64,000 nucleotides of DNA, from NCBI RefSeq assembly GCF_002077945.1, contig NZ_LVYD01000046.1:186001-250000 (forward strand), written 5' to 3'. Positions 1-64,000 of this stretch are shown here, in pieces. Origin of the DNA: Niastella vici (lineage in GTDB: Bacteria; Bacteroidota; Bacteroidia; Chitinophagales; Chitinophagaceae). The position numbers were made by a program, and so were the translations under genes. The stretch's first letter is position 1. Each line of letters starts with the position of its first letter. Below the pieces are notes generated by a model that was not told the DNA's origin, ran no database searches, and worked only from the letters and a program-made list of their open reading frames with translations.

Positions 1-598
1 GGCGAATTACCTGGTGGGTATCGTTGTTGTCGCAATTGGCGTAACGCTTGGTTTTTTTGCAAAGGATGTGAACAGCGTATTGCAATGGATAGTAGGCGCC
101 TTATATGGCGGATACATTGCCGCCAATATGTTGAAATGGTATTGGTGGCGTTTTAATGCCAGTGGATTTTTCTGGGGCATGGCCAGTGGTATTGCCGCTG
201 CGCTGGTATTCCCCTATATTTTTAAGAACACCCTGCCTTTATATAGCTGGCCGCTGTTATTCCTTATTTCGCTGGCCGGTTGTTTTATTGGAACCTTTAG
301 TACCCCGCCTACCGAAGAAAGCGTATTGAAACAATTTTACAAAACCGTAAAGCCGTGGGGCTTCTGGAACCCCATACAGGTAAAAGTAATGGCTGAAGAC
401 CCTGCCTTTGAACCCAATACCCGATTCAAAACAGATATGTTCAATGTGGTATTGGGAATTATAGGGCAGTGTTGTTTAACCATTTTGCCCATGTATGTGG
501 TGTTATGGCTGAAGCTGCCATTGCTGATCACCGTTGCCATACTGGTTGTTATAGCCCTGGTGCTTAAAAAGACCTGGTGGGAAAAACTGGAAAACTAA
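1..598 (+). CDS. Sodium:solute symporter, C-terminal part (cut by window start)
   Basis: The reading frame is open from the first bases of the window, so the GTG at 14 is only an internal codon and the gene begins upstream. About 198 residues remain, with four to five hydrophobic membrane segments. A short soluble stretch containing a TPPTEES motif followed by KQFY and W-rich residues is typical of the C-terminal end of solute:sodium symporter (SSS) family carriers. It ends 23 bp before a GH130 phosphorylase and a 2-epimerase, so by context it probably imports the mannan-derived disaccharide those enzymes consume. The substrate is inferred from neighbours, not visible in the protein. Confidence 0.8.
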   Translation, partial: ANYLVGIVVVAIGVTLGFFAKDVNSVLQWIVGALYGGYIAANMLKWYWWRFNASGFFWGMASGIAAALVFPYIFKNTLPLYSWPLLFLISLAGCFIGTFSTPPTEESVLKQFYKTVKPWGFWNPIQVKVMAEDPAFEPNTRFKTDMFNVVLGIIGQCCLTILPMYVVLWLKLPLLITVAILVVIALVLKKTWWEKLEN

Positions 599-621
599 TC
601 AGACTTTAAAAATGAAATGAA

Positions 622-1800
622 ATGGATAAGAATTTTTTGACGCGGCTGGAAATGCTGAAAAAATCGTACGAGAAATTAATTAACCGCACCAATGAAAAAG
701 TGGAAGAAGAGAACGGCATTTATTGCCGGTACAAAAACCCGGTGCTTACGGCCCGGCATACGCCCCTTTTCTGGCGTTATGATCTCAATGCAGCTACCAA
801 TCCCTATTTAATGGAGCGCATCGGCATTAACTCCGTGCTCAATGCCGGAGCTATTAAACTGAATGGAAAATATTATTTGATAGCGCGGGTTGAAGGCAGC
901 GACCGCAAATCATTTTTTGCCGTTGCCGAAAGCGACAATGGAATTGATGGTTTCCGCTTCTGGGATTACCCGGTGCTGATGCCCGAAACAGAAGTGGCCG
1001 ACACCAATATTTACGATATGCGCGTGGTACAGCATGAAGACGGCTGGATCTACGGCTTGTTCTGCACCGAACGCCGCGATCCCAATGCTGCGCCCGGCGA
1101 TCAGTCTTCGGCTATTGCCCAATGTGGTATTGCCCGTACAAAAGATCTTAAAAAATGGGAACGCCTGGCCGATCTGAAAACCCCATCGCCCCAGCAACGC
1201 AATGTAGTGCTGCATCCCGAATTTGTTGACGGACAATACGCTTTTTATACCCGTCCGCAAGATGGCTTTATTGAGGCTGGAACCGGCGGCGGTATCGGGT
1301 TTGGATTAAGCCGTTCCATTGAAAATGCAGTCATTCATAAAGAAGTGGTGCTCGATAAAAGAGTATACCATACCATTTCAGAATTAAAGAACGGACTGGG
1401 CCCGCAACCGGTTAAAACAAGTGAAGGCTGGCTGCACCTGGCGCACGGTGTGCGTAATACCGCTGCAGGGTTGCGTTATGTGTTGTATATGTTTATGACC
1501 GATTTGAACGACCTCACCAAAATGATCTATAAACCGGCAGGTTATTTTATAGCCCCCGAAGGCGAAGAAAGGGTAGGGGATGTATCGAATGTAGTGTTTG
1601 GCAATGGCTGGATCGTTGATAACGATGGCCGTGTGCTCATCTATTACGCCTCCTCCGATACGCGCATGCATGTGGCCGAATCGACCCTCGACCGGCTGGT
1701 TGATTATGTAATGCATACCCCGGCCGATGGATATACCTCTGCTACTTCGGTTCAAACCCTGTATAAAATGATCGATAATAATAAAATGGTGCAACAGTAG
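622..1800 (+). CDS. GH130 4-O-beta-D-mannosyl-D-glucose phosphorylase
   Basis: This 392-residue protein looks like a GH130 subfamily 1 enzyme, a cytoplasmic inverting phosphorylase that converts mannosyl-beta-1,4-glucose plus phosphate to mannose 1-phosphate and glucose. Family-like features include the N-terminal R-x-x-NPVLT segment, the DTNIYDMRV stretch, the [10 protein letters not shown] segment, and the GLGPQPVKT and LAHGVR motifs in the second half. It lacks a signal peptide, fitting an intracellular role. The next gene, 12 bp downstream, is a 2-epimerase that would supply its substrate from mannobiose, and a symporter lies just upstream. This matches the known mannan pathway of Bacteroides. 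The exact substrate could still be a longer mannoside. Confidence 0.88.
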
Positions 1801-1812
1801 GATATTTGTAGC

Positions 1813-3024
1813 ATGGACCTTTCCCTTTTCAAGAATGAATTACAACAGGAGCTTGCTGCCATACTGGAATACTGGATACAGCATACCAAAGATGAACAGC
1901 AGGGCGGTTTTTGCGGGCGCATCGATAATGACAATATTTGTTATGCCGATGCGCCCAAGGGAGCTGTGCTGAATGCCCGCATCCTTTGGACTTTTTCTGC
2001 TGCCGCTAATTTAACCAATGACTGGCGGTATGCAGCCATGGCCAACCGCGCCTTTGCCTACATTCGCGATCATTTTGTAGATAAGGAATATGGCGGGGTT
2101 TACTGGAGCGTGACCAGCAAAGGCGAAATACATGATTCCAAAAAGCAGATCTATGCGCTGGCATTTGTATTGTATGCCTGCAGCGAATATTATATAGCCC
2201 TGCACAGCGAGCCGGCAAAACAGCTCGCCATTGAATTGTACAGGGTGATACAGGAAAAAAGTTATGATCCCATACAGGGCGGTTACTTCGAAGCCTTTGC
2301 GCGCGACTGGCAACCGCTCGACGACTTGCGATTGAGCAATAAAGATGCGAATGAAAAGAAGACCATGAATACGCATCTGCATATTCTGGAAGCCTATACC
2401 TGTTTATACCGCCTGTGGCCCGATGCGCAGTTAAAGCAACATATTGCCGGGTTGCTTCAGCATTTTGATAAGCACATCATTGATCAAACTACCGGTCACC
2501 TGCACTTATTCTTTGAGGAGAACTGGCAGGTAAAGGGCGACACCATTTCTTATGGTCACGATATAGAAGCCAGCTGGCTGCTGCTCGAAGCAGCTGAAGT
2601 AATTGGCGATGAAGTATGGATCGGCAGAATGAAGGAGCTGGCAGTTAAAATGGCTGAAGCCGTGGTCATTGGACTGGATACAGATGGCGGTTTATGGTAT
2701 GAATATGAAGCCGCACATAACCGGTTGATAAAGGAAAAACATTGGTGGCCACAGGCCGAAGCGCTGGTAGGGTTCTATAATGCCTGGCAACTGAGTGACC
2801 GTCATGAATTTCTGCAATATGCTTTCAATAACTGGGCATTCATTAAACAATACATCCGCGATAATAAGAATGGAGAATGGTTTTGGGGCATTACCGAAGA
2901 TCATGTTGTTATGCCCGGTCAGGATAAAGCCGGCTTATGGAAATGCCCCTATCATAATGGCCGCGCCTGTATGGAAATTATTCGCAGAATTGGAACCAGG
3001 CAACTTTCAGGCAGATCTGCCTGA
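1813..3024 (+). CDS. Cellobiose/mannobiose 2-epimerase (AGE family)
   Basis: A 403-residue (alpha/alpha)6-barrel protein of the N-acylglucosamine 2-epimerase family, with no signal peptide. His-containing motifs conserved in cellobiose 2-epimerases are visible: NTHLHILEAY near residue 190, SYGHDIEASWLL near 250, and KHWWPQAEA near 310; WKCPYHNGR lies near the end. Such enzymes epimerise the reducing glucose or mannose of beta-1,4-disaccharides, turning mannobiose into mannosylglucose. Its position 12 bp after the GH130 phosphorylase makes mannobiose the likely physiological substrate. The ATG at 1813 is chosen because it is the first in-frame start after the upstream stop. A terminator follows about 120 bp downstream. 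Confidence 0.9.
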   Translation: MDLSLFKNELQQELAAILEYWIQHTKDEQQGGFCGRIDNDNICYADAPKGAVLNARILWTFSAAANLTNDWRYAAMANRAFAYIRDHFVDKEYGGVYWSVTSKGEIHDSKKQIYALAFVLYACSEYYIALHSEPAKQLAIELYRVIQEKSYDPIQGGYFEAFARDWQPLDDLRLSNKDANEKKTMNTHLHILEAYTCLYRLWPDAQLKQHIAGLLQHFDKHIIDQTTGHLHLFFEENWQVKGDTISYGHDIEASWLLLEAAEVIGDEVWIGRMKELAVKMAEAVVIGLDTDGGLWYEYEAAHNRLIKEKHWWPQAEALVGFYNAWQLSDRHEFLQYAFNNWAFIKQYIRDNKNGEWFWGITEDHVVMPGQDKAGLWKCPYHNGRACMEIIRRIGTRQLSGRSA

Positions 3025-3141
3025 GTTTTGAATGGAAGTTTCAAAGATACTTCCGGATGGTCCATAATAACCAACTTCTCCAACTTTTTCGACCTGGTAC
3101 CGGTTATGATCTTCGTAACAATTTATTGATATAAATAGGAA

Positions 3142-3167
3142 AGAGGGGGAACCCCCTCTCCGTTTTT
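3142..3167 (+). terminator. Rho-independent terminator after the mannan gene group
   Basis: An 8-bp perfect GC-rich stem (AGAGGGGG at 3142-3149 with CCCCCTCT at 3152-3159) with a two-base gap is followed by cc-g-TTTTT. It lies in the convergent gap 3025-3352, about 120 bp after the epimerase stop. The rest of that gap is AT-rich and shows nothing else. Confidence 0.75.
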
Positions 3168-3352
3168 ATTTATGCCCTCAAAGCATAAAAAGCATTAAAT
3201 AAGTTGTTGTATAGTGTAAGCCAAAGGCTGATACAGACTGGATAAATTTAATGTCAAAGATACATTTAACACCGCTTATAAAGAAGCACTGCCTTCTTTC
3301 AAATGTTTAATACATGTTAATACTTAAATTATCCTGAAGAAAAGTTTATTCA

Positions 3353-4021
3353 CTACACGGCCATCGATTTCAGCAACCCGGCTGGTGACAATTGGGTGTA
3401 ATCTGTTATGTATTGAATTATATTATTGTAGGAGGCAAATTCCTCTTTTTCATGCATGGTGGTAAGCACTACCGAAGGCATGCCTGCATTCAGTGCCGCT
3501 TCTACCCCTTTGGGTGCATCTTCAAACACCAGGCAATTGGCGGGGTCAATACCTACCAGTTTGGCTGCCTTAAGATAAGTTTCGGGATGTGGTTTGCTGG
3601 TTTGTACATCATCGGCGCTCACAATGGCCTTGAAATAATGCCTGATATTCAGGTTGTCGAGCACAAAATCAATGTTGAACATAATGGCGGCAGAGCCTAT
3701 GGCCATGGGAATGTTCAGGGCATGTGCTTTCTCCAGGAACTGGTGTAGGCCAGGTATCAGTTGCAGGTGCGGTTTGTACTCCTGTTGATAGCGTTTTTCT
3801 TTTTCTATCGAAAGCTGGTCCATTTCTTCCTGGGTGAACCGGTCTTTGCCAAACACGCGGATCAATAACTCCTGGTTCTTGCCATACATGTGGTGTTTGG
3901 TTTCGTCCCAGCTTAAATTAGCGTCCAGATCATCGTTTAAAATATGATACCATGCCTTTAAATGAAATTGCATATCGTCGATCATGGTTCCGTTCAGATC
4001 GAATAAAAAAGCCTTATCCAT
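3353..4021 (-). CDS. HAD-superfamily hydrolase (beta-phosphoglucomutase-like, subfamily IA)
   Basis: A 222-residue HAD hydrolase. Motif I is FLFDLNGT (nucleophile Asp8), motif II is the Ser in AIGSAA, the lysine is in TSKPHPE, and motif IV is VFEDAPKG. Between motifs I and II is an alpha-helical cap of the beta-phosphoglucomutase/phosphatase type. The residue two after the nucleophile is Asn10 instead of the usual Asp. I start at 4021 and not at the upstream ATG at 4051, because a -7 promoter box lies at 4054-4061 and would put the transcript start inside the longer form. It is a single gene facing the mannan cluster, so a sugar-phosphate substrate is possible but unproven. Confidence 0.85.
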   Translation of the reverse strand: MDKAFLFDLNGTMIDDMQFHLKAWYHILNDDLDANLSWDETKHHMYGKNQELLIRVFGKDRFTQEEMDQLSIEKEKRYQQEYKPHLQLIPGLHQFLEKAHALNIPMAIGSAAIMFNIDFVLDNLNIRHYFKAIVSADDVQTSKPHPETYLKAAKLVGIDPANCLVFEDAPKGVEAALNAGMPSVVLTTMHEKEEFASYNNIIQYITDYTQLSPAGLLKSMAV

Positions 4022-4053
4022 AAAATTCCCCGTGCATTTAATAAAAAACACCG

Positions 4054-4061
4054 CAAAAGTA
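4054..4061 (-). promoter_or_regulatory. Probable -7 promoter box of the HAD gene
   Basis: On the minus strand this reads TACTTTTG, an exact match to the Bacteroidota -7 consensus TAnnTTTG, 32 nt before the chosen ATG. No good -33 TTG is seen at the expected distance. Confidence 0.45.
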
Positions 4062-4153
4062 AGGCATCAGCCTCGTTTTGCAGTGTAAAACACAAACACA
4101 AATATTTATCCTTCGGTTCCGCTCACAAGTGGGAGCGCATGCTTCGCTGATCC

Positions 4154-5995
4154 TCAAATAGTAAAGCGCACCTGCATGCGGCAGCCGCGACCGGGAGATG
4201 ATTCTATTTTAACACGGCCATTGAACAATTCTGTTCTGCTGATAATATTGGTAATACCGATCCCTTTTCGTTTCAGGGTGGTATCAAAACCTTTGCCATC
4301 GTCAGCAATGGTTACCTGCAGCAAGCGGCCTTTTTGAATGATAGCGATCTGAACTTCCGATGCTGCTGCATATTTTATGGTATTGTTCAATTGTTCCTGT
4401 ACGATCCTGAATATAGTCATTTTCAGTTTATCATCAAGCTGTTGTTCATCGGGCACCGAAAAGTGCAGGGAAATGGTGAATTGCTGCACCAGCCTGATGT
4501 TTTCAATAAGGTCGTTCAATGATAATTCCAGCCCCACTTCCTTATGGAACATTTCGGTCATTGCTTTTGACAAACGCCTGATCTCTTCTACGGCGCTGCT
4601 GATGGTTTCACCACTTTTTTTGATCATACTTTCAGTCATTGCCGGTGAATCTTTGGCCACGTTCAGGTATAACCGGGCAGTGGTGAGCACCTGGGTGATG
4701 TTATCGTGCAACTCGCGGCCCAGGGTTTCGCGTTCTTTTTCCTGTGCATCAATCACAGCTTTGGCGATCTCCTGCTGCTGCTTGATCTTTTCTTCGACCA
4801 GTTGATTTTGCAGGTTGATCTTTTCTGTGATGTCATTGACCACTACCAGCCAGGCATTGCTGCCTTTATAATTGATAGCATGTGAACGAACTTCTACAAA
4901 AATGGCTTCCTTATTCTTTTTAATATGCTTGCGCAATACAGGTTGGCGGTTGATATGAGCTATACTGGCAAAGGATTGTAGCAGCTCCTGCTTTTCTTCG
5001 GATGACATTATTTCAAAGGCCGTCATTTGCATAAACTCCTTGCGGCTATAGCCATACAGTTGAACTGCGGCTTCGTTCACTTCAACAAACTGTAAGTCAT
5101 CGGCAGCGCATACGCAAATAGGGAGCGGACTTTTATAAAACAGATTTTTGTATAAGTATTCAGACTCCCTTGTTTTTTCTTCGGCTCTTTTCCGTTCGGT
5201 GATGTCGCGGAAGTTTCCCACCAGTGCATTCATGCCCGGTACTTCTAACATGTTCGATGCAAGGCCCTGCACCCATCGTTCGTTATGGGCTTTATCGAAT
5301 ATTTTAAGATCGATCGTAAACAATTCATCAGGGTGTTGCATCAGGTTCTGCAGCAGTTCGCCCACGGCCGGTAAACTATCGGGGTGAATGAACGAACACA
5401 CGTGGCGGCCTATATAGTCAGGTTCTTCATAACCAAGGATCTTTTTCGATGAGGGCGATCCATAAAAAATATTGCCCTCCGCATTCGCCATGGTAATGAT
5501 GTCGGTGCTGTTCTCGATCAACGATCTGAATTTCAATTCGCTTTGCCGCAATGCTTCTTCGGCACTTTTTCTTTCGGTAATATCCTGGGCCCAACAGGAA
5601 AGCGCAATGATGTTATTCCCTTCGCGTACGGGATTCACCGCGATCTCGAAGAAAACAGGTTTCTGCTGAATAGTCAACTGATGGGTAAACCGGCATGCCG
5701 AACCATTGAAGGCCGCTTCGTAAATGGCCGGCCAGGGAAGTTGTTGTGTATCATCGAGCAAAGCGGTAAAATCAATTAGTTCGCTGCCCGGCAACACTTC
5801 TTTACCTGTGTACTGTTGAATAACATTTCGAAGATGTATGTTACATACTATGTAACGAAGATTTTTATCGATGATCCAGGTGTAGCCTTCCGTATTTTCA
5901 ATGACGCCATTTAATATAGCCGCAAATGGCACTGGACGCCTGGTATTAGCTGACTGCATAGTAGCATTACTATGCGAAACAGATGAGGTTTGCAT
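4154..5995 (-). CDS. PAS-domain sensor histidine kinase (HisKA_3/NarL-type), soluble
   Basis: A 613-residue protein with three PAS/PAC-like domains (about residues 25-145, 150-275 and 280-395). A coiled-coil linker and a HisKA_3 dimerisation domain follow, with phospho-acceptor His430 in the GRELHDN motif. The C-terminal ATPase domain has an N box (EQLNNTIKYA), a DDGKGFD G1 box and a final GIGITNI segment. No transmembrane segment or signal peptide is visible, so it probably senses a cytoplasmic cue through its PAS domains. No response regulator gene lies next to it, so it is an orphan; NarL/LuxR-type regulators are the usual partners of this kinase type. Confidence 0.9.
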   Translation of the reverse strand: MQTSSVSHSNATMQSANTRRPVPFAAILNGVIENTEGYTWIIDKNLRYIVCNIHLRNVIQQYTGKEVLPGSELIDFTALLDDTQQLPWPAIYEAAFNGSACRFTHQLTIQQKPVFFEIAVNPVREGNNIIALSCWAQDITERKSAEEALRQSELKFRSLIENSTDIITMANAEGNIFYGSPSSKKILGYEEPDYIGRHVCSFIHPDSLPAVGELLQNLMQHPDELFTIDLKIFDKAHNERWVQGLASNMLEVPGMNALVGNFRDITERKRAEEKTRESEYLYKNLFYKSPLPICVCAADDLQFVEVNEAAVQLYGYSRKEFMQMTAFEIMSSEEKQELLQSFASIAHINRQPVLRKHIKKNKEAIFVEVRSHAINYKGSNAWLVVVNDITEKINLQNQLVEEKIKQQQEIAKAVIDAQEKERETLGRELHDNITQVLTTARLYLNVAKDSPAMTESMIKKSGETISSAVEEIRRLSKAMTEMFHKEVGLELSLNDLIENIRLVQQFTISLHFSVPDEQQLDDKLKMTIFRIVQEQLNNTIKYAAASEVQIAIIQKGRLLQVTIADDGKGFDTTLKRKGIGITNIISRTELFNGRVKIESSPGRGCRMQVRFTI

Positions 5996-6192
5996 AAATA
6001 GTAATAATTAAATCGTCAATAAACTCACCATTTCCATGGGTTACATGAAAACACCAGTCTGGTTTGGAAGGGATTAATTGCTACTAGTCAGAGAGAATGA
6101 TGACTACTGGTTGGAAAATCACTGAGCCTTTTTGAACGAATGTATCGGGAACCTGTTTTGTAAATTTAAAGAAATATATTAATCAGACTGCA

Positions 6193-6318
6193 TTAACGGT
6201 TATAAATCTTATCTATTGTTTCTTCAAACATTTCATTGGCAGTCCTTCTTTCTTTAGTACGCGAACTATTTTCATAGTATTTACGGCTGTTGCGGCGAAA
6301 TGGTTGTGCATCCTTCAT
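6193..6318 (-). CDS. Possible 41-residue basic protein
   Basis: A short minus-strand frame lies in the 381-bp gap between the kinase start and the MFS start. It encodes 41 residues that look like real protein: rich in Arg, Lys, Glu and Asn, with two Tyr pairs and an amphipathic C-terminal helix (MFEETIDKIYNR). The ATG at 6316-6318 is preceded by GAAAC about 6 nt upstream, a weak site. The frame stays open further upstream through the MFS gene, but that extension reads like a shadow. I do not recognise the family, and chance cannot be excluded. The rest of the gap (5996-6192) holds nothing I can identify. Confidence 0.33.
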   Translation of the reverse strand: MKDAQPFRRNSRKYYENSSRTKERRTANEMFEETIDKIYNR

Positions 6319-6363
6319 AATATGTTTCAAAATGTTTTTACGACGCAATCGCTTACTTCCCAG

Positions 6364-6371
6364 TAATTTTG
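6364..6371 (+). promoter_or_regulatory. Probable -7 promoter box directly before the MFS gene
   Basis: TAATTTTG matches TAnnTTTG and is followed after only 5 nt (gcggc) by the ATG at 6377. This supports that start over the in-frame ATG at 6290 and would give a leaderless or nearly leaderless transcript. Confidence 0.45.
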
Positions 6372-6376
6372 GCGGC

Positions 6377-7531
6377 ATGAACACTTCTATTGAGAAGCAG
6401 GTGATTGCTAAGGGGGCGGCCCGGTTTTCGATTGGGTCATTGTTTTTTATTGCCGGTTTGTGTTTCGCCAGTTGGGCTTCGCGTATTCCTGATATAAAGG
6501 CGCACCTCAATTTAAGCGATGGCGCACTGGGGGCTGTTTTACTGGCGCTTCCGGTGGGACTCATGGTCTCATTGCCATTTTCGGGCTGGCTGGTGCATCA
6601 TTTTGGCAGCCGAAAAATGGTATTGCTATCGGCAGTGTTGTATCCGCTTGTTTTATCGTGCATTGGGCTGGTGCAGGAAACCTGGCAGTTGGTAGTTGTT
6701 TTGTTTTGCTATGGCCTCATGGGTAATTTATACAATATAGCTGTTAATACACAAGCTGTTAGTTTGGAAGTATTGTACGGCCGCTCCATCATGGCCTCCT
6801 TTCATGGCATCTGGAGCCTGGCTGGTTTTACCGGGGCTGCTATTGGTACCCTTATGATCAACCTGCGTTTACTGCCATTCACTCACTTTTGTATTATTAC
6901 CGGTACTGCCTTGACGTTTGTATGCCTGGTGTACCGCAATACCCTGCGACAGGATATTAATGCCGATACCGACAGGCCTTTGTTTGCAAAACCCGATGCT
7001 ACTTTATTAAAACTGGGTTTAATTGCCATGTGCTGTATGGTTTGCGAAGGCGCCATGTTCGACTGGAGCGGGGTATATTTTCAGAAAGTGGTGCTGGCGC
7101 CCAAGGGATTGATACCGTTGGGGTATACGGCTTTTATGAGCACGATGGCGGGCGGGCGTTTTGCCGGCGACAGGCTGGTAACCCGCCTGGGTACACTTCG
7201 CATGTTGCAATGCAGTGGTTTGGTAATTGCCAGCGGCCTGGTGATCGCCATTACATTTCCCACCCTGGTTACTGCCACATTGGGTTTTATGCTGGTTGGA
7301 ATTGGGGTGTCATCAGTAGTGCCGCTGGTATATGGGGTGGCCGGAAAATCAACCGTGTTCTCACCGGGTGTTGCCCTGGCAGCAGTTTCCACTATTGGTT
7401 ACCTTGGTTTTCTGGCGGGGCCGCCAATGATCGGGTTTATAGCGCAGGCGGCTAGTTTAAGAGTTTCCTTAGCTTTTATAGCTGTGCTTGGTTTTATGAC
7501 AACGGTCATTTCGTCGAAGACGAAGTTTTAA
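6377..7531 (+). CDS. MFS transporter (YbjJ-like)
   Basis: A 384-residue major facilitator protein with about twelve hydrophobic segments. The first helix contains GLCFASWASRIPDIK, and the loop after helix 2 reads HHFGSRKM, which resembles the MFS signature. This N-terminal pattern (helix 1 with a SRIPD motif, then L-S-D-G-A-L-G) is typical of YbjJ/FucP-like carriers often labelled sugar or drug transporters. The start at 6377 avoids a charged, unnatural 29-residue extension. The stop codon ends exactly where the stop codon of the convergent FAD oxidoreductase begins, so there is no intergenic space. The substrate is unknown. Confidence 0.85.
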   Translation: MNTSIEKQVIAKGAARFSIGSLFFIAGLCFASWASRIPDIKAHLNLSDGALGAVLLALPVGLMVSLPFSGWLVHHFGSRKMVLLSAVLYPLVLSCIGLVQETWQLVVVLFCYGLMGNLYNIAVNTQAVSLEVLYGRSIMASFHGIWSLAGFTGAAIGTLMINLRLLPFTHFCIITGTALTFVCLVYRNTLRQDINADTDRPLFAKPDATLLKLGLIAMCCMVCEGAMFDWSGVYFQKVVLAPKGLIPLGYTAFMSTMAGGRFAGDRLVTRLGTLRMLQCSGLVIASGLVIAITFPTLVTATLGFMLVGIGVSSVVPLVYGVAGKSTVFSPGVALAAVSTIGYLGFLAGPPMIGFIAQAASLRVSLAFIAVLGFMTTVISSKTKF

Positions 7532-8662
7532 TTATTTCATCAGCATGGCTACCTGTTCCCCAATGATTGGCGCCAACGCAACCCCCATTCCACTCATTCT
7601 TACCGCACAAAATACATTGGGCGATACTTCTTTCACGATCGGGAGTTTTTCATTACCCATGCCCATGATGCCGCTCCAGCGATCGGTGATCTGGTACTCA
7701 TATCCGGGCAGAATATAGGTTTTCAGAAAATGTTCCAGCTCCTGTTGAATGGTGTTGGTGATCGTAAGCTCGGTAGTAGTTTCTTCTTCAAAAGCTTTAT
7801 TACGCGCACCACCCAGCAACACACGGTTGCCCAGGTTGCGGAAATAATAATACCCTGCATCAAAATGAAACGTGCCTTTGAGTGGTAAATGCTCAATAGG
7901 GGAGGTTACCAGTACCTGCCCACGTGCGGGCACAATGTCGAGCGTAGGCAACAACTGCCGGGCAAAGGCATTGGTGCATATCAGCAGTTTGCTGGTGCGC
8001 AAATGAATGAACTGGTTCGTATATAATTCCACGTGATCATTTATTTTTTCGAACCCACTGATCTCAATGGCATTTAATACGGTAACGCCCATCGAATGCA
8101 CTGCCTGTAACAGGGCCTGGCATAATTTGCCGGAATGCAAATAACCTTCCAGCTTGTTCTCAATTAAGTGGGTTACATGATGCAGGCCTAATTTGCCGAT
8201 CTTTTTATTGGCTTGTTTAAAGGTTTTCTTTTTACCGGTTATGTCGTGTAATAGTTTGTTCAACCGGTCTGTTTCATGGTCCAGTTCTTCCTTTTGCCAG
8301 CGATCATTACCGGTAAATAATTCATAGCCGCCGCACCCATCAAAATCAATAGCAGCGCTTTTAAACACTTTTTGAATACGTTGCAATCCTTTATAGCGCA
8401 TTTCAACCAGTTGCAACATATTATCTTCCCCGAAGCGGGTAGCATCTTCAACCAGTTCGGTAACGCTGCCAAAGCAGGCAAACCCCGCATTGCGCGTACT
8501 GGCGCCGGTGGGAATAATGCCTCTGTCGACAATGGCAACAGAAAGCGTTGGATCATTTTTTTTAAGATACCAGGCGCACCATAAGCCCACGAGGCCACTG
8601 CCCACGATGATCACATCTTTTGGCGCATAAAAGCTTTCTTTTTCCCAGACAGATATTTGCAT
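7532..8662 (-). CDS. FAD-dependent oxidoreductase (DAO/glycine oxidase-like)
   Basis: A 376-residue protein of the D-amino-acid oxidase superfamily. The N-terminal Rossmann FAD-binding motif is IIVGSGLVGLWCAW, followed by the acidic end of beta-2 (IVDRG) and a TGASTRNAGFACFG segment. In DAO-like enzymes a comparable Thr/Ala-Ser-x-x-Asn/Ala-Gly motif contacts FAD. The C-terminal half has WSGIMGMGNEKLPIV and a final GMGVALAP, typical of the second FAD-contact region. It probably oxidises a secondary or primary amine, but the substrate cannot be read from the sequence. It is convergent with the MFS gene and starts near a divergent DUF4197 lipoprotein gene. Confidence 0.82.
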   Translation of the reverse strand: MQISVWEKESFYAPKDVIIVGSGLVGLWCAWYLKKNDPTLSVAIVDRGIIPTGASTRNAGFACFGSVTELVEDATRFGEDNMLQLVEMRYKGLQRIQKVFKSAAIDFDGCGGYELFTGNDRWQKEELDHETDRLNKLLHDITGKKKTFKQANKKIGKLGLHHVTHLIENKLEGYLHSGKLCQALLQAVHSMGVTVLNAIEISGFEKINDHVELYTNQFIHLRTSKLLICTNAFARQLLPTLDIVPARGQVLVTSPIEHLPLKGTFHFDAGYYYFRNLGNRVLLGGARNKAFEEETTTELTITNTIQQELEHFLKTYILPGYEYQITDRWSGIMGMGNEKLPIVKEVSPNVFCAVRMSGMGVALAPIIGEQVAMLMK

Positions 8663-8713
8663 TTTTTTAATTTTACGGCCTTAATCTTGCATAATTTAAC
8701 GAGTAAACAATTG

Positions 8714-9448
8714 ATGATGAAAAAAATTATCCAATTAGTATCCTGTGTAATACTGTTGACCGGCTGCGAAAGTACGCAGCAGATCCTTAAAACGATAGAA
8801 CCCTACGCCACCGGCGCCAATGGCCAGTTGACCAGTGCTGAAATTGCCTCCGGACTAAAGCAGGCGCTTGAAGTGGGCGCCCAGAATTCGGCCAGTCAGC
8901 TCTCTGCCCTCGATGGTTTTTTTAAAAATGCCGCTATAAAAATATTGTTGCCGCCCGAAGCACAGAAGGTGGAAAAAACTTTACGTGACCTGGGTATGAG
9001 CAGTTTGGTTGATAAAGCCATTTTATCGGTGAACCGGGCTGCGGAGGATGCCGCCAAATCGGCTGCGCCCATTTTTGTTGATGCCATCAAAACCATGACC
9101 ATTCAGGATGCATTGGGTATTTTACAGGGTGGCGATTTTGCCGCTACCAATTACCTGAAATCAAAAACAACAATGGCGTTAACCTCGGCCTTTAAACCGG
9201 TTATTGAAAGCTCGCTGTCGAAGGTGAATGCCACTAAATACTGGTCAGATGTTTTTAATACCTATAATAAATTTGCTACGAACAAGATCAATCCCGACCT
9301 GTCGGCGTTTGTAACCGGTAAAGCCATCGATGGTATTTTTTACCAGGTAAGTCTGGAAGAGCAGAAGATCCGCAAAGACCCCGTGGCGCGGGTGACAGAT
9401 CTGTTGAAGAAGGTATTTGGGAGCAAGCAGGCGCAGGGTGGGAGTTAA
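8714..9448 (+). CDS. DUF4197-family lipoprotein
   Basis: A 244-residue protein whose N-terminus (MMKKIIQLVSCVILLTGC) is a lipoprotein signal peptide with lipobox LTGC, so it should be anchored in the outer or inner membrane facing the periplasm. The remainder matches DUF4197: a helical domain with the segments DGFFKNAAIKILLPPEAQKV, NRAAEDAAKSAAPIF and a C-terminal EEQKIRKDP. Two ATGs (8714 and 8717) are equally possible; a longer frame back to 8657 overlaps the divergent FAD gene and lacks a signal. A paralogue lies at 35003. The function of this family is not known to me. Confidence 0.85.
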   Translation: MMKKIIQLVSCVILLTGCESTQQILKTIEPYATGANGQLTSAEIASGLKQALEVGAQNSASQLSALDGFFKNAAIKILLPPEAQKVEKTLRDLGMSSLVDKAILSVNRAAEDAAKSAAPIFVDAIKTMTIQDALGILQGGDFAATNYLKSKTTMALTSAFKPVIESSLSKVNATKYWSDVFNTYNKFATNKINPDLSAFVTGKAIDGIFYQVSLEEQKIRKDPVARVTDLLKKVFGSKQAQGGS

Positions 9449-9487
9449 AATGAAAAATTACAAGCGAAAAATAATAAAGGAGAATTG

Positions 9488-9754
9488 ATGGAAATATGGG
9501 TCTTTAATGGGGCGAAAAGCCATTTCCCCAGCGGAGTATTCAGTAAAAAAGAGATTGCTGATGCCTGGATCGCAAAGCATAAGCTTACTGGCGTTCTTAC
9601 AAAATACCCGGTTGATGAGGGTGTTTATGACTGGAGCCTGGCGAATGGCACCTTTAAAATTAAAAAGGAAGAACAAACAAAACCGGAATTCATTCAACGG
9701 TTTTCTTCAGCCTCTCAGGAACATTATCATTATGAGGATGGTATAGAAGAATGA
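9488..9754 (+). CDS. Small DUF7710-like protein
   Basis: An 88-residue cytoplasmic protein. Its first 60 residues (VWVF-like start, FPSGVFSKKEIADAWI, TGVLTKYPVDEGVYDW) follow the pattern of DUF7710, a small domain often beside toxin-immunity or regulatory genes, function unknown. The ATG at 9488 is preferred to the TTG at 9485: an AAGGAG stretch at 9477-9482 gives an unusually good Shine-Dalgarno site for this phylum at a 5-nt spacing. The last 30 residues are charged and probably disordered. It sits 39 bp after the DUF4197 gene and may be cotranscribed with it. Confidence 0.75.
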   Translation: MEIWVFNGAKSHFPSGVFSKKEIADAWIAKHKLTGVLTKYPVDEGVYDWSLANGTFKIKKEEQTKPEFIQRFSSASQEHYHYEDGIEE

Positions 9755-9780
9755 TACTTTGCCGTTACACCATAAAAAAA

Positions 9781-9806
9781 AGTCCCGACACGTCGGGACT
9801 TTTTTA
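9781..9806 (+). terminator. Strong hairpin terminator, probably bidirectional
   Basis: AGTCCCGAC at 9781-9789 pairs perfectly with GTCGGGACT at 9792-9800. It is preceded by an A-run and followed by a T-run, so it can end both the plus-strand DUF7710 transcript and the minus-strand lpdA transcript. The TCCCGAC core recurs in terminators at 35782 and 50782. Confidence 0.85.
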
Positions 9807-9822
9807 TTTCTATGCTAATTCT

Positions 9823-11226
9823 TTAGATGTGAATTGCTTCACCATAAGCTACTTCGATAGCTTCTTTAATGTTCTCACTCATGGTTGGGTGAGGATGGAT
9901 GCTATCCAGTACTTCGTGGTAAGTAGTCTCCAGTTTGCGGGCAACTACAATTTCGGCGATCATTTCAGTTACGTTGTAACCGATCATATGCGTGCCAAGC
10001 CATTCGCCGTATTTGGCATCGAAGATCACTTTTACGAAACCTTCGTTATGTCCGGCAGCAGAAGCCTTACCGGCCGCGCTTAACGGGAATTTACCTACTT
10101 TAATTTCATAACCGGCATCTTTAGCCTGTTTTTCAGTTAAACCAACTGAAGCGATCTCGGGGTAGCAATAAGTACAGCCTGGTACGTTGCCGTAATCGAG
10201 TGCTTCGGGCTGGTGGTTGTATTTCTTTTCGCTGTAAGCAATGCTTTCCACGCAAATGATACCTTCTTTCGAAGCTACGTGCGCCAATGCCTGACCAGGA
10301 ACACAATCGCCAATAGCGTAAACGCCTGGTACGTTTGTTTTGTAATATTTGTCTACAGCTATTTTACCTTTCTCTGTTTTTACACCGAGCTCTTCGAGAC
10401 CGATGCCTTCAACGTTGGCAGCAACCCCTACAGCGCTCAATACTACATCAGCTTCGAGGGTAACTTCACCTTCTTTGGTTTTTACTTTGGCTTTAACGCC
10501 GTTGCCGCTGGTATCAACGCTGGTAACTTCTGCGCTGGTCATAACCTCAATGCCGGTTTTCTTGAAGTTCTTCAACAGTTCTTTTGAAATTTCTTCATCT
10601 TCAACCGGAACGATGCGGTCCATGAATTCAACGATGGTCACTTTAGTGCCGAGTGCGTTGTAGAAATAACCGAACTCAACGCCAATGGCACCACTACCTA
10701 CCACGATCATACTTTTGGGTTGCTGAGGCAACACCATGGCTTCGCGGTAGCCAATGATCTTTTTACCATCTATTTTCAGGCTGGGCAATTCGCGGCTGCG
10801 TCCGCCGGTAGCCAGAATAATATGTTTTGCTTCAACGATCTGTGTTTTGCCGTCGGTACCTTTTACTTCGATCTGGCCTTTGGCTTTCAGTTTGCCATAG
10901 CCCATGATCACATCGATCTTGTTCTTCTTCATCAAGAACTGAACGCCTTTGCTCATTTTGTCGGCCACACCGCGGCTGCGTTTTATTACTGCCGAAAAAT
11001 CAGCGGTACCTGTAGCTTCGATACCATAATCTTTTGCGTGCTTAATGTCTTCGAACACCTGGGCGCTTTTCAGCAGGGCTTTGGTGGGAATACAGCCCCA
11101 GTTCAAACAAATACCACCCAAACTTTCTTTTTCAATTATAGCGGTTTTGAATCCCAGTTGAGATGCCCGGATAGCTGCCACATATCCGCCGGGGCCGCTT
11201 CCGAGAACTACTACGTCGTATGCCAT
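9823..11226 (-). CDS. lpdA: Dihydrolipoyl dehydrogenase (E3)
   Basis: A 467-residue flavoprotein that reoxidises dihydrolipoamide in 2-oxoacid dehydrogenase complexes or the glycine cleavage system, using NAD+. It shows the N-terminal FAD motif VLGSGPGGYVAA, the redox-active disulfide Cys40/Cys45 in GGICLNWGCIPTKA, an NAD-binding GSGAIGVEFG motif, and the second FAD motif GVYAIGDC. The C-terminal catalytic HPHPTMSE (His-Glu pair) is also present. Length is normal for the family. No E1 or E2 gene is beside it, so it is a free-standing E3 that may serve several complexes. The upstream stretch 11225-11261 is an AT-rich octad repeat. Confidence 0.96.
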   Translation of the reverse strand: MAYDVVVLGSGPGGYVAAIRASQLGFKTAIIEKESLGGICLNWGCIPTKALLKSAQVFEDIKHAKDYGIEATGTADFSAVIKRSRGVADKMSKGVQFLMKKNKIDVIMGYGKLKAKGQIEVKGTDGKTQIVEAKHIILATGGRSRELPSLKIDGKKIIGYREAMVLPQQPKSMIVVGSGAIGVEFGYFYNALGTKVTIVEFMDRIVPVEDEEISKELLKNFKKTGIEVMTSAEVTSVDTSGNGVKAKVKTKEGEVTLEADVVLSAVGVAANVEGIGLEELGVKTEKGKIAVDKYYKTNVPGVYAIGDCVPGQALAHVASKEGIICVESIAYSEKKYNHQPEALDYGNVPGCTYCYPEIASVGLTEKQAKDAGYEIKVGKFPLSAAGKASAAGHNEGFVKVIFDAKYGEWLGTHMIGYNVTEMIAEIVVARKLETTYHEVLDSIHPHPTMSENIKEAIEVAYGEAIHI

Positions 11227-11261
11227 TTCGATTTACGATTTTTAGATTTTACGATTTTTCT
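11225..11261. repeat. Short AT-rich array with about 8-bp period
   Basis: Upstream of lpdA the units ATTTACG, ATTTTTAG, ATTTTACG, ATTTTTCT follow each other with a 7-8 bp step. The remaining divergent gap up to 11524 shows no gene or clear promoter. Confidence 0.4.
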
Positions 11262-11524
11262 GATCCTTCCGGCAGTATTCTATTACTGACTTTCTATATC
11301 AGGTTCTAATAAAGCCCTGCGAAGCTACTCGAAAATGAGAAAAGAGCAAAAAAAAGGGACTATTGCAGTGCCGGGGCTATGACAATAATTTTTATTGTGT
11401 TACATATTCCTTTTTTATACACAGGCTTCAAAAAATAGTTAATAACCAATTAAATGGTGAATGCAGGTTGGTTCAATTTGTTAACTTCAACCTGTCCCGC
11501 CATCCGGGATTAACAACCCCAGCT

Positions 11525-12661
11525 ATGAAAAAGTTTATTCGGGCCATTGTAGCTATAATAGTGGTGATAATTGTAAGCTTTTCGGCATATGCGTTTATTT
11601 CGGGCCGAACCTACCTGTTCGAAGCCGTGTGGTATAATTTTGCCGATATCGACGATTATCAAAAGTTCTCCAATAATACCGTAGTAACGGGCGAACCGCA
11701 ACCCTGGGCGCTTTCTATCGATTATAACAAAAATCCACTGCCGGTTGAGCTCAAAAAAATGCTTGAAGACCTGGAAACCATTGCAGTGCTGGCTATAAAA
11801 AATGATTCTATCCTGTATGAGTACTACTGGGATGGATACAGCGATTCTTCCCTGTCGGGCTCGTTTTCGATGGCCAAAAGTATTACCGGCCTGCTTGTTG
11901 GCGCGGCGGTTAAAGAAGGAAAAATACAGTCGCTGGAGGAACCGGTAGGCAATTACCTGCCCGAATTCAGGACGGGCGAGAAGGCCAAAGTGCGCATAAT
12001 CGACCTGCTTACCATGAGCAGTGGCAGCAACTGGGACGAGTCCTACGCCAATCCGTTTTCGGTTACCACAGAATTATATTATGGACATAATGCATATAAG
12101 GTGGCAACCGGGGTTTCCATTATTCATTCGCCCGGAACGCTGCATGTGTACAAATCGGGCGATACCCAACTGCTGGGGCTCATCGTGGAAAAAGCCACCG
12201 GCAAATCGCTCAGCGCCTATGCTTCGGAGAAATTGTGGCAAACAATGGGCGCCGAACATGCGGCTTTATGGAGTACCGACCAAATTGGCGGAAGCGAAAA
12301 AGCCTATTGTTGCTTCAACTCCAACGCCCGGGATTTTGCCCGGTTGGGCAAGCTGATGCTCGACAGCGGCCGGTGGAAGGGGTATGACGTAATTCCCATT
12401 GACTACTACAAGCAATCTATAAAACCCTGTATGATCCCCGATGAAACAGGCAAGCCCTGTAAATATTATGGCTACCAATGGTGGATCACACCCAGCCACC
12501 CCGATATCTTTTATGCCCGTGGCATTCTGGGCCAGTACGTCATCGTTATTCCTTCAAAAAAAACGGTCATTGTACGGCTTGGCAAAAAGCGTTCCGGCGA
12601 ACGGAAAGATAATGCACCTGCGGAAGTTGATGCATTGATACAGTGGGGATTAAGACTGTAA
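11525..12661 (+). CDS. Serine hydrolase (beta-lactamase/class C-like fold), membrane-anchored
   Basis: A 378-residue protein starting with a single N-terminal hydrophobic helix (residues 4-26), so it is exported and probably stays tethered to the membrane. The nucleophile motif SxxK is Ser115-Met-Ala-Lys118 in FSMAKSITGLL. The second motif region (VYKSGDTQLLG) and a C-terminal YGYQWW segment are typical of the beta-lactamase/6-aminohexanoate-dimer-hydrolase type family. The ATG at 11525 is chosen because the upstream in-frame extension reads as non-coding and the signal starts here. Substrate unknown; esterase, amidase or peptidase are all possible. Its stop lies 66 bp before bshB1. Confidence 0.85.
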   Translation: MKKFIRAIVAIIVVIIVSFSAYAFISGRTYLFEAVWYNFADIDDYQKFSNNTVVTGEPQPWALSIDYNKNPLPVELKKMLEDLETIAVLAIKNDSILYEYYWDGYSDSSLSGSFSMAKSITGLLVGAAVKEGKIQSLEEPVGNYLPEFRTGEKAKVRIIDLLTMSSGSNWDESYANPFSVTTELYYGHNAYKVATGVSIIHSPGTLHVYKSGDTQLLGLIVEKATGKSLSAYASEKLWQTMGAEHAALWSTDQIGGSEKAYCCFNSNARDFARLGKLMLDSGRWKGYDVIPIDYYKQSIKPCMIPDETGKPCKYYGYQWWITPSHPDIFYARGILGQYVIVIPSKKTVIVRLGKKRSGERKDNAPAEVDALIQWGLRL

Positions 12662-12683
12662 CCGTACGTGTAGTTGAAGGAAG

Positions 12684-12711
12684 TTGCTTCGGGATGTTTT
12701 TCATACCTTTG
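12684..12711 (+). promoter_or_regulatory. Promoter of bshB1
   Basis: TTG at 12684-12686, 17 nt spacer, then TACCTTTG at 12704-12711, matching the Bacteroidota pattern TTG-N17-23-TAnnTTTG. The ATG follows 16 nt later, giving a very short leader. Confidence 0.6.
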
Positions 12712-12727
12712 CGGCTCAATTTTTATT

Positions 12728-13465
12728 ATGAAACTGGATTTACTGGCCATTGGCGTTCATCCTGACGATGTGGAACTGAGCTGTTCTGGCACAATCCTCA
12801 ATGAAATTAAACAGGGTAAGAAAGCAGGTATCCTCGACCTTACGCAAGGCGAACTGGGCACCCGGGGAACTATTGAAACCCGGTATGCCGAAGCAGCCAA
12901 AGCAGCCCAGATCATGGGAGTGCATGTACGCGCCAACCTGAAAATGCGGGATGGTTTTTTCAAAAATGATGAAGAACACCAGTTGCAGCTGATTCAGGCT
13001 ATCAGAAAATATCAGCCTGAAGTGGTGCTGGCAAATGCCCTGGAAGACCGTCACCCCGATCATGGGCGTGCGGGACACCTTATTGCAACCGCCTGTTTTT
13101 TATCGGGTTTGGCAAAAATAGAAACCAAGGATGAGAATGGTAGGCCGCAACAACGCTGGCGCCCGAAATATGTGTTGCATTATTTGCAGGACTGGTACCA
13201 TGAGCCCGATTTGCTCGTAGATATTTCGGATGTATTTGAACAGCGCATGGAGGCCATTAAAGCGTATACTACACAATTCTTCAATACTGATAATGGTAAT
13301 GAAGGGCCGCAAACCTATATTTCAACACCCGATTTCCTCGATAGCGTAATTGGCCGGGCCCGCATGATGGGAAAGCGTATTGGCGTAAAATATGCGGAAG
13401 GATTTATTTGTGAGAAGAAGATCGGGATCAGGAATCTGGATGCGTTATTGCAGGTTGAGACCTAA
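12728..13465 (+). CDS. bshB1: Bacillithiol biosynthesis deacetylase BshB1
   Basis: A 245-residue zinc-dependent LmbE/PIG-L family deacetylase. The metal motif is HPDDVELSCSG near the N-terminus and a second histidine cluster is EDRHPDHGRAGH near residue 100. In the bacillithiol pathway it removes acetyl from GlcNAc-malate to give GlcN-malate. The combination of GELGTRGT and the C-terminal AEGF is typical of BshB1 in Bacteroidota. I start at the ATG at 12728, placed just after a good promoter; the longer frame from 12674 would run through that promoter. bshA and bshC are not in this window. Confidence 0.9.
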   Translation: MKLDLLAIGVHPDDVELSCSGTILNEIKQGKKAGILDLTQGELGTRGTIETRYAEAAKAAQIMGVHVRANLKMRDGFFKNDEEHQLQLIQAIRKYQPEVVLANALEDRHPDHGRAGHLIATACFLSGLAKIETKDENGRPQQRWRPKYVLHYLQDWYHEPDLLVDISDVFEQRMEAIKAYTTQFFNTDNGNEGPQTYISTPDFLDSVIGRARMMGKRIGVKYAEGFICEKKIGIRNLDALLQVET

Positions 13466-13558
13466 ACAGAAAAGTTAACAACTTGATAAGGTAGCAGCTT
13501 AACAATTTGGAAAGTTCCTTGTTATAATGCGGAAACTTAGAACCCAGCACAAAAGAAA

Positions 13559-14434
13559 ATGACAAAAGTAAAAATAGGTATGGTGCAAATGAGTTGCACC
13601 AATGATAAAGAAGTAAATCTGCAAAAAGCGATCGCCAAAGTACGTGAGGCAGCTGCCAAAGGCGCCCAGATCGTTTGTTTGCAGGAGTTGTTCACCTCGC
13701 TGTATTTCTGCGATGTGGAAGATTATGAGAACTTCAAACTGGCTGAGCCCATTCCCGGTCCTTCAACAGAAGCACTTAGTAAAGTGGCAGCGGAAACAGG
13801 TGTGGTGATCATTGCTTCCCTGTTCGAAAAAAGAACGCAGGGTATTTATCATAACACCACTGCGGTGCTCGATGCAGATGGTACCTATTTGGGTAAATAC
13901 CGTAAGATGCATATTCCTGATGACCCGGCGTATTACGAGAAGTTCTATTTTACGCCTGGTGATCTTGGTTATAAAGTATTCAAAACCCGTTTTGCTACAA
14001 TTGGTGTGTTGATCTGTTGGGACCAATGGTATCCCGAAGCAGCGCGCATTACTGCGCTGATGGGTGCTGAGATCCTGTTCTACCCAACTGCAATTGGCTG
14101 GGCTACCTCACAGGATTCGGAAACCAATATTGAGCAATACAATGCCTGGCAAACCATTCAACGCGGGCATGCCGTGGCCAATGGCGTGCATGTGGTGGGG
14201 GTAAACCGGGTTGGACTGGAGCAGAACGGCGCCATGAAATTCTGGGGCGGTTCGTTTGTGAGCAATCCGTTCGGCACCATTTTATACCAGGCTTCGCACG
14301 ATAGGGAAGAAGTGCATGTGATGGAATTGGACACCAATTTAACTGATCGCTATCGCACACACTGGCCTTTTATGCGCGACCGCAGAATAGATTCCTATCA
14401 GCCGATCACCAAACGATTTATTGACGAAGAATAA
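13559..14434 (+). CDS. aguB: N-carbamoylputrescine amidase
   Basis: A 291-residue nitrilase-superfamily enzyme that hydrolyses N-carbamoylputrescine to putrescine, CO2 and ammonia in the cytoplasm. The catalytic triad is visible as Glu43 (LQELF), Lys116 (YRKMHIPDD) and Cys153 (LICWDQWYPE). The segments around them (WATSQDSE, GVNRVG) are those of plant/bacterial CPA enzymes. It lies 66 bp upstream of the agmatine deiminase gene that makes its substrate, so the two form a two-step agmatine-to-putrescine unit. The start is the first ATG after a stop, with GAAA just upstream. Confidence 0.94.
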   Translation: MTKVKIGMVQMSCTNDKEVNLQKAIAKVREAAAKGAQIVCLQELFTSLYFCDVEDYENFKLAEPIPGPSTEALSKVAAETGVVIIASLFEKRTQGIYHNTTAVLDADGTYLGKYRKMHIPDDPAYYEKFYFTPGDLGYKVFKTRFATIGVLICWDQWYPEAARITALMGAEILFYPTAIGWATSQDSETNIEQYNAWQTIQRGHAVANGVHVVGVNRVGLEQNGAMKFWGGSFVSNPFGTILYQASHDREEVHVMELDTNLTDRYRTHWPFMRDRRIDSYQPITKRFIDEE

Positions 14435-14445
14435 GCTATTAGTTG

Positions 14446-14485
14446 AACTCAATAACTAACAAACTGAATAACTGAAAAACTCAGG
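14446..14485. repeat. Five tandem octads in the aguB-aguA gap
   Basis: AACTCAAT, AACTAACA, AACTGAAT, AACTGAAA and AACTCAGG follow each other without gaps. One of several short-period arrays at gene ends in this window. Confidence 0.7.
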
Positions 14486-14500
14486 AATCAACGAGCCAAG

Positions 14501-15574
14501 ATGAAGTCATTTCAACTCCCGGATTCACCGACACCCAAGGAACTAGGATATTTCTTTCCCGCCGAATTTGCGCCGCATACAGCCACCTGGCTGAGCTGGC
14601 CGCATAAGGAAGCCTCATGGCCCGGTAAAATTGAAAGTATTTATCCCAATTACAGTCAGTTCATAAAAGAAGTGGCGCTGGGTGAAAAGGTGTGCATTAA
14701 TGTGGTTGATGATGCCATGAAAGCATTTGCCATCAACTGCCTGCGCCAGGCCGGTGCCAACCTGGGGAACATCCAGTTCTTTATTCACCCTACCAATGAT
14801 GCCTGGTGCCGTGACCATGGTCCGGCCTTTTTGATAAATCCCAAAGCCGGTATTAAAAAAATAATTGTTGACTGGGGGTACAATGCCTGGGGCGATAAAT
14901 ATCCGCCTTACGACCTCGATGATGTTATACCTACTTTAATTGGCAAACATTTTAATATTCCCGTTTACCATCCCGGCATTGTGATGGAAGGCGGCTCGGT
15001 AGAATTTAACGGACAGGGAACCTTGCTGACCTCGACAGCCTGTTTGCTAAATCCTAACCGTAACCCCCACCTGAACCAGGCGCAGATTGAAGCATACCTG
15101 TATAACTATTATGGCATAGAACAGGTCTTATGGGTCGATGAAGGAATTATAGGCGATGATACCGACGGCCATATTGATGATACCGTTCGTTTTGTAAATG
15201 GCAATACGGTGCTTACGGTGATAGAAGAGAACAGGAAGGACGAGAATTACGAACTGTTACAACATAACCTGCGTCAGCTGAAACAAATGCGGTTGTTAAA
15301 CGGCCAGCAATTGAATATCATCGAGCTACCCATGCCCGATGCAGTGGTGCATGAAGGGCAACGTTTACCAGCCTCTTACGCCAATTTCTATATTGCCAAT
15401 GCGGCAGTCATTGTGCCTACATACCGTTGCGCCAATGATGATAAGGCCCTACAAATTATTCAGCAAAGTTTCCCCGATAGAAAAGTGATAGGTATTGATT
15501 CAACCGATATCATTTGGGGACTGGGAAGCTTTCACTGTTTGAGCCAGCAGGAGCCAGAAGCAGTGGCCCTCTAA
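14501..15574 (+). CDS. aguA: Agmatine deiminase
   Basis: A 357-residue peptidyl-arginine-deiminase-fold enzyme that converts agmatine to N-carbamoylputrescine and ammonia. Characteristic segments include TWLSWPHKEASW near the N-terminus, WCRDHGPAF, MEGGSVEFNG, the DDTDGHIDDTVRF active-site stretch and the nucleophile Cys346 in GSFHC near the C-terminus. It follows aguB with only a short repeat-bearing gap, so the two are probably cotranscribed and make putrescine from arginine-derived agmatine. A terminator lies 26 bp after the stop. Length and motifs are normal. Confidence 0.95.
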   Translation: MKSFQLPDSPTPKELGYFFPAEFAPHTATWLSWPHKEASWPGKIESIYPNYSQFIKEVALGEKVCINVVDDAMKAFAINCLRQAGANLGNIQFFIHPTNDAWCRDHGPAFLINPKAGIKKIIVDWGYNAWGDKYPPYDLDDVIPTLIGKHFNIPVYHPGIVMEGGSVEFNGQGTLLTSTACLLNPNRNPHLNQAQIEAYLYNYYGIEQVLWVDEGIIGDDTDGHIDDTVRFVNGNTVLTVIEENRKDENYELLQHNLRQLKQMRLLNGQQLNIIELPMPDAVVHEGQRLPASYANFYIANAAVIVPTYRCANDDKALQIIQQSFPDRKVIGIDSTDIIWGLGSFHCLSQQEPEAVAL

Positions 15575-15600
15575 AGGTGAGTAAGAAAGTAATTAAAAGT

Positions 15601-15636
15601 AAACCGGTCTCGTTTAAGCGGGGCCGGTTTCTTTTT
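15601..15636 (+). terminator. Terminator of aguB-aguA
   Basis: AAACCGGTCTCG (15601-15612) pairs over 12 bp with CGGGGCCGGTTT (15619-15630), counting two G-U pairs, and is followed by cTTTTT. Confidence 0.8.
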
Positions 15637-15657
15637 AATGGCAACTTTATTAAAATA

Positions 15658-15698
15658 AAACTGGCAACCAGTAACTCCCAGTCACCAGCTGCCAGTTT
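15658..15698 (-). terminator. Probable terminator of thrC with heptad-like arms
   Basis: AAACTGGCA (15658-15666) and TGCCAGTTT (15690-15698) form a stem read from the minus strand and followed there by TATTTTA. The interior can be read as five 7-bp units, similar to other arrays in the window. Confidence 0.6.
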
Positions 15699-15714
15699 AT
15701 TGTCAACCGTCGTC

Positions 15715-16890
15715 CTAAAGAATGTTCTCTAAATATTTATACCCCGAACCGGTATTCAACAACAATATCTTCTCCGCACGTTGAACCACGCCATCGTTCA
15801 CTAACTGCAATAACCCTTTCCATAAAGCGCCGCCTTCGGGTGCTATGATCAGTCCTTCTTCGCGGGCGATTTCTTTTACGGCTGCTACCATCCCGGCATC
15901 AGTAACGGCCAGGGGTAATCCCTTGGATTCGCGCAATACCTGCAGTATCATGTTTTCGGCAAAAGGATTGGGCACAGCCAGTCCGTTAGCGAGTGAAGGT
16001 TTACCAACATAATTCTTTGCATTGGGTTGTAGTCCTTTCCAGGTTTGAACCACGGGTTCACAGTTCTCTGCCTGTATTGCATACATCCGGGGAAGTTTAT
16101 CACCGATCCAGTCCAGCTGTTGCATTTCTTTAAATGCCTTCCACATACCAATTAGGCCCGTACCACCGCCGGTAGGGTAGAGGATCACATCGGGCAGCGT
16201 CCAGTTAAATTGTTCGGCTATTTCATACCCCATTGTCTTTTTCCCTTCAAGGCGGTAAGGCTCTTTCATGGTGGAGATGTCGAAACAGGCTATGCTCTCT
16301 TTCAACTGCGCTACTTTCTTAGCGCAATCGCTGATGAGTCCGTCAACCAGTATCAATTCAGCGCCATACAATTCACATTCATCTTTAAATACCTGGGGCG
16401 TATGCCGGGGCATTACTACAATTGCTTTCATCCCCGCTTTGGCGCAATAGGCTGCCAGCGCGCCGCCGGCATTACCCGCCGTAGGAATGATACAGGTATG
16501 TACGCCAAATTCTTTTGCTTTTGAAACTGCCGCACTTAATCCTCTTGCTTTGAATGAACCGGTTGGGTTTTTTGATTCATCTTTCAAGAACAAATTCGGC
16601 AGTTCGTACTGTGCCTGTAAATGTTTTAATTCAAGTATGGGCGTCATGCCTTCGCCGAGGCTCACAATATTTTCTTCTTCAAAAATGGGCAATACTTCCT
16701 TATACCGCCACATGGTAGCCGGCCGGTTGTACAGCACCGTTTTACCGGGTGCTTCAGCCAGGTTATATTCAGCCACCAAAGGCTGGCGGCAACAGGGAGA
16801 AAAAGTTTGCAGCTCAAACGCACTGTATACCTTTCCGCATTGCGAACAGGCCAGTTGGGATAACGAAGTAAGTGGTTGTACTGTTTTCAT
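15715..16890 (-). CDS. thrC: Threonine synthase
   Basis: A 391-residue PLP enzyme converting O-phosphohomoserine to threonine. The N-terminal part has a zinc-ribbon-like CSQCGK...CC pattern, found in the short (class II-like) threonine synthases. The PLP lysine lies in KDESKNPTGSFKARG, and the phosphate-binding loop is near PTAGNAGGALAAY. A glycine-rich YPTGGGTGLIG follows near residue 240. I use the ATG at 16890; the longer frame adds hydrophobic residues unlike the family. A LysR gene lies 66 bp upstream on the same strand. Cysteate or other synthase activity is a lesser alternative. Confidence 0.9.
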   Translation of the reverse strand: MKTVQPLTSLSQLACSQCGKVYSAFELQTFSPCCRQPLVAEYNLAEAPGKTVLYNRPATMWRYKEVLPIFEEENIVSLGEGMTPILELKHLQAQYELPNLFLKDESKNPTGSFKARGLSAAVSKAKEFGVHTCIIPTAGNAGGALAAYCAKAGMKAIVVMPRHTPQVFKDECELYGAELILVDGLISDCAKKVAQLKESIACFDISTMKEPYRLEGKKTMGYEIAEQFNWTLPDVILYPTGGGTGLIGMWKAFKEMQQLDWIGDKLPRMYAIQAENCEPVVQTWKGLQPNAKNYVGKPSLANGLAVPNPFAENMILQVLRESKGLPLAVTDAGMVAAVKEIAREEGLIIAPEGGALWKGLLQLVNDGVVQRAEKILLLNTGSGYKYLENIL

Positions 16891-16956
16891 TGTACTGTAT
16901 TGACAAAGTAAAAGTAACAACCTGCTACGAGGGAAACGATACCGTTTGCTTATACG

Positions 16957-17865
16957 CTATAACTTTTTGTTATAGTGACTGGTGGCCAGTTTAATGAAGA
17001 GTTGGTTGATGCGGTCGGTTTCGGAACCGCGTCGCTGCATAAAATAAAAAGCGCGGTGTATTTGTAAACCTGGAATGGATAACCGAACCAGTTCGCCATT
17101 CTTTAATTGCCGTGCAACGGAGCGCAGGGGTAAAAAGCCAAGGCATACATCATCGAGCAGAAAATTCTTAAGGGCTTCGGTTCCGCCCAAAACGATCTTG
17201 TGCTGCAGATCGGCAATGCTTACTTTACATTTTTGTAAAGCTTCTGTAACGGCCAGCAGCGTGCCCGAACCTCTTTCGCGTAAAGCTACGGGTATGCTTT
17301 TAAGGTCTTCGGGTGTAATATTCTTCTTCTTCACCAGATCACTTTTGGCGCTGCACACAGGAATTACTTCATCTGTTAAAAAGAACTGATATTTCACAGA
17401 AGTGATGGTGTTGCGCCCTTCGGTAATGGCGAGGTCGATCTCATGATCGAGCAGGGCCTTTAATATGTTCTCTGAATTGCGGTTGATGAGCGTGAGGTCT
17501 ATATTGGGATATTGCTGATGAAAGGCGGAAAAAACGGGCGGTATCACATACAGTGAAATGGTGGTGCTGGTGCCCAGCGTAAGCGAACCACGGGCCTGCT
17601 GCAGGTTCTTTTGTTTGGTAAGCTCAAACTCCAGCTGCCGCTGCAACTCGCGGCCTTCAACAACATATTCAAGTAATATTTTGCCTTCGCTGGTAAGCGA
17701 TACCGAATTGCCTTTGCGTTCGAACAGGCTTACCTTATAGTGTTTTTCGAGCGACTGTATATGTTTGGTAATAGCCGGCTGACTGATATATAAAATGTCA
17801 GCGGCTTTGGAAAAGCTCAGGTGAGTGGCTACTTCGAAAAACACTTCGTGACTGTAACTAAGCAT
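16957..17865 (-). CDS. LysR-family transcriptional regulator
   Basis: A 302-residue regulator. The N-terminal winged helix-turn-helix (residues 1-60) contains FFEVATHLSFSKAADILYISQPAITKHIQSLE, here with the typical SQPAxTKHI recognition helix. The C-terminal two-lobe effector domain starts near residue 90 (GSLTLGTSTTIS). It resembles the CysL/CbbR-type branch. It is transcribed toward thrC, with a 66-bp gap and no clear terminator between them, so cotranscription is possible. Its effector and targets cannot be read from sequence. Confidence 0.9.
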   Translation of the reverse strand: MLSYSHEVFFEVATHLSFSKAADILYISQPAITKHIQSLEKHYKVSLFERKGNSVSLTSEGKILLEYVVEGRELQRQLEFELTKQKNLQQARGSLTLGTSTTISLYVIPPVFSAFHQQYPNIDLTLINRNSENILKALLDHEIDLAITEGRNTITSVKYQFFLTDEVIPVCSAKSDLVKKKNITPEDLKSIPVALRERGSGTLLAVTEALQKCKVSIADLQHKIVLGGTEALKNFLLDDVCLGFLPLRSVARQLKNGELVRLSIPGLQIHRAFYFMQRRGSETDRINQLFIKLATSHYNKKL

Positions 17866-17885
17866 ACATTCCTGTTTCTGCTGCC

Positions 17886-17917
17886 AAAAAAAGGCGCAAC
17901 TTTTCAGCTACGCCTTT
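17886..17917 (-). terminator. Terminator of the universal stress protein gene
   Basis: On the minus strand AAAGGCG...CGCCTTTTTTT forms a 7-bp stem with a T-run, just past the usp stop codon. Confidence 0.8.
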
Positions 17918-17936
17918 CCTGAATTATTTATGAGCC

Positions 17937-18764
17937 TTATTCATGTATTGCTACAATGGGTACATGGCTGTGATAGGCGAGCTTTTTGGTATGGCTGGTC
18001 TTGAACAACCCACTCAGGAATGAGCGGTCTTTGGGCACTATCACGATGAGGTCGATATTCCTGTCTTCTACAAACTGGCTGATGGCGTCAAAGAAATCAT
18101 ACTGCCTGATGAAATAGAATTCGGGCGCATAATTCTTGAGCATAGCTTCCAGTTTGGCTCTTTCTGCCTTGTATTCATCGGTTAATTCTACATAGTGCTC
18201 GCTGTCGACATTCACTATATGCAGGCTGGGTTTAAAGAGGTCGAGCGTGGCTTTCAGCGGAGCCACGGGTATAGTGGTGTCAACATCTTTAAAGTCGCTC
18301 GCCAGCACCACATTTTTGATCTGGCGGTAATTGGCATCGGGCGGAACGATCAGTACGGGGCAGGCGCTCTCCTTGGCCATTTCGAGGGTATTGCTTCCCA
18401 TAAAGATCTGCTCGAGGCGGGTGGCCCCGGTAATGCCCATGATCACCATATCAATTGCCTGGTGGCGTACATAGCGGGTAAGGGTCTCTACCAGGGAAGT
18501 ACCTTTTTCCATAACAAACTCAATAGGTACTTGCGCTACAGCCAGCAATTCATCTTTCAACTGGCCAAGTGCCTGGGTGAGAATAACGCGGCGGTCGTCA
18601 TCATCTTCGGTAAGGGGCGAACCATCTGAGCCGCCTGTGATCTTATCAGACACATGGATCAATATGATCTTGGCATTTTGAACGTCTGCAGCCAGTTTTG
18701 CGGCAAAAGCGGCCGCGTTCTTCGATGTATCAGAAAAATCAGTTGGAACCAGCAGTTTCTTCAT
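17937..18764 (-). CDS. Universal stress protein with two UspA domains
   Basis: A 275-residue cytoplasmic protein made of two UspA folds (about 1-140 and 150-275). The first has the VPTDFSDTSKNAAAFA start and the ATP-loop-like MGITGATRLEQIFMGSNTLEMAKES ... CPVLIVP (given here in part), matching G-2x-G-9x-G(S/T) nucleotide-binding UspA proteins. The second domain is more divergent (VLASDFKDVD, VIVPKDRSFLSGLFKTSHTKKLA). Tandem UspA proteins are stress- or starvation-linked ATP binders with no single known reaction. It stands alone and has its own terminator. The upstream gap to the GH20 gene contains no recognised site. Confidence 0.9.
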   Translation of the reverse strand: MKKLLVPTDFSDTSKNAAAFAAKLAADVQNAKIILIHVSDKITGGSDGSPLTEDDDDRRVILTQALGQLKDELLAVAQVPIEFVMEKGTSLVETLTRYVRHQAIDMVIMGITGATRLEQIFMGSNTLEMAKESACPVLIVPPDANYRQIKNVVLASDFKDVDTTIPVAPLKATLDLFKPSLHIVNVDSEHYVELTDEYKAERAKLEAMLKNYAPEFYFIRQYDFFDAISQFVEDRNIDLIVIVPKDRSFLSGLFKTSHTKKLAYHSHVPIVAIHE

Positions 18765-18902
18765 GTGTATTTGATTGTTTTTGGGAAGTTACAAATTAAT
18801 GATCATTCAATAAAGAGGATCAATCGTTTGCATTAATTTTCCGTAATGTTGGCGCAGAAATTCCCTTAATTTTAAACCAGTCACGAACAATAAACGCCTA
18901 AT

Positions 18903-20810
18903 ATGAAATCACTCAGCTTGTTATTTGCCAGTTTCTGGATGCTTGCTAAAGTTTTTGCTCAAACCTCCACTGATATTGCCATTATTCCGCAGCCGGTTTC
19001 CCTCGAAAAAACGAACGCCCGGTTCAGTTTAAATAACCAAACGAAGGTAACGGCTGATGCCAAAAATGCCGATGTGCAGCGCGTAGTGCGGTTTTTTGCT
19101 GACCAGGTTCACCTGGCTACGGGTTTTACCCTGGCGGCTGCCCCTGCAGCCGTTAAAGCCAATACAATTGGTTTTAAGCTGAACAAAACAGCCGACCAAA
19201 CCCTGGGAAAAGAAGGGTATTTAATAAATGTAACCCCCACCAGTGTGCAGGTGACTGCCAACGATGCGGCCGGTTTGTTTTATGGCGTACAAACTTTATT
19301 ACAATTGCTGCCCAAAGAAATTGAAAGCCATTCGGTGGCGAAAAAAACAGCCTGGGTCATTCCCGGCGTAAAGATCACCGATTATCCCCGTTTTGCCTGG
19401 CGCGGTTTGATGTTTGATGTGGTGCGCCACTTCTTTACCAAAGAACAGGTAAAAGAGTATATCGACGAAATGGTGAAGTATAAATACAATTTACTGCACT
19501 TACACCTCACTGATGACCAGGGCTGGCGCGTTGAAATAAAATCGCTGCCAAAGCTTACCGAAGTGGGCGCCTGGCGGGTCGATAAAACCGGCACCTTCGG
19601 CACGTTTACGCCACCTGCCGAAAATGAACCGCGTACCTACGGTGGTTTTTATACCCAGGACGATATAAAAGAACTGATAAAATATGCGGCCGACCGGTTT
19701 GTGAACATTCTCCCCGAAGTAGATGTACCGGGGCATAGTATGGCTGCCGTGGCTGCCTACCCCGAGTTGTCGTGCACACCCGGTACGTACCGCGTAGCCT
19801 CAGGCGAAAAGTTCATGCAATGGACCGATACCGGTTTTTATGCGCTCGTCGATAACACCCTGTGCCCGGCCAATGATAAAGTATACGAAGTGCTTGATAA
19901 AGTGTTCACCGAAATAGCACAGCTGTTCCCCTTTGAATATATTCATATGGGTGGTGATGAATGTGCGAAGAATTTTTGGGAGAAGAGCGACGCCATCAAA
20001 CAACTGATGCAACGCGAGAACCTGAAAGACCTGCACGAAGTGCAAAGCTATTTTGTAAAGAAAGTAGAGAAGATCATTGAATCGAAAGGTAAAAAACTGA
20101 TCGGGTGGGATGAAATTCTGGAAGGCGGTTTGGCTCCAAATGCTGCGGTGATGAGCTGGCGTGGTTCAAAAGGCGGCGCCGAAGCTGCCAAAATGCAGCA
20201 TGATGTAGTGATGAGCCCTAACAACAATGTTTACATCGATCTGATGCAGGGCGATGGGGCCATTGAGCCGCCTGTGTATAAAACGGTGCGGTTAAAAGAT
20301 TCGTACAAATTTGAACCGGTACCCGAAGGCGCCGATCCTAAATATATAAAAGGCGGACAGGCGAACCTGTGGACAGAACAGATCTACAATATGCGTCATG
20401 TGCAATATATGACCTGGCCCCGGGCTTTTGCGGTAGCGGAGTGTGTTTGGTCGCCTGCAGAAAAAAAGAACTGGAATGATTTTATACGCCGGGTAGAAGC
20501 GCATTTCGAAAGGTTCAATGTAGCCGAGATCAAGTATGCGCCCAGCATGTACGATGCTATCATCAATGTGAGCAGGGATGGCGATCAGCTGAAACTGGAG
20601 TTGAGCACTGAGGTGGAAGGACTGGATATCTATTACAGTTTTGATAATTCATTCCCCGACCGCTTTTATCCCAAATACAGCCAGCCGGTGAAAATACCCG
20701 TAGATGTGCAAAATGTTAGAGTGATCACGTACAGAGGCAAGGACCCAATTGGCCGCATGATCACGATCCCGATTGCCGAGTTGAAGAAGCGGGCCGATAA
20801 GAAGAAATAG
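18903..20810 (+). CDS. Secreted GH20 beta-N-acetylhexosaminidase
   Basis: A 635-residue enzyme with a Sec signal peptide (residues 1-20, ending FAQ). The N-terminal GH20b domain spans roughly 25-150, followed by the catalytic TIM barrel, starting at YPRFAWRGLMFDV. The catalytic Asp352-Glu353 pair lies in HMGGDECAKNFW, and a C-terminal chitobiase-type beta domain (about 550-620) completes it. It should remove terminal GlcNAc/GalNAc from chitin or glycan fragments in the periplasm or outside the cell by substrate-assisted catalysis. It is a single gene; no chitinase or SusCD pair is next to it. A hairpin terminator follows. Confidence 0.95.
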   Translation: MKSLSLLFASFWMLAKVFAQTSTDIAIIPQPVSLEKTNARFSLNNQTKVTADAKNADVQRVVRFFADQVHLATGFTLAAAPAAVKANTIGFKLNKTADQTLGKEGYLINVTPTSVQVTANDAAGLFYGVQTLLQLLPKEIESHSVAKKTAWVIPGVKITDYPRFAWRGLMFDVVRHFFTKEQVKEYIDEMVKYKYNLLHLHLTDDQGWRVEIKSLPKLTEVGAWRVDKTGTFGTFTPPAENEPRTYGGFYTQDDIKELIKYAADRFVNILPEVDVPGHSMAAVAAYPELSCTPGTYRVASGEKFMQWTDTGFYALVDNTLCPANDKVYEVLDKVFTEIAQLFPFEYIHMGGDECAKNFWEKSDAIKQLMQRENLKDLHEVQSYFVKKVEKIIESKGKKLIGWDEILEGGLAPNAAVMSWRGSKGGAEAAKMQHDVVMSPNNNVYIDLMQGDGAIEPPVYKTVRLKDSYKFEPVPEGADPKYIKGGQANLWTEQIYNMRHVQYMTWPRAFAVAECVWSPAEKKNWNDFIRRVEAHFERFNVAEIKYAPSMYDAIINVSRDGDQLKLELSTEVEGLDIYYSFDNSFPDRFYPKYSQPVKIPVDVQNVRVITYRGKDPIGRMITIPIAELKKRADKKK

Positions 20811-20833
20811 AAATGGGAAAATGAAATAAAAAG

Positions 20834-20876
20834 AAAAGGTTCGATGGGGGCTATACCCTTCGAACCTTTTACTTTT
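20834..20876 (+). terminator. Terminator after the GH20 gene
   Basis: AAAAGGTTCGA (20834-20844) pairs with TCGAACCTTTT (20860-20870) around an inner GGG/CCC step, followed by acTTTT. Confidence 0.7.
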
Positions 20877-21384
20877 ATAAGAAAGTAGGAACGCCGGCCG
20901 TACTTTTTTTAATCCTTCACATGTACATAGGCGTTCCCCTGGCAAGAAGACTTTTTATTCAAAAAACAGGGTGAACGATTTGGTTAATGTTTCGACAATG
21001 TGTTGTAATTCAACGGGGCAGATAATCCTCCGGCAAAATACAAGTGAAAATCAAATTCACAAATTAACATTCGGGCTTTTCAAACTTATGGCAAAATATA
21101 TTTTGTCGTAATATTTAAGACAGTGATCCTGGCTACTTTTTATATATGCACTATCTATGGTCGTGGCCGTATGATCACAAGCTACACCCGGCAATTATTT
21201 TTTCGTATTCACATTATCTAATCTTTAACACCCTTACTAAACTGAAGGCGCAACGTATTTATTGCGTATTCTGTCATTTTAATAGATCACCGGCCCTTAT
21301 AAAATGTGATGATAAACGCTAAGCCGGGTAGTGGTTTCTGCATCAAAAGTCTGTACAGGTTTAGGGTTTAATCAATCATTTCTG

Positions 21385-21427
21385 AAAGGCCTCTATCCGG
21401 TTAGCCGGGAGGGGTCTTTTTTTGTAG
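21385..21427 (+). terminator. Orphan terminator-like hairpin
   Basis: AAAGGCCTCT...CCGG ttag CCGG...GGGGTCTTT can pair over about 14 bp with G-U pairs and is followed by seven T. No gene precedes it on the plus strand within 570 bp. Confidence 0.5.
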
Positions 21428-21540
21428 AAATTATGTCTCAGGGTGAAGAAATCATTGAATGAAGGCCGGTGCTGAAGTGGGGTTTATGGTTTCCTTAACA
21501 TGAATTTTATGGCTAGCGGTTGCTCAGGCACGGATAATGT

Positions 21541-21575
21541 AACCAATGGTCAATGGTCAATCGTGAATGGTGAAA
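21541..21575. repeat. Heptad array (RGTSAAT type)
   Basis: Five consecutive 7-mers: AACCAAT, GGTCAAT, GGTCAAT, CGTGAAT, GGTGAAA. The same unit recurs at 40635-40683 and 46463-46483. Confidence 0.75.
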
Positions 21576-21628
21576 GATTTCTGTGATAAGCGAACATTGA
21601 TATTTGTTAGCCAACTCGAATATAAGAA

Positions 21629-21651
21629 CCAACCCCCTTTAGGGGTTGGTG
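21629..21651. repeat. CCCCTTTAGGGG palindrome
   Basis: ACCAACCCC-cttta-GGGGTTGGT inverted repeat. A related sequence (CACCCCCTTTAGGGGATGGGG) lies at 40733-40752. Such palindromes are dispersed in many Bacteroidota genomes. Confidence 0.6.
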
Positions 21652-21684
21652 GCAAATAGGTAAGTTAAGGGGTATTATCATCAC

Positions 21685-21724
21685 AAAAGGCTTTCTTCCG
21701 GCTTTGCCGGGAGGGAGCCTTTTT
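21685..21724 (+). terminator. Second orphan terminator-like hairpin
   Basis: AAAAGGCT (21685-21692) pairs with AGCCTTTT (21716-21723), with an inner TTCCGG/CCGGGA stem. It resembles the hairpin at 21385 in its CCGG core. Confidence 0.5.
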
Positions 21725-21797
21725 AGCTGCATAAACCAATGGTAAACCAGCTTTGATAGTATATCGGATACGGTAAACCTTAGTGAAATGCCCGCCA

Positions 21798-21866
21798 GGG
21801 GTTGCACTGGGGTTGCACCGGAGTTGCACTGCAGCCCTGGTATCCGGTGCAACCCCGGTGCAGGGG
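21798..21866. repeat. 11-bp tandem repeat able to fold on itself
   Basis: GGGGTTGCACT, GGGGTTGCACC and GGAGTTGCACT are consecutive (21798-21830). A perfect 14-nt inverted copy, TCCGGTGCAACCCC, follows at 21843-21856, opposite GGGGTTGCACCGGA at 21809-21822, and then comes a partial further copy (GGTGCAGGGGG). Confidence 0.7.
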
Positions 21867-21977
21867 GTAGTGCAGGATGGAGTACTATTCACCCTGCTTT
21901 AGTGCGGTTAGCCCGTAAATTAGCCCTAAATAAATATACTGAACCACATTGGGCCTGAAGCTCCGGTTCCAGCCAAT

Positions 21978-22010
21978 AAAAAAGCGCCTACCAACGGTAG
22001 ACGCTTTTTT
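21978..22010 (-). terminator. Terminator of icd
   Basis: AAAAAAGCG c CTACC aac GGTAG a CGCTTTTTT is an almost perfect hairpin with A/T tails; it lies 40 bp past the icd stop. Confidence 0.85.
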
Positions 22011-22049
22011 GATAATATATAACCAGTTTATTTTGCTGATGCAGGGTGC

Positions 22050-23285
22050 TTACAGACCCATTTTCTTTTTCAGATTGGCATCAATAGCATCCAGGAATTC
22101 TTCAGTATACAGGAAGTGTTTTCCATGTTCTACTTTATTTCCGTGGATACAAACGGCCAAATCTTTAGTCATTTTACCGCTTTCAACTGTTTCTATACAG
22201 GTAGACTCTAATGTGTTGCAGAAGTCTATAAGGGCTTGGTTGCCGTCCAGTTTACCGCGGAAGGCCAAACCTCTTGTCCATGCAAAGATGGAAGCGATAG
22301 GGTTGGTGCTCGTAGGTTTACCGGCCTGGTGGTCGCGATAGTGGCGTGTTACGGTGCCATGGGCTGCTTCAGCTTCCATGGTTTTGCCGTCGGGGGTAAT
22401 GAGTACAGAGGTCATTAAGCCCAGTGAACCAAAGCCTTGTGCAACGGTGTCGCTTTGAACGTCGCCATCGTAGTTCTTACAGGCCCAAACAAAATTGCCG
22501 TTCCATTTCAGGGCGCTGGCAACCATGTCATCGATGAGGCGGTGCTCATATACGATACCGGCATCCTGGAAGGCTTTTTTAAATTCGTTGTCAAAGATCT
22601 CCTGGAAGATATCTTTGAAACGGCCATCGTACTTTTTAAGAATTGTGTTCTTAGTACTCAAATAAAGAGGCCATTTTTTGCTGAGGGCCATGTTGAAGCA
22701 GCTGCGGGCAAAACCCTTCACGCTTTCGTCGGTATTGTACATGGTCATAGCCACGCCATCGCCTTTGAAATTGAATACTTCAAAGGTTTGGGGTTCGCCA
22801 CCGCCTTCAGGAGTAAAGGTCATGGTGAGCTTGCCTTTTCCTTTGATTACGGTATCGGTAGCCCGGTACTGATCGCCAAATGCGTGACGGCCAACAATGA
22901 TGGGGGCTGTCCAGTTGGTAACCAAACGGGGGATATTGTTGATAACGATAGGTTCACGGAAAACTGTACCATCGAGGATGTTACGAATGGTACCATTGGG
23001 GCTCTTCCACATTTGTTTCAGGGAGAATTCCTTTACGCGAGCCTCATCGGGAGTAATGGTAGCACATTTGATCCCTACACCATACTGTTTAATAGCATTG
23101 GCGGCATCAACTGTAACCTGGTCGTTGGTTTGGTCGCGGTATTCAATACCCAGGTCGTAATACTTGATATCGACGTTAATGTAGGGGAGGATGAGTTTAT
23201 CCTTGATGAACTTCCAGATAATGCGTGTCATTTCATCGCCATCCAGTTCTACAACAGGATTCTGTACATTGATTTTTTGTGCCAT
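22050..23285 (-). CDS. icd: NADP-dependent isocitrate dehydrogenase, eukaryote-like type
   Basis: A 411-residue enzyme oxidatively decarboxylating isocitrate to 2-oxoglutarate with NADP+. The N-terminal segment [19 protein letters not shown], the substrate-binding [20 protein letters not shown] and the metal-binding [10 protein letters not shown] are those of the dimeric subfamily II (mitochondrial/cytosolic-like) enzymes. The C-terminal [15 protein letters not shown] also fits. Length is normal. It has its own promoter (TTG-N20-TAGGTTTG) about 31 nt upstream and its own terminator, so it is a single-gene transcription unit. Confidence 0.97.
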
Positions 23286-23316
23286 AAATGCTTGTTTTTG
23301 CCTTCAAATAAGGGTG

Positions 23317-23347
23317 CAAACCTACAGCAGAATGGCCAAATGTGCAA
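23317..23347 (-). promoter_or_regulatory. Promoter of icd
   Basis: On the minus strand TTG (23345-23347), 20 nt, then TAGGTTTG (23324-23317), matching TTG-N17-23-TAnnTTTG. The start codon follows after 31 nt. Confidence 0.6.
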
Positions 23348-23478
23348 AAGGCTTTTTAGCTGGCAAACAGCGCACAGGAAGGATGTTTTTTCCTAAGCCC
23401 GGTACATAGTTGTACTTAATTAATGAGGTCCCCGGTCAAACACCAACTAATAATTGTTGATAAATTATAACTTGCAGT

Positions 23479-24081
23479 ATGGTTGCTATATTACAAAAGT
23501 ATATAGACCAGTTTATTGATCTTCCGGCCGAGGAACTGGAAGCGCTTATCAATTCCATTGAGGTAAGATCTGTAGACAAAAAAGTTCGCCTAACCGATGT
23601 AAACGAAACGGAGAAGTACCTGTACTTCGTTATAAAAGGGTTGGCGCGAAAGTTCTTTTTAAAAGGAAAAGAAGAGATAATAACCCAAATTGCCAGGGAA
23701 GGGGAGCTCATCTCTTCTTCTGTGTCGTATTTTTCAGGCATGCCTTCGGGATATGTGATAGAGACCATTGAGCCCACCACTTTTTATTCCCTGCACCATG
23801 ACAGAGCAGAACAGTTATATCTCCGCTACCCTAAACTGGAACGGTTAAGCCGTTTGGTGATCACTGAATTATTTTTGCAAAAAGAAAAATGGGAACTGGA
23901 ACGCATCCGTTTTAGCACAAAAGAACGCTTTTTGCGTTTTATGACTGAAAATCCGGAATTGTTTCAGCGGGTGCCGCAAAAATACCTGGCATCTTACCTG
24001 AACATAAAGCCTGAAACATTCAGCCGGCTTAAGCATCTGTTGAGAGCCAAAAAGAACTCAGATGCTCCTTATCTTAAATGA
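23479..24081 (+). CDS. Crp/Fnr-family regulator, first of a tandem pair
   Basis: A 200-residue protein with an N-terminal cyclic-nucleotide-binding-like beta barrel (residues 20-120) and a C-terminal Crp-type helix-turn-helix. The latter is visible as RVPQKYLASYLNIKPETFSRLK near the C-terminus (shown here in two parts: RVPQKYLASYLN and IKPETFSRLK). The barrel lacks the Cys cluster of Fnr, so an oxygen-sensing iron-sulfur role is unlikely, and the cAMP phosphate-binding motif is not evident. This fits the many Bacteroidota Crp-like regulators with unknown ligand. A close paralogue starts 9 bp downstream. Confidence 0.88.
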   Translation: MVAILQKYIDQFIDLPAEELEALINSIEVRSVDKKVRLTDVNETEKYLYFVIKGLARKFFLKGKEEIITQIAREGELISSSVSYFSGMPSGYVIETIEPTTFYSLHHDRAEQLYLRYPKLERLSRLVITELFLQKEKWELERIRFSTKERFLRFMTENPELFQRVPQKYLASYLNIKPETFSRLKHLLRAKKNSDAPYLK

Positions 24082-24090
24082 TATTTTTTT

Positions 24091-24705
24091 ATGGGGGAGA
24101 AAAATATTGTTGCCAGGGAATGTTATGAACAGTTACTGGGCCATCTGCAGCGGTTTTCAGCAATAAGCCGCGAAGGGGTAGAACAATTAATTCCTTATCT
24201 GGAGATCCGCCGGTTCGACAAAAAAAAGAAGCTCGTAAACCTGGGCGACATGGAAGATTACCTGAATGTAGTGATCAAAGGGCTCGTTCGTAAATACGTT
24301 CCATCTTCCATCAGGGGTGAAGTTACCCTGCAGCTGGCCACCGAAGGCCACGTTATTCAATCAGAAATTTCCTTTCATCATAGGGTACCGTCAGATGTGG
24401 TTATTCAAGCCCTGGAACCCACCGTGCTTGTATCAATGCATTACCTTCGCATGCAGGAGGCGCTTGATAAAGTGCCGGAAGCCGAAGCACTGGGCCGCTC
24501 TATCATAATGCAGATGTTCATTAAAAAAGACGCCCGCTATTTCGATCAGTTAAAAACGAGTACCAGAGAGCGCTTTATCGATTACATGAACAACCACCCG
24601 CATATGCTGCAACGGGTTCCGCAAAAGATCCTGGCTTCATACCTCAATATTAAACCCGAAACATTCAGCCGGTTGAAACACCTTCTCTTTCAAAAAAAGC
24701 TATAA
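24091..24705 (+). CDS. Crp/Fnr-family regulator, second of a tandem pair
   Basis: A 204-residue paralogue of the preceding gene. It shares the domain order, the segment 'IKGLVRKY/IKGLARKF' in the barrel and an almost identical recognition region ending NIKPETFSRLKHLL. The 9-bp spacing means the pair is cotranscribed. Similar recognition helices suggest overlapping DNA targets, while the barrels have diverged, so the two may respond to different signals or form a heterodimer. Targets are unknown. It converges on mntH with only 2 bp between stop codons. Confidence 0.88.
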   Translation: MGEKNIVARECYEQLLGHLQRFSAISREGVEQLIPYLEIRRFDKKKKLVNLGDMEDYLNVVIKGLVRKYVPSSIRGEVTLQLATEGHVIQSEISFHHRVPSDVVIQALEPTVLVSMHYLRMQEALDKVPEAEALGRSIIMQMFIKKDARYFDQLKTSTRERFIDYMNNHPHMLQRVPQKILASYLNIKPETFSRLKHLLFQKKL

Positions 24706-24707
24706 GC

Positions 24708-26588
24708 CTATAAATTAACTACGAGTATCGGTATTTTCAACTCGTGCCGCACCGAGTTGATGGTTTCTCCATACAACCAGTCTTTGATACCACTGTGGCG
24801 GTGGGCGCCAATGACCAGCATATCGGCTTTGGATTCTTTTATAATGCGAACGATTTCCCCGGCCCGGTCGCGGAAACCAAGATGGCTGGTTGCAATGAGG
24901 CCCTGATCGTGCAGTTGTTGCACATACGATTGCAACCGCGCTTCGTCGTTACGGGTTTCAAAATCATCGCTTTCCTGACCCAGCAAACGGGCCGAAGCGC
25001 TTTCCACCACATGTATCAACAGGTATTCTGCATTGCCCTGGCCCTGCCCAATGGCGTGTGACAGCAGGGTATCATCATGCTCACCAAAATCAAGTGCTAC
25101 CGCAATCTTTTTATAAGAAGGAATGGTGAGTTTTTGCAAGCCTTCAATTTGCTTATGCAATTGAATGGATCCTGCTGCCCTTTTGTTAAAGAACGGATAG
25201 AAAATAATATACACCAGCAAGCCAAGGAAAGTGGCGCCGCCTGCAATGATAAGCACCTTCCAGAATATATTGGTTGATGTGGCAAAAAACGAACTGACCT
25301 GATCAAACAGCATGCGAAGGTTGAGGTACACCAGCACTACGGTCACTAACCAGGCTGCCACCTGCACAATGGGTTTAATTGTAAAATCGCCCATTGTTTT
25401 TTTATCGCTTACAAAATGGATCAGGGGAATGATGGCAAAGCCCAATTGCAGGCTAAGGATAACCTGGCTTAATACCAGCAGGCCATCAACTTCCTTTTCG
25501 CCGGAGATCGCAATTACTAAAATGGCGGGAATAATGGCCAGCAACCGGGTGATCAGCCGGCGCATCCAGGGGTTGATGCGTAAGCGCAGGTATCCTTCCA
25601 TTACGATCTGCCCCGCCAGGGTGCCCGTGATGGTAGAGCTTTGTCCGGCCGCGATCAACGCAACGGCAAATAATACCGGTGCTACCTTTGATCCTAATAA
25701 ACCCGACAGCAACTGATGCGCCTCTTTGATCTCGGCCACTTCAACCAGGCCCTTTTTAAAAAAGGTGGTTGCTGCCAGTACCAATATGGCGGCATTCACC
25801 AGGAATGCCACATTAAGGGCAATGGCTGAATCAATAAAGCTCCATTTAAGGGCTTGTTTAATACCTTCTTTTGTTCGGGCAATTTTACGGGTTTGCACCA
25901 GTGCAGAATGCAAATACAAATTGTGCGGCATTACCGTAGCGCCAATGATACCGATGGCAATATATAAAGCCTGTTCGTTGGGCAGGGTAGGAACCAGGCC
26001 GGTGGCCATTTCGCCAAAATTTGGTTTGGCCATAAGAATTTCTATCAGGAAAGAGAGCCCCACAATAGCGACCAGTCCAATAATAAAGGCTTCCATTTTA
26101 CGTATGCCAAGCTGCTGCAGGAACAACAATAGAAAGGTATCTAAAACAGTTATTGATACCCCCCAGATAAGCGGTAACCCTGTAAGCAGATTGATGCCAA
26201 TGGCCATCCCCAAAACTTCGGCCAGGTCGCAGGCAGCAATAGCTATTTCTGCGAGCACATATAACATAAAGTTTACAGAGCGGGAATATGTTTCGCGGTT
26301 GGCCTGCGCCAGATCGCGCCCGCGAACTATACCCAGACGGGCCGAGAGGGTTTGCAGCAACAGGGCCATCAGGTTGCTCATCAATAAAACCCAGATAAGC
26401 GTATAGCCAAAATGGCTGCCACCGGCCAGGTCGGTAGCCCAGTTACCGGGGTCCATATAACCTACACTCACCAGGTAGGCAGGACCGAAAAAAGCAAGGA
26501 TACGCCGCCAGCCTATACTTTTCGTACTTATATCAACTGATCCATGTACCTCACTTAACGATGCTTCCCCTTTTATTCTATTCCTCAT
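24708..26588 (-). CDS. mntH: Nramp-family divalent metal transporter fused to a UspA domain
   Basis: A 626-residue protein. Residues about 25-450 form an Nramp (MntH) transporter with eleven or so membrane segments and the metal-site motifs MDPGNW in helix 1 and TVMPHNLYLHS in helix 6. After a short extra membrane region (440-475), residues about 495-626 form a universal-stress-protein domain (KKIAVALDFGEHDDTLL ... VIGAHRHSGIKDWLYGETI, given in part). It should import Mn2+ with protons, with the cytoplasmic UspA domain a likely nucleotide-binding regulator. It overlaps the start-proximal mntR by 11 bp, so the two are translationally coupled. Confidence 0.93.
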   Translation of the reverse strand: MRNRIKGEASLSEVHGSVDISTKSIGWRRILAFFGPAYLVSVGYMDPGNWATDLAGGSHFGYTLIWVLLMSNLMALLLQTLSARLGIVRGRDLAQANRETYSRSVNFMLYVLAEIAIAACDLAEVLGMAIGINLLTGLPLIWGVSITVLDTFLLLFLQQLGIRKMEAFIIGLVAIVGLSFLIEILMAKPNFGEMATGLVPTLPNEQALYIAIGIIGATVMPHNLYLHSALVQTRKIARTKEGIKQALKWSFIDSAIALNVAFLVNAAILVLAATTFFKKGLVEVAEIKEAHQLLSGLLGSKVAPVLFAVALIAAGQSSTITGTLAGQIVMEGYLRLRINPWMRRLITRLLAIIPAILVIAISGEKEVDGLLVLSQVILSLQLGFAIIPLIHFVSDKKTMGDFTIKPIVQVAAWLVTVVLVYLNLRMLFDQVSSFFATSTNIFWKVLIIAGGATFLGLLVYIIFYPFFNKRAAGSIQLHKQIEGLQKLTIPSYKKIAVALDFGEHDDTLLSHAIGQGQGNAEYLLIHVVESASARLLGQESDDFETRNDEARLQSYVQQLHDQGLIATSHLGFRDRAGEIVRIIKESKADMLVIGAHRHSGIKDWLYGETINSVRHELKIPILVVNL

Positions 26589-27246
26589 ATTTCACAAATA
26601 CGTTTTTTGCTACGTGTTCACTAATGGTTACGGGTGACTGATTTTTTATTTTTAATTCGAGCGAATTATCAAAGGCAAACTTTTTCTTTACTTCGAGCCG
26701 GGTGCCAAGGGCAATGTGTTTGTGGTTCAATAATTCAAGGATCTCTGCCGACTGATCGCCGATGCCGCTTACTTCGGCCTGTTGGTTCACGGGCAGGTTC
26801 AACAGATCGACCTGCCGGGGGAGCGTAAACCGGCCCTGGCTATCGGGGATGGGATCGCCGTGCGGATCGGTTTTAGGGAACCCTAAAAATTCATCGAGGC
26901 GGTCGACCAGTTTTTTGCTGCTGATGTGTTCCAGCTCTTCGGCCATTTCATGCACTTCATCCCAGCCAAAACGCAATTTTTCAACCAGGAAATATTCCCA
27001 TAACCGGTGTTTACGAATGATCTGCAAGGCTACTTTTCGCCCTTCCGTGCTCAGTTTAAACCCCTTATATTTTTCATACAATAATAATTTCTGGGCTTTC
27101 AGTTTCTTCAGCATATCGGTCACTGAAGCCGGGCGGGTTTGCATTTCACTGGCAACATCGTTGGTGGTTACAGTACCGTGTATTTCCTGCAGGTGAAAGA
27201 TCGCTTTCAGGTAATTCTCCCTGCTGCTCGAATATTTTGGACCCAT
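26578..27246 (-). CDS. mntR: DtxR/MntR-family metal-dependent repressor
   Basis: A 222-residue regulator with an N-terminal winged helix (TTNDVASEMQTRPASVTDMLKKL), the metal-binding and dimerisation domain (HRLWEYFLVEKL ... HEMAEELEHI, with the usual Glu/His ligands), and a C-terminal FeoA/SH3-like domain (about 150-222). It is the first gene of an operon with the Nramp transporter, which it probably represses when Mn2+ or Fe2+ is plentiful. A palindrome of the type bound by this family lies about 45 bp upstream of the start. Mn versus Fe specificity is inferred from the Nramp partner. Confidence 0.93.
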   Translation of the reverse strand: MGPKYSSSRENYLKAIFHLQEIHGTVTTNDVASEMQTRPASVTDMLKKLKAQKLLLYEKYKGFKLSTEGRKVALQIIRKHRLWEYFLVEKLRFGWDEVHEMAEELEHISSKKLVDRLDEFLGFPKTDPHGDPIPDSQGRFTLPRQVDLLNLPVNQQAEVSGIGDQSAEILELLNHKHIALGTRLEVKKKFAFDNSLELKIKNQSPVTISEHVAKNVFVKYEE

Positions 27247-27291
27247 ACGATTGTTATTTTAATACGAAGAACACCTGCTTTTATTGCTTAC

Positions 27292-27318
27292 CTAAAATAA
27301 AATTTAGACAAATCTAAA
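27292..27318 (-). promoter_or_regulatory. Candidate operator of mntR-mntH
   Basis: TTTAGA-caaa-TCTAAA at 27303-27318 is a perfect 6+6 palindrome of the form known for DtxR/MntR-type repressors. It overlaps a second one, CTAAA-ataaaa-TTTAG, at 27292-27307. It is placed 46-72 bp before the mntR start, where it could block transcription and give autoregulation. The rest of the divergent gap to 27506 shows nothing clear. Confidence 0.55.
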
Positions 27319-27506
27319 AAATAATTTGCGTGCATCCAAACAATGCCGTGTTAAATAACCCGTTGATTATAAACGTAATTTCATTGCCTGCCTAATCAGG
27401 CACTTAGGGTTTTCTAATCCGTTGAAATGGAGGGGGAGAGTGGCCTTTTCTTTTTGAAATGGGGATGAATGCTTATTTTTATCCATCAACAGCTATCGGA
27501 TATTTT

Positions 27507-28457
27507 ATGAAGAAGTACCTTTTAAGTTTGGGTTTGGTTCTACTATTATTTGCATGCAAGGACAAAACGAAAACATTACAGGCGGGTGAAATAGAGACCG
27601 CAGCAGATTTCGTGGCATTTTATCCTGAAGTTAATTTGCCCTATATGATAGCTGATACCATGTTATTAAGAAAGCCAAATGATTCAATGGCTATAGGGCT
27701 GAATGTAGTTTCCAAATTTATACCTGACAGTGTATGGCGTAAGGACTTTGGCAAAAATGCCATGCCTAAAATTTATGCGCTGGGACGAACAGCCGAAAAA
27801 GAAAAAGAAAGTTATTTGTTTACCCAGGTGGCATCGGGTGGCAAACGGGTGGTTTACCTCGCCTGTTTTAGTCATGATAATAAATTCTTAAAGGCAATGC
27901 CATTGGTGCGAACCGGGTTCGATCACTATACCTCCGCATATGGCCTGCTCGATTCAAAATTTCAGATCACCACCTACCACGAAACCAAAAAAGCCGGCGC
28001 AGATGCGGTCTTTAAAAGGAACATCTATTTTTATGACCGGAACGGGGATAATTTTACCCTTATAGTAACAGAGCCAAATGAAGAGATCATTCAGGATGTT
28101 GTGAACCCCATTGATACCATGAGGGCCAATCATAAATTTTCAGGTGATTATGTAGAAAATGACCGGAATTTCGTTTCAATACGCGATGGAAAAAATGCTT
28201 CTGAAATAGTGTTCTTTGTTCATTTTGAAAAGAATGGTGGCAAGTGCATCGGCGAATTAAAAGGGGCGGCACGTTTTATTTCACCAACGGTGGCACAATT
28301 TGTTAAAAGTGATAACCCCTGCTCGCTTGAGTTTGTATTTGCGGGCAATAAAGTCACTATGAGGGAAAAAGGCGGTTGTGGTTCGTATCGTGATATCCAG
28401 TGCTTTTTCAACGGAAGTTACTGGAAGAAGAAAACAGCGAAGGGTAAAAAGAAGTAA
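27507..28457 (+). CDS. Lipoprotein of unknown function
   Basis: A 316-residue protein with a lipoprotein signal (MKKYLLSLGLVLLLFAC, lipobox LFAC), so probably a periplasm-facing membrane anchor. I do not recognise a domain. The body is mixed alpha/beta, and the last 90 residues contain four cysteines (KCIGEL, NPCSLEF, KGGCGSYRDIQC), which could make two disulfides. The segment NFVSIRDGKNASEIVFFVHFE looks like the core of a small beta-sandwich. The start at 27507 is set by the signal peptide; the longer frame from 27459 adds an unnatural extension. No operon partner. Confidence 0.75.
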   Translation: MKKYLLSLGLVLLLFACKDKTKTLQAGEIETAADFVAFYPEVNLPYMIADTMLLRKPNDSMAIGLNVVSKFIPDSVWRKDFGKNAMPKIYALGRTAEKEKESYLFTQVASGGKRVVYLACFSHDNKFLKAMPLVRTGFDHYTSAYGLLDSKFQITTYHETKKAGADAVFKRNIYFYDRNGDNFTLIVTEPNEEIIQDVVNPIDTMRANHKFSGDYVENDRNFVSIRDGKNASEIVFFVHFEKNGGKCIGELKGAARFISPTVAQFVKSDNPCSLEFVFAGNKVTMREKGGCGSYRDIQCFFNGSYWKKKTAKGKKK

Positions 28458-28637
28458 GTAGAAGCGCCTGCTCCCATGGAATAGGGGGGAACACGTTAAT
28501 ATGTTAAATAATAACCGGTATACTAACATTCATTAGTATAATACTATCTATATTCGCCCCGTTTTTGTAGCGTTTAATCAACCTCAGGGCACGATCAAAA
28601 AGATCGATACCTGTATGTATAAAAAAGATCAGTGTAT

Positions 28638-30293
28638 ATGAGTTTTACCAATTTTACAGTTCCTTACCCGATAGAAGGAAAATACAGCAAGCGGGTAGCT
28701 TATTTCTCAATGGAGTTTGCCGTTCACCAGCCATTGAAGATCTACAGCGGCGGCCTTGGTTTTTTATCAGGTTCGCATTTACGCAGTGCCTATGAGTTAC
28801 AGCAAAACATGGTGGGCATTGGTATTTTGTGGAAGTACGGATATTATGATCAGGCCCGTAACCAGGACCATACCCTGCAGGTAACCTGGCTCGAAAAGTA
28901 TTATCATTTCCTCGAAGATACAGGCATTAAATTCCAGATCACCATTCACGATCACCTGGTATGGGTGAAAGCCTATTACCTGAACCCCGAAACATTCAAG
29001 ACGGCGCCCTTGTTCTTACTGAGCACTGACCTGCCCGAGAACGATCATGTTTCGCAAACCATTACGCACCGTTTATATGATGCCAATGTAGCTACCAAGG
29101 TTGCCCAGTTTATTTTACTGGGTGTGGGTGGCGCCAAGCTCATGGATGAAATTGGATTTAATCCCGAGCTGTATCATTTGAATGAAGCGCATGGCGTATC
29201 CTCAGTTTTTTACCTGTATAAAAAATTCGGCAACAAGGTTGAGGAAGTGAAGAAGCGGCTGGTGTTCACCACACACACGCCTGAAGAAGCGGGAAATGAA
29301 AAGCATGATATTCACCTGTGCCATAAAATGAGTTATTTCTGTGGCTTAAGCATCGATGAAGTGCGAAAGCTCACGGGTATTCAGGATGACCAGTTCAATC
29401 ACTCGCTGGTAGCCTTGCGTTTTGCCCACCTCGCAAACGGCGTATCGAAATTACATGGCGAAGTATCGAGACATATGTGGGAAAGGTATGAGAATATTTG
29501 TCCCATCATTAGCATCACCAATGCGCAGAACTGGCGTTACTGGGCCGATAAACAATTGTACCGCGCGGCAGAAGAAGGCAATGACAGCTGGTGGGATGAC
29601 CGCAAGAAATACCTCAAGCGCCGGGCGTTTGATATAGTAGCCGATCAAACCGGTAAATTGTTCAACCCGAATGTATTTACCATTGTATGGGCACGCCGCT
29701 TTGCCGGTTACAAACGCGCCGAGCTGCTGACACGCGATAAAGCCCGTTTTGAAAAATTATTGAGCAGTACCAAATATCCCGTGCAGATCATTTGGGCTGG
29801 TAAGCCATACCCAATGGATTACCCTGCTATTAATGATTTCAACAGCCTGGTGCATATCAGCAAGGGGTATAAGAACGTGGCAGTGCTTGTCGGTTATGAA
29901 TTGGGGTTATCAAAGCGCATGAAACAGGCGGCCGATGTGTGGTTGAATAACCCGCGTGTTCCGCGTGAAGCCTCCGGTACCAGCGGTATGACCGCTGCCA
30001 TGAATGGCGCTATTAACTTCTCTACCCTTGATGGTTGGATACCCGAGTTCATTGACCAGGGACATAATGGTTTTGTGGTGCCCAAGCCCGATTACGCCAA
30101 AATGAGCGTACAGGAGCAGGACCAATACGACCTCGATAAAATATATGAGCTGTTGGAACATGATATTCTGCCTATGTATTATGAACGCTATGATACCTGG
30201 CGCCAGATTGCCAAAAACGGGATGCGCGATGTGCGTTTTCAGTTCGACTCAGGGCGCATGGCAAATGAGTATTATGAGTTGCTTTATAAGTAG
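28638..30293 (+). CDS. GT35-like alpha-glucan phosphorylase homologue lacking the PLP lysine
   Basis: A 551-residue member of the short alpha-glucan phosphorylase group. Family segments are in order: VAYFSMEFAVHQ and IYSGGLGFLSGSHL at the N-terminus, HLNEAHG, VFTTHTPEEAGNEKHD, VWARRFAGYKRAELL, QIIWAGKPYPMD and the LNNPRVPREASGTSGM stretch. In known phosphorylases the latter continues with the PLP-binding Lys; here that position is Thr452 (codon ACC at 29991). If PLP is not bound, ordinary glycogen phosphorolysis is unlikely. A transferase or regulatory glucan-binding role, or a different way of phosphate activation, is possible. The ATG at 28638 is chosen over the GTG at 28632. Confidence 0.85.
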   Translation: MSFTNFTVPYPIEGKYSKRVAYFSMEFAVHQPLKIYSGGLGFLSGSHLRSAYELQQNMVGIGILWKYGYYDQARNQDHTLQVTWLEKYYHFLEDTGIKFQITIHDHLVWVKAYYLNPETFKTAPLFLLSTDLPENDHVSQTITHRLYDANVATKVAQFILLGVGGAKLMDEIGFNPELYHLNEAHGVSSVFYLYKKFGNKVEEVKKRLVFTTHTPEEAGNEKHDIHLCHKMSYFCGLSIDEVRKLTGIQDDQFNHSLVALRFAHLANGVSKLHGEVSRHMWERYENICPIISITNAQNWRYWADKQLYRAAEEGNDSWWDDRKKYLKRRAFDIVADQTGKLFNPNVFTIVWARRFAGYKRAELLTRDKARFEKLLSSTKYPVQIIWAGKPYPMDYPAINDFNSLVHISKGYKNVAVLVGYELGLSKRMKQAADVWLNNPRVPREASGTSGMTAAMNGAINFSTLDGWIPEFIDQGHNGFVVPKPDYAKMSVQEQDQYDLDKIYELLEHDILPMYYERYDTWRQIAKNGMRDVRFQFDSGRMANEYYELLYK

Positions 30294-30321
30294 AAGAAGG
30301 AGATCTTAGTTTTATGAGGCT

Positions 30322-30356
30322 GAGGTAAGAAGTAGGAGGTAAGAAGTAAGAAAGTT
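30322..30356. repeat. Heptad array (GARGTAR type)
   Basis: GAGGTAA, GAAGTAG, GAGGTAA, GAAGTAA, GAAAGTT in a row. An inverted set of the same unit lies at 30438-30458, on the other side of a terminator. Confidence 0.75.
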
Positions 30357-30377
30357 AAAAAGTTCTAAAAATATATT

Positions 30378-30412
30378 AAGGATCATCTGTGATGCAGGTG
30401 GTCCTTTTTTTG
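30378..30412 (+). terminator. Terminator of the phosphorylase-like gene
   Basis: AAGGATCATCTG (30378-30389) pairs with CAGGTGGTCCTT (30395-30406) using two G-U pairs, followed by a T-run. Confidence 0.8.
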
Positions 30413-30437
30413 TTAATGAATGTTGAATAGTATTATC

Positions 30438-30458
30438 CTACTTCCTACTTCTTACTTC
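30438..30458. repeat. Inverted heptads (complement of GARGTAR)
   Basis: CTACTTC, CTACTTC, TTACTTC are the reverse complement of the array at 30322-30356; the two could pair in a transcript around the terminator. Confidence 0.65.
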
Positions 30459-30521
30459 TTTTTTTCGGGCGCTTATGTAATAATTAATTCTGGTGCATCT
30501 ATCCTGAAATCACTCACCAAA

Positions 30522-32330
30522 ATGAATTATATGAAGCGAATGTTTATCTTTTTAATATCCCTGTCGGTAGTGGTACAGGTATGGGCCGGCGATGATAAGA
30601 ATATTGTATCATCCGTATTAAGATCGGCCATGGTGTACAGGGCCGGCGCCGAATTAACGCATACAACCAAAGCCACCCTGAACCAGGGAAATAATGAACT
30701 GATAATAGATAATATCAGTAACATCATTGATAAAAACAGCCTGCAAATAGGCAGCAATGGTAATGTGACCATTCTTTCGGTTGAGTTCTCAACCAATTAT
30801 CTCCGCAACGAACAAAAACTACCCATTGTAAAGAAACTGGAAGATTCGCTGGAATCGGTAAATGATGAAATTACCAAAGTGCAGGTAGTGTTAAAGACCG
30901 ATCAGGAATTATTAGACCTGTTAAAAGCGAACAAAGAGATCCGCGGCGATCAAACCGGGGTGAGTGTGGTTGAGCTTACTAAAATGATGGAGTACTATAA
31001 AACAAAAACGCTGGAATTGCAAAATGAGCTCAGCCGCTACAGGGAAAAAGAATCGAAGCTGTTTGAGACCATAGCCAAAATAAATAAACAGATAAAAGAG
31101 GAAGAACAGAAGAATAATAAAACGATCGGCAGGTTGCTGTTACAATTGTACTGCCCTATGGCCGGCCAGTATGATTTTACGATATCGTATGTAACGCCTT
31201 CAGCCGGCTGGAACCCAACCTATGATCTGCGGGTGGAAAATATCAACAAACCTGTTTCCCTGGCTTATAAAGCCAAACTGGTGCAAAGCACCGGCATCGA
31301 CTGGCAACATGTGAAGCTGGCCCTGAGTACCTCGGTTCCTGCCCAGCATAATAATGCGCCGGAAATAAATAGCTGGTTCCTTGGGTATTATTCCCCTAAT
31401 AACCCTTTGTTGGCGCTTGAGGGCCGGGTAGCAGGATTATCTGTTTCATCAGCTGCGCCTGCTGCTGAATTACGAATTCGGGGAACCGGTAGTTATAAGT
31501 CATATGATTCTAATGAAAAAAAAGAACAGAACGAACCCATGTATGTTGTAAATGGTTCACCCATGAGCAAGGATGAGTTTTCACGAATTGATCCCAGGGC
31601 CATCAAAAGCATGGAAGTATTAAAAGATGCATCGGCGAGTGCTGTTTACGGTGCCCGGGCAGCCGGTGGGGTAGTGATGGTAACGCTGAAGGAAATGGGC
31701 GATTATGTATCGGTGAAAGATAACCAGCTGAATGTGGTATTCGATATTGACCTGCCCTATGATGTGCCTTCGAATGGAAAAGAACAGAATGTGAACCTGA
31801 AAGATTTCAAGATACCGGCCCTGTACAAATATTACAGCGTTCCCAAAATAGATAAGGATGCTTATTTGTTGGGGGAGGTTGTTGACTGGGAAGCCTTGAA
31901 CCTGTTACCGGGCGAAGCCAATATTATTTTTGAAGGCACCTATATTGGTAAAACCACCATCAATGCCGAATCGGTACAGGATACGCTGAACCTTACGCTG
32001 GGCAGAGATAAGCGGGTGGTGGTAACCAGGGAAAAGCTGGCTGATTTCAGCAGTGTAAAATTCCTGGGCAGCAACAAAAAGCAAACCTTTACGTATGAAA
32101 TAACCATACGGAACAATAAGAAAGAAGCGGTGCAAATGGAGTTGCGTGATCAATATCCATTGTCAACGAATAAAGATATTGAAGTGGAGCTGTTGCAATC
32201 TGATGGGGCTTCAGTGAATAGTGAAACTGGTATTTTAACCTGGAAACCACAGCTGGCGCCGGGTGAAATAAAGAAGTTCCGCGTGAGCTACAGTGTGAAG
32301 TACCCGAAAGATAAGCTCATTAATTGGTAA
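30522..32330 (+). CDS. MuiA-family (DUF4140/DUF4139) secreted protein with an inserted TonB-plug-like segment
   Basis: About 602 residues with a signal peptide. Residues about 30-110 match DUF4140 (RSAMVYRAGAELTH), then comes a long coiled coil (about 110-215), then DUF4139 (SYVTPSAGWNPTYDLRV onward) to the C-terminus. Inside DUF4139, residues about 299-390 carry the signature of a SusC/RagA plug: LEGRVAGLSV, LRIRGTGS, EPMYVVNGSPM, IKSMEVLKDASASAVYGARA and GGVVMVTLK. No outer-membrane barrel follows, so it is not a receptor. ATGs at 30522, 30531 and 30540 are all possible; the upstream frame from 30420 runs through the heptad repeat. Function unknown; E. coli-type 'mucoidy inhibitor' is a family label only. 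Confidence 0.85.
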   Translation: MNYMKRMFIFLISLSVVVQVWAGDDKNIVSSVLRSAMVYRAGAELTHTTKATLNQGNNELIIDNISNIIDKNSLQIGSNGNVTILSVEFSTNYLRNEQKLPIVKKLEDSLESVNDEITKVQVVLKTDQELLDLLKANKEIRGDQTGVSVVELTKMMEYYKTKTLELQNELSRYREKESKLFETIAKINKQIKEEEQKNNKTIGRLLLQLYCPMAGQYDFTISYVTPSAGWNPTYDLRVENINKPVSLAYKAKLVQSTGIDWQHVKLALSTSVPAQHNNAPEINSWFLGYYSPNNPLLALEGRVAGLSVSSAAPAAELRIRGTGSYKSYDSNEKKEQNEPMYVVNGSPMSKDEFSRIDPRAIKSMEVLKDASASAVYGARAAGGVVMVTLKEMGDYVSVKDNQLNVVFDIDLPYDVPSNGKEQNVNLKDFKIPALYKYYSVPKIDKDAYLLGEVVDWEALNLLPGEANIIFEGTYIGKTTINAESVQDTLNLTLGRDKRVVVTREKLADFSSVKFLGSNKKQTFTYEITIRNNKKEAVQMELRDQYPLSTNKDIEVELLQSDGASVNSETGILTWKPQLAPGEIKKFRVSYSVKYPKDKLINW

Positions 32331-32354
32331 GCGGGAACGCCGGGAATCGAATTG

Positions 32355-32400
32355 AATATGGTTGCTTCGCCATTTAGCTGCGAAGCAACCATATTTTATT
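32355..32400 (+). terminator. Long hairpin terminator after the MuiA-family gene
   Basis: A perfect 15-bp stem: AATATGGTTGCTTCG (32355-32369) with CGAAGCAACCATATT (32381-32395), followed by TTATTTTATT. It separates two convergent genes. Confidence 0.75.
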
Positions 32401-33132
32401 TTATTGCTTTACGATCTCAAGCAGTTCTACTTCGAAGATCAATGTGGAACCCTCTTTGATCGTTGGTCCGGCAGGGTTGTCGCCGTAAGCCAGATCAGAA
32501 GGGATGAACAGTTTCCATTTGCTGCCAACCGGCATTAATTGTAACGCTTCCGTCCAACCGGGAATAACGTTTTTTAAACCAAGGGTGATGGGTTGTCCGC
32601 GTTCAACTGAGCTGTCGAATACGGTACCATCTATTAATGTACCATGGTAATGAACTTTTACCTGGTCTTCGAGGCCTGGTTTGGGGCCATTACCTTCTTT
32701 TATAACCTGGTATTGCAAACCGCTTGCAGTGGTAACTATACCGGGTTTCTTTTTATTTTCGGCCAGGAAGGCAAGACCTGCTTTTTTGTTTGGACCGGCT
32801 TTGGCACTGCGTGCATTCTGCATATAGCTTACAATGCAGTTGTTTACCTGGGTTTCATTCAACAGGGGTTTGTCTGTTTTAGCATCTGCAAGGGCTTTCA
32901 GTACTAACTGGTTGTTTATATCGCTTATGCCCTGGGCTTTATAAAAGCTGGCGATGCTTAAGCCAATGGCATAACTGAATGAATCGGCAGAATTTTTCAA
33001 AGCAGGAGCCGCGGGAGCGGTTTGGGCAGCTGGTTTTTTAGCAGCTGTAGCAGGCTTCTTTTTAGCTGGAGCCTGGGCCAACAGGGTGGCGGCTGGTAAA
33101 AAGGTTAAAGCCAACAGCACATATTTTTTCAT
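32401..33132 (-). CDS. FKBP-type peptidyl-prolyl cis-trans isomerase, exported
   Basis: A 243-residue protein with a Sec signal (MKKYVLLALTFLPAATLLAQ), a Lys/Ala/Pro-rich linker, an FKBP_N dimerisation helix region (SFSYAIGLSIASFYK onward) and a C-terminal FKBP catalytic domain. The domain is recognised from QVKVHYHGTLIDGTVFDSS, VIPGWTEALQLMPVGSKW and IPSDLAYGD. It is a Mip/FkpA-like periplasmic prolyl isomerase that helps fold exported proteins. The start at 33132 is fixed by the signal peptide and a promoter 18 nt upstream. Length is normal. Confidence 0.93.
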   Translation of the reverse strand: MKKYVLLALTFLPAATLLAQAPAKKKPATAAKKPAAQTAPAAPALKNSADSFSYAIGLSIASFYKAQGISDINNQLVLKALADAKTDKPLLNETQVNNCIVSYMQNARSAKAGPNKKAGLAFLAENKKKPGIVTTASGLQYQVIKEGNGPKPGLEDQVKVHYHGTLIDGTVFDSSVERGQPITLGLKNVIPGWTEALQLMPVGSKWKLFIPSDLAYGDNPAGPTIKEGSTLIFEVELLEIVKQ

Positions 33133-33150
33133 TACAATAATTTTAGGGAC

Positions 33151-33181
33151 CAAAAGTAAGTGAATGAATCGTCCATGGCAA
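33151..33181 (-). promoter_or_regulatory. Promoter of the FKBP isomerase gene
   Basis: On the minus strand TTG (33181-33179), 20 nt, then TACTTTTG (33158-33151). This fits the Bacteroidota consensus and places the transcript start before the ATG at 33132, excluding the ATG at 33153. Confidence 0.55.
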
Positions 33182-33304
33182 AATTTTCATTTAACACATA
33201 ATCCCATGAAAATTTTGCCATAGCCTATCCCGGCTTGCCGGGAGTAAGATTCATGTGGCCAAACCACAATAAAAATTCCCAGATGAAACGAATTCGACGG
33301 TGAA

Positions 33305-33940
33305 TTATTGCCGGTTTGCGGCCTGTGATCGTGTAGTATCGGCCACATTAGCCGGTTTGGTGGCTCCCAGGTTCTTGTACCGGTGCTCGTATGGCTGGCC
33401 GCTTACTATGGCCAGTATGTCTTTTTCCAATGAAGTTACCGGCGATTCAACCACCCGGCCCACTTCGCGCTGGTTTTCGAAGATCAGCAGGGTGGGTACG
33501 CGGCGGATGTTCAACCCCTGTTCTTCATGGCCGGGACTTTGTTTATAAGCGGTATCGCTGTTGTTGAGGGTTATCAATTGTATTTGCGACGCTTTAACCC
33601 GGCAAAAGTCGAATATTTTGTATAGGCGGGGTACTTCCCGGCGGCTATCGCCACACCAGGTGCCCATAAACAGGAGGAACTGCTTATTCTTTAATAAAGG
33701 TTTTATTTGAGTGGCTGTGTTGCTGTCAACCGCATACGCTTCATAATTTTTAGTGTACCAAACATCAAATGGCGCTTTTGCCAGGCGTTCACGGGTTGTT
33801 TTACCCAGGAGGATGAGGTTGCCTTTTTTATCAGTGGCCTCCATATTCACCGGTTGGGTTGCCTGGCCGGCCATTTTATGGGTGCAGGCGGCAATGATAA
33901 AAATGAAGATAGTGATAACAGTTATATGAATGTATTGCAT
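33305..33940 (-). CDS. Thioredoxin-like lipoprotein
   Basis: A 211-residue protein with a lipoprotein signal (IFIFIIAAC). A thioredoxin fold follows; its active-site position reads GTWCGDSRREVPRL, so it has a single Cys followed by Gly-Asp-Ser in place of the usual CxxC. The region VPTLLIFENQREVGRVVE contains the cis-Pro typical of thioredoxins. With one cysteine it cannot act as an ordinary disulfide oxidoreductase, though WCGDS-type thioredoxin-family proteins are common in Bacteroidota. Envelope location is inferred from the lipobox. Function unknown. Confidence 0.82.
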   Translation of the reverse strand: MQYIHITVITIFIFIIAACTHKMAGQATQPVNMEATDKKGNLILLGKTTRERLAKAPFDVWYTKNYEAYAVDSNTATQIKPLLKNKQFLLFMGTWCGDSRREVPRLYKIFDFCRVKASQIQLITLNNSDTAYKQSPGHEEQGLNIRRVPTLLIFENQREVGRVVESPVTSLEKDILAIVSGQPYEHRYKNLGATKPANVADTTRSQAANRQ

Positions 33941-34088
33941 ACAATTTTAATTAAAAGGTGATAGCTATGTAATGAATAAACAGGCGGCCATGATGCCGGT
34001 GTGGCATACAGCTGCAAAGGATATTAAATGCCCTGAAACGGGCATAATGATCCTGTAAGGCCAGGGGCCAAAAACTTTAAGTGTACAA

Positions 34089-34424
34089 TTAGGCGAATTG
34101 TATGCTTCGGGGAGGCTGAAAAATGGCGGCAGTGGCTGTTTCGGGAATAACCTCCAGATAAGCCATTTCATACGTAATGAGAATAACAGGTGATTGCCAG
34201 CTTTGCACCAGCTCATGAAAGAATACTATGTCTTCTGTTTTTTCCTTTATAGTGGAGGCGGTATGAGGGGTGCCATCTTTGTGTGTATCGAGTAGTTGTT
34301 TAACGCAATCGCAACTCGTGGCGGTATAAATGGAAGCGAGCTTACAATGCCAGTAACTGACCAGCTTGCCGTATTGCAAGGCCAAAAAGGCAGTTAAACA
34401 GATAATGGCAGTTAAAGATCGCAC
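34089..34424 (-). CDS. Small exported Cys-containing protein, unknown
   Basis: A 111-residue protein with an N-terminal hydrophobic segment (residues 4-17) that could be a signal or anchor. Three later cysteines form a WHC (Cys27) ... SCDC (Cys38, Cys40) pattern, which recalls small Bacteroidota proteins with HxC...CxC motifs that may bind a metal. I do not recognise a named family. It lies 148 bp upstream of the thioredoxin-like lipoprotein gene on the same strand. Composition looks natural and no better frame overlaps it, so I think it is real. Confidence 0.6.
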   Translation of the reverse strand: MRSLTAIICLTAFLALQYGKLVSYWHCKLASIYTATSCDCVKQLLDTHKDGTPHTASTIKEKTEDIVFFHELVQSWQSPVILITYEMAYLEVIPETATAAIFQPPRSIQFA

Positions 34425-34507
34425 GTAACAGGATTTGGGTTTTAACGAAATGTACTAATAATACTAATAACTCTATAATTTTAGGGTAATCAATTTAAAC
34501 AAATATT

Positions 34508-34945
34508 ATGAGCGGCTATATTAAACCTTTGGAGATCCGCTGGTCTGACCTTGACCCAAATTTTCATTTGCGGCATTCCGTTTATTATGATTTTGGGGCT
34601 TATGTGCGCGTTGTTTTTCTGGGCGAACATGGGTTAACACCTGCGGTGATGGTAAAGCACCAGTTTGGGCCAATATTGTTCAGGGAAGAATGTGTGTTCA
34701 AACGGGAGCTTAAAATGGGCGATGTAATAACCATTGACCTGCAACTGTTGAAAACCCGCCCAGATTATTCGCGGTGGAGCATTCAGCATTATATTAGGAA
34801 AAATGGCGATGAAATAGCTGCCATTCTTACCGTTGACGGCGCCTGGATGGATGTGCAGCAGCGCAAGCTCACGGTTCCGCCAGATACAGTAAAACATGTA
34901 TTTGAGAAAATGCCTAAGGCTGAACATTTTATATGGGATAAATAA
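34508..34945 (+). CDS. Acyl-CoA thioesterase (4HBT hot-dog family)
   Basis: A 145-residue hot-dog fold protein with the N-terminal pattern LEIRWSDLDPNFHLRHSVYYDF. This corresponds to the 4-hydroxybenzoyl-CoA thioesterase motif, in which the Asp after WSDLD is catalytic; the family's usual Asn-His is here shifted to HLRHS. It probably hydrolyses a medium or short acyl-CoA in the cytoplasm. It stands alone, divergent from the small Cys protein gene, and ends 57 bp before the second DUF4197 gene. Confidence 0.83.
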   Translation: MSGYIKPLEIRWSDLDPNFHLRHSVYYDFGAYVRVVFLGEHGLTPAVMVKHQFGPILFREECVFKRELKMGDVITIDLQLLKTRPDYSRWSIQHYIRKNGDEIAAILTVDGAWMDVQQRKLTVPPDTVKHVFEKMPKAEHFIWDK

Positions 34946-35002
34946 CCAGGAGACTTAACAACTTTTTACCATTTAACACGTTATTTTAGCTGAATTATTT
35001 TA

Positions 35003-35743
35003 ATGAATATCTCTATGAAACGAATAGTATTACCCCTGTTACTGCTTACCAGTGTTGCATCATTTGCACAAAGTAGCTTGTTGAAGAAAGCAAGCAGTGT
35101 GTTGAATAAGGCCACTTCCTCTACCGGCAAAACCTCTTTGACCAATGATGAAATTGTTTCCGGTTTAAAAGAAGCATTATCTGTTGGCGCCAAGAACAGT
35201 GCTAATAAATTATCGGCTGTGGATGGTTTTTTTGCCAATGCTGCCATTAAAGTGTTGATGCCGCCCGAAGCGCAGAAAGTTGAAAAAGCCTTGCGTGCTG
35301 CAGGCATGGGCAAGCTCGTTGATAACGCTATTTTATCAATGAACCGGGCTGCCGAAGATGCCAGCAAGTCAGCGGCGCCTATTTTTGTGAATGCTATCAC
35401 AAGTATGAGCATTACAGATGCATTAAATATTTTAAAAGGAAGCGATACGGCGGCTACGGGTTACCTGCGCGGTAAAACAACAGCGGCACTTTCCAGTGCA
35501 TTCCGTCCGGTAATTGATACTGCCTTGCAAAAAACGGCAGCCACTTCATACTGGAAAACCGTATTTGATGCTTACAATAAGCTCCCGACTACCTTTAATA
35601 AAATAAATCCTGATCTGGCTGGTTATGTTACTGAAAAATCATTGAGTGGCATGTTTTACCAGGTAGCTCAGGAAGAGCAAAAGATCCGCAAGGATCCTGC
35701 TGCCCGTGTTACTGATATCCTGAAAAAAGTGTTCGGCAGCTAA
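35003..35743 (+). CDS. DUF4197-family secreted protein (paralogue)
   Basis: A 246-residue protein very similar to the lipoprotein at 8714: the segments DGFFANAAIKVLMPPEAQKVEKALR, NRAAEDASKSAAPIF and EEQKIRKDP align almost residue for residue (the first is quoted only to show the match, in part). Its N-terminus differs: a Sec signal ending SVASFAQ without a lipobox cysteine, so it should be soluble in the periplasm, whereas the paralogue is lipid-anchored. The ATG at 35015 is an equally good start. A strong terminator follows. Function of the family unknown. Confidence 0.87.
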   Translation: MNISMKRIVLPLLLLTSVASFAQSSLLKKASSVLNKATSSTGKTSLTNDEIVSGLKEALSVGAKNSANKLSAVDGFFANAAIKVLMPPEAQKVEKALRAAGMGKLVDNAILSMNRAAEDASKSAAPIFVNAITSMSITDALNILKGSDTAATGYLRGKTTAALSSAFRPVIDTALQKTAATSYWKTVFDAYNKLPTTFNKINPDLAGYVTEKSLSGMFYQVAQEEQKIRKDPAARVTDILKKVFGS

Positions 35744-35781
35744 TTTTCTTCCTCATCTGCTTTGAGTTTTATTATAAATTG

Positions 35782-35808
35782 CATCCCGACCTGTCGGGAT
35801 GTTTTTTT
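35782..35808 (+). terminator. Terminator of the second DUF4197 gene
   Basis: CATCCCGAC (35782-35790), two-base gap, GTCGGGATG (35793-35801), then seven T. Shares the TCCCGAC/GTCGGGA core with terminators at 9781 and 50782. Confidence 0.87.
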
Positions 35809-35823
35809 TATAATAACAGTCAC

Positions 35824-37032
35824 ATGATCACGAAAACGCTTTCCCTGTACAAAAACGCTTATAGCGGATTGTCTTCCTCTACCTGGTGGCTGTCGTTTGT
35901 AATGTTGGTGAACCGCAGCGGCACCATGGTATTGCCTTTCATGACCATTTATTTAACCAGCCCTTCCATGGGTTATTCCATAGGACAGGCAGGCTTTGTT
36001 ATGGCCTTGTGGGGGCTGGGTGCGGTAACGGGTGCATTCCTGGGTGGAAAGCTGACAGATCGCATAGGATTTTACCCGGTTCAGCTCATCACCCTGCTGG
36101 GTGGGGGTGTATTGTTTATGTTTTTGGGGCATATGAAAACATATCCGCTGATCTGTTTATTCACCTATTTACTCAGTTTGGTGAATGAAGCCTTCAGGCC
36201 GGCCAATTCCACTGCGATCATTACGTATGCCAAAGAGGAAAACCGCACCCGTTCGTATGCACTTAACCGGTTGGCCATTAACCTCGGATGGGCGGTTGGC
36301 AGCGCCATTGGCGGTTTGCTGGCAGCTATCAATTATGAATTGTTGTTTTGGGTTGATGGCGCTACGAATATTGTGGCTGCTTTGCTGTTAAGTTATTTTT
36401 TGCATCCATCAAAACAGGTAAGGCCGGCTAAAAAGGAAACCGTTGCCGATCCTTCGCACTCCGCTTACCGCGATAAAGTTTATTTATTCTTTATCGTACT
36501 GGTGATACTGTTTGCCGCCTGTTTTTTTCAATTGTTCACCAACCTGAATGCCTATTACAAGATCGAACTGCATTTCAATGAACGGTTCATTGGTTTAATA
36601 GGCGCGATCAACGGCATCATGATCTCTATAATTGAAATGGTATTGATCTTTAAGCTGGAGGGCCGGCGGTCGAATATTTTTTATATTTCGAGAGGTGTAT
36701 GCCTGGTAGGCGTTGCCTATTTTATGCTGAATATCTTTCACATCAATCATGTTATGGCCCTGTTGATGATGGTGGTGATGACGATGGGCGAAATACTGGC
36801 ATTACCATTTATGAACACCTTCTGGACCTCGCGCAGCGCCCACCACAACCGCGGTCAGTATGCAGGTTTATATACCATTGCATGGTCAATTGCCCAAACG
36901 GGCGGCCCCTTTTTGGCAGCACAACTGGCAGAACATGCCGGTTTTAAAGTATTGTGGTGGGTATTGGGGGCAACCTCTTTTGCTACTGCCCTGGGATTCC
37001 TGTGGTTGAAAAAGTATATGGAGAAAGGATAA
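35824..37032 (+). CDS. MFS transporter (MdtH-like)
   Basis: A 402-residue major facilitator protein with about twelve membrane segments. The N-terminal helix contains MLVNRSGTMVLPFMTIYL and the loop after helix 2 reads GGKLTDRIGFYPV, close to the MFS signature. Several such proteins (MdtH, YttB-like) are drug or small-molecule exporters, but the substrate cannot be read here. The ATG at 35824 is used; the longer frame would start before the terminator of the preceding gene. It ends 14 bp before an rRNA methyltransferase gene. Confidence 0.86.
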   Translation: MITKTLSLYKNAYSGLSSSTWWLSFVMLVNRSGTMVLPFMTIYLTSPSMGYSIGQAGFVMALWGLGAVTGAFLGGKLTDRIGFYPVQLITLLGGGVLFMFLGHMKTYPLICLFTYLLSLVNEAFRPANSTAIITYAKEENRTRSYALNRLAINLGWAVGSAIGGLLAAINYELLFWVDGATNIVAALLLSYFLHPSKQVRPAKKETVADPSHSAYRDKVYLFFIVLVILFAACFFQLFTNLNAYYKIELHFNERFIGLIGAINGIMISIIEMVLIFKLEGRRSNIFYISRGVCLVGVAYFMLNIFHINHVMALLMMVVMTMGEILALPFMNTFWTSRSAHHNRGQYAGLYTIAWSIAQTGGPFLAAQLAEHAGFKVLWWVLGATSFATALGFLWLKKYMEKG

Positions 37033-37034
37033 CG

Positions 37035-37042
37035 TACTTTTG
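37035..37042 (+). promoter_or_regulatory. -7 promoter box immediately before the RlmK-like gene
   Basis: TACTTTTG matches TAnnTTTG and is followed after 4 nt (cgcc) by the ATG at 37047. No -33 TTG at 17-23 nt is seen. Confidence 0.38.
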
Positions 37043-37046
37043 CGCC

Positions 37047-37994
37047 ATGCTACCCGAAAAATTTGAGATGTTCCGCAACCGGCTTACCAAGGTGTACCGG
37101 CATATTGGCAAGCAGGCCAGGCGGCAGGGCATTACCTGTTATCGCATCTATGATCATGACCTGCCCGAATTCGCCCTTTGTATTGAACGGTATGGCGATA
37201 ATTTATACCTGGCCGAATACAAGCGGAAATTTGAAATGGCGGAGGTCGAGCATGAAGCCTGGCTCGAGGAATGCATTGTGCTGATATGCGATGTGCTGCA
37301 AATGCCAGTCGACAATGTATACATCAAGGAACGGCAGCGCAAACCTGGCCGGTTGGGTCAATATCAACGGGTGGCTACTGAAGGGGCCAATTTTATTGAG
37401 GAAGAAGCCGGCCTGAAATTTAAAGTGAACCTCAGCGATTATCTCGATACCGGTTTATTCCTCGATCATCGTATTACGCGGGGCATGGTGCGTGAGGAAG
37501 CCAATGGCAAAAGAGTGCTGAACCTGTTTTGTTATACCGGTTCCTTTTCGGTGTATGCAGCGGCGGGCGGCGCCGCCGAAGTAACTTCGGTTGATCTGTC
37601 AAAAACCTATTTGCAATGGGCCGAAGAAAACATGCGCGTGAATGATTTCTTCGATGAAAAAAAGCATCATTATATTCATGCCGATGTAAAGCAATACCTC
37701 GATTCACTGGCGCCTGCTTCATTCGACCTGGTGATCATGGACCCGCCCACTTTCAGCAACAGCAAGCGCATGAAAGATTTTCTCGACATTCAACGCGATC
37801 ATGCCGAATTACTGAACAAGACCTTACAGGCGCTTGCTCCCGGCGGCGTCATTTATTTCAGCACCAATTACCGCAAATTCGAACTGGAAAGGGACCTGAT
37901 CAATGCTGCCGATATAAAAGATATCACCCGGGCCACTACGCCATTCGACTTCGAAGGAAAGCTGTTCAGGTATTGTTTCAAAATAAAGAAATAA
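37047..37994 (+). CDS. RlmK-like 23S rRNA methyltransferase, free-standing
   Basis: A 315-residue class I SAM methyltransferase that aligns by eye with the C-terminal (RlmK) half of the E. coli RlmKL fusion, which makes m7G2069 in 23S rRNA. Matching segments are FRNRLTKVYRHIGKQARRQG at the N-terminus, CYRIYDHDLPE, VNLSDYLDTGLFLDHR, the SAM-binding LNLFCYTGSFSVYAA and the catalytic VIMDPPTFSNSK. The RlmL half (THUMP and m2G2445 activity) is absent here, so only one of the two activities is encoded. The ATG at 37047 is supported by homology and an adjacent -7 box. Confidence 0.85.
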   Translation: MLPEKFEMFRNRLTKVYRHIGKQARRQGITCYRIYDHDLPEFALCIERYGDNLYLAEYKRKFEMAEVEHEAWLEECIVLICDVLQMPVDNVYIKERQRKPGRLGQYQRVATEGANFIEEEAGLKFKVNLSDYLDTGLFLDHRITRGMVREEANGKRVLNLFCYTGSFSVYAAAGGAAEVTSVDLSKTYLQWAEENMRVNDFFDEKKHHYIHADVKQYLDSLAPASFDLVIMDPPTFSNSKRMKDFLDIQRDHAELLNKTLQALAPGGVIYFSTNYRKFELERDLINAADIKDITRATTPFDFEGKLFRYCFKIKK

Positions 37995-38008
37995 AGCTTT
38001 TGTTAGTG

Positions 38009-38052
38009 GAATACAGCTGCAAACAAACGCTGATTGCAGCTGTATTCGCTTT
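38009..38052 (+). terminator. Terminator of the RlmK-like gene
   Basis: GAATACAGCTGCAA (38009-38022) pairs perfectly over 14 bp with TTGCAGCTGTATTC (38034-38047), followed by gcTTTTT. Confidence 0.8.
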
Positions 38053-38088
38053 TTCATTCTTCATTTATTATTCCTTATTCTTCATTTC

Positions 38089-38907
38089 CTACCTGATCTG
38101 TCCTCTTATTAAGCCCGAGCCATGACGGCGTGAATGGGCATTTACGTACATGGGATCGTTTACAAGCGAATTATATTGCGCGTCGGGCAACGGGTTCGAG
38201 ATCTTCAGCACGCCAAAATCAGTCACGCTGTTGCAAAGGAAAATAAGCGGTGAACCGTTGGCGCCTGCTGCACCCGGGTGAATATGCGACACTGTTAGGG
38301 TGTCATTGCTTTCGAGGTTATTGACGGTAACTTTTGAGTACAATACTTTATCATCTGTTAACCGCAGAATGGCTGTGCCGGTAGCCGTTGTGGTAACCGC
38401 GGGCACTTCATTTGCGCCAGTCATGGGTATATCCATGGCCAGTACAATAGCTTTATCCAATTGGCCACGTGCCAGTCCGCCCGGCTGTTGCTGGGAATGC
38501 ACATTTACATAAACCGGTTTGCCAAGCAACGTATCAATTTGTCCCTGGCGTAAATTGGTGACGGTGCCGGTTGTACCGGGGCCTATAAATGTGGGGTTGA
38601 ATGGGATAAGAACACCGGCCGAAGTACCTGCGTCACCGGCGTGAATATGGGCATTGGTCAATTGATCGCTGGCCGACAGGTTATGGATATGAAGAGTATA
38701 TTTCAGGGAGTTGTCTGAAAGCAGTTCTATGGTAGCTTCTCCTTCTTCATTTCTTCCGGCAGGTGCGGGCACCTCATAGATCGCTTTCATTTCCACTGTC
38801 CATTTTTTCACTGTGGAAGGGCCTGAGTCGGAATCGTGTTTGCAGCCTTGAAATATCAGTGCAAGCAATACAATGCCTGCTCCCGTTACGGGCAGTAATC
38901 GTTTCAT
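38089..38907 (-). CDS. Lipoprotein with two CHRD domains
   Basis: A 272-residue lipoprotein (signal with lipobox FQGC) containing two CHRD domains in tandem, about residues 35-150 and 155-272. Each carries the typical pieces: GxxEVP-like start (MKAIYEVPAPAG; MTGANEVPAVT), an L-H-I-H/SHIHPGAAG stretch, and VNVHSxxxPGGLARGQ / VNAHSRRHGSGLIRGQ at the end. CHRD domains are found in chordin and many secreted bacterial proteins; no reaction is known. It should sit on the outer face of a membrane. It is a single gene facing the RlmK-like gene. Confidence 0.9.
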   Translation of the reverse strand: MKRLLPVTGAGIVLLALIFQGCKHDSDSGPSTVKKWTVEMKAIYEVPAPAGRNEEGEATIELLSDNSLKYTLHIHNLSASDQLTNAHIHAGDAGTSAGVLIPFNPTFIGPGTTGTVTNLRQGQIDTLLGKPVYVNVHSQQQPGGLARGQLDKAIVLAMDIPMTGANEVPAVTTTATGTAILRLTDDKVLYSKVTVNNLESNDTLTVSHIHPGAAGANGSPLIFLCNSVTDFGVLKISNPLPDAQYNSLVNDPMYVNAHSRRHGSGLIRGQIR

Positions 38908-38983
38908 ACATTATGTTTTGGAATGATTAGAGTTCGATGTATGAATACGCAAAGGGAGAACCGTGGGTTGCCTATGGAACCTA

Positions 38984-39027
38984 AAACAAAAATGCCTGAT
39001 GCAACACCAGCGTCTGCATCAGGCATT
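38984..39027 (-). terminator. Terminator of the M28 peptidase gene
   Basis: AATGCCTGATGCA (38991-39003) pairs perfectly with TGCATCAGGCATT (39015-39027); on the minus strand the hairpin is followed by TTTGTTTTAG. Confidence 0.78.
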
Positions 39028-39047
39028 CAGCGATTTGTATAATAAAG

Positions 39048-40574
39048 TTATTGTTGTGTAAGCGGAATATCCCTTTTCAGCATCTCATTGCGGTTGGCCA
39101 TTTCCCAGGCGGTATAAAATACCAGCTGGGCCCTTTTGGCCATCAGGTTGTAATTGATCTTGTCGGGGGTGTCGCTGGGACGGTGGTAATCGTTATGGGT
39201 ACCATTGAAATAGAAAATGATGGGTACGCCTTTGCGGGCAAAGTTGTAATGGTCGCTGCGATAATAAATACGTTCGGGATCTTTGGGCGCATTGTATTTA
39301 TAATCCAGTTCCAGTTTGGTGTATTTCTTATTCATTGCCTCGCTGATGGGGCGCAGGTCACTACTAAGTTTGTCATCGCCTACCACATAAACATAATTGG
39401 TGCTGTCGCCTTCCTTGCGTTTGGGATCAATGCGGCCGATCATATCGATATTGAGGTCAGCTGTTGTTTTGTCGAGCGGGTATAGCGGATGATCGCTATA
39501 GAATTCAGACCCCCATAAGCCTTTTTCTTCGCCCGATACGGTCATGAATACGATGGAGCGGCGGGGACCTTTACCGGCTGCTTTGGCTTTTGTAAATGCT
39601 TCGGCAAGCTCCAGTACGCTTACGGTGCCTGAACCATCGTCATCGGCGCCATAGTATATGATTGAATCGCCGCGTTTGCCCAGGTGATCATAATGCGCAG
39701 TGATAAAAACAAATTCATCTTTTTTATCGCTGCCTTCCAGGAAACCGATCACATTGGTGCTGGCCAGTTCATTTATTTCTTTTTTGAATTCCAGCTTTAC
39801 GTTGGCCTGGTATTTTTTAAAGGGCGAATTCCCGTTCTTCATGGCATCTTTCACCGCATCGAAATCGGCGCCCATAATGGCTTTGGCGATCTCTTCCGAA
39901 ATGAAGAACGTATTGGGGTAAACGCTGTGTTGGAATCCATTCAGGTATGGCGACCCCTTAACGTAGGGCACGCCTTTGCGGGGAAAATTATTCTGTACCA
40001 TCAGGATGGCAGCGGCGCCGTTCTTTTGCGCCGTTTCCATAATAGTGAAAGGGTTCAACCGCCGGGTAGGGGTGCTGGCGCCTCCCGATGGGGCGGGCGG
40101 GTTTTGAAGGATCAGTACTATTTTGCCCTGTACATTGATGTCTTTATAATCATTGCGGGTGCTATCGCTGATGCCAGCGCCGGCAAATACCACATCACTG
40201 CAAAAAATAGTGCTGGTATGCGCCATGTTCAGATTGATGATGAAATCGGTGTTTATCGAAAATTTCTGTCCGTTCACTTCTATAGAGGTGCTTATCAATG
40301 AGTCCTGGTAAATGGGATAACCTAATTGAAAATTACCTTTATTGCCCGGGATCAGGCCCAGCGATTTAAACTGGCTTTCAATGTATGCGGCTGCTTTGCG
40401 CTGGCCTTCTGTGGCTGTTTCACGCCCTTCCATTCCGGGGCCGGCTACGATGTATAAATGTTTCTTCAGATCATCTGGTGTTATCGAATTGGCAAATGGC
40501 TTGGGATCGGCTATTTTTTGCGCCGAAGCCGCCGAAGTGGCCGCCATAGCCATAACCAGGAGCATCCTTCTCAT
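39048..40574 (-). CDS. Secreted M28-family metallopeptidase
   Basis: A 508-residue protein with a Sec signal (MRRMLLVMAMAATSAASAQ) and an M28 aminopeptidase domain. A PA-type insert (about 110-250) precedes the catalytic part. The two-zinc motifs are visible: ITAHYDHLG, YYGADDDGSGTVSVLELA, the catalytic Glu in SGEEKGLWGS, and SDHYNF near the C-terminus. It probably removes amino acids from peptides outside the cytoplasm. The ATG at 40574 is fixed by the signal peptide; the longer frame from 40721 runs through a heptad repeat and is rejected. Confidence 0.92.
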   Translation of the reverse strand: MRRMLLVMAMAATSAASAQKIADPKPFANSITPDDLKKHLYIVAGPGMEGRETATEGQRKAAAYIESQFKSLGLIPGNKGNFQLGYPIYQDSLISTSIEVNGQKFSINTDFIINLNMAHTSTIFCSDVVFAGAGISDSTRNDYKDINVQGKIVLILQNPPAPSGGASTPTRRLNPFTIMETAQKNGAAAILMVQNNFPRKGVPYVKGSPYLNGFQHSVYPNTFFISEEIAKAIMGADFDAVKDAMKNGNSPFKKYQANVKLEFKKEINELASTNVIGFLEGSDKKDEFVFITAHYDHLGKRGDSIIYYGADDDGSGTVSVLELAEAFTKAKAAGKGPRRSIVFMTVSGEEKGLWGSEFYSDHPLYPLDKTTADLNIDMIGRIDPKRKEGDSTNYVYVVGDDKLSSDLRPISEAMNKKYTKLELDYKYNAPKDPERIYYRSDHYNFARKGVPIIFYFNGTHNDYHRPSDTPDKINYNLMAKRAQLVFYTAWEMANRNEMLKRDIPLTQQ

Positions 40575-40634
40575 AATGTTATTTTTGTTTGAGTTCAAAA
40601 ATAACGAGTTGGATGGGATTTCGAAAAATTGATG

Positions 40635-40683
40635 GGTGAATGGTGAATGGTCAATGGGCAATGGTGAATAGGCAATATGCAAT
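40635..40683. repeat. Seven tandem heptads (RGTSAAT type)
   Basis: GGTGAAT, GGTGAAT, GGTCAAT, GGGCAAT, GGTGAAT, AGGCAAT, ATGCAAT: exactly seven units, 49 bp, without gaps, between two minus-strand genes. It is the longest of the window's period-7 arrays. Confidence 0.85.
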
Positions 40684-40756
40684 GATAGTATGCAAACTAC
40701 TAATATTCCACAGCCTGGCATCTGTTACCGGCACCCCCTTTAGGGGATGGGGGGTA

Positions 40757-42640
40757 TTACGCCTCAAACTCACTCAATTCCAGCCACCGCATCTCTTTCT
40801 CATCAAGCAATCCCGTGATCTCGCTTATGCGTACTGATAGTTGCTGCAACTGATCAAAGGGCAGTGAGCTGCTGTTCAATTGTTCGGTGATGGTTTCCTT
40901 TTCTTTTTCGAGGTTGGCAATATCCTGTTGCAGTTGTTCAAACTCTCTTTTTTCTTTATACGACAATTTTCTTTTTTCGCCCTCTTTGGTGGGGGCTGCT
41001 TTTACCTCTGTTGTCGTTATAGGTTTGATCTCTGTTTTTTCTTCCTCTTTCTCCTTTAGCCATAACCGGTACTGTGAATAGTTGCCGGGAAAATCGCGGA
41101 TGATACCGTCGCCCTCAAATACAAACAAGTGATCTACCAGGCGATCCATAAAATACCGGTCGTGCGAAACGATCAGCAAACAGCCGGGATATTCGCTGAG
41201 GAAATTCTCCAACACGCCCAGGGTAGGCAGGTCGAGGTCGTTGGTAGGCTCATCGAGGATGAGGAAGTTGGGGTTGCGAAACAGGATGGATAATAAATGC
41301 AACCGCCTTTTTTCGCCGCCACTGAGTTTGGAAATATAAGTGTATTGCTGATCGGGTGGAAATAAGAATAATTGCAGGAATTGGGCGGCGCTTAATGCCC
41401 CACCGCTGGCGAGCGGAAAGCTTTCTGCAATATTTTTTACAAATTCAATCACCCGCATATCTTCTTTTATCACTAATCCCTGTTGCGAATAGTTGCCGAA
41501 CACTACTGTTTCGCCAATATTGATCTTACCACTGTCGGCCGGTTCAAGTCCCTGCAGCATATTCAGGAAAGTAGACTTGCCCACGCCATTTTTACCAACC
41601 ACGCCAATTCGTTCGCCCTTTTTAAAGGTGTAATCAAATCCTTTCGTGATGGGTTTTTCGCCATAGCTTTTGTACACTTTTTTCAGTTCTATCACTTTAC
41701 CGCCCAGGCGGCTCATTTTCACATTTAGTTCCAATTGAGCATCTTCAATCCGCTGTTTGGCTTTGGCTTCTACTTTATAAAAATTATCCTGGCGGCTTTT
41801 GCTTTTGGTGGTGCGGGCCTTGGGCTGTTTGCGCATCCACTCCAGCTCCTTGCGATAGGTATTGCGGGCTTTATCTATACTGGCAGCATCGCTTTCCTGG
41901 CGGGCTGCTTTTTTTTCGATGTAATTTTGATAATCTCCTTTGTACACGAACAGTTCACTGCCATCGAGCTCCCAAATCTCATCGCATACCGAATCAAGGA
42001 AATAGCGGTCGTGGGTAACCAGCAGCAATGTAACGTTCTGCTGATCGAGGTAATTCTCGAGCCACTCCACCATTTCAATATCCAGGTGGTTGGTAGGTTC
42101 GTCCATGATCAGCAGCACATGCTTATGATCGAAGCCGATATCTATGAGTGTTTTGGCCAGCGCCACTCGTTTACGTTGCCCCCCTGAAAGCGTATTCACC
42201 GCCTGGTTCAGGTGATGAACATTCAGCTTGGCCAGTATCTGTTTTACTTTGGCGTCAAAATCCCAGGCGCCCAGGTCATCCATTTTTACAATGGCATCAC
42301 TCAGTTTATCGGGATCACCTTCTTCACTGATGGCCTCAAATTCCCGTATAGCGTTGATAACGGGGTGGTTATGATAGAAGATATTATCCAGGATCGTGCC
42401 TTTTTCATCAAACTGGGGGTCTTGCTCAAACAGGGCTACGGTAACTTCTTTATTGATCCAGGAGGTGCCGCTATCGGCTGTTTCCTTGCCGGCGAGTATC
42501 CGCAGCAGGGTGCTTTTGCCGCTTCCATTGCGGGCTACCAACGCAATTTTGTCACCTTCTTCAACATGAAAAGAAATATTCTCAAATAACGGTTTTATTC
42601 CAAACGACTTGCCGAGTGCTTCTACGGATACATAATGCAT
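40757..42640 (-). CDS. uup: ABC-F ATPase (Uup-like)
   Basis: A 627-residue soluble protein with two ABC ATPase domains and no membrane segments. Walker A motifs are ARNGSGKSTLL (near 40) and GKNGVGKSTFL (near 350); signature motifs are LSGGQRKRVALA and LSGGEKRRLHLL; Walker B is LLIMDEPTNHLD and LILDEPTNDLD. A C-terminal coiled-coil segment (about 565-627), rich in Lys/Glu, marks Uup-type ABC-F proteins, which act on the ribosome or on DNA intermediates. A -7 box lies only 3 nt before the ATG, suggesting a leaderless message. Confidence 0.92.
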   Translation of the reverse strand: MHYVSVEALGKSFGIKPLFENISFHVEEGDKIALVARNGSGKSTLLRILAGKETADSGTSWINKEVTVALFEQDPQFDEKGTILDNIFYHNHPVINAIREFEAISEEGDPDKLSDAIVKMDDLGAWDFDAKVKQILAKLNVHHLNQAVNTLSGGQRKRVALAKTLIDIGFDHKHVLLIMDEPTNHLDIEMVEWLENYLDQQNVTLLLVTHDRYFLDSVCDEIWELDGSELFVYKGDYQNYIEKKAARQESDAASIDKARNTYRKELEWMRKQPKARTTKSKSRQDNFYKVEAKAKQRIEDAQLELNVKMSRLGGKVIELKKVYKSYGEKPITKGFDYTFKKGERIGVVGKNGVGKSTFLNMLQGLEPADSGKINIGETVVFGNYSQQGLVIKEDMRVIEFVKNIAESFPLASGGALSAAQFLQLFLFPPDQQYTYISKLSGGEKRRLHLLSILFRNPNFLILDEPTNDLDLPTLGVLENFLSEYPGCLLIVSHDRYFMDRLVDHLFVFEGDGIIRDFPGNYSQYRLWLKEKEEEKTEIKPITTTEVKAAPTKEGEKRKLSYKEKREFEQLQQDIANLEKEKETITEQLNSSSLPFDQLQQLSVRISEITGLLDEKEMRWLELSEFEA

Positions 42641-42643
42641 GGC

Positions 42644-42651
42644 GCAAATTT
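42644..42651 (-). promoter_or_regulatory. -7 promoter box immediately before uup
   Basis: Minus-strand TAAATTTG matches TAnnTTTG; the ATG follows after 3 nt (gcc). A -33 TTG is not evident. Confidence 0.4.
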
Positions 42652-42653
42652 AG

Positions 42654-42681
42654 TCAGTTTCCGGTTACCGGTTACCAGTTT
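42654..42681. repeat. Four heptads (CCGGTTA type)
   Basis: TCAGTTT, CCGGTTA, CCGGTTA, CCAGTTT, in the divergent gap between uup and the methyltransferase-like gene. Confidence 0.65.
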
Positions 42682-42721
42682 TGACTGCTGACTCGTAACT
42701 TACAGAAATTAAATTCTTTAC

Positions 42722-43327
42722 TTGCCATTGATCATCAACCATATTATCCTTGTTTTGCTTTGGGGGCTGTTTGGCATTTTGCACAGCCTGCTGGCAGCCG
42801 GTTGGTGGAAGCAAATTATGCAGCGATGGCTGGGAACGCATTACAAATACTATCATTTTTCGTATTCGGTGTTTGCTGCCCTTTCGTTGACTGGCGTTCT
42901 TATATTTCAGTATTCCGTAGAAAGTCCGCTATTATACACAGTGCCTGTTTGTGTTAAACTGGTTTTATGCCTGCCGGCGCTGGTGGGTTTACTGATCATG
43001 GGGGTGGTGATCAAGAAATATTTTTTCTCACTCAGTGGCATCAGCGTTTTTTATAAACAGCAACCGCCGGTGGTGCTTGAGCAGGGCGGAATGCATCGCT
43101 ATGTGCGGCATCCCCTGTATTTCGGGACTTTGTTATTTATCTGGTCGCTGTTCCTGATCTATCCTTATTTGAATAACGGCCTGGCCTGTTTCGTAATAAC
43201 TGTATACACTGTTTTAGGCGCCCGGCTCGAAGAAAAAAAGCTGGTAGCGCAGTTTGGCCAAAAGTATGTAACCTACAAAAAGCAGGTGCCTATGCTCATA
43301 CCCGGTTTATTTCCTACCAGTGGGTAA
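42722..43327 (+). CDS. Membrane methyltransferase-like protein (ICMT/PEMT type)
   Basis: A 201-residue protein with five or so membrane helices. The C-terminal part (GMHRYVRHPLYFGTLL and ...LEEKKLVAQFGQKYVTYKKQVPMLIP) matches the isoprenylcysteine/phosphatidylethanolamine methyltransferase superfamily, where the RHPxY and the EE...F...Y pieces bind SAM. The first helices resemble NnrU/mannosyltransferase-like membrane proteins. The start appears to be TTG at 42722, since no in-frame ATG occurs before the conserved region. The substrate is unknown. Confidence 0.78.
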   Translation: MPLIINHIILVLLWGLFGILHSLLAAGWWKQIMQRWLGTHYKYYHFSYSVFAALSLTGVLIFQYSVESPLLYTVPVCVKLVLCLPALVGLLIMGVVIKKYFFSLSGISVFYKQQPPVVLEQGGMHRYVRHPLYFGTLLFIWSLFLIYPYLNNGLACFVITVYTVLGARLEEKKLVAQFGQKYVTYKKQVPMLIPGLFPTSG

Positions 43328-43373
43328 CCGGCGTTATAATTTTCATTTGCCTGTTTCTAATTCTTCATTTCCC

Positions 43374-43934
43374 TCAGCTTTCGCGCCACTTTATGTTACA
43401 GCCAATGCTTGGTTTTTGATCGGTTGCAACCGGTTTGCCTGCTACCAGGTGCTCCAGCGCATTACGTATATCGGCACCCGTAACAGGCTTTTCATTGCCG
43501 GGACGCGAATCGTCGAGCTGGCCGCGGTAAACCAGCGATAAGCCGCCATCGAAAATAAAGAAGTCGGGTGTGCAGGCAGCCTCATAGGCTTTGGCCACCT
43601 CCTGCGACTGATCGTATAAATAGGGGAAAGGGAATTGCAATTGTGTGGCAACCTCTTTCATTTGTTCCGGCCCATCCTGGGGGTAACCGGCCACATCATT
43701 TGAGCTGATGGCAATAAAGCTGATCCCTTTATTTTTATAGTCATTGCCGAGTTGTACGAGTTGTGTATTTACGTGTTTCACGAACGGGCAATGATTACAG
43801 ATGAACATAATTACCGTGGCCGTATTGCCTTTTATTGTCTGAAGTGTGAGCGTTTTTCCGCTTACCGTATCGGGCAATGTAAAGTCGGGCGCTTTTTTTC
43901 CCAACGGCGTCATAACTGAAGGTGTGCGTGCCAT
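43374..43934 (-). CDS. Thioredoxin-fold peroxiredoxin-like protein
   Basis: A 186-residue AhpC/TSA-type thioredoxin-fold protein without a signal peptide. The active-site region is MFICNHCPFVKH, with a CxxC disulfide (Cys-Asn-His-Cys), and the downstream cis-Pro lies in ACTPDFFIFDG. Proteins of this group are annotated as thioredoxin family or redoxin; a thiol oxidoreductase or peroxidase role in the cytoplasm is likely, substrate unknown. It starts 3 bp after the stop of the amidohydrolase gene upstream, so the two are cotranscribed. Confidence 0.87.
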   Translation of the reverse strand: MARTPSVMTPLGKKAPDFTLPDTVSGKTLTLQTIKGNTATVIMFICNHCPFVKHVNTQLVQLGNDYKNKGISFIAISSNDVAGYPQDGPEQMKEVATQLQFPFPYLYDQSQEVAKAYEAACTPDFFIFDGGLSLVYRGQLDDSRPGNEKPVTGADIRNALEHLVAGKPVATDQKPSIGCNIKWRES

Positions 43935-43937
43935 ATA

Positions 43938-45686
43938 TTAATCTATAAAATGTACGGTTGAAATTTTACCCTGCTCTATTTTATAAACAGCTATTCCGCC
44001 AAATGGTTTACGGTCTGTGATGGTCGTATGCTCCTGATCTATCACGATATTGCCCTGCACCATGCGGTTCAGGATCTGGCAATGCAAACCGGGCGACCGG
44101 TTAAAGAATGCGCTGTAGGTTTTGCGCATTTGTTCTTTCCCTTTCGAGATCAGCGTTCCATCAAAATTATAAAGGGCAATGCTGTCGCTATAGGGCGCCA
44201 GAAAAGCTTCTATATCACGAACATTGAATGCATTTAGTTGCTGTTGTACCAGCATTTCGGGTGTGGGCGTTATTAATTCTTTTGCCTGAATGACCGCACC
44301 TTTGTGTATCAACGTGTGCAGGTTAGCTGGTATATTCAGGTCTTTTACAGGATCAATATCCAGTAACAACAGATCGGCCATCTTTCCTTTTTCAATACTG
44401 CCATGGTCTTTGTCGTGCCCAAACCCTTTTGCGGCGTTAATGGTAGCGGAACGAATGATGTCCCAGTTGCTGAGTCCCGCCTGTTGCATGGCAAACAATT
44501 CCTTCTGGAAAGAAGCGGCATGTTGCGTACCTATATTGCCGGCATCGGTTCCTGCCACTACTAAAATACCGGCCTGTTGCGCCAGCTTCAGATTGGCCAG
44601 CATGATGGTATCTTCTTTTGCCGGAATATGGAACCGGTTACGCATTTTGAAATAATCAAAAGGCACTTTATTACCCAGGTGCTGAATGTCCATCAGGGTG
44701 CCCAGCATAAAAGGATTGGAATACGTAAGATCATGCGTGGTGAAATTGAACTGCTGGGTAAAGGTGCGGTGGTAACCATCCATAACAGTAAGTGTTGGAA
44801 TATACACTGTTTGTTTGCTTTTCAATAACTGCAACATGTCGTTGTCGAGCGGCTTGTCATCTACACTGTGCACCAGTATATCGGCGCCGGCGCTCACCGC
44901 CAGTTTGGCTGTTTCATATTGGGTAGCATGCACGGCCACTTTTAACCCATTGGCATGACTTTCTTCTATAGCCGCTTTTACAATGGGTAAGGTAACTTCG
45001 GCTTTTTCGTTCTGCCGAACGATGTACCATATTTTTATGAAATCGGGTTTGTAAGGCAATTGTTTTTTTACCAGGTCGCGGGCTTCCTGTTCTGAAGTGA
45101 CTTTAACAATGGGCGGATCGTTTTTATCGAGATTCGGCGGCAGGTACGTTGATACCAGCGGCCCGGTTACAAATACATTGGGGGCGAGGAGGGTAGTATC
45201 GAGTTTGCTGCGAATGGCATAATTGCTCATGGGCCCACCTACATCAATAACAGTAGTAATGCCGCAGGCCAGGTAGCGGGCCATAAGGTCGGCCTGGTTG
45301 TCTTTGACCCATTGCTGATCTTTTTCGTAAGGATATACGCTGTTTAAATTCACCGCATCGGGCCGTGTGTATAAACCACCGCTTTGAAAAAAATGAATGT
45401 GTGCGTCCGTCATGCCGGGCATCAGGTATTTGGCGGTTCCATCAATTATAAAAGCGCCGGCTGGTGCTTTTATTTTTTTGGCAGGCCCCACGTTTATTAT
45501 GCGGCCATGGTCAATGACCACCGTTTGATCAGCATCTGTTTTTTGCGTGATCACATTTACTACGTTCACGTGGGTGATGTATACCGGTTCGGCCGGTTGC
45601 TGGTATTGTTTACCGGTAGTATCGGGTTGTGCATGCAGAAAGGAACAGATATGAAGTAATGTTAATATCGCCAGTGATTTTCTCAT
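43938..45686 (-). CDS. Exported amidohydrolase with a C-terminal NTF2-like domain
   Basis: A 582-residue protein with a Sec signal (MRKSLAILTLLHICSFLHAQ). Residues about 40-460 form an imidazolonepropionase-like amidohydrolase barrel: the metal motif MTDAHIHFF, a KVAVHATQYETA histidine, and VVAGTDAG with the final Asp. After the barrel, residues about 465-582 form an NTF2/SnoaL-like (DUF4440) domain, starting near EMLVQQQLNAFN. This fusion could bind the released product or dimerise. The start is chosen by the signal peptide; the 45788 start runs through a heptad array. Substrate unknown. Confidence 0.87.
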   Translation of the reverse strand: MRKSLAILTLLHICSFLHAQPDTTGKQYQQPAEPVYITHVNVVNVITQKTDADQTVVIDHGRIINVGPAKKIKAPAGAFIIDGTAKYLMPGMTDAHIHFFQSGGLYTRPDAVNLNSVYPYEKDQQWVKDNQADLMARYLACGITTVIDVGGPMSNYAIRSKLDTTLLAPNVFVTGPLVSTYLPPNLDKNDPPIVKVTSEQEARDLVKKQLPYKPDFIKIWYIVRQNEKAEVTLPIVKAAIEESHANGLKVAVHATQYETAKLAVSAGADILVHSVDDKPLDNDMLQLLKSKQTVYIPTLTVMDGYHRTFTQQFNFTTHDLTYSNPFMLGTLMDIQHLGNKVPFDYFKMRNRFHIPAKEDTIMLANLKLAQQAGILVVAGTDAGNIGTQHAASFQKELFAMQQAGLSNWDIIRSATINAAKGFGHDKDHGSIEKGKMADLLLLDIDPVKDLNIPANLHTLIHKGAVIQAKELITPTPEMLVQQQLNAFNVRDIEAFLAPYSDSIALYNFDGTLISKGKEQMRKTYSAFFNRSPGLHCQILNRMVQGNIVIDQEHTTITDRKPFGGIAVYKIEQGKISTVHFID

Positions 45687-45721
45687 GCTGGAATGTTTGA
45701 ATAAAGATATGGCAGTTCTTA

Positions 45722-45756
45722 GAAATAAGAGATAAGAGGTATGAGGTAAGAAGAAA
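45722..45756. repeat. Heptad array (GARRTAA type)
   Basis: GAAATAA, GAGATAA, GAGGTAT, GAGGTAA, GAAGAAA. An inverted set lies at 45783-45810, so the pair could fold, as at 30.3-30.5 kb. Confidence 0.7.
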
Positions 45757-45782
45757 TGCAAGGACCGGAATTCAGGTTCTTC

Positions 45783-45810
45783 ATACATCTTACTTCCTGC
45801 TTCTTACTTC
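45783..45810. repeat. Inverted heptads near the J-domain gene stop
   Basis: ATACATC, TTACTTC, CTGCTTC, TTACTTC: the complement of the GARGTAA-type unit, touching the stop codon of the J-domain gene. Confidence 0.6.
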
Positions 45811-46462
45811 ATTCCCCATACCGGTACATCAACCAGCAAATAAGTGCGGTAATAACCAGCATGAGCACCCATTTATAATTGTCCCATATATGCCGTTGTT
45901 TTTTGTGGAGCAGGGCCTGTTCAATGGTTTCCTTTGCAGTGGCATCATTGGCGGCCAGTTGCACCAACAATGCAGCGATGGGAAGAAAGAACTTTTTAGG
46001 CAATGGCTGGGCGGCTTTCAGAATGCTTTGAATGATCTCGTGGTTAACGGCTTTGTCGTTATACTCATGCAAAATGCCAATGGCATCCGGTGTCAGTAAT
46101 TCCCTGATGTGCCCGCTCACCGCATCGAAGCGGATGTGAAACATATTCATGGAGGCAACGTATTGCTGCAGCAGGCGGCATTGCTGCAAAATGCCGGCGG
46201 GTGTTAATGGTGCACTGTCAAACGGTTTGCCGGTGCTGCGCACATACCAGCGCTGGTAATGATAGGCCTCTCGTTTTGTGGGATTGCTCAGTATTTTGTA
46301 GGCTTCCTGAATTTCGCGGAAGTGAGCGGCGGCCATATGGCTGCCATTATTTTTATCGGGGTGGTATTGTTGGGCCAGCCGGCGGAACGATCTTTTGATC
46401 TCCTGCCCGGTTGCGGTAGTGGGTAGCTCCAGTATTTTGTAATAGTCTTTAACCTGGTTCAT
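45809..46462 (-). CDS. J-domain protein with a C-terminal membrane helix
   Basis: A 217-residue protein. Residues 5-70 form a DnaJ J domain with the HPD tripeptide in RRLAQQYHPDKNN, so it should stimulate an Hsp70 ATPase. There is no Gly/Phe or zinc domain; the middle is helical and the C-terminus (about 198-215) is a single hydrophobic anchor (LMLVITALICWLMY). It is thus probably a tail-anchored co-chaperone at the inner membrane with its J domain in the cytoplasm. A heptad repeat lies directly before the start codon. The partner Hsp70 is not in the window. Confidence 0.88.
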   Translation of the reverse strand: MNQVKDYYKILELPTTATGQEIKRSFRRLAQQYHPDKNNGSHMAAAHFREIQEAYKILSNPTKREAYHYQRWYVRSTGKPFDSAPLTPAGILQQCRLLQQYVASMNMFHIRFDAVSGHIRELLTPDAIGILHEYNDKAVNHEIIQSILKAAQPLPKKFFLPIAALLVQLAANDATAKETIEQALLHKKQRHIWDNYKWVLMLVITALICWLMYRYGE

Positions 46463-46483
46463 GGTAAATGGTCAATTGGCAAT
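46463..46483. repeat. Three heptads (RGTSAAT type) abutting the J-domain start
   Basis: GGTAAAT, GGTCAAT, TGGCAAT, beginning at the base after the start codon on the complementary strand. Confidence 0.6.
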
Positions 46484-46717
46484 TTTCAGGCGAATAATAC
46501 CCAATCTCATTAACAATAGACTAGCCGGCAAATTAACACACTGGTTCAGTAATTATCATAGTATTTTCTGAAATTTGAATCGTGTAATTTGTATCCACTT
46601 TCGTATAAACTGCAAAGTTTTAAGTATAAATCTTTATGTGCAAAAAAAATGATACCGGGATAGTACTATTTGCAACAAAACAACGGTTTTATCCGTTTAA
46701 GCAATGCTTAATTTACG

Positions 46718-46725
46718 TATGTTTG
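46718..46725 (+). promoter_or_regulatory. -7 promoter box of the polysaccharide deacetylase gene
   Basis: TATGTTTG matches TAnnTTTG; the ATG follows 9 nt later. A weak -33 (TTTA at 46695-46698) lies 19 nt upstream. This supports the start at 46735. Confidence 0.5.
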
Positions 46726-46734
46726 CGGCGTTCT

Positions 46735-47652
46735 ATGAAAACACACACATTCCGCTCGAAGCCTGAATTAATAGCAATCCTCGTTATTGCTTTTTTCTGT
46801 TTTATGGCAGCTAATTGCCATGGACCTTCCGTTAAAACAGCCGATGTAAAAGGCCAATCCAATGCTGAAGCTTCAACGACCGATGGCGCCAGGATCGCCA
46901 AATCGCCCGAAGCCCCAATGCCTTCCCTTGATGGTATAAAAGTAGCCGATCCAAAAACCATTTTAGCCCGGCCCGAAGTGCCCATTTTGTGTTATCACCA
47001 GATCCGCGACTGGAAGCCTACTGATTCAAAATCGGCCCGGGACTACATTATTCCACCAGCCTCTTTCAATGAACAAATAAAAATGCTGGCCGATAGTGGT
47101 TATCATACTATTCTGCCCGATCAGTTATATGCCTATCTGAACGAAGGCGCGAAATTACCATCAAAACCGGTGATGCTTACGTTCGACGATACCGATGAAG
47201 ACCAATACACAGTGGCCAAACCTACCATGGATAAATATGGTTATAAAGGCGTGTTCTTTGTAATGACTGTTTCCATTGGCCGGCCCCGCTACATGACCAA
47301 AGAGCAGATAAAAGATCTTTCTGATAAAGGTCATGTTATTGCCTCCCATACCTGGGACCATCACAATGTAAAGAAATACCAGGGTAATGATTGGGTAACG
47401 CAGATAGAGAAGCCTACCAAACTGCTGGAATCCATTACCGGCAAGCAGATCAAATACTTTGCCTATCCGTTTGGTTTGTGGAACCATGAAGCGATCCCTG
47501 AATTGAAGAAGAGAGGTATGATCGCCGCCTTCCAGCTGTATTCAAAACGCGATGAGCAGGATCCTTTATATACTATTCGCCGCATCATTGTGCCGGCAAT
47601 GAAGCCCGCTGCATTATCTAAATCCATGCACGAAGCTTTTAAATATAACTAA
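46735..47652 (+). CDS. Exported polysaccharide deacetylase (CE4)
   Basis: A 305-residue protein with an N-terminal hydrophobic signal or anchor (about 11-27, then a Cys), a linker rich in Ser/Ala/Lys, and a NodB-type domain. The catalytic base and metal site are seen as MLTFDDTDED (Asp151, Asp152) and ASHTWDHHN (His205, His209); an ILCYHQI motif before it is typical of PgaB/IcaB-like enzymes. It probably removes acetyl groups from an N-acetylated glycan (poly-GlcNAc or peptidoglycan) in the periplasm or at the surface. The in-frame extension to 46636 runs through the promoter box and is rejected. Confidence 0.88.
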   Translation: MKTHTFRSKPELIAILVIAFFCFMAANCHGPSVKTADVKGQSNAEASTTDGARIAKSPEAPMPSLDGIKVADPKTILARPEVPILCYHQIRDWKPTDSKSARDYIIPPASFNEQIKMLADSGYHTILPDQLYAYLNEGAKLPSKPVMLTFDDTDEDQYTVAKPTMDKYGYKGVFFVMTVSIGRPRYMTKEQIKDLSDKGHVIASHTWDHHNVKKYQGNDWVTQIEKPTKLLESITGKQIKYFAYPFGLWNHEAIPELKKRGMIAAFQLYSKRDEQDPLYTIRRIIVPAMKPAALSKSMHEAFKYN

Positions 47653-47686
47653 CAGGCCGCTTAAAAATATTGCTATCCTATAGACT

Positions 47687-47719
47687 AATCGTCTCTTTAA
47701 CCGGGGACGATTTTTTTTA
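47687..47719 (+). terminator. Terminator of the deacetylase gene
   Basis: AATCGTC (47687-47693) pairs with GACGATT (47706-47712), followed by a run of T. The remaining gap to 47902 is AT-rich and shows nothing else. Confidence 0.75.
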
Positions 47720-47902
47720 TGCCCTGCCCAAAGGTTGCATACCGGTTTAGTTAAAACGTGTTTTTATGGCTTCCTTCACATAAAGTATTATTAAAAGGTG
47801 TAAGTATTTGTACAGTGGCATAGTAATCGTTTTATATTGATAAGGAAGGAATTAGGCGAGGGCAATGTTTCTTCCCGATTGTGTAAACAAAAACACACCT
47901 AA

Positions 47903-49789
47903 ATGAAACGATTCACAACAATATGCACTTCAGTGATACTACTGTTATTACTGTTTGGCAGTGCGCAAAATAAAGCGCAGGCCCAGGTATCGGTGCAGGT
48001 GTCGTACCAGACGTTTTACGACGATCTGGAGCCATATGGAACCTGGATCGATTACCCTGAATATGGATATGTTTGGCAACCTGATATGGGTTCAGGATTC
48101 AGACCTTACAGCACCAATGGACATTGGGTTTTTACCGATGATTATGGGTGGATGTGGGTTTCCGATTATGCCTGGGGATGGGCGCCTTTCCATTACGGCC
48201 GTTGGTTCTACGATGATTATTATGGATGGCTGTGGGTGCCGGGGTATGAATGGTCGCCTGCCTGGGTTTGCTGGCGAACCGGCGGAGACTACTATGGCTG
48301 GGCGCCATTGGGACCGCAGTTCAGTCTCAGTGTAAACCTTTCATTTGGTCATTATAATCCACCGGCAAACTATTGGTGTTTTGTTGACCGGCAATACATT
48401 GCTTCGCCACGCGTATATGATCATTGTTATGGCATACAGCGTAACACCACATTCATTAACCATACGACCATCATCAATAATTATCGACAGGAACGGAATG
48501 TGTTTGTGACTGGCGCCCCCGGCCGCCGTGAGGTGGAACGCTATACCCGCGAGCCTGTTCGTTCAGTAGAGATCAGGGATGCGCAACGACCCGGCCGTGC
48601 AGGATTCCGTAACAATGAAGTGGCTATTTACCGGCCACGGGTCAACCGCGATAATAATCGTTATTCACCTGACCGGGTGGAAAGATTTTCCCGTGACCGC
48701 AACCAGCGCGATAACATCGCCGGTAATGGCCGTACGGGCGGGCGTTTCGATGGTAATGAGCGCATTGGAAATAATATGCGGGGCTTTGAAGAAAGGTGGC
48801 AGCAACAGGAAGGAATGCGTGAAAGGAATAATGAGGCTAATAACCGTCGTTTGTTTGAAGAAAGACGGCAGCAACAGGAAGGAATAATGCATGACAGGAA
48901 TAATGGAGATAACAACCGCCGCCAGTTTGGAGAAAGACAGCAGCAGGAGCGGGTAATGCGCGACCGGCAGCAGCAACAGCCCCAGTTTGAAGAAAGACGC
49001 CAGCAGCAGGAGCAAATGAACCGGGAACGGAATGCGCAGGCTGAAAACAACCGTCGCCAGTTTGAAGAAAGGCAACAACAACAGGAGCGCGTAATGCGAG
49101 AGCGCCAACAGCAGGAGCAAATGAACCGGGAACGGAATGCACAGGCTGAAAACAACCGCCGCCAGTTTGAAGAAAGACAGCAACAGCAGGAGCGGGTAAT
49201 GCGCGAGCGCCAGCAGCAGGAGCAAATGAACCGGGAACGGAATGCACAGGCTGAAAACAACCGCCGCCAGTTTGAGGAAAGACGCCAACAGCAGGAGCAA
49301 ATGAACCGGGAACGGAATGAGCAGGCTGAAAACAACCGTCGCCAGTTTGAAGAACGGCAACAACAACAGGAGGGCGTAATGCGAGAGCGCCAACAGCAGG
49401 AGCAAATGAACCGGGAACGGAATGCACAGGCTGAAAACAACCGCCGCCAGTTTGAAGAAAGACAGCAACAGCAGGAGCGGGTAATGCGCGAGCGCCAGCA
49501 GCAGGAGCAAATGAACCGGGAACGGAATGCACAGGCTGAAAACAACCGCCGCCAGTTTGAAGAAAGACAGCAACAGCAGGAGCGGGTAATGCGCGACCGG
49601 CAGCAGCAACAGCCCCAGTTTGAGCGCCGGAACCAGGAACCGGGAAACCGGGGTGGCGGTTTTGGCGGATTTGGCCGCCAGCCACGTCAGGAACAACAGC
49701 AACCACCCGCCCAACCGGCTCCGCAACAGGGCGGGGGCGACCGGGGTGACCGCGGGCAGGGACAGGGCGGCTGGCGCCGGCATGGATAA
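47903..49789 (+). CDS. DUF6600-like secreted protein with a long Gln/Arg/Glu repeat tail
   Basis: A 628-residue protein. A Sec signal (residues 1-27, ending AQAQ) precedes a compact Trp/Tyr/Gly-rich DUF6600-type region (about 30-170) with repeats such as GTWIDYPEYGYVW, DDYGWMWVSDYAWGWAP and YYGWLWVPGYEW. From about residue 290 the sequence is low complexity; from residue 369 it consists of six near-identical 35-residue (one 25-residue) units of the type RQQQEQMNRERNAQAENN. These should form a highly charged extended helix or coiled coil. The C-terminus is Gly/Arg/Pro-rich and disordered. Function unknown; a cell-surface or envelope structural role is a guess. Confidence 0.85.
   Translation: MKRFTTICTSVILLLLLFGSAQNKAQAQVSVQVSYQTFYDDLEPYGTWIDYPEYGYVWQPDMGSGFRPYSTNGHWVFTDDYGWMWVSDYAWGWAPFHYGRWFYDDYYGWLWVPGYEWSPAWVCWRTGGDYYGWAPLGPQFSLSVNLSFGHYNPPANYWCFVDRQYIASPRVYDHCYGIQRNTTFINHTTIINNYRQERNVFVTGAPGRREVERYTREPVRSVEIRDAQRPGRAGFRNNEVAIYRPRVNRDNNRYSPDRVERFSRDRNQRDNIAGNGRTGGRFDGNERIGNNMRGFEERWQQQEGMRERNNEANNRRLFEERRQQQEGIMHDRNNGDNNRRQFGERQQQERVMRDRQQQQPQFEERRQQQEQMNRERNAQAENNRRQFEERQQQQERVMRERQQQEQMNRERNAQAENNRRQFEERQQQQERVMRERQQQEQMNRERNAQAENNRRQFEERRQQQEQMNRERNEQAENNRRQFEERQQQQEGVMRERQQQEQMNRERNAQAENNRRQFEERQQQQERVMRERQQQEQMNRERNAQAENNRRQFEERQQQQERVMRDRQQQQPQFERRNQEPGNRGGGFGGFGRQPRQEQQQPPAQPAPQQGGGDRGDRGQGQGGWRRHG
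49007..49606 (+). repeat. 105-bp in-frame tandem repeat
   Basis: The sequence caggagcaaatgaaccggg recurs at 49007, 49112, 49217, 49292, 49397 and 49502, giving steps of 105, 105, 75, 105 and 105 bp. The 75-bp unit lacks 10 codons. Units are nearly identical at the DNA level, which points to recent expansion by unequal recombination or slippage. Confidence 0.95.
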
Positions 49790-49813
49790 TAAAACAATCT
49801 TTTTTCAGTTACA

Positions 49814-49840
49814 AAAAGGGCCGAAAGGCCCTTTTGCTTT
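49814..49840 (+). terminator. Terminator of the DUF6600 gene
   Basis: AAAAGGGCC-GAAA-GGCCCTTTT (49814-49835): a 9-bp stem with a GNRA tetraloop and a T-rich tail. Confidence 0.85.
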
Positions 49841-50011
49841 AATTATCAGGCATATTGCAAAGGCTGGTGCAACGGAAGGGACTGGTTAATTGTCATAATT
49901 GCCGGGAAATCATCGCATCCCGATAAACTAATTGGTAAATTTGCGGTCTGAAAACGAGCCTGTTATTAACGAATCACATTTAAACGAGAAAAATCTTATT
50001 GTTAACTAAAA

Positions 50012-50740
50012 ATGAAAACTGTGCAAGTAAGAAAAAATGCTTTTTTGTTTTTGGGGGCACTGTCTTTTTTAACCGTGCTGTTGAGTGGGTGTTTGAAGGA
50101 AGCGGCAAGCAGTACCAGTCCAGTCAAAACGTTTGTCTCTTTGTTGCATCTGGCGCCAAAGGCTCCCTCGGTGGAGGTATATTTCGATAATACGAAGGCA
50201 TCCTCTGCAATCACTGCGGGTTCGGTTTCGCCCACCTATTCAGCGCTTGATCCCGCCATATTTGCCATTACATTCAAAAAGGCAAGTTCAGATAGCGTGG
50301 TAGCAAGTTTGTCTACAGCTTCATATGATTCCCTGAAGCATTATACGCTTGTATTGTATAACCCCGATAGCATGCATGTAAGTGCGTTGCGCATGGTAGA
50401 TGATTTTTCACCATTGGTCGATGTATCAAAGACGCATTACCGGTTCTTCCACCTGGCCCCTGAAATTGGCCCGGTTGACGTTTATTTAAATACAACGAAA
50501 ATTGAATCAAGCCGTGAGTATGCCGACATTGCTAGTACCACTTATTACAACCAGTTCTTCCAGGTTTCTCCGAACACTTATGATATTACTGTAAAGAAAG
50601 CAGGTACTGATTCGGTGATTGCTCAAACGTATTCTGTAACAATGGGTGGTGGCTATGCATACACCCTGTACTTAAAAGGGCTTACCGGCAAAACAGGCAC
50701 TACTGCATTGGGAGTTGATTACCTGATGGCATCTGATTAA
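50012..50740 (+). CDS. DUF4397-domain lipoprotein
   Basis: A 242-residue protein with a lipoprotein signal (lipobox LLSGC, Cys at about residue 27) and a DUF4397 beta-sandwich core. The FVSLLHLAPKAPSVEVYFDN and YRFFHLAPEIGPVDVYLN segments are the repeated strands typical of this domain, one at about 45 and one at about 145. DUF4397 proteins are surface-exposed or periplasmic lipoproteins of unknown function common in Bacteroidota. It has its own terminator. The start ATG at 50012 follows GAAA about 10 nt upstream. Confidence 0.87.
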   Translation: MKTVQVRKNAFLFLGALSFLTVLLSGCLKEAASSTSPVKTFVSLLHLAPKAPSVEVYFDNTKASSAITAGSVSPTYSALDPAIFAITFKKASSDSVVASLSTASYDSLKHYTLVLYNPDSMHVSALRMVDDFSPLVDVSKTHYRFFHLAPEIGPVDVYLNTTKIESSREYADIASTTYYNQFFQVSPNTYDITVKKAGTDSVIAQTYSVTMGGGYAYTLYLKGLTGKTGTTALGVDYLMASD

Positions 50741-50781
50741 CATTGAAGTGCGAACAGCGTTTCATGAACATAAATGTTTTG

Positions 50782-50815
50782 ATACGTCCCGACTAAAGTC
50801 GGGACGTATTTTTTT
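50782..50815 (+). terminator. Terminator of the DUF4397 gene
   Basis: ATACGTCCCGACT (50782-50794) pairs perfectly with AGTCGGGACGTAT (50797-50809), then T-run. It shares the TCCCGAC core with the terminators at 9781 and 35782. The rest of the gap to 51079 contains only an AGATAA/TTATCT inverted repeat near 50868. Confidence 0.88.
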
Positions 50816-51079
50816 CGTACATGTGCGAAATTTATTTGTTATGGCACTAGGAAAAGAATTAATTTTTAGATAACTTTATTATCTTCCTTATTACAGCCGA
50901 TTTATTGAATTTTACTAGCGAAATGTTAAGTCTCACCCATTTTACTTTCCGTGTCTGTACTCCGTGAACTTTTTGGTTTTACTGATGTTTGGTTGGTAGC
51001 GCATGCATAAACGCTTTAGTGTTGTTTATATACATATTGATGTACCATCATCTGATAACCTTTATAAAGTTTTGAACGT

Positions 51080-51304
51080 ATGAAAAAATCATCGGCAACT
51101 GTATTTTCTCCTACTATGGAGTTGCCCGCTATCACAAAGAAGCTCACCCGCCGTATTGTTCGAAGGAAAACAAACCGGAAAGCTGAACCCATTTTAAATA
51201 CGGTATCACCCCCAAGTGAAGAAACCATCCGGCAGCTTAACCGTATTGCCCAGGAATATCCTTTTTGCGTTTACTATAAACAGAAAGTAAACGATCCTTT
51301 ATAA
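51080..51304 (+). CDS. Small protein A of a paralogous pair, unknown
   Basis: A 74-residue protein with a basic central part (KKLTRRIVRRKTNRK) and a C-terminal core PPSEETIRQLNRIAQEYPFC-VYYKQ. The same core, 17 of 25 positions identical, is found in the protein encoded 317 bp downstream, which is the main argument that both are real. There is no obvious signal peptide, and each core has one cysteine. I do not recognise the family. The N-terminal parts differ between the two, as leader and core regions do in some peptide precursors, but no maturation enzyme is recognised beside them. Confidence 0.65.
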   Translation: MKKSSATVFSPTMELPAITKKLTRRIVRRKTNRKAEPILNTVSPPSEETIRQLNRIAQEYPFCVYYKQKVNDPL

Positions 51305-51433
51305 TTATTACAATAAAAAATATATACGCTGCTTTTAAGGTCTGGGTAGGTATTTTTCCTTATCAGACGTTATTTTCTTGCAAAAAAGCATATATTTTTT
51401 GTTAAAGGGCTAGCATTCCAGGAATTTTTGATC

Positions 51434-51441
51434 TATCTTTG
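51434..51441 (+). promoter_or_regulatory. Possible -7 promoter box upstream of small protein B
   Basis: TATCTTTG matches TAnnTTTG, with no clear -33 TTG. It would leave a leader of about 170 nt before the ATG at 51621. Otherwise the 316-bp gap 51305-51620 shows nothing clear. Confidence 0.35.
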
Positions 51442-51620
51442 ATGTAGATTACAACTCTCGAAAACTACTTTCTTTCTATTCCCGCTTGTCATTGAAATAA
51501 CGATTAACGATCTGATTCTTTTTCTGCCGTATGAACGACCCGGTCTGATTTTGTATAGCGTTCGTATCCAACAGAAAGCCTGTTTAATTACATCTATTCA
51601 CTACTTGTAAATTTTGGCGC

Positions 51621-51827
51621 ATGAAAAAGAAAACATTCACATTGACTACAGCTGTCAACAGCACTTCAACCCTTTCCTTTGAAAACACCAACGCAGCGGA
51701 AAAGATCCTGATGGAAACAGCGTTTCCTACTCCTCCCAGTGAAGAAACTGTAGCCCGCCTGAACGCAATAGGCCGTGAATATCCTTTTTGCGCTTACATG
51801 AAACAGAATAACCTGTATTTACTGTAA
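51621..51827 (+). CDS. Small protein B of a paralogous pair, unknown
   Basis: A 68-residue protein with a Ser/Thr-rich N-terminal part and the C-terminal core PPSEETVARLNAIGREYPFC-AYMKQ shared with the gene at 51080. The N-terminus begins MKKKTFTLTTA and lacks a typical signal peptide. Its stop lies 9 bp from the stop of a convergent CPBP-family membrane protein gene. The shared core, small size and nearby membrane protein resemble peptide-plus-immunity arrangements, but nothing in the sequence proves export or toxicity. It may instead be a small regulator. Confidence 0.68.
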   Translation: MKKKTFTLTTAVNSTSTLSFENTNAAEKILMETAFPTPPSEETVARLNAIGREYPFCAYMKQNNLYLL

Positions 51828-51836
51828 TTGGGTGCT

Positions 51837-52766
51837 TTACATCCCTTTATACAAATGCCCCAGGTAGCCCGCCAGCTCCATAAGCCAGGCGATGCCCAGG
51901 TGTACTATTAATCCTCCCCAGATACTACGCGTATTATACACTACTGCACCCAGCACAATGCCCCCGAAATAGGAGGTAATGCATTCGAACAGGGGTTTTC
52001 CAAAATGAATGGAACAGTAGAACGTCGCCACCGGTAATATGGCATGTTTACCGGCAAAACGGGCAAACGCAAGCACTAAAAATCCGCGAAAGAAAAATTC
52101 GATGGTCACAAAGTCGATCCCATAGGAGAGCTCATAGAGCAGTTTCCAGGGAAAACTATGCTGCACGTATTGGTTAATGATCTCAATTCGTTGCACTTTG
52201 GGATACGTATGCAGAAAATCATTTTGGGTGGCTGCAAAAGCTATCAGTGGCACCATGCCCAGCAATAACAGCAGGTAAGGTTGCACATTGAACCCTTTTG
52301 CCTGTAAGCCGGCCAGCGGTTTATCGAACCTGCCCCATCGCCAAATGGCGGTGACGAGTGCGGCTGTCACTAATAATTTTAAAGGCCAGTCGAGCACACG
52401 GAACCAATACTGGTTCCAGGGGTAAGGAAAATGGGTTGTAAGAAGACCGGCTACTTCGTTGAACGTGATCTTGATGGCGAAAATGAAGGGCGCTGCAATC
52501 AGCAACACGAAAAAGAACCGGTTATCGGGAATGGTTTCGCCGGCCAGCAGGAATTGCAGCAGCCAGGCGATGGTAAAAACAAAACCAAACAGTCCAAAGA
52601 AGGCGGCAATGCGCAGGGGCCAGGAGGGGATAGCCACAATGGCGGGCTCAATGCCAAAGGTATAATTACAGGTGATGGCAATGGCTACAAAAAGGGTAGT
52701 AAGTAAAAAAATGGTGCGGTTAACAGATTGGAAATAATTCCGCAGGTAACCAATGATCTCGTTCAT
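51837..52766 (-). CDS. CPBP/Abi-family membrane protein (CAAX-protease-like)
   Basis: A 309-residue membrane protein with eight or so hydrophobic helices. The C-terminal CPBP motifs are Glu223-x3-Arg227 in TIEFFFRGF, His254 in YCSIHFGKP and His289 in GGLIVHLGIAW. The first of the two glutamates of the usual EExxxR motif is Ile222, so metalloprotease activity may be altered. CPBP proteins include type II CAAX proteases and bacteriocin-immunity proteins (Abi). It is separated from the upstream plsX by a terminator and converges on small protein B. The function is open. Confidence 0.84.
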   Translation of the reverse strand: MNEIIGYLRNYFQSVNRTIFLLTTLFVAIAITCNYTFGIEPAIVAIPSWPLRIAAFFGLFGFVFTIAWLLQFLLAGETIPDNRFFFVLLIAAPFIFAIKITFNEVAGLLTTHFPYPWNQYWFRVLDWPLKLLVTAALVTAIWRWGRFDKPLAGLQAKGFNVQPYLLLLLGMVPLIAFAATQNDFLHTYPKVQRIEIINQYVQHSFPWKLLYELSYGIDFVTIEFFFRGFLVLAFARFAGKHAILPVATFYCSIHFGKPLFECITSYFGGIVLGAVVYNTRSIWGGLIVHLGIAWLMELAGYLGHLYKGM

Positions 52767-52882
52767 GGAAGAAAGGCTTCAGCATGGAAGGTATGAAAAA
52801 ACGGCAAACCACCGGCCTATCGGGCCACCTGTGAAATGGCAAACAGAACCAGATAAACTTATTTCCATTTAAACCAAAAAAT

Positions 52883-52912
52883 AACGCCGGTCTTTTTAAT
52901 GAGACCGGCGTT
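52883..52912 (-). terminator. Terminator of the yceD-rpmF-plsX operon
   Basis: AACGCCGGTC (52883-52892) pairs over 10 bp with GACCGGCGTT (52903-52912); on the minus strand it is followed by ATTTTTTGG. Confidence 0.85.
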
Positions 52913-52934
52913 TAATATGATAAAAGAGAACAGA

Positions 52935-53879
52935 TTATTTTGCTTCGAAACTGGCTTTCATTTTTCCGAGCAGATCGGTGGCGATCATTTTCTGGGCCAG
53001 GTGTATCATATTGCTGAAGGCTTTGGCGTGTGAAATACCATGACCAATGATCACGGGTTTGGCAACGCCTAATACCGGGGTTCCGCCATATAATTCGAAA
53101 TTAAAACGGTCGAGGTACTCGTGTTTTATTTCTTTGCGGTGGGTGATCTCGTACAGGCTTTCGGCCAGTTTCAGGATCACATTTCCGGTAAACCCATCGC
53201 AAACCATTACATCGGCTTTGTCGAGCAGGATATCCCGGCCTTCTACATTGCCTACAAAATTGATCTGCGTATTTTCTTTCAGCAGGGGATAGGTACCTTG
53301 CGCCAGCAGGTTGCCCTTGCCTTCTTCTTCCCCAATATTCAATAATGCAACACGCGGATTGTCAATGCCCAGGATGTGTTTCGCATACAGCGAACCCAAC
53401 AGGGCAAACTGGTTCAGGTGCTCGGGTTTGCAATCGGCGTTAAGGCCAACATCGAGCAGCAGACCGGTGTTTCCGTTGTCTTTAGGAATAATGGTAGAAA
53501 TAGTAGGCCTTTGAACACCTTCTATGGGTTTGATACTATACATAGCGCCCACCAGCATAGCCCCGGTATTTCCGGCGCTTATAAATGCACCCGCTTTTCC
53601 CGATGCCAGGAGGTGAAAGCCAACAGCAATGGATGATTGCTGCTTTTCTTTCAGTGCTTTGGTAGGAGATTCGTTATAATCAATTACCTGAGGGGCGTGA
53701 AAAACACGAACCTTATCGGCCGGTATTTCATGTTGCTGCAGCAATGGATTGATCTGCGCTTCATCACCCACTAAAAACAACAGAGCCGGATCATCAGCTT
53801 CTGTCAGGTAATCGCGGATGCCCTTTACTGCTTCCAGTGGTGCAAAGTCTCCGCCCATCATGTCTAAACAGATAGTCAT
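52935..53879 (-). CDS. plsX: Phosphate acyltransferase PlsX
   Basis: A 314-residue peripheral enzyme that converts acyl-ACP and phosphate to acyl-phosphate for phospholipid synthesis. Family segments include ICLDMMGGDFAPLEAVKG at the N-terminus, ESPTKALKEKQQSSIAVG, SAGNTGAMLVGAM, CDGFTGNVILKLAE and a C-terminal GHGISHAKAF. The start is the ATG at 53879; the frame's first TTG at 53888 is not needed. It follows rpmF by 62 bp on the same strand in the order yceD-rpmF-plsX, the widely conserved arrangement. Confidence 0.96.
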   Translation of the reverse strand: MTICLDMMGGDFAPLEAVKGIRDYLTEADDPALLFLVGDEAQINPLLQQHEIPADKVRVFHAPQVIDYNESPTKALKEKQQSSIAVGFHLLASGKAGAFISAGNTGAMLVGAMYSIKPIEGVQRPTISTIIPKDNGNTGLLLDVGLNADCKPEHLNQFALLGSLYAKHILGIDNPRVALLNIGEEEGKGNLLAQGTYPLLKENTQINFVGNVEGRDILLDKADVMVCDGFTGNVILKLAESLYEITHRKEIKHEYLDRFNFELYGGTPVLGVAKPVIIGHGISHAKAFSNMIHLAQKMIATDLLGKMKASFEAK

Positions 53880-53941
53880 TTCCGGCAACGAGGCTTATTA
53901 TATTATAATAATAAAGGAGGTTAAAAGTGCGGCTTATATAA

Positions 53942-54124
53942 TTAAGCCTTTTCTACTACTACTTTACCTTTATAGTATAATTTGCCTTCACTTACGTGAG
54001 CGCGATGGCGAACATGCGTTTCTCCCGTAGTGCTGTCCTTGCTCAAGGTTACTTTTTCAGCCTTATAGTGTGTTCTTCTTTTAGCACCCCGCTGTTGGGA
54101 ATGTCTCCGTTTTGGATTAGGCAT
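53942..54124 (-). CDS. rpmF: 50S ribosomal protein L32 (zinc-free form)
   Basis: A 60-residue basic protein with the L32 start MPNPKRRHSQQRGAKRRTHYKAE. The four zinc-binding cysteines of the C+ form are absent, as in other Chitinophagaceae; the C-terminal part VRHRAHVSEGKLYYKGK replaces the ribbon. It belongs to the large ribosomal subunit. Located 35 bp after yceD and upstream of plsX, so cotranscribed with them. No L32 with cysteines is seen in the window. Confidence 0.96.
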   Translation of the reverse strand: MPNPKRRHSQQRGAKRRTHYKAEKVTLSKDSTTGETHVRHRAHVSEGKLYYKGKVVVEKA

Positions 54125-54159
54125 ACACTCAGATTTATAACGTCTATTTTAAAAAATAA

Positions 54160-54708
54160 TTAATTGTCTTCCAGGTCTTTAAACTTTTCCAGCCCCTTCC
54201 ACAAGGGGTTTATGGACGATTGTTTCTGTTCTTCCAGTTTCCTGAGCATTTCCAGCACTTCTTTATTACAGTGCGGACCGCCCATTTCATCATCAGCACA
54301 CATCCGTTGCATAGGAATGCTCAGGTTTATAAACTCATAGATCCAGTCGGCTATGTGCAAATGGCTTTCTCCTTTTGAAATGTAATAAACATCGGGATCT
54401 TCCTCTTGTTCATTCATAACATCTGGTTCGTCAACCATTTTAACTACAAGGTTGAACTCATCCCACAATTCAAGTGGCAAATTATTGCCACAGCGGTCAC
54501 AGGTTACCTCCAGTTTGCCACCGACCTCAAATTTCAGTAGCATAAAGCCGTTTTGCTTTTCCAGCGACAGTTTTACGTGCGCGGTGCAATGGCGGAAATC
54601 CTGCTCCTGGTATTCTACAAAGAACTTATCGTCGATGGTATATTCAAACTCATGAGTGCCCGGTTTCAATCCTACAAATGCTATATCGTAATTCCGTCGG
54701 CTGTTCAT
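54160..54708 (-). CDS. YceD/DUF177 family protein
   Basis: A 182-residue soluble protein of the YceD (DUF177) family. The middle contains a CDRCG pair (Cys-x2-Cys) in GGKLEVTCDRCGNNLPLEL, and a second Cys pair region is near CADDEMGGPHCNKE, which may bind zinc. YceD homologues are linked to 23S rRNA accumulation in plants and bacteria. It is the first gene of the yceD-rpmF-plsX operon and has a TACCTTTG -7 box 23 nt upstream. The start is the first ATG after that box. Confidence 0.92.
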   Translation of the reverse strand: MNSRRNYDIAFVGLKPGTHEFEYTIDDKFFVEYQEQDFRHCTAHVKLSLEKQNGFMLLKFEVGGKLEVTCDRCGNNLPLELWDEFNLVVKMVDEPDVMNEQEEDPDVYYISKGESHLHIADWIYEFINLSIPMQRMCADDEMGGPHCNKEVLEMLRKLEEQKQSSINPLWKGLEKFKDLEDN

Positions 54709-54731
54709 GAACTACCCTTTTAAAGAGTTTG

Positions 54732-54739
54732 CAAAGGTA
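54732..54739 (-). promoter_or_regulatory. -7 promoter box of the yceD-rpmF-plsX operon
   Basis: Minus-strand TACCTTTG matches TAnnTTTG and lies 23 nt before the yceD start codon. No convincing -33 TTG at 17-23 nt. Confidence 0.5.
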
Positions 54740-54940
54740 GGGATTCTCAGGCAAACAGGTAAAGGTTGTCGCAAAAAAATGGCAAAAATAGCCTGTTTTG
54801 AACCGTAATGTTGTCTGGGAACCCCGTGGTTACGGGCAAAATTACTATAAATGGGTGAAAGTTATTAAGTTACCGGTAGGCAGTTTGCCAGGGGAGTGGT
54901 GAGTTTTAACTTCTTAACTCTAAGTTCCCAGGTTCGGGGA

Positions 54941-54968
54941 TTACCGGTTAACAGTTACTGGTTTCAGG
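54941..54968. repeat. Heptad array overlapping a stop codon
   Basis: TTACCGG, TTAACAG, TTACTGG, TTTCAGG; the first three bases are the sugar transferase stop codon on the minus strand. The CCGGTTA-type unit also occurs at 42654-42681. Confidence 0.55.
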
Positions 54969-55756
54969 GTTTTCTTTTTCAGGGTGGCTGATTCATCAAC
55001 CAGTTGGTGCACCGGCTGCCGGTTGCTCCCCATAGCGACCGGGACCGATTGTTGATTTTCGGGCTTCTTCCCCAGCAGGAACAGTACCAGTTTCCGCGCG
55101 GTACCATATATTATATATATGTCGAGCCGCATGCTTGCCGATTTTACATACCGGGCATCCCATTCAAATCTTTTGTAAATGCATTCCCGGCTCATGATCT
55201 TCCCATGGTAGCCCTTTACCTGGGCCAGCCCCGTAATGCCTGGTTTTACCAGGTTACGGAATTTATATCCCGGAATAAGTTCGGCAAAAGCATTGCAATC
55301 GGCATGCATATGAGGGCGGGGGCCAACAATACTCATGTTACCGGCAAGCACATTAAAGAACTGGGGCAGTTCATCGAGGTTCGATTGCCGCAGGAACCGC
55401 CCCAGGGGGGTGATGGGTTCCTCACTGATCTCAAGGCGTTTAGTATGGGCCAAAGGGTTATGAACCAGGGTGCGCAATTTGTAACAGGTAAATGATCGTC
55501 CCCCACGACCGGTTCTTTTCTGTAGAAAAAATACGGGGCCTTTCGACGTAAGCTTTATTAACAAAGCCAGCACTGGCAATAACCAGCTTAAAATGGTTAT
55601 TATAATAGCCGTTGCAAACAATACATCAAGTATCCGTTTGCAGAGGAAATAGCCTCTTTTACTATCAACATATTTGCGCAGGACGGTCCTTTTCAACAAA
55701 GGCAACCTTTTTTCTTGAATCATAGTATTCTTAATGACAGTATACGGTATAACCAT
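54941..55756 (-). CDS. Initiating sugar transferase (WbaP/WcaJ catalytic domain type)
   Basis: A 271-residue bacterial sugar transferase. One membrane segment (about 43-70) is followed by the phosphoglycosyl transferase core: KLTSKGPVFFLQKRTGRGG, YKLRTLV, SNLDELPQFFNVLAGNMS, IVGPRPHM and VKPGITGLAQVKGY. Such enzymes move a sugar phosphate from a UDP-sugar to undecaprenyl phosphate, starting exopolysaccharide or O-antigen synthesis. The N-terminal membrane domain of full-length WbaP is absent, as in PglC-type enzymes. The second ATG at 55723 is also possible. The last codons overlap a heptad array. It is divergent from the nucleotidyltransferase-like gene. Confidence 0.92.
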   Translation of the reverse strand: MVIPYTVIKNTMIQEKRLPLLKRTVLRKYVDSKRGYFLCKRILDVLFATAIIITILSWLLPVLALLIKLTSKGPVFFLQKRTGRGGRSFTCYKLRTLVHNPLAHTKRLEISEEPITPLGRFLRQSNLDELPQFFNVLAGNMSIVGPRPHMHADCNAFAELIPGYKFRNLVKPGITGLAQVKGYHGKIMSRECIYKRFEWDARYVKSASMRLDIYIIYGTARKLVLFLLGKKPENQQSVPVAMGSNRQPVHQLVDESATLKKKTLKPVTVNR

Positions 55757-55791
55757 TTATAGAGTTGCCTTTAATCAACAATACTTACTGC

Positions 55792-56712
55792 ATGCCAGCA
55801 CAATGTGAACAAAGTATCATGAAGGCCCTGGCCTATTTTGATATCTTTAATTATCCGCTTACAAAGGATGAGATATTTCAATTTCTCGATCGTCCCATGG
55901 ACCCGGATGAACTAAAGCCTGTATTGCAACAGCTTGTTGTTGACAAACGCATTTTTCAATTGGGGCATTTTTATTCATTGCAACCCGACCCCGCATTGCA
56001 TACCAGAAGAATTAATGGCAATAATAAAGCCGAATTATTACTACAAACAGCCTATAAAGCGGGTGGTTTCCTGTTCAGGTTCCCCTTTGTAATGGGTATT
56101 GGCATTTCGGGATCATTATCAAAGAACTTCGCCGATCAGCATACCGATATTGACTTTTTTATTATCACCCGAACCAACCGGATGTGGATTGCCAGAACGC
56201 TGATGCACCTTTTCAAAAAATTAACATTTATCACCGGCCATCAGCATTGGTATTGTATGAATTATTATATTGATGAAGAAGCCATGCTGATTGAAGAACA
56301 GAATATTTTTACCGCTACTGAAATGGTTACCCTGTTGCCGGTTTGCGGCAATGGCACCATGGACCGTTTTTATGATCAAAACAGCTGGACGGATAATTAT
56401 TATCCCAATCAAACTATAAGAAAACATTCTATGTTACTGAGCCGGTCGGGCTGGTTAAAAAGATCGGTAGAATGGTTGCTGAATAATAAAGTGGGTAATG
56501 CGTTGGATGATCTGTTGATGCGCATCACTATTCGCCGTTGGAAGGAGAAAGAAGAACTGCTGAAGACCAATTCGCATGGCAACCGTATGGGCATGTGCGC
56601 CGGCAAACATTTCTCTAAACCAAAGCCGGAGTTTTTTCAACGAAAGGTGTTGGAATCACTTCAGAAGAAGCTTACAGAGATCAATGGAAATTTAATTGGC
56701 AGCAGGATGTAA
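55792..56712 (+). CDS. Nucleotidyltransferase-fold protein, unknown substrate
   Basis: A 306-residue soluble protein. The N-terminal 70 residues look like a winged helix (ALAYFDIFNYPLTKDEIFQFL onward), followed by a nucleotidyltransferase-like core at about 95-130. That core has GISGSLSKNF and DIDFFIITR, the G-S-x-n-D-x-D pattern of pol-beta-type nucleotidyltransferases. The C-terminal 150 residues are helical and basic. It lies 3 bp from the stop codon of the convergent radical SAM gene and next to a sugar transferase. I cannot name its substrate; the ATG at 55792 is used because the frame's upstream start is only a TTG. Confidence 0.68.
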   Translation: MPAQCEQSIMKALAYFDIFNYPLTKDEIFQFLDRPMDPDELKPVLQQLVVDKRIFQLGHFYSLQPDPALHTRRINGNNKAELLLQTAYKAGGFLFRFPFVMGIGISGSLSKNFADQHTDIDFFIITRTNRMWIARTLMHLFKKLTFITGHQHWYCMNYYIDEEAMLIEEQNIFTATEMVTLLPVCGNGTMDRFYDQNSWTDNYYPNQTIRKHSMLLSRSGWLKRSVEWLLNNKVGNALDDLLMRITIRRWKEKEELLKTNSHGNRMGMCAGKHFSKPKPEFFQRKVLESLQKKLTEINGNLIGSRM

Positions 56713-56715
56713 GTG

Positions 56716-58122
56716 TTAAATAACTTTTTTCCTTTCCTCGACCCACATATGCCCCTTGGCCAGGGTTGAACGCAGCTTCAGCATGGACAACCTGAATAAA
56801 TTGGCCACCGGTTTCTTCAGGGCCTTGTGATAATTCACTTCATAGTTGATCATCTGAATGGCATAATCGTAATACTTCCTGTTATACGTTCTGGTAAAAT
56901 CTATATCGCGATCGGTACTGTTTTCCCAGGGCAAACTGGCTACAAAACGATCTTCCACTTCTGCATACAACGGCGTTCCTTTAATGGGGTAGGCCACGGT
57001 AATGGTGAACAGGTCGGGATCGGCATTTTTTAGATGTTGTACGGTAGCATAAATATCTTCCTTTGTTTCGCCGGGATAACCTACCATAATAAATGTGCCG
57101 GCCTGCAGCCCGTGTTTGCGTGCCAGTTGTATCATTTGTTGCACCTGCTCTACTTCAACGCGGCGGTCCATAAGGTCAATAACTTTTTGAGAACCGCTTT
57201 CTGCGCCTATCCATACCCTGAAGCAACCACTCTTTTTTAAATTGATGATCACTTCTTCATTCATGCGGTCGGCCCGCGAAATGCACTCATACGGCATCAC
57301 CAGGTTACGGCTGGTTATTTCTTCTGTAAATTTTTCCAGCCATTGATGGCTTACGGTAAACACATCATCTACAAACCAGAGGCTATCCACCGCATAATTG
57401 GCTTTTATATGTTCAATTTCATCCACTACTTTACCCGGACTTCTTCTGCGATAACTTTGTCCGTACACCGCACGGCTGCACCATTTGCAACTGTATGGGC
57501 AACCCCGCATGGTGCTTACTGAAATGGTACTGGTGCCATGTCGGCCTTTCCAGGCATCGAAATACAACGACAGGTTTACTTTATGGCGATTGGGAAAGGG
57601 AAGCACATCGAGGTTCTTTAATTTGGTGCGTTCCTTATTCTGCAGCATTCCTTTTTCGGCATCGAGGTATGATACGCCTTCAATATCTGCCAGTGTGCCG
57701 GTAAACGTGCCTTCCATATACTGCACCAATTCAAGCATGGTTTGCTCTCCTTCACCCGATACAATAAAATTTGCACCATGTTCCAGGAACTTCAACGCAT
57801 GGTTCCTCACCTCTGGGCCGCCCAGTATTATTTTTGTTTGTTGTAATTCGGGAGTATCCTTTACAAAATTGATGATGCGCAGCACATTCAGTTTTGTCAT
57901 CAGGTTGGTGTAAATACCAATCACCTGCGGGCGCTCTTCCAACAGCCTGGTGCATAATTTATCGAATGAAGAAAAGGTACTGTCGAATACCTCGTTGTTA
58001 TATCCATGTTGTTCGAGGTATGCTGATATATAGAGAATGCCCAGCGGTACATAGGGCCGCATAATGGCTTGTTCTTTGGCATCTTCACCGATAAAATATC
58101 CATGTGTTAACAGGATCTTCAT
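56716..58122 (-). CDS. B12-binding-domain radical SAM protein (1)
   Basis: A 468-residue protein. Residues about 1-140 form a B12-binding Rossmann domain without the DxHxxG motif (usual for this class), and about 195-400 the radical SAM barrel with Cys208, Cys212 and Cys215 in RGCPYSCKWC. Downstream the GAESGSQKVIDLMDRR and GYPGETKEDI segments are typical of the B12-rSAM class. The start overlaps the stop of the upstream methyltransferase gene by 4 bp (ATGA), so translation is coupled. It is the last gene of the operon. Methylation or rearrangement of an unreactive carbon is likely; the substrate is unknown. Confidence 0.88.
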   Translation of the reverse strand: MKILLTHGYFIGEDAKEQAIMRPYVPLGILYISAYLEQHGYNNEVFDSTFSSFDKLCTRLLEERPQVIGIYTNLMTKLNVLRIINFVKDTPELQQTKIILGGPEVRNHALKFLEHGANFIVSGEGEQTMLELVQYMEGTFTGTLADIEGVSYLDAEKGMLQNKERTKLKNLDVLPFPNRHKVNLSLYFDAWKGRHGTSTISVSTMRGCPYSCKWCSRAVYGQSYRRRSPGKVVDEIEHIKANYAVDSLWFVDDVFTVSHQWLEKFTEEITSRNLVMPYECISRADRMNEEVIINLKKSGCFRVWIGAESGSQKVIDLMDRRVEVEQVQQMIQLARKHGLQAGTFIMVGYPGETKEDIYATVQHLKNADPDLFTITVAYPIKGTPLYAEVEDRFVASLPWENSTDRDIDFTRTYNRKYYDYAIQMINYEVNYHKALKKPVANLFRLSMLKLRSTLAKGHMWVEERKKVI

Positions 58123-58934
58123 TTCACTTCTTTTTTAAATAACAGGAATGCATGATCGGCAAGTATGGTAGCGAAGGGCGCGCCACCAATCCTGTCTTCT
58201 GCTTTTACCAATCCATTAAAGAACCGCCGGTGTTGTTGCATATAGCCTTCCATCCAGGATGGCGGAATGCAAAGGCCCACCGGTCTTTTTTCCATCAATT
58301 GCAATGGCCGCATCAACCGGGTAAATTTTTTTATAGAATAATAATATACCGGCTGCTGAACAGTTGCCGACAGCGGCACCATTACTTCTCCATTGTTCCA
58401 TCTTCTGAACGCCTGCCTGGGTTGCGCTTTCAACAGGTAATACATGGTTTCCCACAAACAATATTTTCCAAACAATACCACAGCCAGGAAACCACCCGGC
58501 CGTAGTAATTGCTGTAATTGTTTGGCTACATTTTCCATTACCGCAGGCGCTGCGCAATTGAGGCCTGCAAAATTGGAAATAATACCATCGAATTGCCGGC
58601 CCTGAAATGTAGCATGCAATTCGTTAAAGGAACAAGTTTGAAATTCAGGTTGATTGGGTAAAGGGGCTATCGCTATTTTTCGTTTTGCTTTTTCGATCAT
58701 GGCAGGTGATGCATCGGTGGCCGTAACATGATGTTCTTTTTGCGCCATCCAGATTGCATCGGCGCCGGTTCCGCAATTGATCTCAAGTAACTGCATCCCG
58801 CTCTTTTGTGCCAGCAATGGCCGAAGCCATTTATAGCTGATGCGGCGTTGCGCGTGGCCAATAAGGCTATCGGTGAACGCAACATCATAGTTGCCTGCCA
58901 GTACATCAAAAGTGGTTGCCTTACTCATGTGCAT
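58119..58934 (-). CDS. SAM-dependent methyltransferase
   Basis: A 271-residue class I methyltransferase. The SAM-binding motif is LLEINCGTGADAIWMA near residue 55-70, with the acidic TATDASP strand and a later DGIISNFAGLNC motif. The C-terminal part looks like a substrate-capping region. Two ATGs (58934 and 58928) are possible. It overlaps both neighbours in the rSAM operon, so it is part of the same pathway. An O-, N- or C-methyl transfer on a small molecule, lipid or glycan is likely; the target is unknown. Confidence 0.85.
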   Translation of the reverse strand: MHMSKATTFDVLAGNYDVAFTDSLIGHAQRRISYKWLRPLLAQKSGMQLLEINCGTGADAIWMAQKEHHVTATDASPAMIEKAKRKIAIAPLPNQPEFQTCSFNELHATFQGRQFDGIISNFAGLNCAAPAVMENVAKQLQQLLRPGGFLAVVLFGKYCLWETMYYLLKAQPRQAFRRWNNGEVMVPLSATVQQPVYYYSIKKFTRLMRPLQLMEKRPVGLCIPPSWMEGYMQQHRRFFNGLVKAEDRIGGAPFATILADHAFLLFKKEVK

Positions 58935-60384
58935 ACCGGTTTAACTGAATACGCTCTAATAACAGCGATGGCATATGCCAACAGGCGGATGCTATTTTTT
59001 TATAATCCTGACCCCTCAATGCAAAAGGATTCTTTATGGCATTACGTAACGCTACCCACCCTTGTTGCCTGCGGAACACATGATGCACATACCGGTGCAG
59101 CTTTTTATAAAATTGGGGCGGATACGTATTGCGGAACATCAGTAACAGTTCGTCTGAATCGGTCCAGTTGCTTTTTTGCGTGAGCTCTGCTTTCACCCGC
59201 TCATGGAACACCGTACCTGGCAGCGGATACGACACCGAGATGCCCATTTCATAGGGCAGCAGGTCCTTGATCATCCGAATGGTTTTGGCAATATCTTCTT
59301 TTGTTTCGCCGGGATAACCAAATTGTATAAAGAAAGAAGGATGAATGCCATGCTGTTTCAGCAGCGTAGTGGCCTGGTAAATTTGTTCAACCGTAGTGCC
59401 TTTATCCATGGCGTCGAGCACTTTTTGCGAACCGCTTTCGGCGCCCATCCAAATATTATGACAACCCGCCCGGGCGAGGTCTCTGATCGTATCTTCCTGC
59501 AAAAGCAGGTCGGCCCGCGCCTGTATCTTGAACCGGAATTGTAGTTGTACTTTTTGCAACTGATCGGCAAATGCGCGAACCCATCCAGGCTTTAAACCAA
59601 AGATGTCGTCGCAGAACCAGATATGATCGAACTGGAATTTATGTTTCAGCCATTTTAATTCTTCCACCACTTTCTCAGGCGACCTTGCATTGTAGCGGTT
59701 GCCGTAGATTGGTTTGGCGCACCAGTTGCATTTGAACGGGCACCCCCGCGTGGTGGCCACATTAAGGGAAAAGTAACCGGAACTTTTTAACCACATGTTC
59801 TTATATGGAGTAATATCAACCAGGTCCCAGGCGGGCAATGGCAAAGCATCCAGGTCCTTCATCACCAGGCGGCGCGTGGTTTTGAAGACGGCGGCGTTGC
59901 GCAGGAATGCCAGTCCGGCAATATGTTCAAAATCATTTTCTTTATGTTGAATGGCCTGCACCAGTTCAAGCAGTGTTTGCTCGGCTTCACCGAGGATAAC
60001 GAAGTCGGCGCCCTCGCGGCAATATTGTTCAAAATGATCGGTACTGTCTGAGCTGGAAACGATCACTGTACAACCTTTTGCTTTGGCCAGCTTCATCATG
60101 GCAAAAGCGGCTTCACGCATATTGGTGAGGCACATTTTGGTGAGGTAGTTGAAGCCATCATCGTACAGGATGAAAAAGTTGGGTGTTTGCTCATCCAATG
60201 CGTGTTGAATATCCTGCGCCTGGTGTGCAAACAGGGTGTCGAATAAAGAAACCACATAACCGTTCTCACGCATGAGGGCCGCAGCATACAGGGTACCCAA
60301 TGGAGGGTAAGGTTGCCCGGTAGCCCATTGCTTGGGGTCGAATCGTAGAAAATAAGAATGTGAGAATAATATCCTGTTGTTCAT
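58921..60384 (-). CDS. B12-binding-domain radical SAM protein (2)
   Basis: A 487-residue paralogue of the gene at 56716. The B12-binding domain spans about 1-150 (PYPPLGTLYAAALMRENGY near the start) and the radical SAM barrel about 205-400, with Cys215, Cys219 and Cys222 in RGCPFKCNWC. The MGAESGSQKVLDAMDKG and QFGYPGETKEDI segments match those of protein 1. The C-terminal 90 residues are unrelated to a known domain I can name. It overlaps the next gene by 14 bp, so the operon is tightly packed. Confidence 0.88.
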   Translation of the reverse strand: MNNRILFSHSYFLRFDPKQWATGQPYPPLGTLYAAALMRENGYVVSLFDTLFAHQAQDIQHALDEQTPNFFILYDDGFNYLTKMCLTNMREAAFAMMKLAKAKGCTVIVSSSDSTDHFEQYCREGADFVILGEAEQTLLELVQAIQHKENDFEHIAGLAFLRNAAVFKTTRRLVMKDLDALPLPAWDLVDITPYKNMWLKSSGYFSLNVATTRGCPFKCNWCAKPIYGNRYNARSPEKVVEELKWLKHKFQFDHIWFCDDIFGLKPGWVRAFADQLQKVQLQFRFKIQARADLLLQEDTIRDLARAGCHNIWMGAESGSQKVLDAMDKGTTVEQIYQATTLLKQHGIHPSFFIQFGYPGETKEDIAKTIRMIKDLLPYEMGISVSYPLPGTVFHERVKAELTQKSNWTDSDELLLMFRNTYPPQFYKKLHRYVHHVFRRQQGWVALRNAIKNPFALRGQDYKKIASACWHMPSLLLERIQLNRYAHE

Positions 60385-60408
60385 GATAATTCGTTAATCG
60401 TTCTCAGT

Positions 60409-61455
60409 TCATAATTCCATTCGTGGTGGCAGGTTCAAAAAACATACACACTTCACGCATGTACTATTCGTATCCATATCCAGATTCTTTCTGAATGCGA
60501 TCGCGGTTTTGCTGTTTACGATAGCTTCCAGTTTTTGTTGATGAATATTACCCATGGGCTCGTGGAAAAAGCAGGGCCTCACCGTGCCATCTGCTTCAAT
60601 GACCGTTGACACCCAGGGGGCATTGCACTTCTTATACGGAAAAGGATTCTTTCCATAAAAAGCCGCGTAATAAGCATATATCTTTTGCAGCTTCTCGCGC
60701 GACTCGGCAATGAACCGCTGATCAATGGCTGTTTCATGATACCTGATCAACTCCTGCACGGCCAATTGCAGCATGGATAACTCCTCCTCATGTATCAGCA
60801 CTTCCTGTTGCCGGTCGTTGCTCCAGATGGTGGCGCGGTTAAAAGCGTGACTGCTTACATCGGCCGGTAAAAAGCTGATCTGGTCGAGTCCCATTTCCAT
60901 GGCGCTGTTTACGATTGGTATCCAGTGACGAAAGTTCAACCGGTGTATCACCGTACGTGCTGTAATTCGGTATTTCGGGTTTATTGATTTGATCAGTTGT
61001 ACGCCCCATTGCAGTTTTTGAAAGGCGCCGGGTATCTGACGTATCTGGTCGTGCAATGCTTCATCGCCATCGAGCGAAACAATGATGTCGTTCACCCATT
61101 GTATCAGTTGGTCTGCTTTCTTCTCCAATGCAATACCGGTCGATAATAAAGTGACGGCTATACCTTCCTGTTTCAGCATTTCACAGAAGCGGAAAAAGTT
61201 GGCATTAAGCAATGCTTCACCGCCCGACATCACCACTACCCGGGTGCCGAACTTCCTGAATGCGCCCAGCAAACCGGCAATATCCTGTTCGGTAAGCTGT
61301 TTCAGGTTCTTGTTATCCTTCCAGATGTCGCACATTACACAACGGCAGTTGCAGGCGCTGTGCGGCATCAGGATCACGACGGGTAATGTTTTAATTACAT
61401 CCGTTTGCAAGGTGCGGTAGCGCTGGTAAGTATGGTAAAGTTGGTTGATTGTCAT
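60409..61455 (-). CDS. Radical SAM protein with an additional Cys-rich C-terminus
   Basis: A 348-residue radical SAM enzyme without a B12 domain. The cluster motif is Cys35-x3-Cys39-x2-Cys42 in SACNCRCVMC, followed by MSGGEALLN, the usual GGEP-like motif. The C-terminus contains a CNAPW, a PCFF and a final TCVKCVC group of cysteines, similar to SPASM/twitch auxiliary-cluster domains. Such enzymes modify peptides, sugars or proteins. It starts 3 nt after the stop of the upstream methyltransferase and belongs to the operon; substrate unknown. Confidence 0.85.
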   Translation of the reverse strand: MTINQLYHTYQRYRTLQTDVIKTLPVVILMPHSACNCRCVMCDIWKDNKNLKQLTEQDIAGLLGAFRKFGTRVVVMSGGEALLNANFFRFCEMLKQEGIAVTLLSTGIALEKKADQLIQWVNDIIVSLDGDEALHDQIRQIPGAFQKLQWGVQLIKSINPKYRITARTVIHRLNFRHWIPIVNSAMEMGLDQISFLPADVSSHAFNRATIWSNDRQQEVLIHEEELSMLQLAVQELIRYHETAIDQRFIAESREKLQKIYAYYAAFYGKNPFPYKKCNAPWVSTVIEADGTVRPCFFHEPMGNIHQQKLEAIVNSKTAIAFRKNLDMDTNSTCVKCVCFLNLPPRMEL

Positions 61456-61458
61456 TTG

Positions 61459-62130
61459 TTAAACACTGACCGTTTGCTCAATTTTGAAAATATAATTTAT
61501 CTCTACCCAATTCCCTTTTTCCATCACACAATTCATTTGAAACCCATTTGCTGTTGCCATCCCGCGTATCATCGCCAGGTCGCAGCCATCGCACAACACC
61601 ATCAATACTATTGATTGCGGATGCATGTATGCATGCAGGCCGCTGAACAATTGCTGAAAATATTCACCTTGTTCGCCACAATACCAGGCATATTCCGCAG
61701 GGGTGGTTGGTTGTTTTTTATAATAAGGCGGATTGATAGCAATGATATCAAAAGTCTGTTGCGGAATATTGGAGAACAGGTCCGATTCAATAATGCCAAG
61801 CGGAATGCGGTTGCTATGGCTGTTCAATTTCAATGACTGAATGGCCACGGTATTTATATCGGTTGCTGTTACCCGAGCGCCCTGCCGTGCAGTATATAAT
61901 GCGATCAACCCACTGCCTGCACCCAGTTCAAGCAACGTTTGATGCTTTAATGGAAGCGATGCGATGTACCGCAATAACAACCGCGTGCTAAAGAAAAAGC
62001 CCGGGTGAAACACGGCCGGCGGTATTACCAGCCTGATCCCCTTGTAGGTGTACATACGGGTGGCCGACAGGTATTTTACCAGCAGCGGTTTGTATAAACG
62101 GGTGGTTATATTTTTAATGGTTTGTCTCAA
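61459..62130 (-). CDS. Methyltransferase of the HemK/small-MTase type (NPPY)
   Basis: A 223-residue class I methyltransferase with the SAM motif LLELGAGSGLIALYTA, the TATDIN strand and an INPPYYKKQP catalytic motif. The NPPY motif is usual for amino- or amide-nitrogen methylation. The N-terminal part (YKGIRLVIPPAVFHPGFFFSTRLLLRYI onward, in part) resembles HemK/PrmC-like and RsmC-type proteins. It lies between two radical SAM genes in the same operon, so a small-molecule or peptide target is more likely than rRNA. Confidence 0.82.
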   Translation of the reverse strand: MRQTIKNITTRLYKPLLVKYLSATRMYTYKGIRLVIPPAVFHPGFFFSTRLLLRYIASLPLKHQTLLELGAGSGLIALYTARQGARVTATDINTVAIQSLKLNSHSNRIPLGIIESDLFSNIPQQTFDIIAINPPYYKKQPTTPAEYAWYCGEQGEYFQQLFSGLHAYMHPQSIVLMVLCDGCDLAMIRGMATANGFQMNCVMEKGNWVEINYIFKIEQTVSV

Positions 62131-62176
62131 TGATCTTTTAATTTTTTATTCGGTCCTGAGCCGGGTCGAAGGACGC

Positions 62177-63676
62177 TCAGAAGCCCTCAATTTCAGGCTG
62201 GCGGTATTTCCACAACAATTGCAGCACTTTTAATTCATACGGTTTCCAGTACAAACCGGTTTTATACCGTACGGCCGACAGGCTGCGCATAATGCGGCGT
62301 TTAACTCCACTTAAGCGGATATCCGAAACAGTAGGGTAGTAGCTGTTCAGCACAGTCTCAAAATCTTTGATCTTGTCAACCATTTCAGGCGTTAACCAGG
62401 GCGTTAAAGGATTCTTGCGTAAATCGAAATTCTCCCAGTGCGGACTGATCCAGTCTTCCAGTTTTTCCGGAAAATGAAAACCACTTTCCAGTACTTTTTT
62501 GTACAGCTCAGATCCTTCTGTTGGCACCGGGCTGTAGAGGTAAATAATGATCTCGGTTTGGGGGTTAATGCTTTTGATCTCCTTGATGAACGCGATATCC
62601 TGATCAATTTGTTTCATCACCTGTTCAGGCGTATCGGCGGGGGTACCTAACACAAAAGAATATTCGGGAATGATATCAAATTTAGCCATACGCGCGGCAA
62701 AGGACCTGATCTGTGCACTGCTCTGCGTGCCGCCTTTATCCATCCGTTGCAGTATTTCATCATTCCCGGTCTCTGCGCCAAAGAAGATCATTTTGCAGCC
62801 CGATTCGCGCATCAGCTCCAGCGAGCGGTCGCTGTATTTATCGATGGTATCAATTCTTCCTTCACCCCACCATATCATGTTCTCGGGTTGAATGAGCCGC
62901 GAAAATTCAACGGTTCTTTTTTCTGATACAAAAAAGTTGTTATCGTGAAACTCAATGGCATTACCGCCATAGGTATCCTTCAGGTATTTTATATCCTGGT
63001 AAATATGTTGCGCGCTTTTTCCGCGCCAGCGGGCATTATAAATAGGTACTACCGCGCAGAACGAGCATTTGAACGGACAACCCATGCTGCTATGATAAGC
63101 GATGGTGCGCGTGCCCAGGTAAGTTTTACCCAAATAGCGCCGCAACGGGTAAAAATTGTTGAGCGCATCATAGGGCAGGGACGGCAGTGCGTCCTGGTCG
63201 TACAATTCGTCTTTCCCGGTTTTAATAATACCCTGCCCGCCCCGGTATATGAGGTTGGGAATGGTGGTATATGACTGATTATTCTCCAACGCGTTCAACA
63301 ATGCAGGGAAGCATTTATCGCCCGGACCATTAACGATAAAATCAACAAAGCCTGAGTGCAGCACCACCCCGGGTTGGTTTGATGGAAAGTAACCGCCCCA
63401 CACGATGCTGACATCGGGATACAATTCCCGGATTTGTTTTGAAATGGGAATGGCCTGCCTCAGTTGCGGGCCGGGCATGCAGCTGCAACCAAAATATTTA
63501 AAGGCCCCGGTGGCCAGGTAGCTGTTTATTTTTTGCCAGGGATCGGTTTCCAGGTTGCCATCAACTATAGCATACTCAAATAATCCTTCAATAGCGGCTG
63601 CTATAGAGAGGATTGAGTTGGGTATCCTGGGTTTGGTTCTGGCGCTTCGCGGATTGAATAGTAATACTTTATTCAT
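62177..63676 (-). CDS. B12-binding-domain radical SAM protein (3)
   Basis: A 499-residue protein. The B12-binding domain occupies about 1-150 (KVLLFNPRSARTKPRIPN at the start and IVWGGYFPSN in the middle), followed by the radical SAM barrel, with Cys200, Cys204 and Cys207 in MGCPFKCSFC. The FGAETGNDEILQRMDKG and VLGTPADTPEQV segments are typical of the class. It is more distant from proteins 1 and 2 than they are from each other. The start is the ATG at 63676; the TTG at 63685 is not needed. It starts 77 bp after the upstream partial gene. Confidence 0.87.
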   Translation of the reverse strand: MNKVLLFNPRSARTKPRIPNSILSIAAAIEGLFEYAIVDGNLETDPWQKINSYLATGAFKYFGCSCMPGPQLRQAIPISKQIRELYPDVSIVWGGYFPSNQPGVVLHSGFVDFIVNGPGDKCFPALLNALENNQSYTTIPNLIYRGGQGIIKTGKDELYDQDALPSLPYDALNNFYPLRRYLGKTYLGTRTIAYHSSMGCPFKCSFCAVVPIYNARWRGKSAQHIYQDIKYLKDTYGGNAIEFHDNNFFVSEKRTVEFSRLIQPENMIWWGEGRIDTIDKYSDRSLELMRESGCKMIFFGAETGNDEILQRMDKGGTQSSAQIRSFAARMAKFDIIPEYSFVLGTPADTPEQVMKQIDQDIAFIKEIKSINPQTEIIIYLYSPVPTEGSELYKKVLESGFHFPEKLEDWISPHWENFDLRKNPLTPWLTPEMVDKIKDFETVLNSYYPTVSDIRLSGVKRRIMRSLSAVRYKTGLYWKPYELKVLQLLWKYRQPEIEGF

Positions 63677-63753
63677 TGTAAACAATGACCCGGCAGGTCA
63701 TTGAGAATCATACGAATATTTAATGTGTTGAGTTGCCTGTGGGGGAAAGTTGA

Positions 63754-64000
63754 TCAGTTATCGCCAATTCGGTAGGTCTTTAATAATAGCCAGTAGCAAA
63801 TAGGCTGCATAAGATCGTATTTTAACGATTGCCGGTAGTTATGGCGGGCGGCAGTCAGGTTTTGTGCCTGTTTAAATAAATGGCCTATTTGACGGTAAGC
63901 ATGGCTTTTGGCCTTGTACAGGTATTTTTTAGACACCATATTATTGTGATACAGGTATTCAAAGGTGTTCATGAACCCTTCCAGGTTTTCAACCGGCACC
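63754..64000 (-). CDS. C-terminal part of an upstream gene, possibly a glycosyltransferase (cut by window end)
   Basis: About 82 residues in an open minus-strand frame that continues past the window end; the GTG at 63999 is not a real start. The segment is basic and helical (AYRQIGHLFKQAQNL, ARHNYRQSLKYDLMQPICYWLLL), like the C-terminal tails of family 2 glycosyltransferases in Bacteroidota, but that is only a resemblance. It is the first known member of the rSAM operon seen here. The operon therefore extends beyond the window. Confidence 0.5.
   Translation of the reverse strand, partial: VPVENLEGFMNTFEYLYHNNMVSKKYLYKAKSHAYRQIGHLFKQAQNLTAARHNYRQSLKYDLMQPICYWLLLKTYRIGDN

Follow-up and report, generated by a model that had tools for sequence, protein, structure and literature searches.

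The window, that is, the whole stretch of 64,000 nucleotides analysed here, encodes on its forward strand an alpha-glucan phosphorylase homologue of 551 aa that carries a threonine at the site of the PLP lysine of GT35 enzymes. Proteins without this lysine are called Lys-less below, and homologues that retain it, Lys-type. Residues of the window protein are numbered from the ATG at 28638, and a count from the alternative GTG at 28632 runs two higher. The features of the locus are the following:

27459..28457, + strand: lipoprotein-like ORF without a Pfam family, upstream of the Lys-less gene (ORF list, locus comparison)
28632, + strand: alternative in-frame GTG start of the Lys-less gene (ORF list)
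28638..30293, + strand: CDS of the Lys-less alpha-glucan phosphorylase homologue, 551 aa (ORF and TIGR02094 score)
28749..28760, + strand: Gly loop G38 G39 L40 G41, MalP G114-G117 (alignment, conservation)
29274..29276, + strand: His213, MalP H346, in 121/121 Lys-less proteins (alignment, conservation)
29520..29522, + strand: Asn295, MalP N450, in 121/121 Lys-less proteins (alignment, conservation)
29697..29717, + strand: R354-x-x-x-Y358-K359-R360, MalP R535 and Y539-K540-R541 (alignment, conservation)
29922..29924, + strand: Lys429 codon (AAA), lysine in 121/121 Lys-less and 0/46 Lys-type proteins
29967..29990, + strand: EASGTSGM motif, Glu444-Met451, MalP E638-M645 (sequence, alignment)
29991..29993, + strand: Thr452 codon (ACC), site of the PLP lysine, MalP K646 (alignment with MalP)

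The window protein scored 434.6 bits on the NCBIfam model TIGR02094, "alpha-glucan family phosphorylase" (cut-off 191.7), and 56.3 bits on the Pfam model PF00343 (cut-off 27), and is thus a member of both; on TIGR02095, the model of the GT5 glycogen synthase GlgA, it reached 28 bits, below the cut-off of 328.45, and falls outside that family. It is a short form when compared with the 797 aa of Escherichia coli MalP, and Lys-type short forms are of similar length (564 aa). Among solved chains, 9l6i, a glycogen phosphorylase of Segatella copri, is closest to it, and in this chain the lysine is retained (EASGTSGEKAEMNG).

The preliminary description had read the residue after the EASGTSGM motif as a replacement of the PLP lysine and the other family motifs as intact, and an alignment with E. 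coli MalP and GlgP, which it had proposed as a check, agreed with it on both points. In the local sequence EASGTSGM-T452-AAMNG, Thr452 falls on MalP K646, described as the PLP lysine (PMC11046441), and the catalytic residues align as well. The Gly loop (G38 G39 L40 G41), H213, N295, R354, Y358 K359 R360, and E444 A S G T448 are kept in all 121 Lys-less proteins; among these, K359 corresponds to MalP K540, for which coordination of the phosphate of PLP is described (PMC11046441). Since the PLP lysine is missing, we do not file the window protein as a PLP-dependent GT35 phosphorylase, though by sequence it lies inside TIGR02094 and GT35; it is a novel GT35 variant that may act as such a phosphorylase.

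The extent of the substitution was analysed in 167 distinct homologues, taken from the loci of a contig scan, a genome search, and plasmids, after removal of duplicates (18, plus earlier identical rows). The PLP lysine is absent from 121 of them (118 with Thr, 2 with Ser, and 1 with Ala) and retained in 46, including MalP and GlgP. Among the matches listed in the contig scan, all 80 related Chitinophagaceae-like loci showed Thr at this site. In a class sample of 395 genomes, the Lys-less form was present in 39 genomes (42 places) with at least 49% identity to the query used, the other homologues showing at most 44%, and residue 452 was read in 40 of these 42 places, with G557 and G633 left out. 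The 39 genomes span nine coded families, the named carriers being Chitinophagaceae, Pontibacter (Hymenobacteraceae), and Runella (Spirosomataceae), so that a substitution common to a Bacteroidota clade, as suggested beforehand together with a survey of the site across this phylum, is what these homologues revealed. The gene is not universal, as the genome search gave no match to it in G017, a genome from the same family as the window's organism.

A quick tree search was carried out on 71 of the 167 rows (47/121 Lys-less and 24/46 Lys-type), with columns 429 and 452 excluded. All 47 Lys-less rows were found on one side of a branch with an SH-aLRT of 98, their stem measuring 1.46 changes per column, in line with the earlier idea of a distinct enzyme group; long branches were flagged by the program at the root between MalP/GlgP and the rest, and no ancestral state is therefore claimed. 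Comparison of the window gene with three close relatives gave dN/dS values of ~0.02-0.04, and selection on it is strongly purifying, as in a maintained enzyme group. Chance or a sequencing error as the cause of Thr452 was ruled out by this conserved clade, given the number of homologues without the lysine, their single group in the tree, and the low dN/dS. No report of such a clade was found in a literature search that took in few subscription papers.

The genome of the window's organism also contains a second, more distant paralogue (L035:6910-8610, contig C44), likewise Lys-less, in which Ala takes the place of the lysine. Named by eye, its neighbours comprise, upstream on its own strand, a PAS histidine kinase and an ORF like small heat-shock proteins and, close by on the opposite strand, one ORF like PEP synthase and two like universal-stress proteins. 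Apart from this, genomes of family f87, including L144-L147, carry Lys-type homologues in open frames of ~1,330-1,370 aa, a size at which they are probably fused to a further domain.

The span 29930-30010, to which the preliminary description had assigned the substitution, contains the EASGTSGM motif but leaves out the codon of Lys429, the most notable of the residues that accompany the loss. At this position, the 46 Lys-type proteins show V (33), I (10), T (2), or Y (1), and never K, whereas the lysine is invariant in the Lys-less proteins, including those with Ser or Ala at 452. Each of the 167 sequences has lysine at exactly one of positions 429 and 452, without exception, which in terms of the alignment is a clean lysine swap between the two groups. 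However, eight columns separate Lys-less from Lys-type perfectly in the 167 proteins (S46, W65, Y70, F120, Q297, Y391, F401, and K429), and, as seven further columns are as diagnostic as Lys429, the swap may partly be the signature of one ancient event, which may account for all eight. Lys429 aligns on MalP I623, four residues (about one helical turn) past MalP A619, in a helix that we take to line the PLP pocket, and from this aligned position we would expect it to face the cofactor pocket. The predicted model has a mean pLDDT of 80.7, with stretches below 50 that include residues 28-42, 68-85, and 441-446 and thereby parts of the active site.

Regarding the gene neighbourhoods, 72 of the 80 related loci among the matches listed have a member of the lipoprotein family upstream of the Lys-less gene, in the same orientation and at a median distance of ~109 bp; none of the 23 other loci read has one. 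An operon of both genes is possible within the window's lineage only; the lipoprotein was dropped as a conserved operon partner, and its absence from the 23 other loci means that it gives no hint to function. On the other side of the phosphorylase homologue, positions 30420-32330 of the window encode a DUF4140/DUF4139 protein that contains, at residues 332-418, a match to the TonB-receptor Plug domain, which is an unusual insertion.

A Pfam-confirmed phosphoketolase was found near the Lys-less gene in 2 of the 23 other loci (L164 and L166) and in 0/80 Chitinophagaceae-like loci among the matches listed; the housekeeping copies, including that of the window, are thus without such a setting. The two arrangements are ackA-xfp-glgP(T)-USP in G261 and P-type ATPase-USP-xfp-BON-glgP(T) in G080; the names acetate kinase in L166, and P-type ATPase and BON protein in L164, were assigned by eye. 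Similar orders occur around Lys-type genes, whose lysine state was read from sequence, as glgP(K)-ackA-xfp in Methylophaga and P-type ATPase-xfp-glgP(K) in Criblamydia. In addition, the Lys-less locus of Pontibacter reads GAPDH II-DUF1622-glgP(T), and a Lys-type locus of Indioceanicola, with lysine state read in the same way, GAPDH II-CBS-glgP(K)-pgm. The three Lys-less loci of G261, G080, and Pontibacter thus resemble the surroundings of Lys-type genes from other phyla, and suggest a route from glucan through glucose 1-phosphate to central metabolism in these three cases, the window's locus not being among them.

The gene content of the genomes, too, favours a phosphorylase role. In none of the 26 Lys-less genomes checked was another PF00343 protein found, and 23 of the 26 have a dedicated glycogen synthase over the cut-off (GT5 GlgA in 13 and GT3 in 10 others), accompanied by GlgB over the cut-off in 17 and by GlgC in 11, with two more slightly under it. 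Within the sample of 395 genomes, the 39 with the Lys-less form and the 39 with other matches show zero overlap, a mutual exclusion with a hypergeometric value of 0.016 when 38 are used, the weak G439 row being omitted and kinship uncorrected. In three of the 26, which belong to a single genus (G076, G111, and G194), no match over the cut-off was obtained for a glycogen synthase or for GlgB, so the substrate there would not be their own glycogen, a point against a simple glycogen role. The Lys-less gene of these three is 68-71% identical to that of the window and in the tree falls between rows of Chitinophagaceae, and its horizontal transfer is possible.

We consider, at about even odds (a probability of roughly 0.5), that the window protein is an active enzyme in the role of an alpha-glucan phosphorylase, converting glucan and Pi into glucose 1-phosphate, in which the cofactor would have been re-anchored on Lys429 or replaced by it. 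The PLP lysine of glycogen phosphorylase is presumably mainly an anchor, and if the aldimine has this part, its loss need not end catalysis where the phosphate or its charge is held otherwise. The acid/base chemistry is attributed to the 5'-phosphate of PLP, which shuttles a proton (PMC6411801, PMC11046441). The canonical anchor would have been lost by a change of K to T, S, or A at 452, and Lys429 stands about one helical turn past the equivalent of MalP A619, where it would line the same pocket. From there, it could re-anchor PLP from a different side, or it could take the place of the cofactor, supplying charge or acid to the phosphate of the substrate, which R354 and K359 would hold. In broader terms, we regard this as probably a whole GT35 branch in which no PLP is bound to lysine at the canonical position, be it a PLP-free glucan phosphorylase with Lys429 replacing the cofactor, an NDP-using glucan enzyme like the supposed PLP-less ancestor, or a phosphorylase in which the Schiff-base lysine has moved to another helix.

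The main rival, which we hold to be unlikely, though clearly ahead of the others, is an enzyme that lost PLP and became, or stayed, dependent on nucleotide sugars, its pocket holding a nucleotide and glucose being moved between NDP-glucose and glucan in one direction or the other. In GT-B synthases, the nucleotide pocket overlaps the PLP site. A fold search with the predicted model ended in a tie, with Z 29.3 over 515 aligned positions for the phosphorylase of S. copri and Z 29.1 over 436 for the ADP-bound glycogen synthase of E. coli. A GY...S stretch of the window protein matches GlgA G354-Y355...S, Lys-type proteins having mostly N/D-Y...A, with G419 in 3/46 and S425 in 1/46 of them nonetheless. 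The glgA model matched the three Lys-less proteins scanned with 23-29 bits, and Lys-less frames of the genome search with up to 49.8 bits, and gave no match in five of the eight Lys-type proteins scanned, mostly long forms. However, the model also matches both Lys-type short forms scanned, with 41.2 and 28.8 bits, so the GlgA likeness tracks the short core and not the lost lysine, and as proof of a synthase it was dropped. An NDP-sugar-dependent proto-GT35 that later acquired PLP has been proposed in a review (PMC11046441), and this would suit such an enzyme; against it, nearly all the Lys-less genomes checked already have a glycogen synthase, and the few telling neighbourhoods appear catabolic.

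An ordinary phosphorylase that holds PLP non-covalently, with no special role for Thr452 and Lys429, seems to us more doubtful still. It would agree with the phosphate being the catalytic part of PLP (PMC6411801, PMC11046441) and with the retention of K359 together with the conserved motifs that surround this residue, but it leaves the distribution of Lys429 between the two groups unexplained. The loss of a residue regarded as essential could also mark a non-catalytic pseudoenzyme with a glucan-binding or regulatory task. The preliminary description had offered either no phosphorolysis of glucan or a different mode of action, such as that of a glucan transferase or a binding protein. The enzyme may indeed work differently, but a loss of phosphorolysis and a binding role were not supported: the catalytic Glu, His, Asn, Arg, and Lys are kept throughout the Lys-less set, the protein is the sole GT35 member of the genomes checked, and three loci resemble settings of Lys-type genes. 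On the first two grounds, a pseudoenzyme is very improbable.

Section 6.3 of PMC11046441 treats the origin of the PLP requirement in a GT-B enzyme as an open evolutionary question. A large natural Lys-less clade, in which the other catalytic residues are kept and every member examined has a second-site lysine, makes this question testable, and with it the proposed origin from an NDP-sugar-dependent proto-GT35. On the practical side, Pontibacter and Runella records apply the name "glgP: alpha-glucan family phosphorylase" automatically to proteins without the cofactor lysine of the family.

Compared with known systems, the Lys-less protein shares its fold and catalytic motifs with the Lys-type members of TIGR02094, such as S. 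copri 9l6i and the short forms encoded on plasmids of Microvirga and Indioceanicola, and its length with the short forms; the Lys-less clade differs from them in the absent PLP lysine, the new Lys429, and the eight diagnostic columns. E. coli MalP and GlgP (TIGR02093, GT35) align with it in the catalytic residues but are distant in sequence, MalP being longer (797 vs. 551 aa) and having K646 and I623 where the window protein has Thr452 and Lys429. GT5 GlgA has in common with it the GT-B fold and the GY...S stretch, whereas the TIGR02095 score of the window protein is far below the cut-off and a separate GlgA or GT3 synthase exists in 23/26 genomes. Finally, the retaining trehalose phosphorylase (GT4) is a GT-B phosphorylase without PLP, of another family and with another substrate, and would be a precedent for a PLP-free mechanism.
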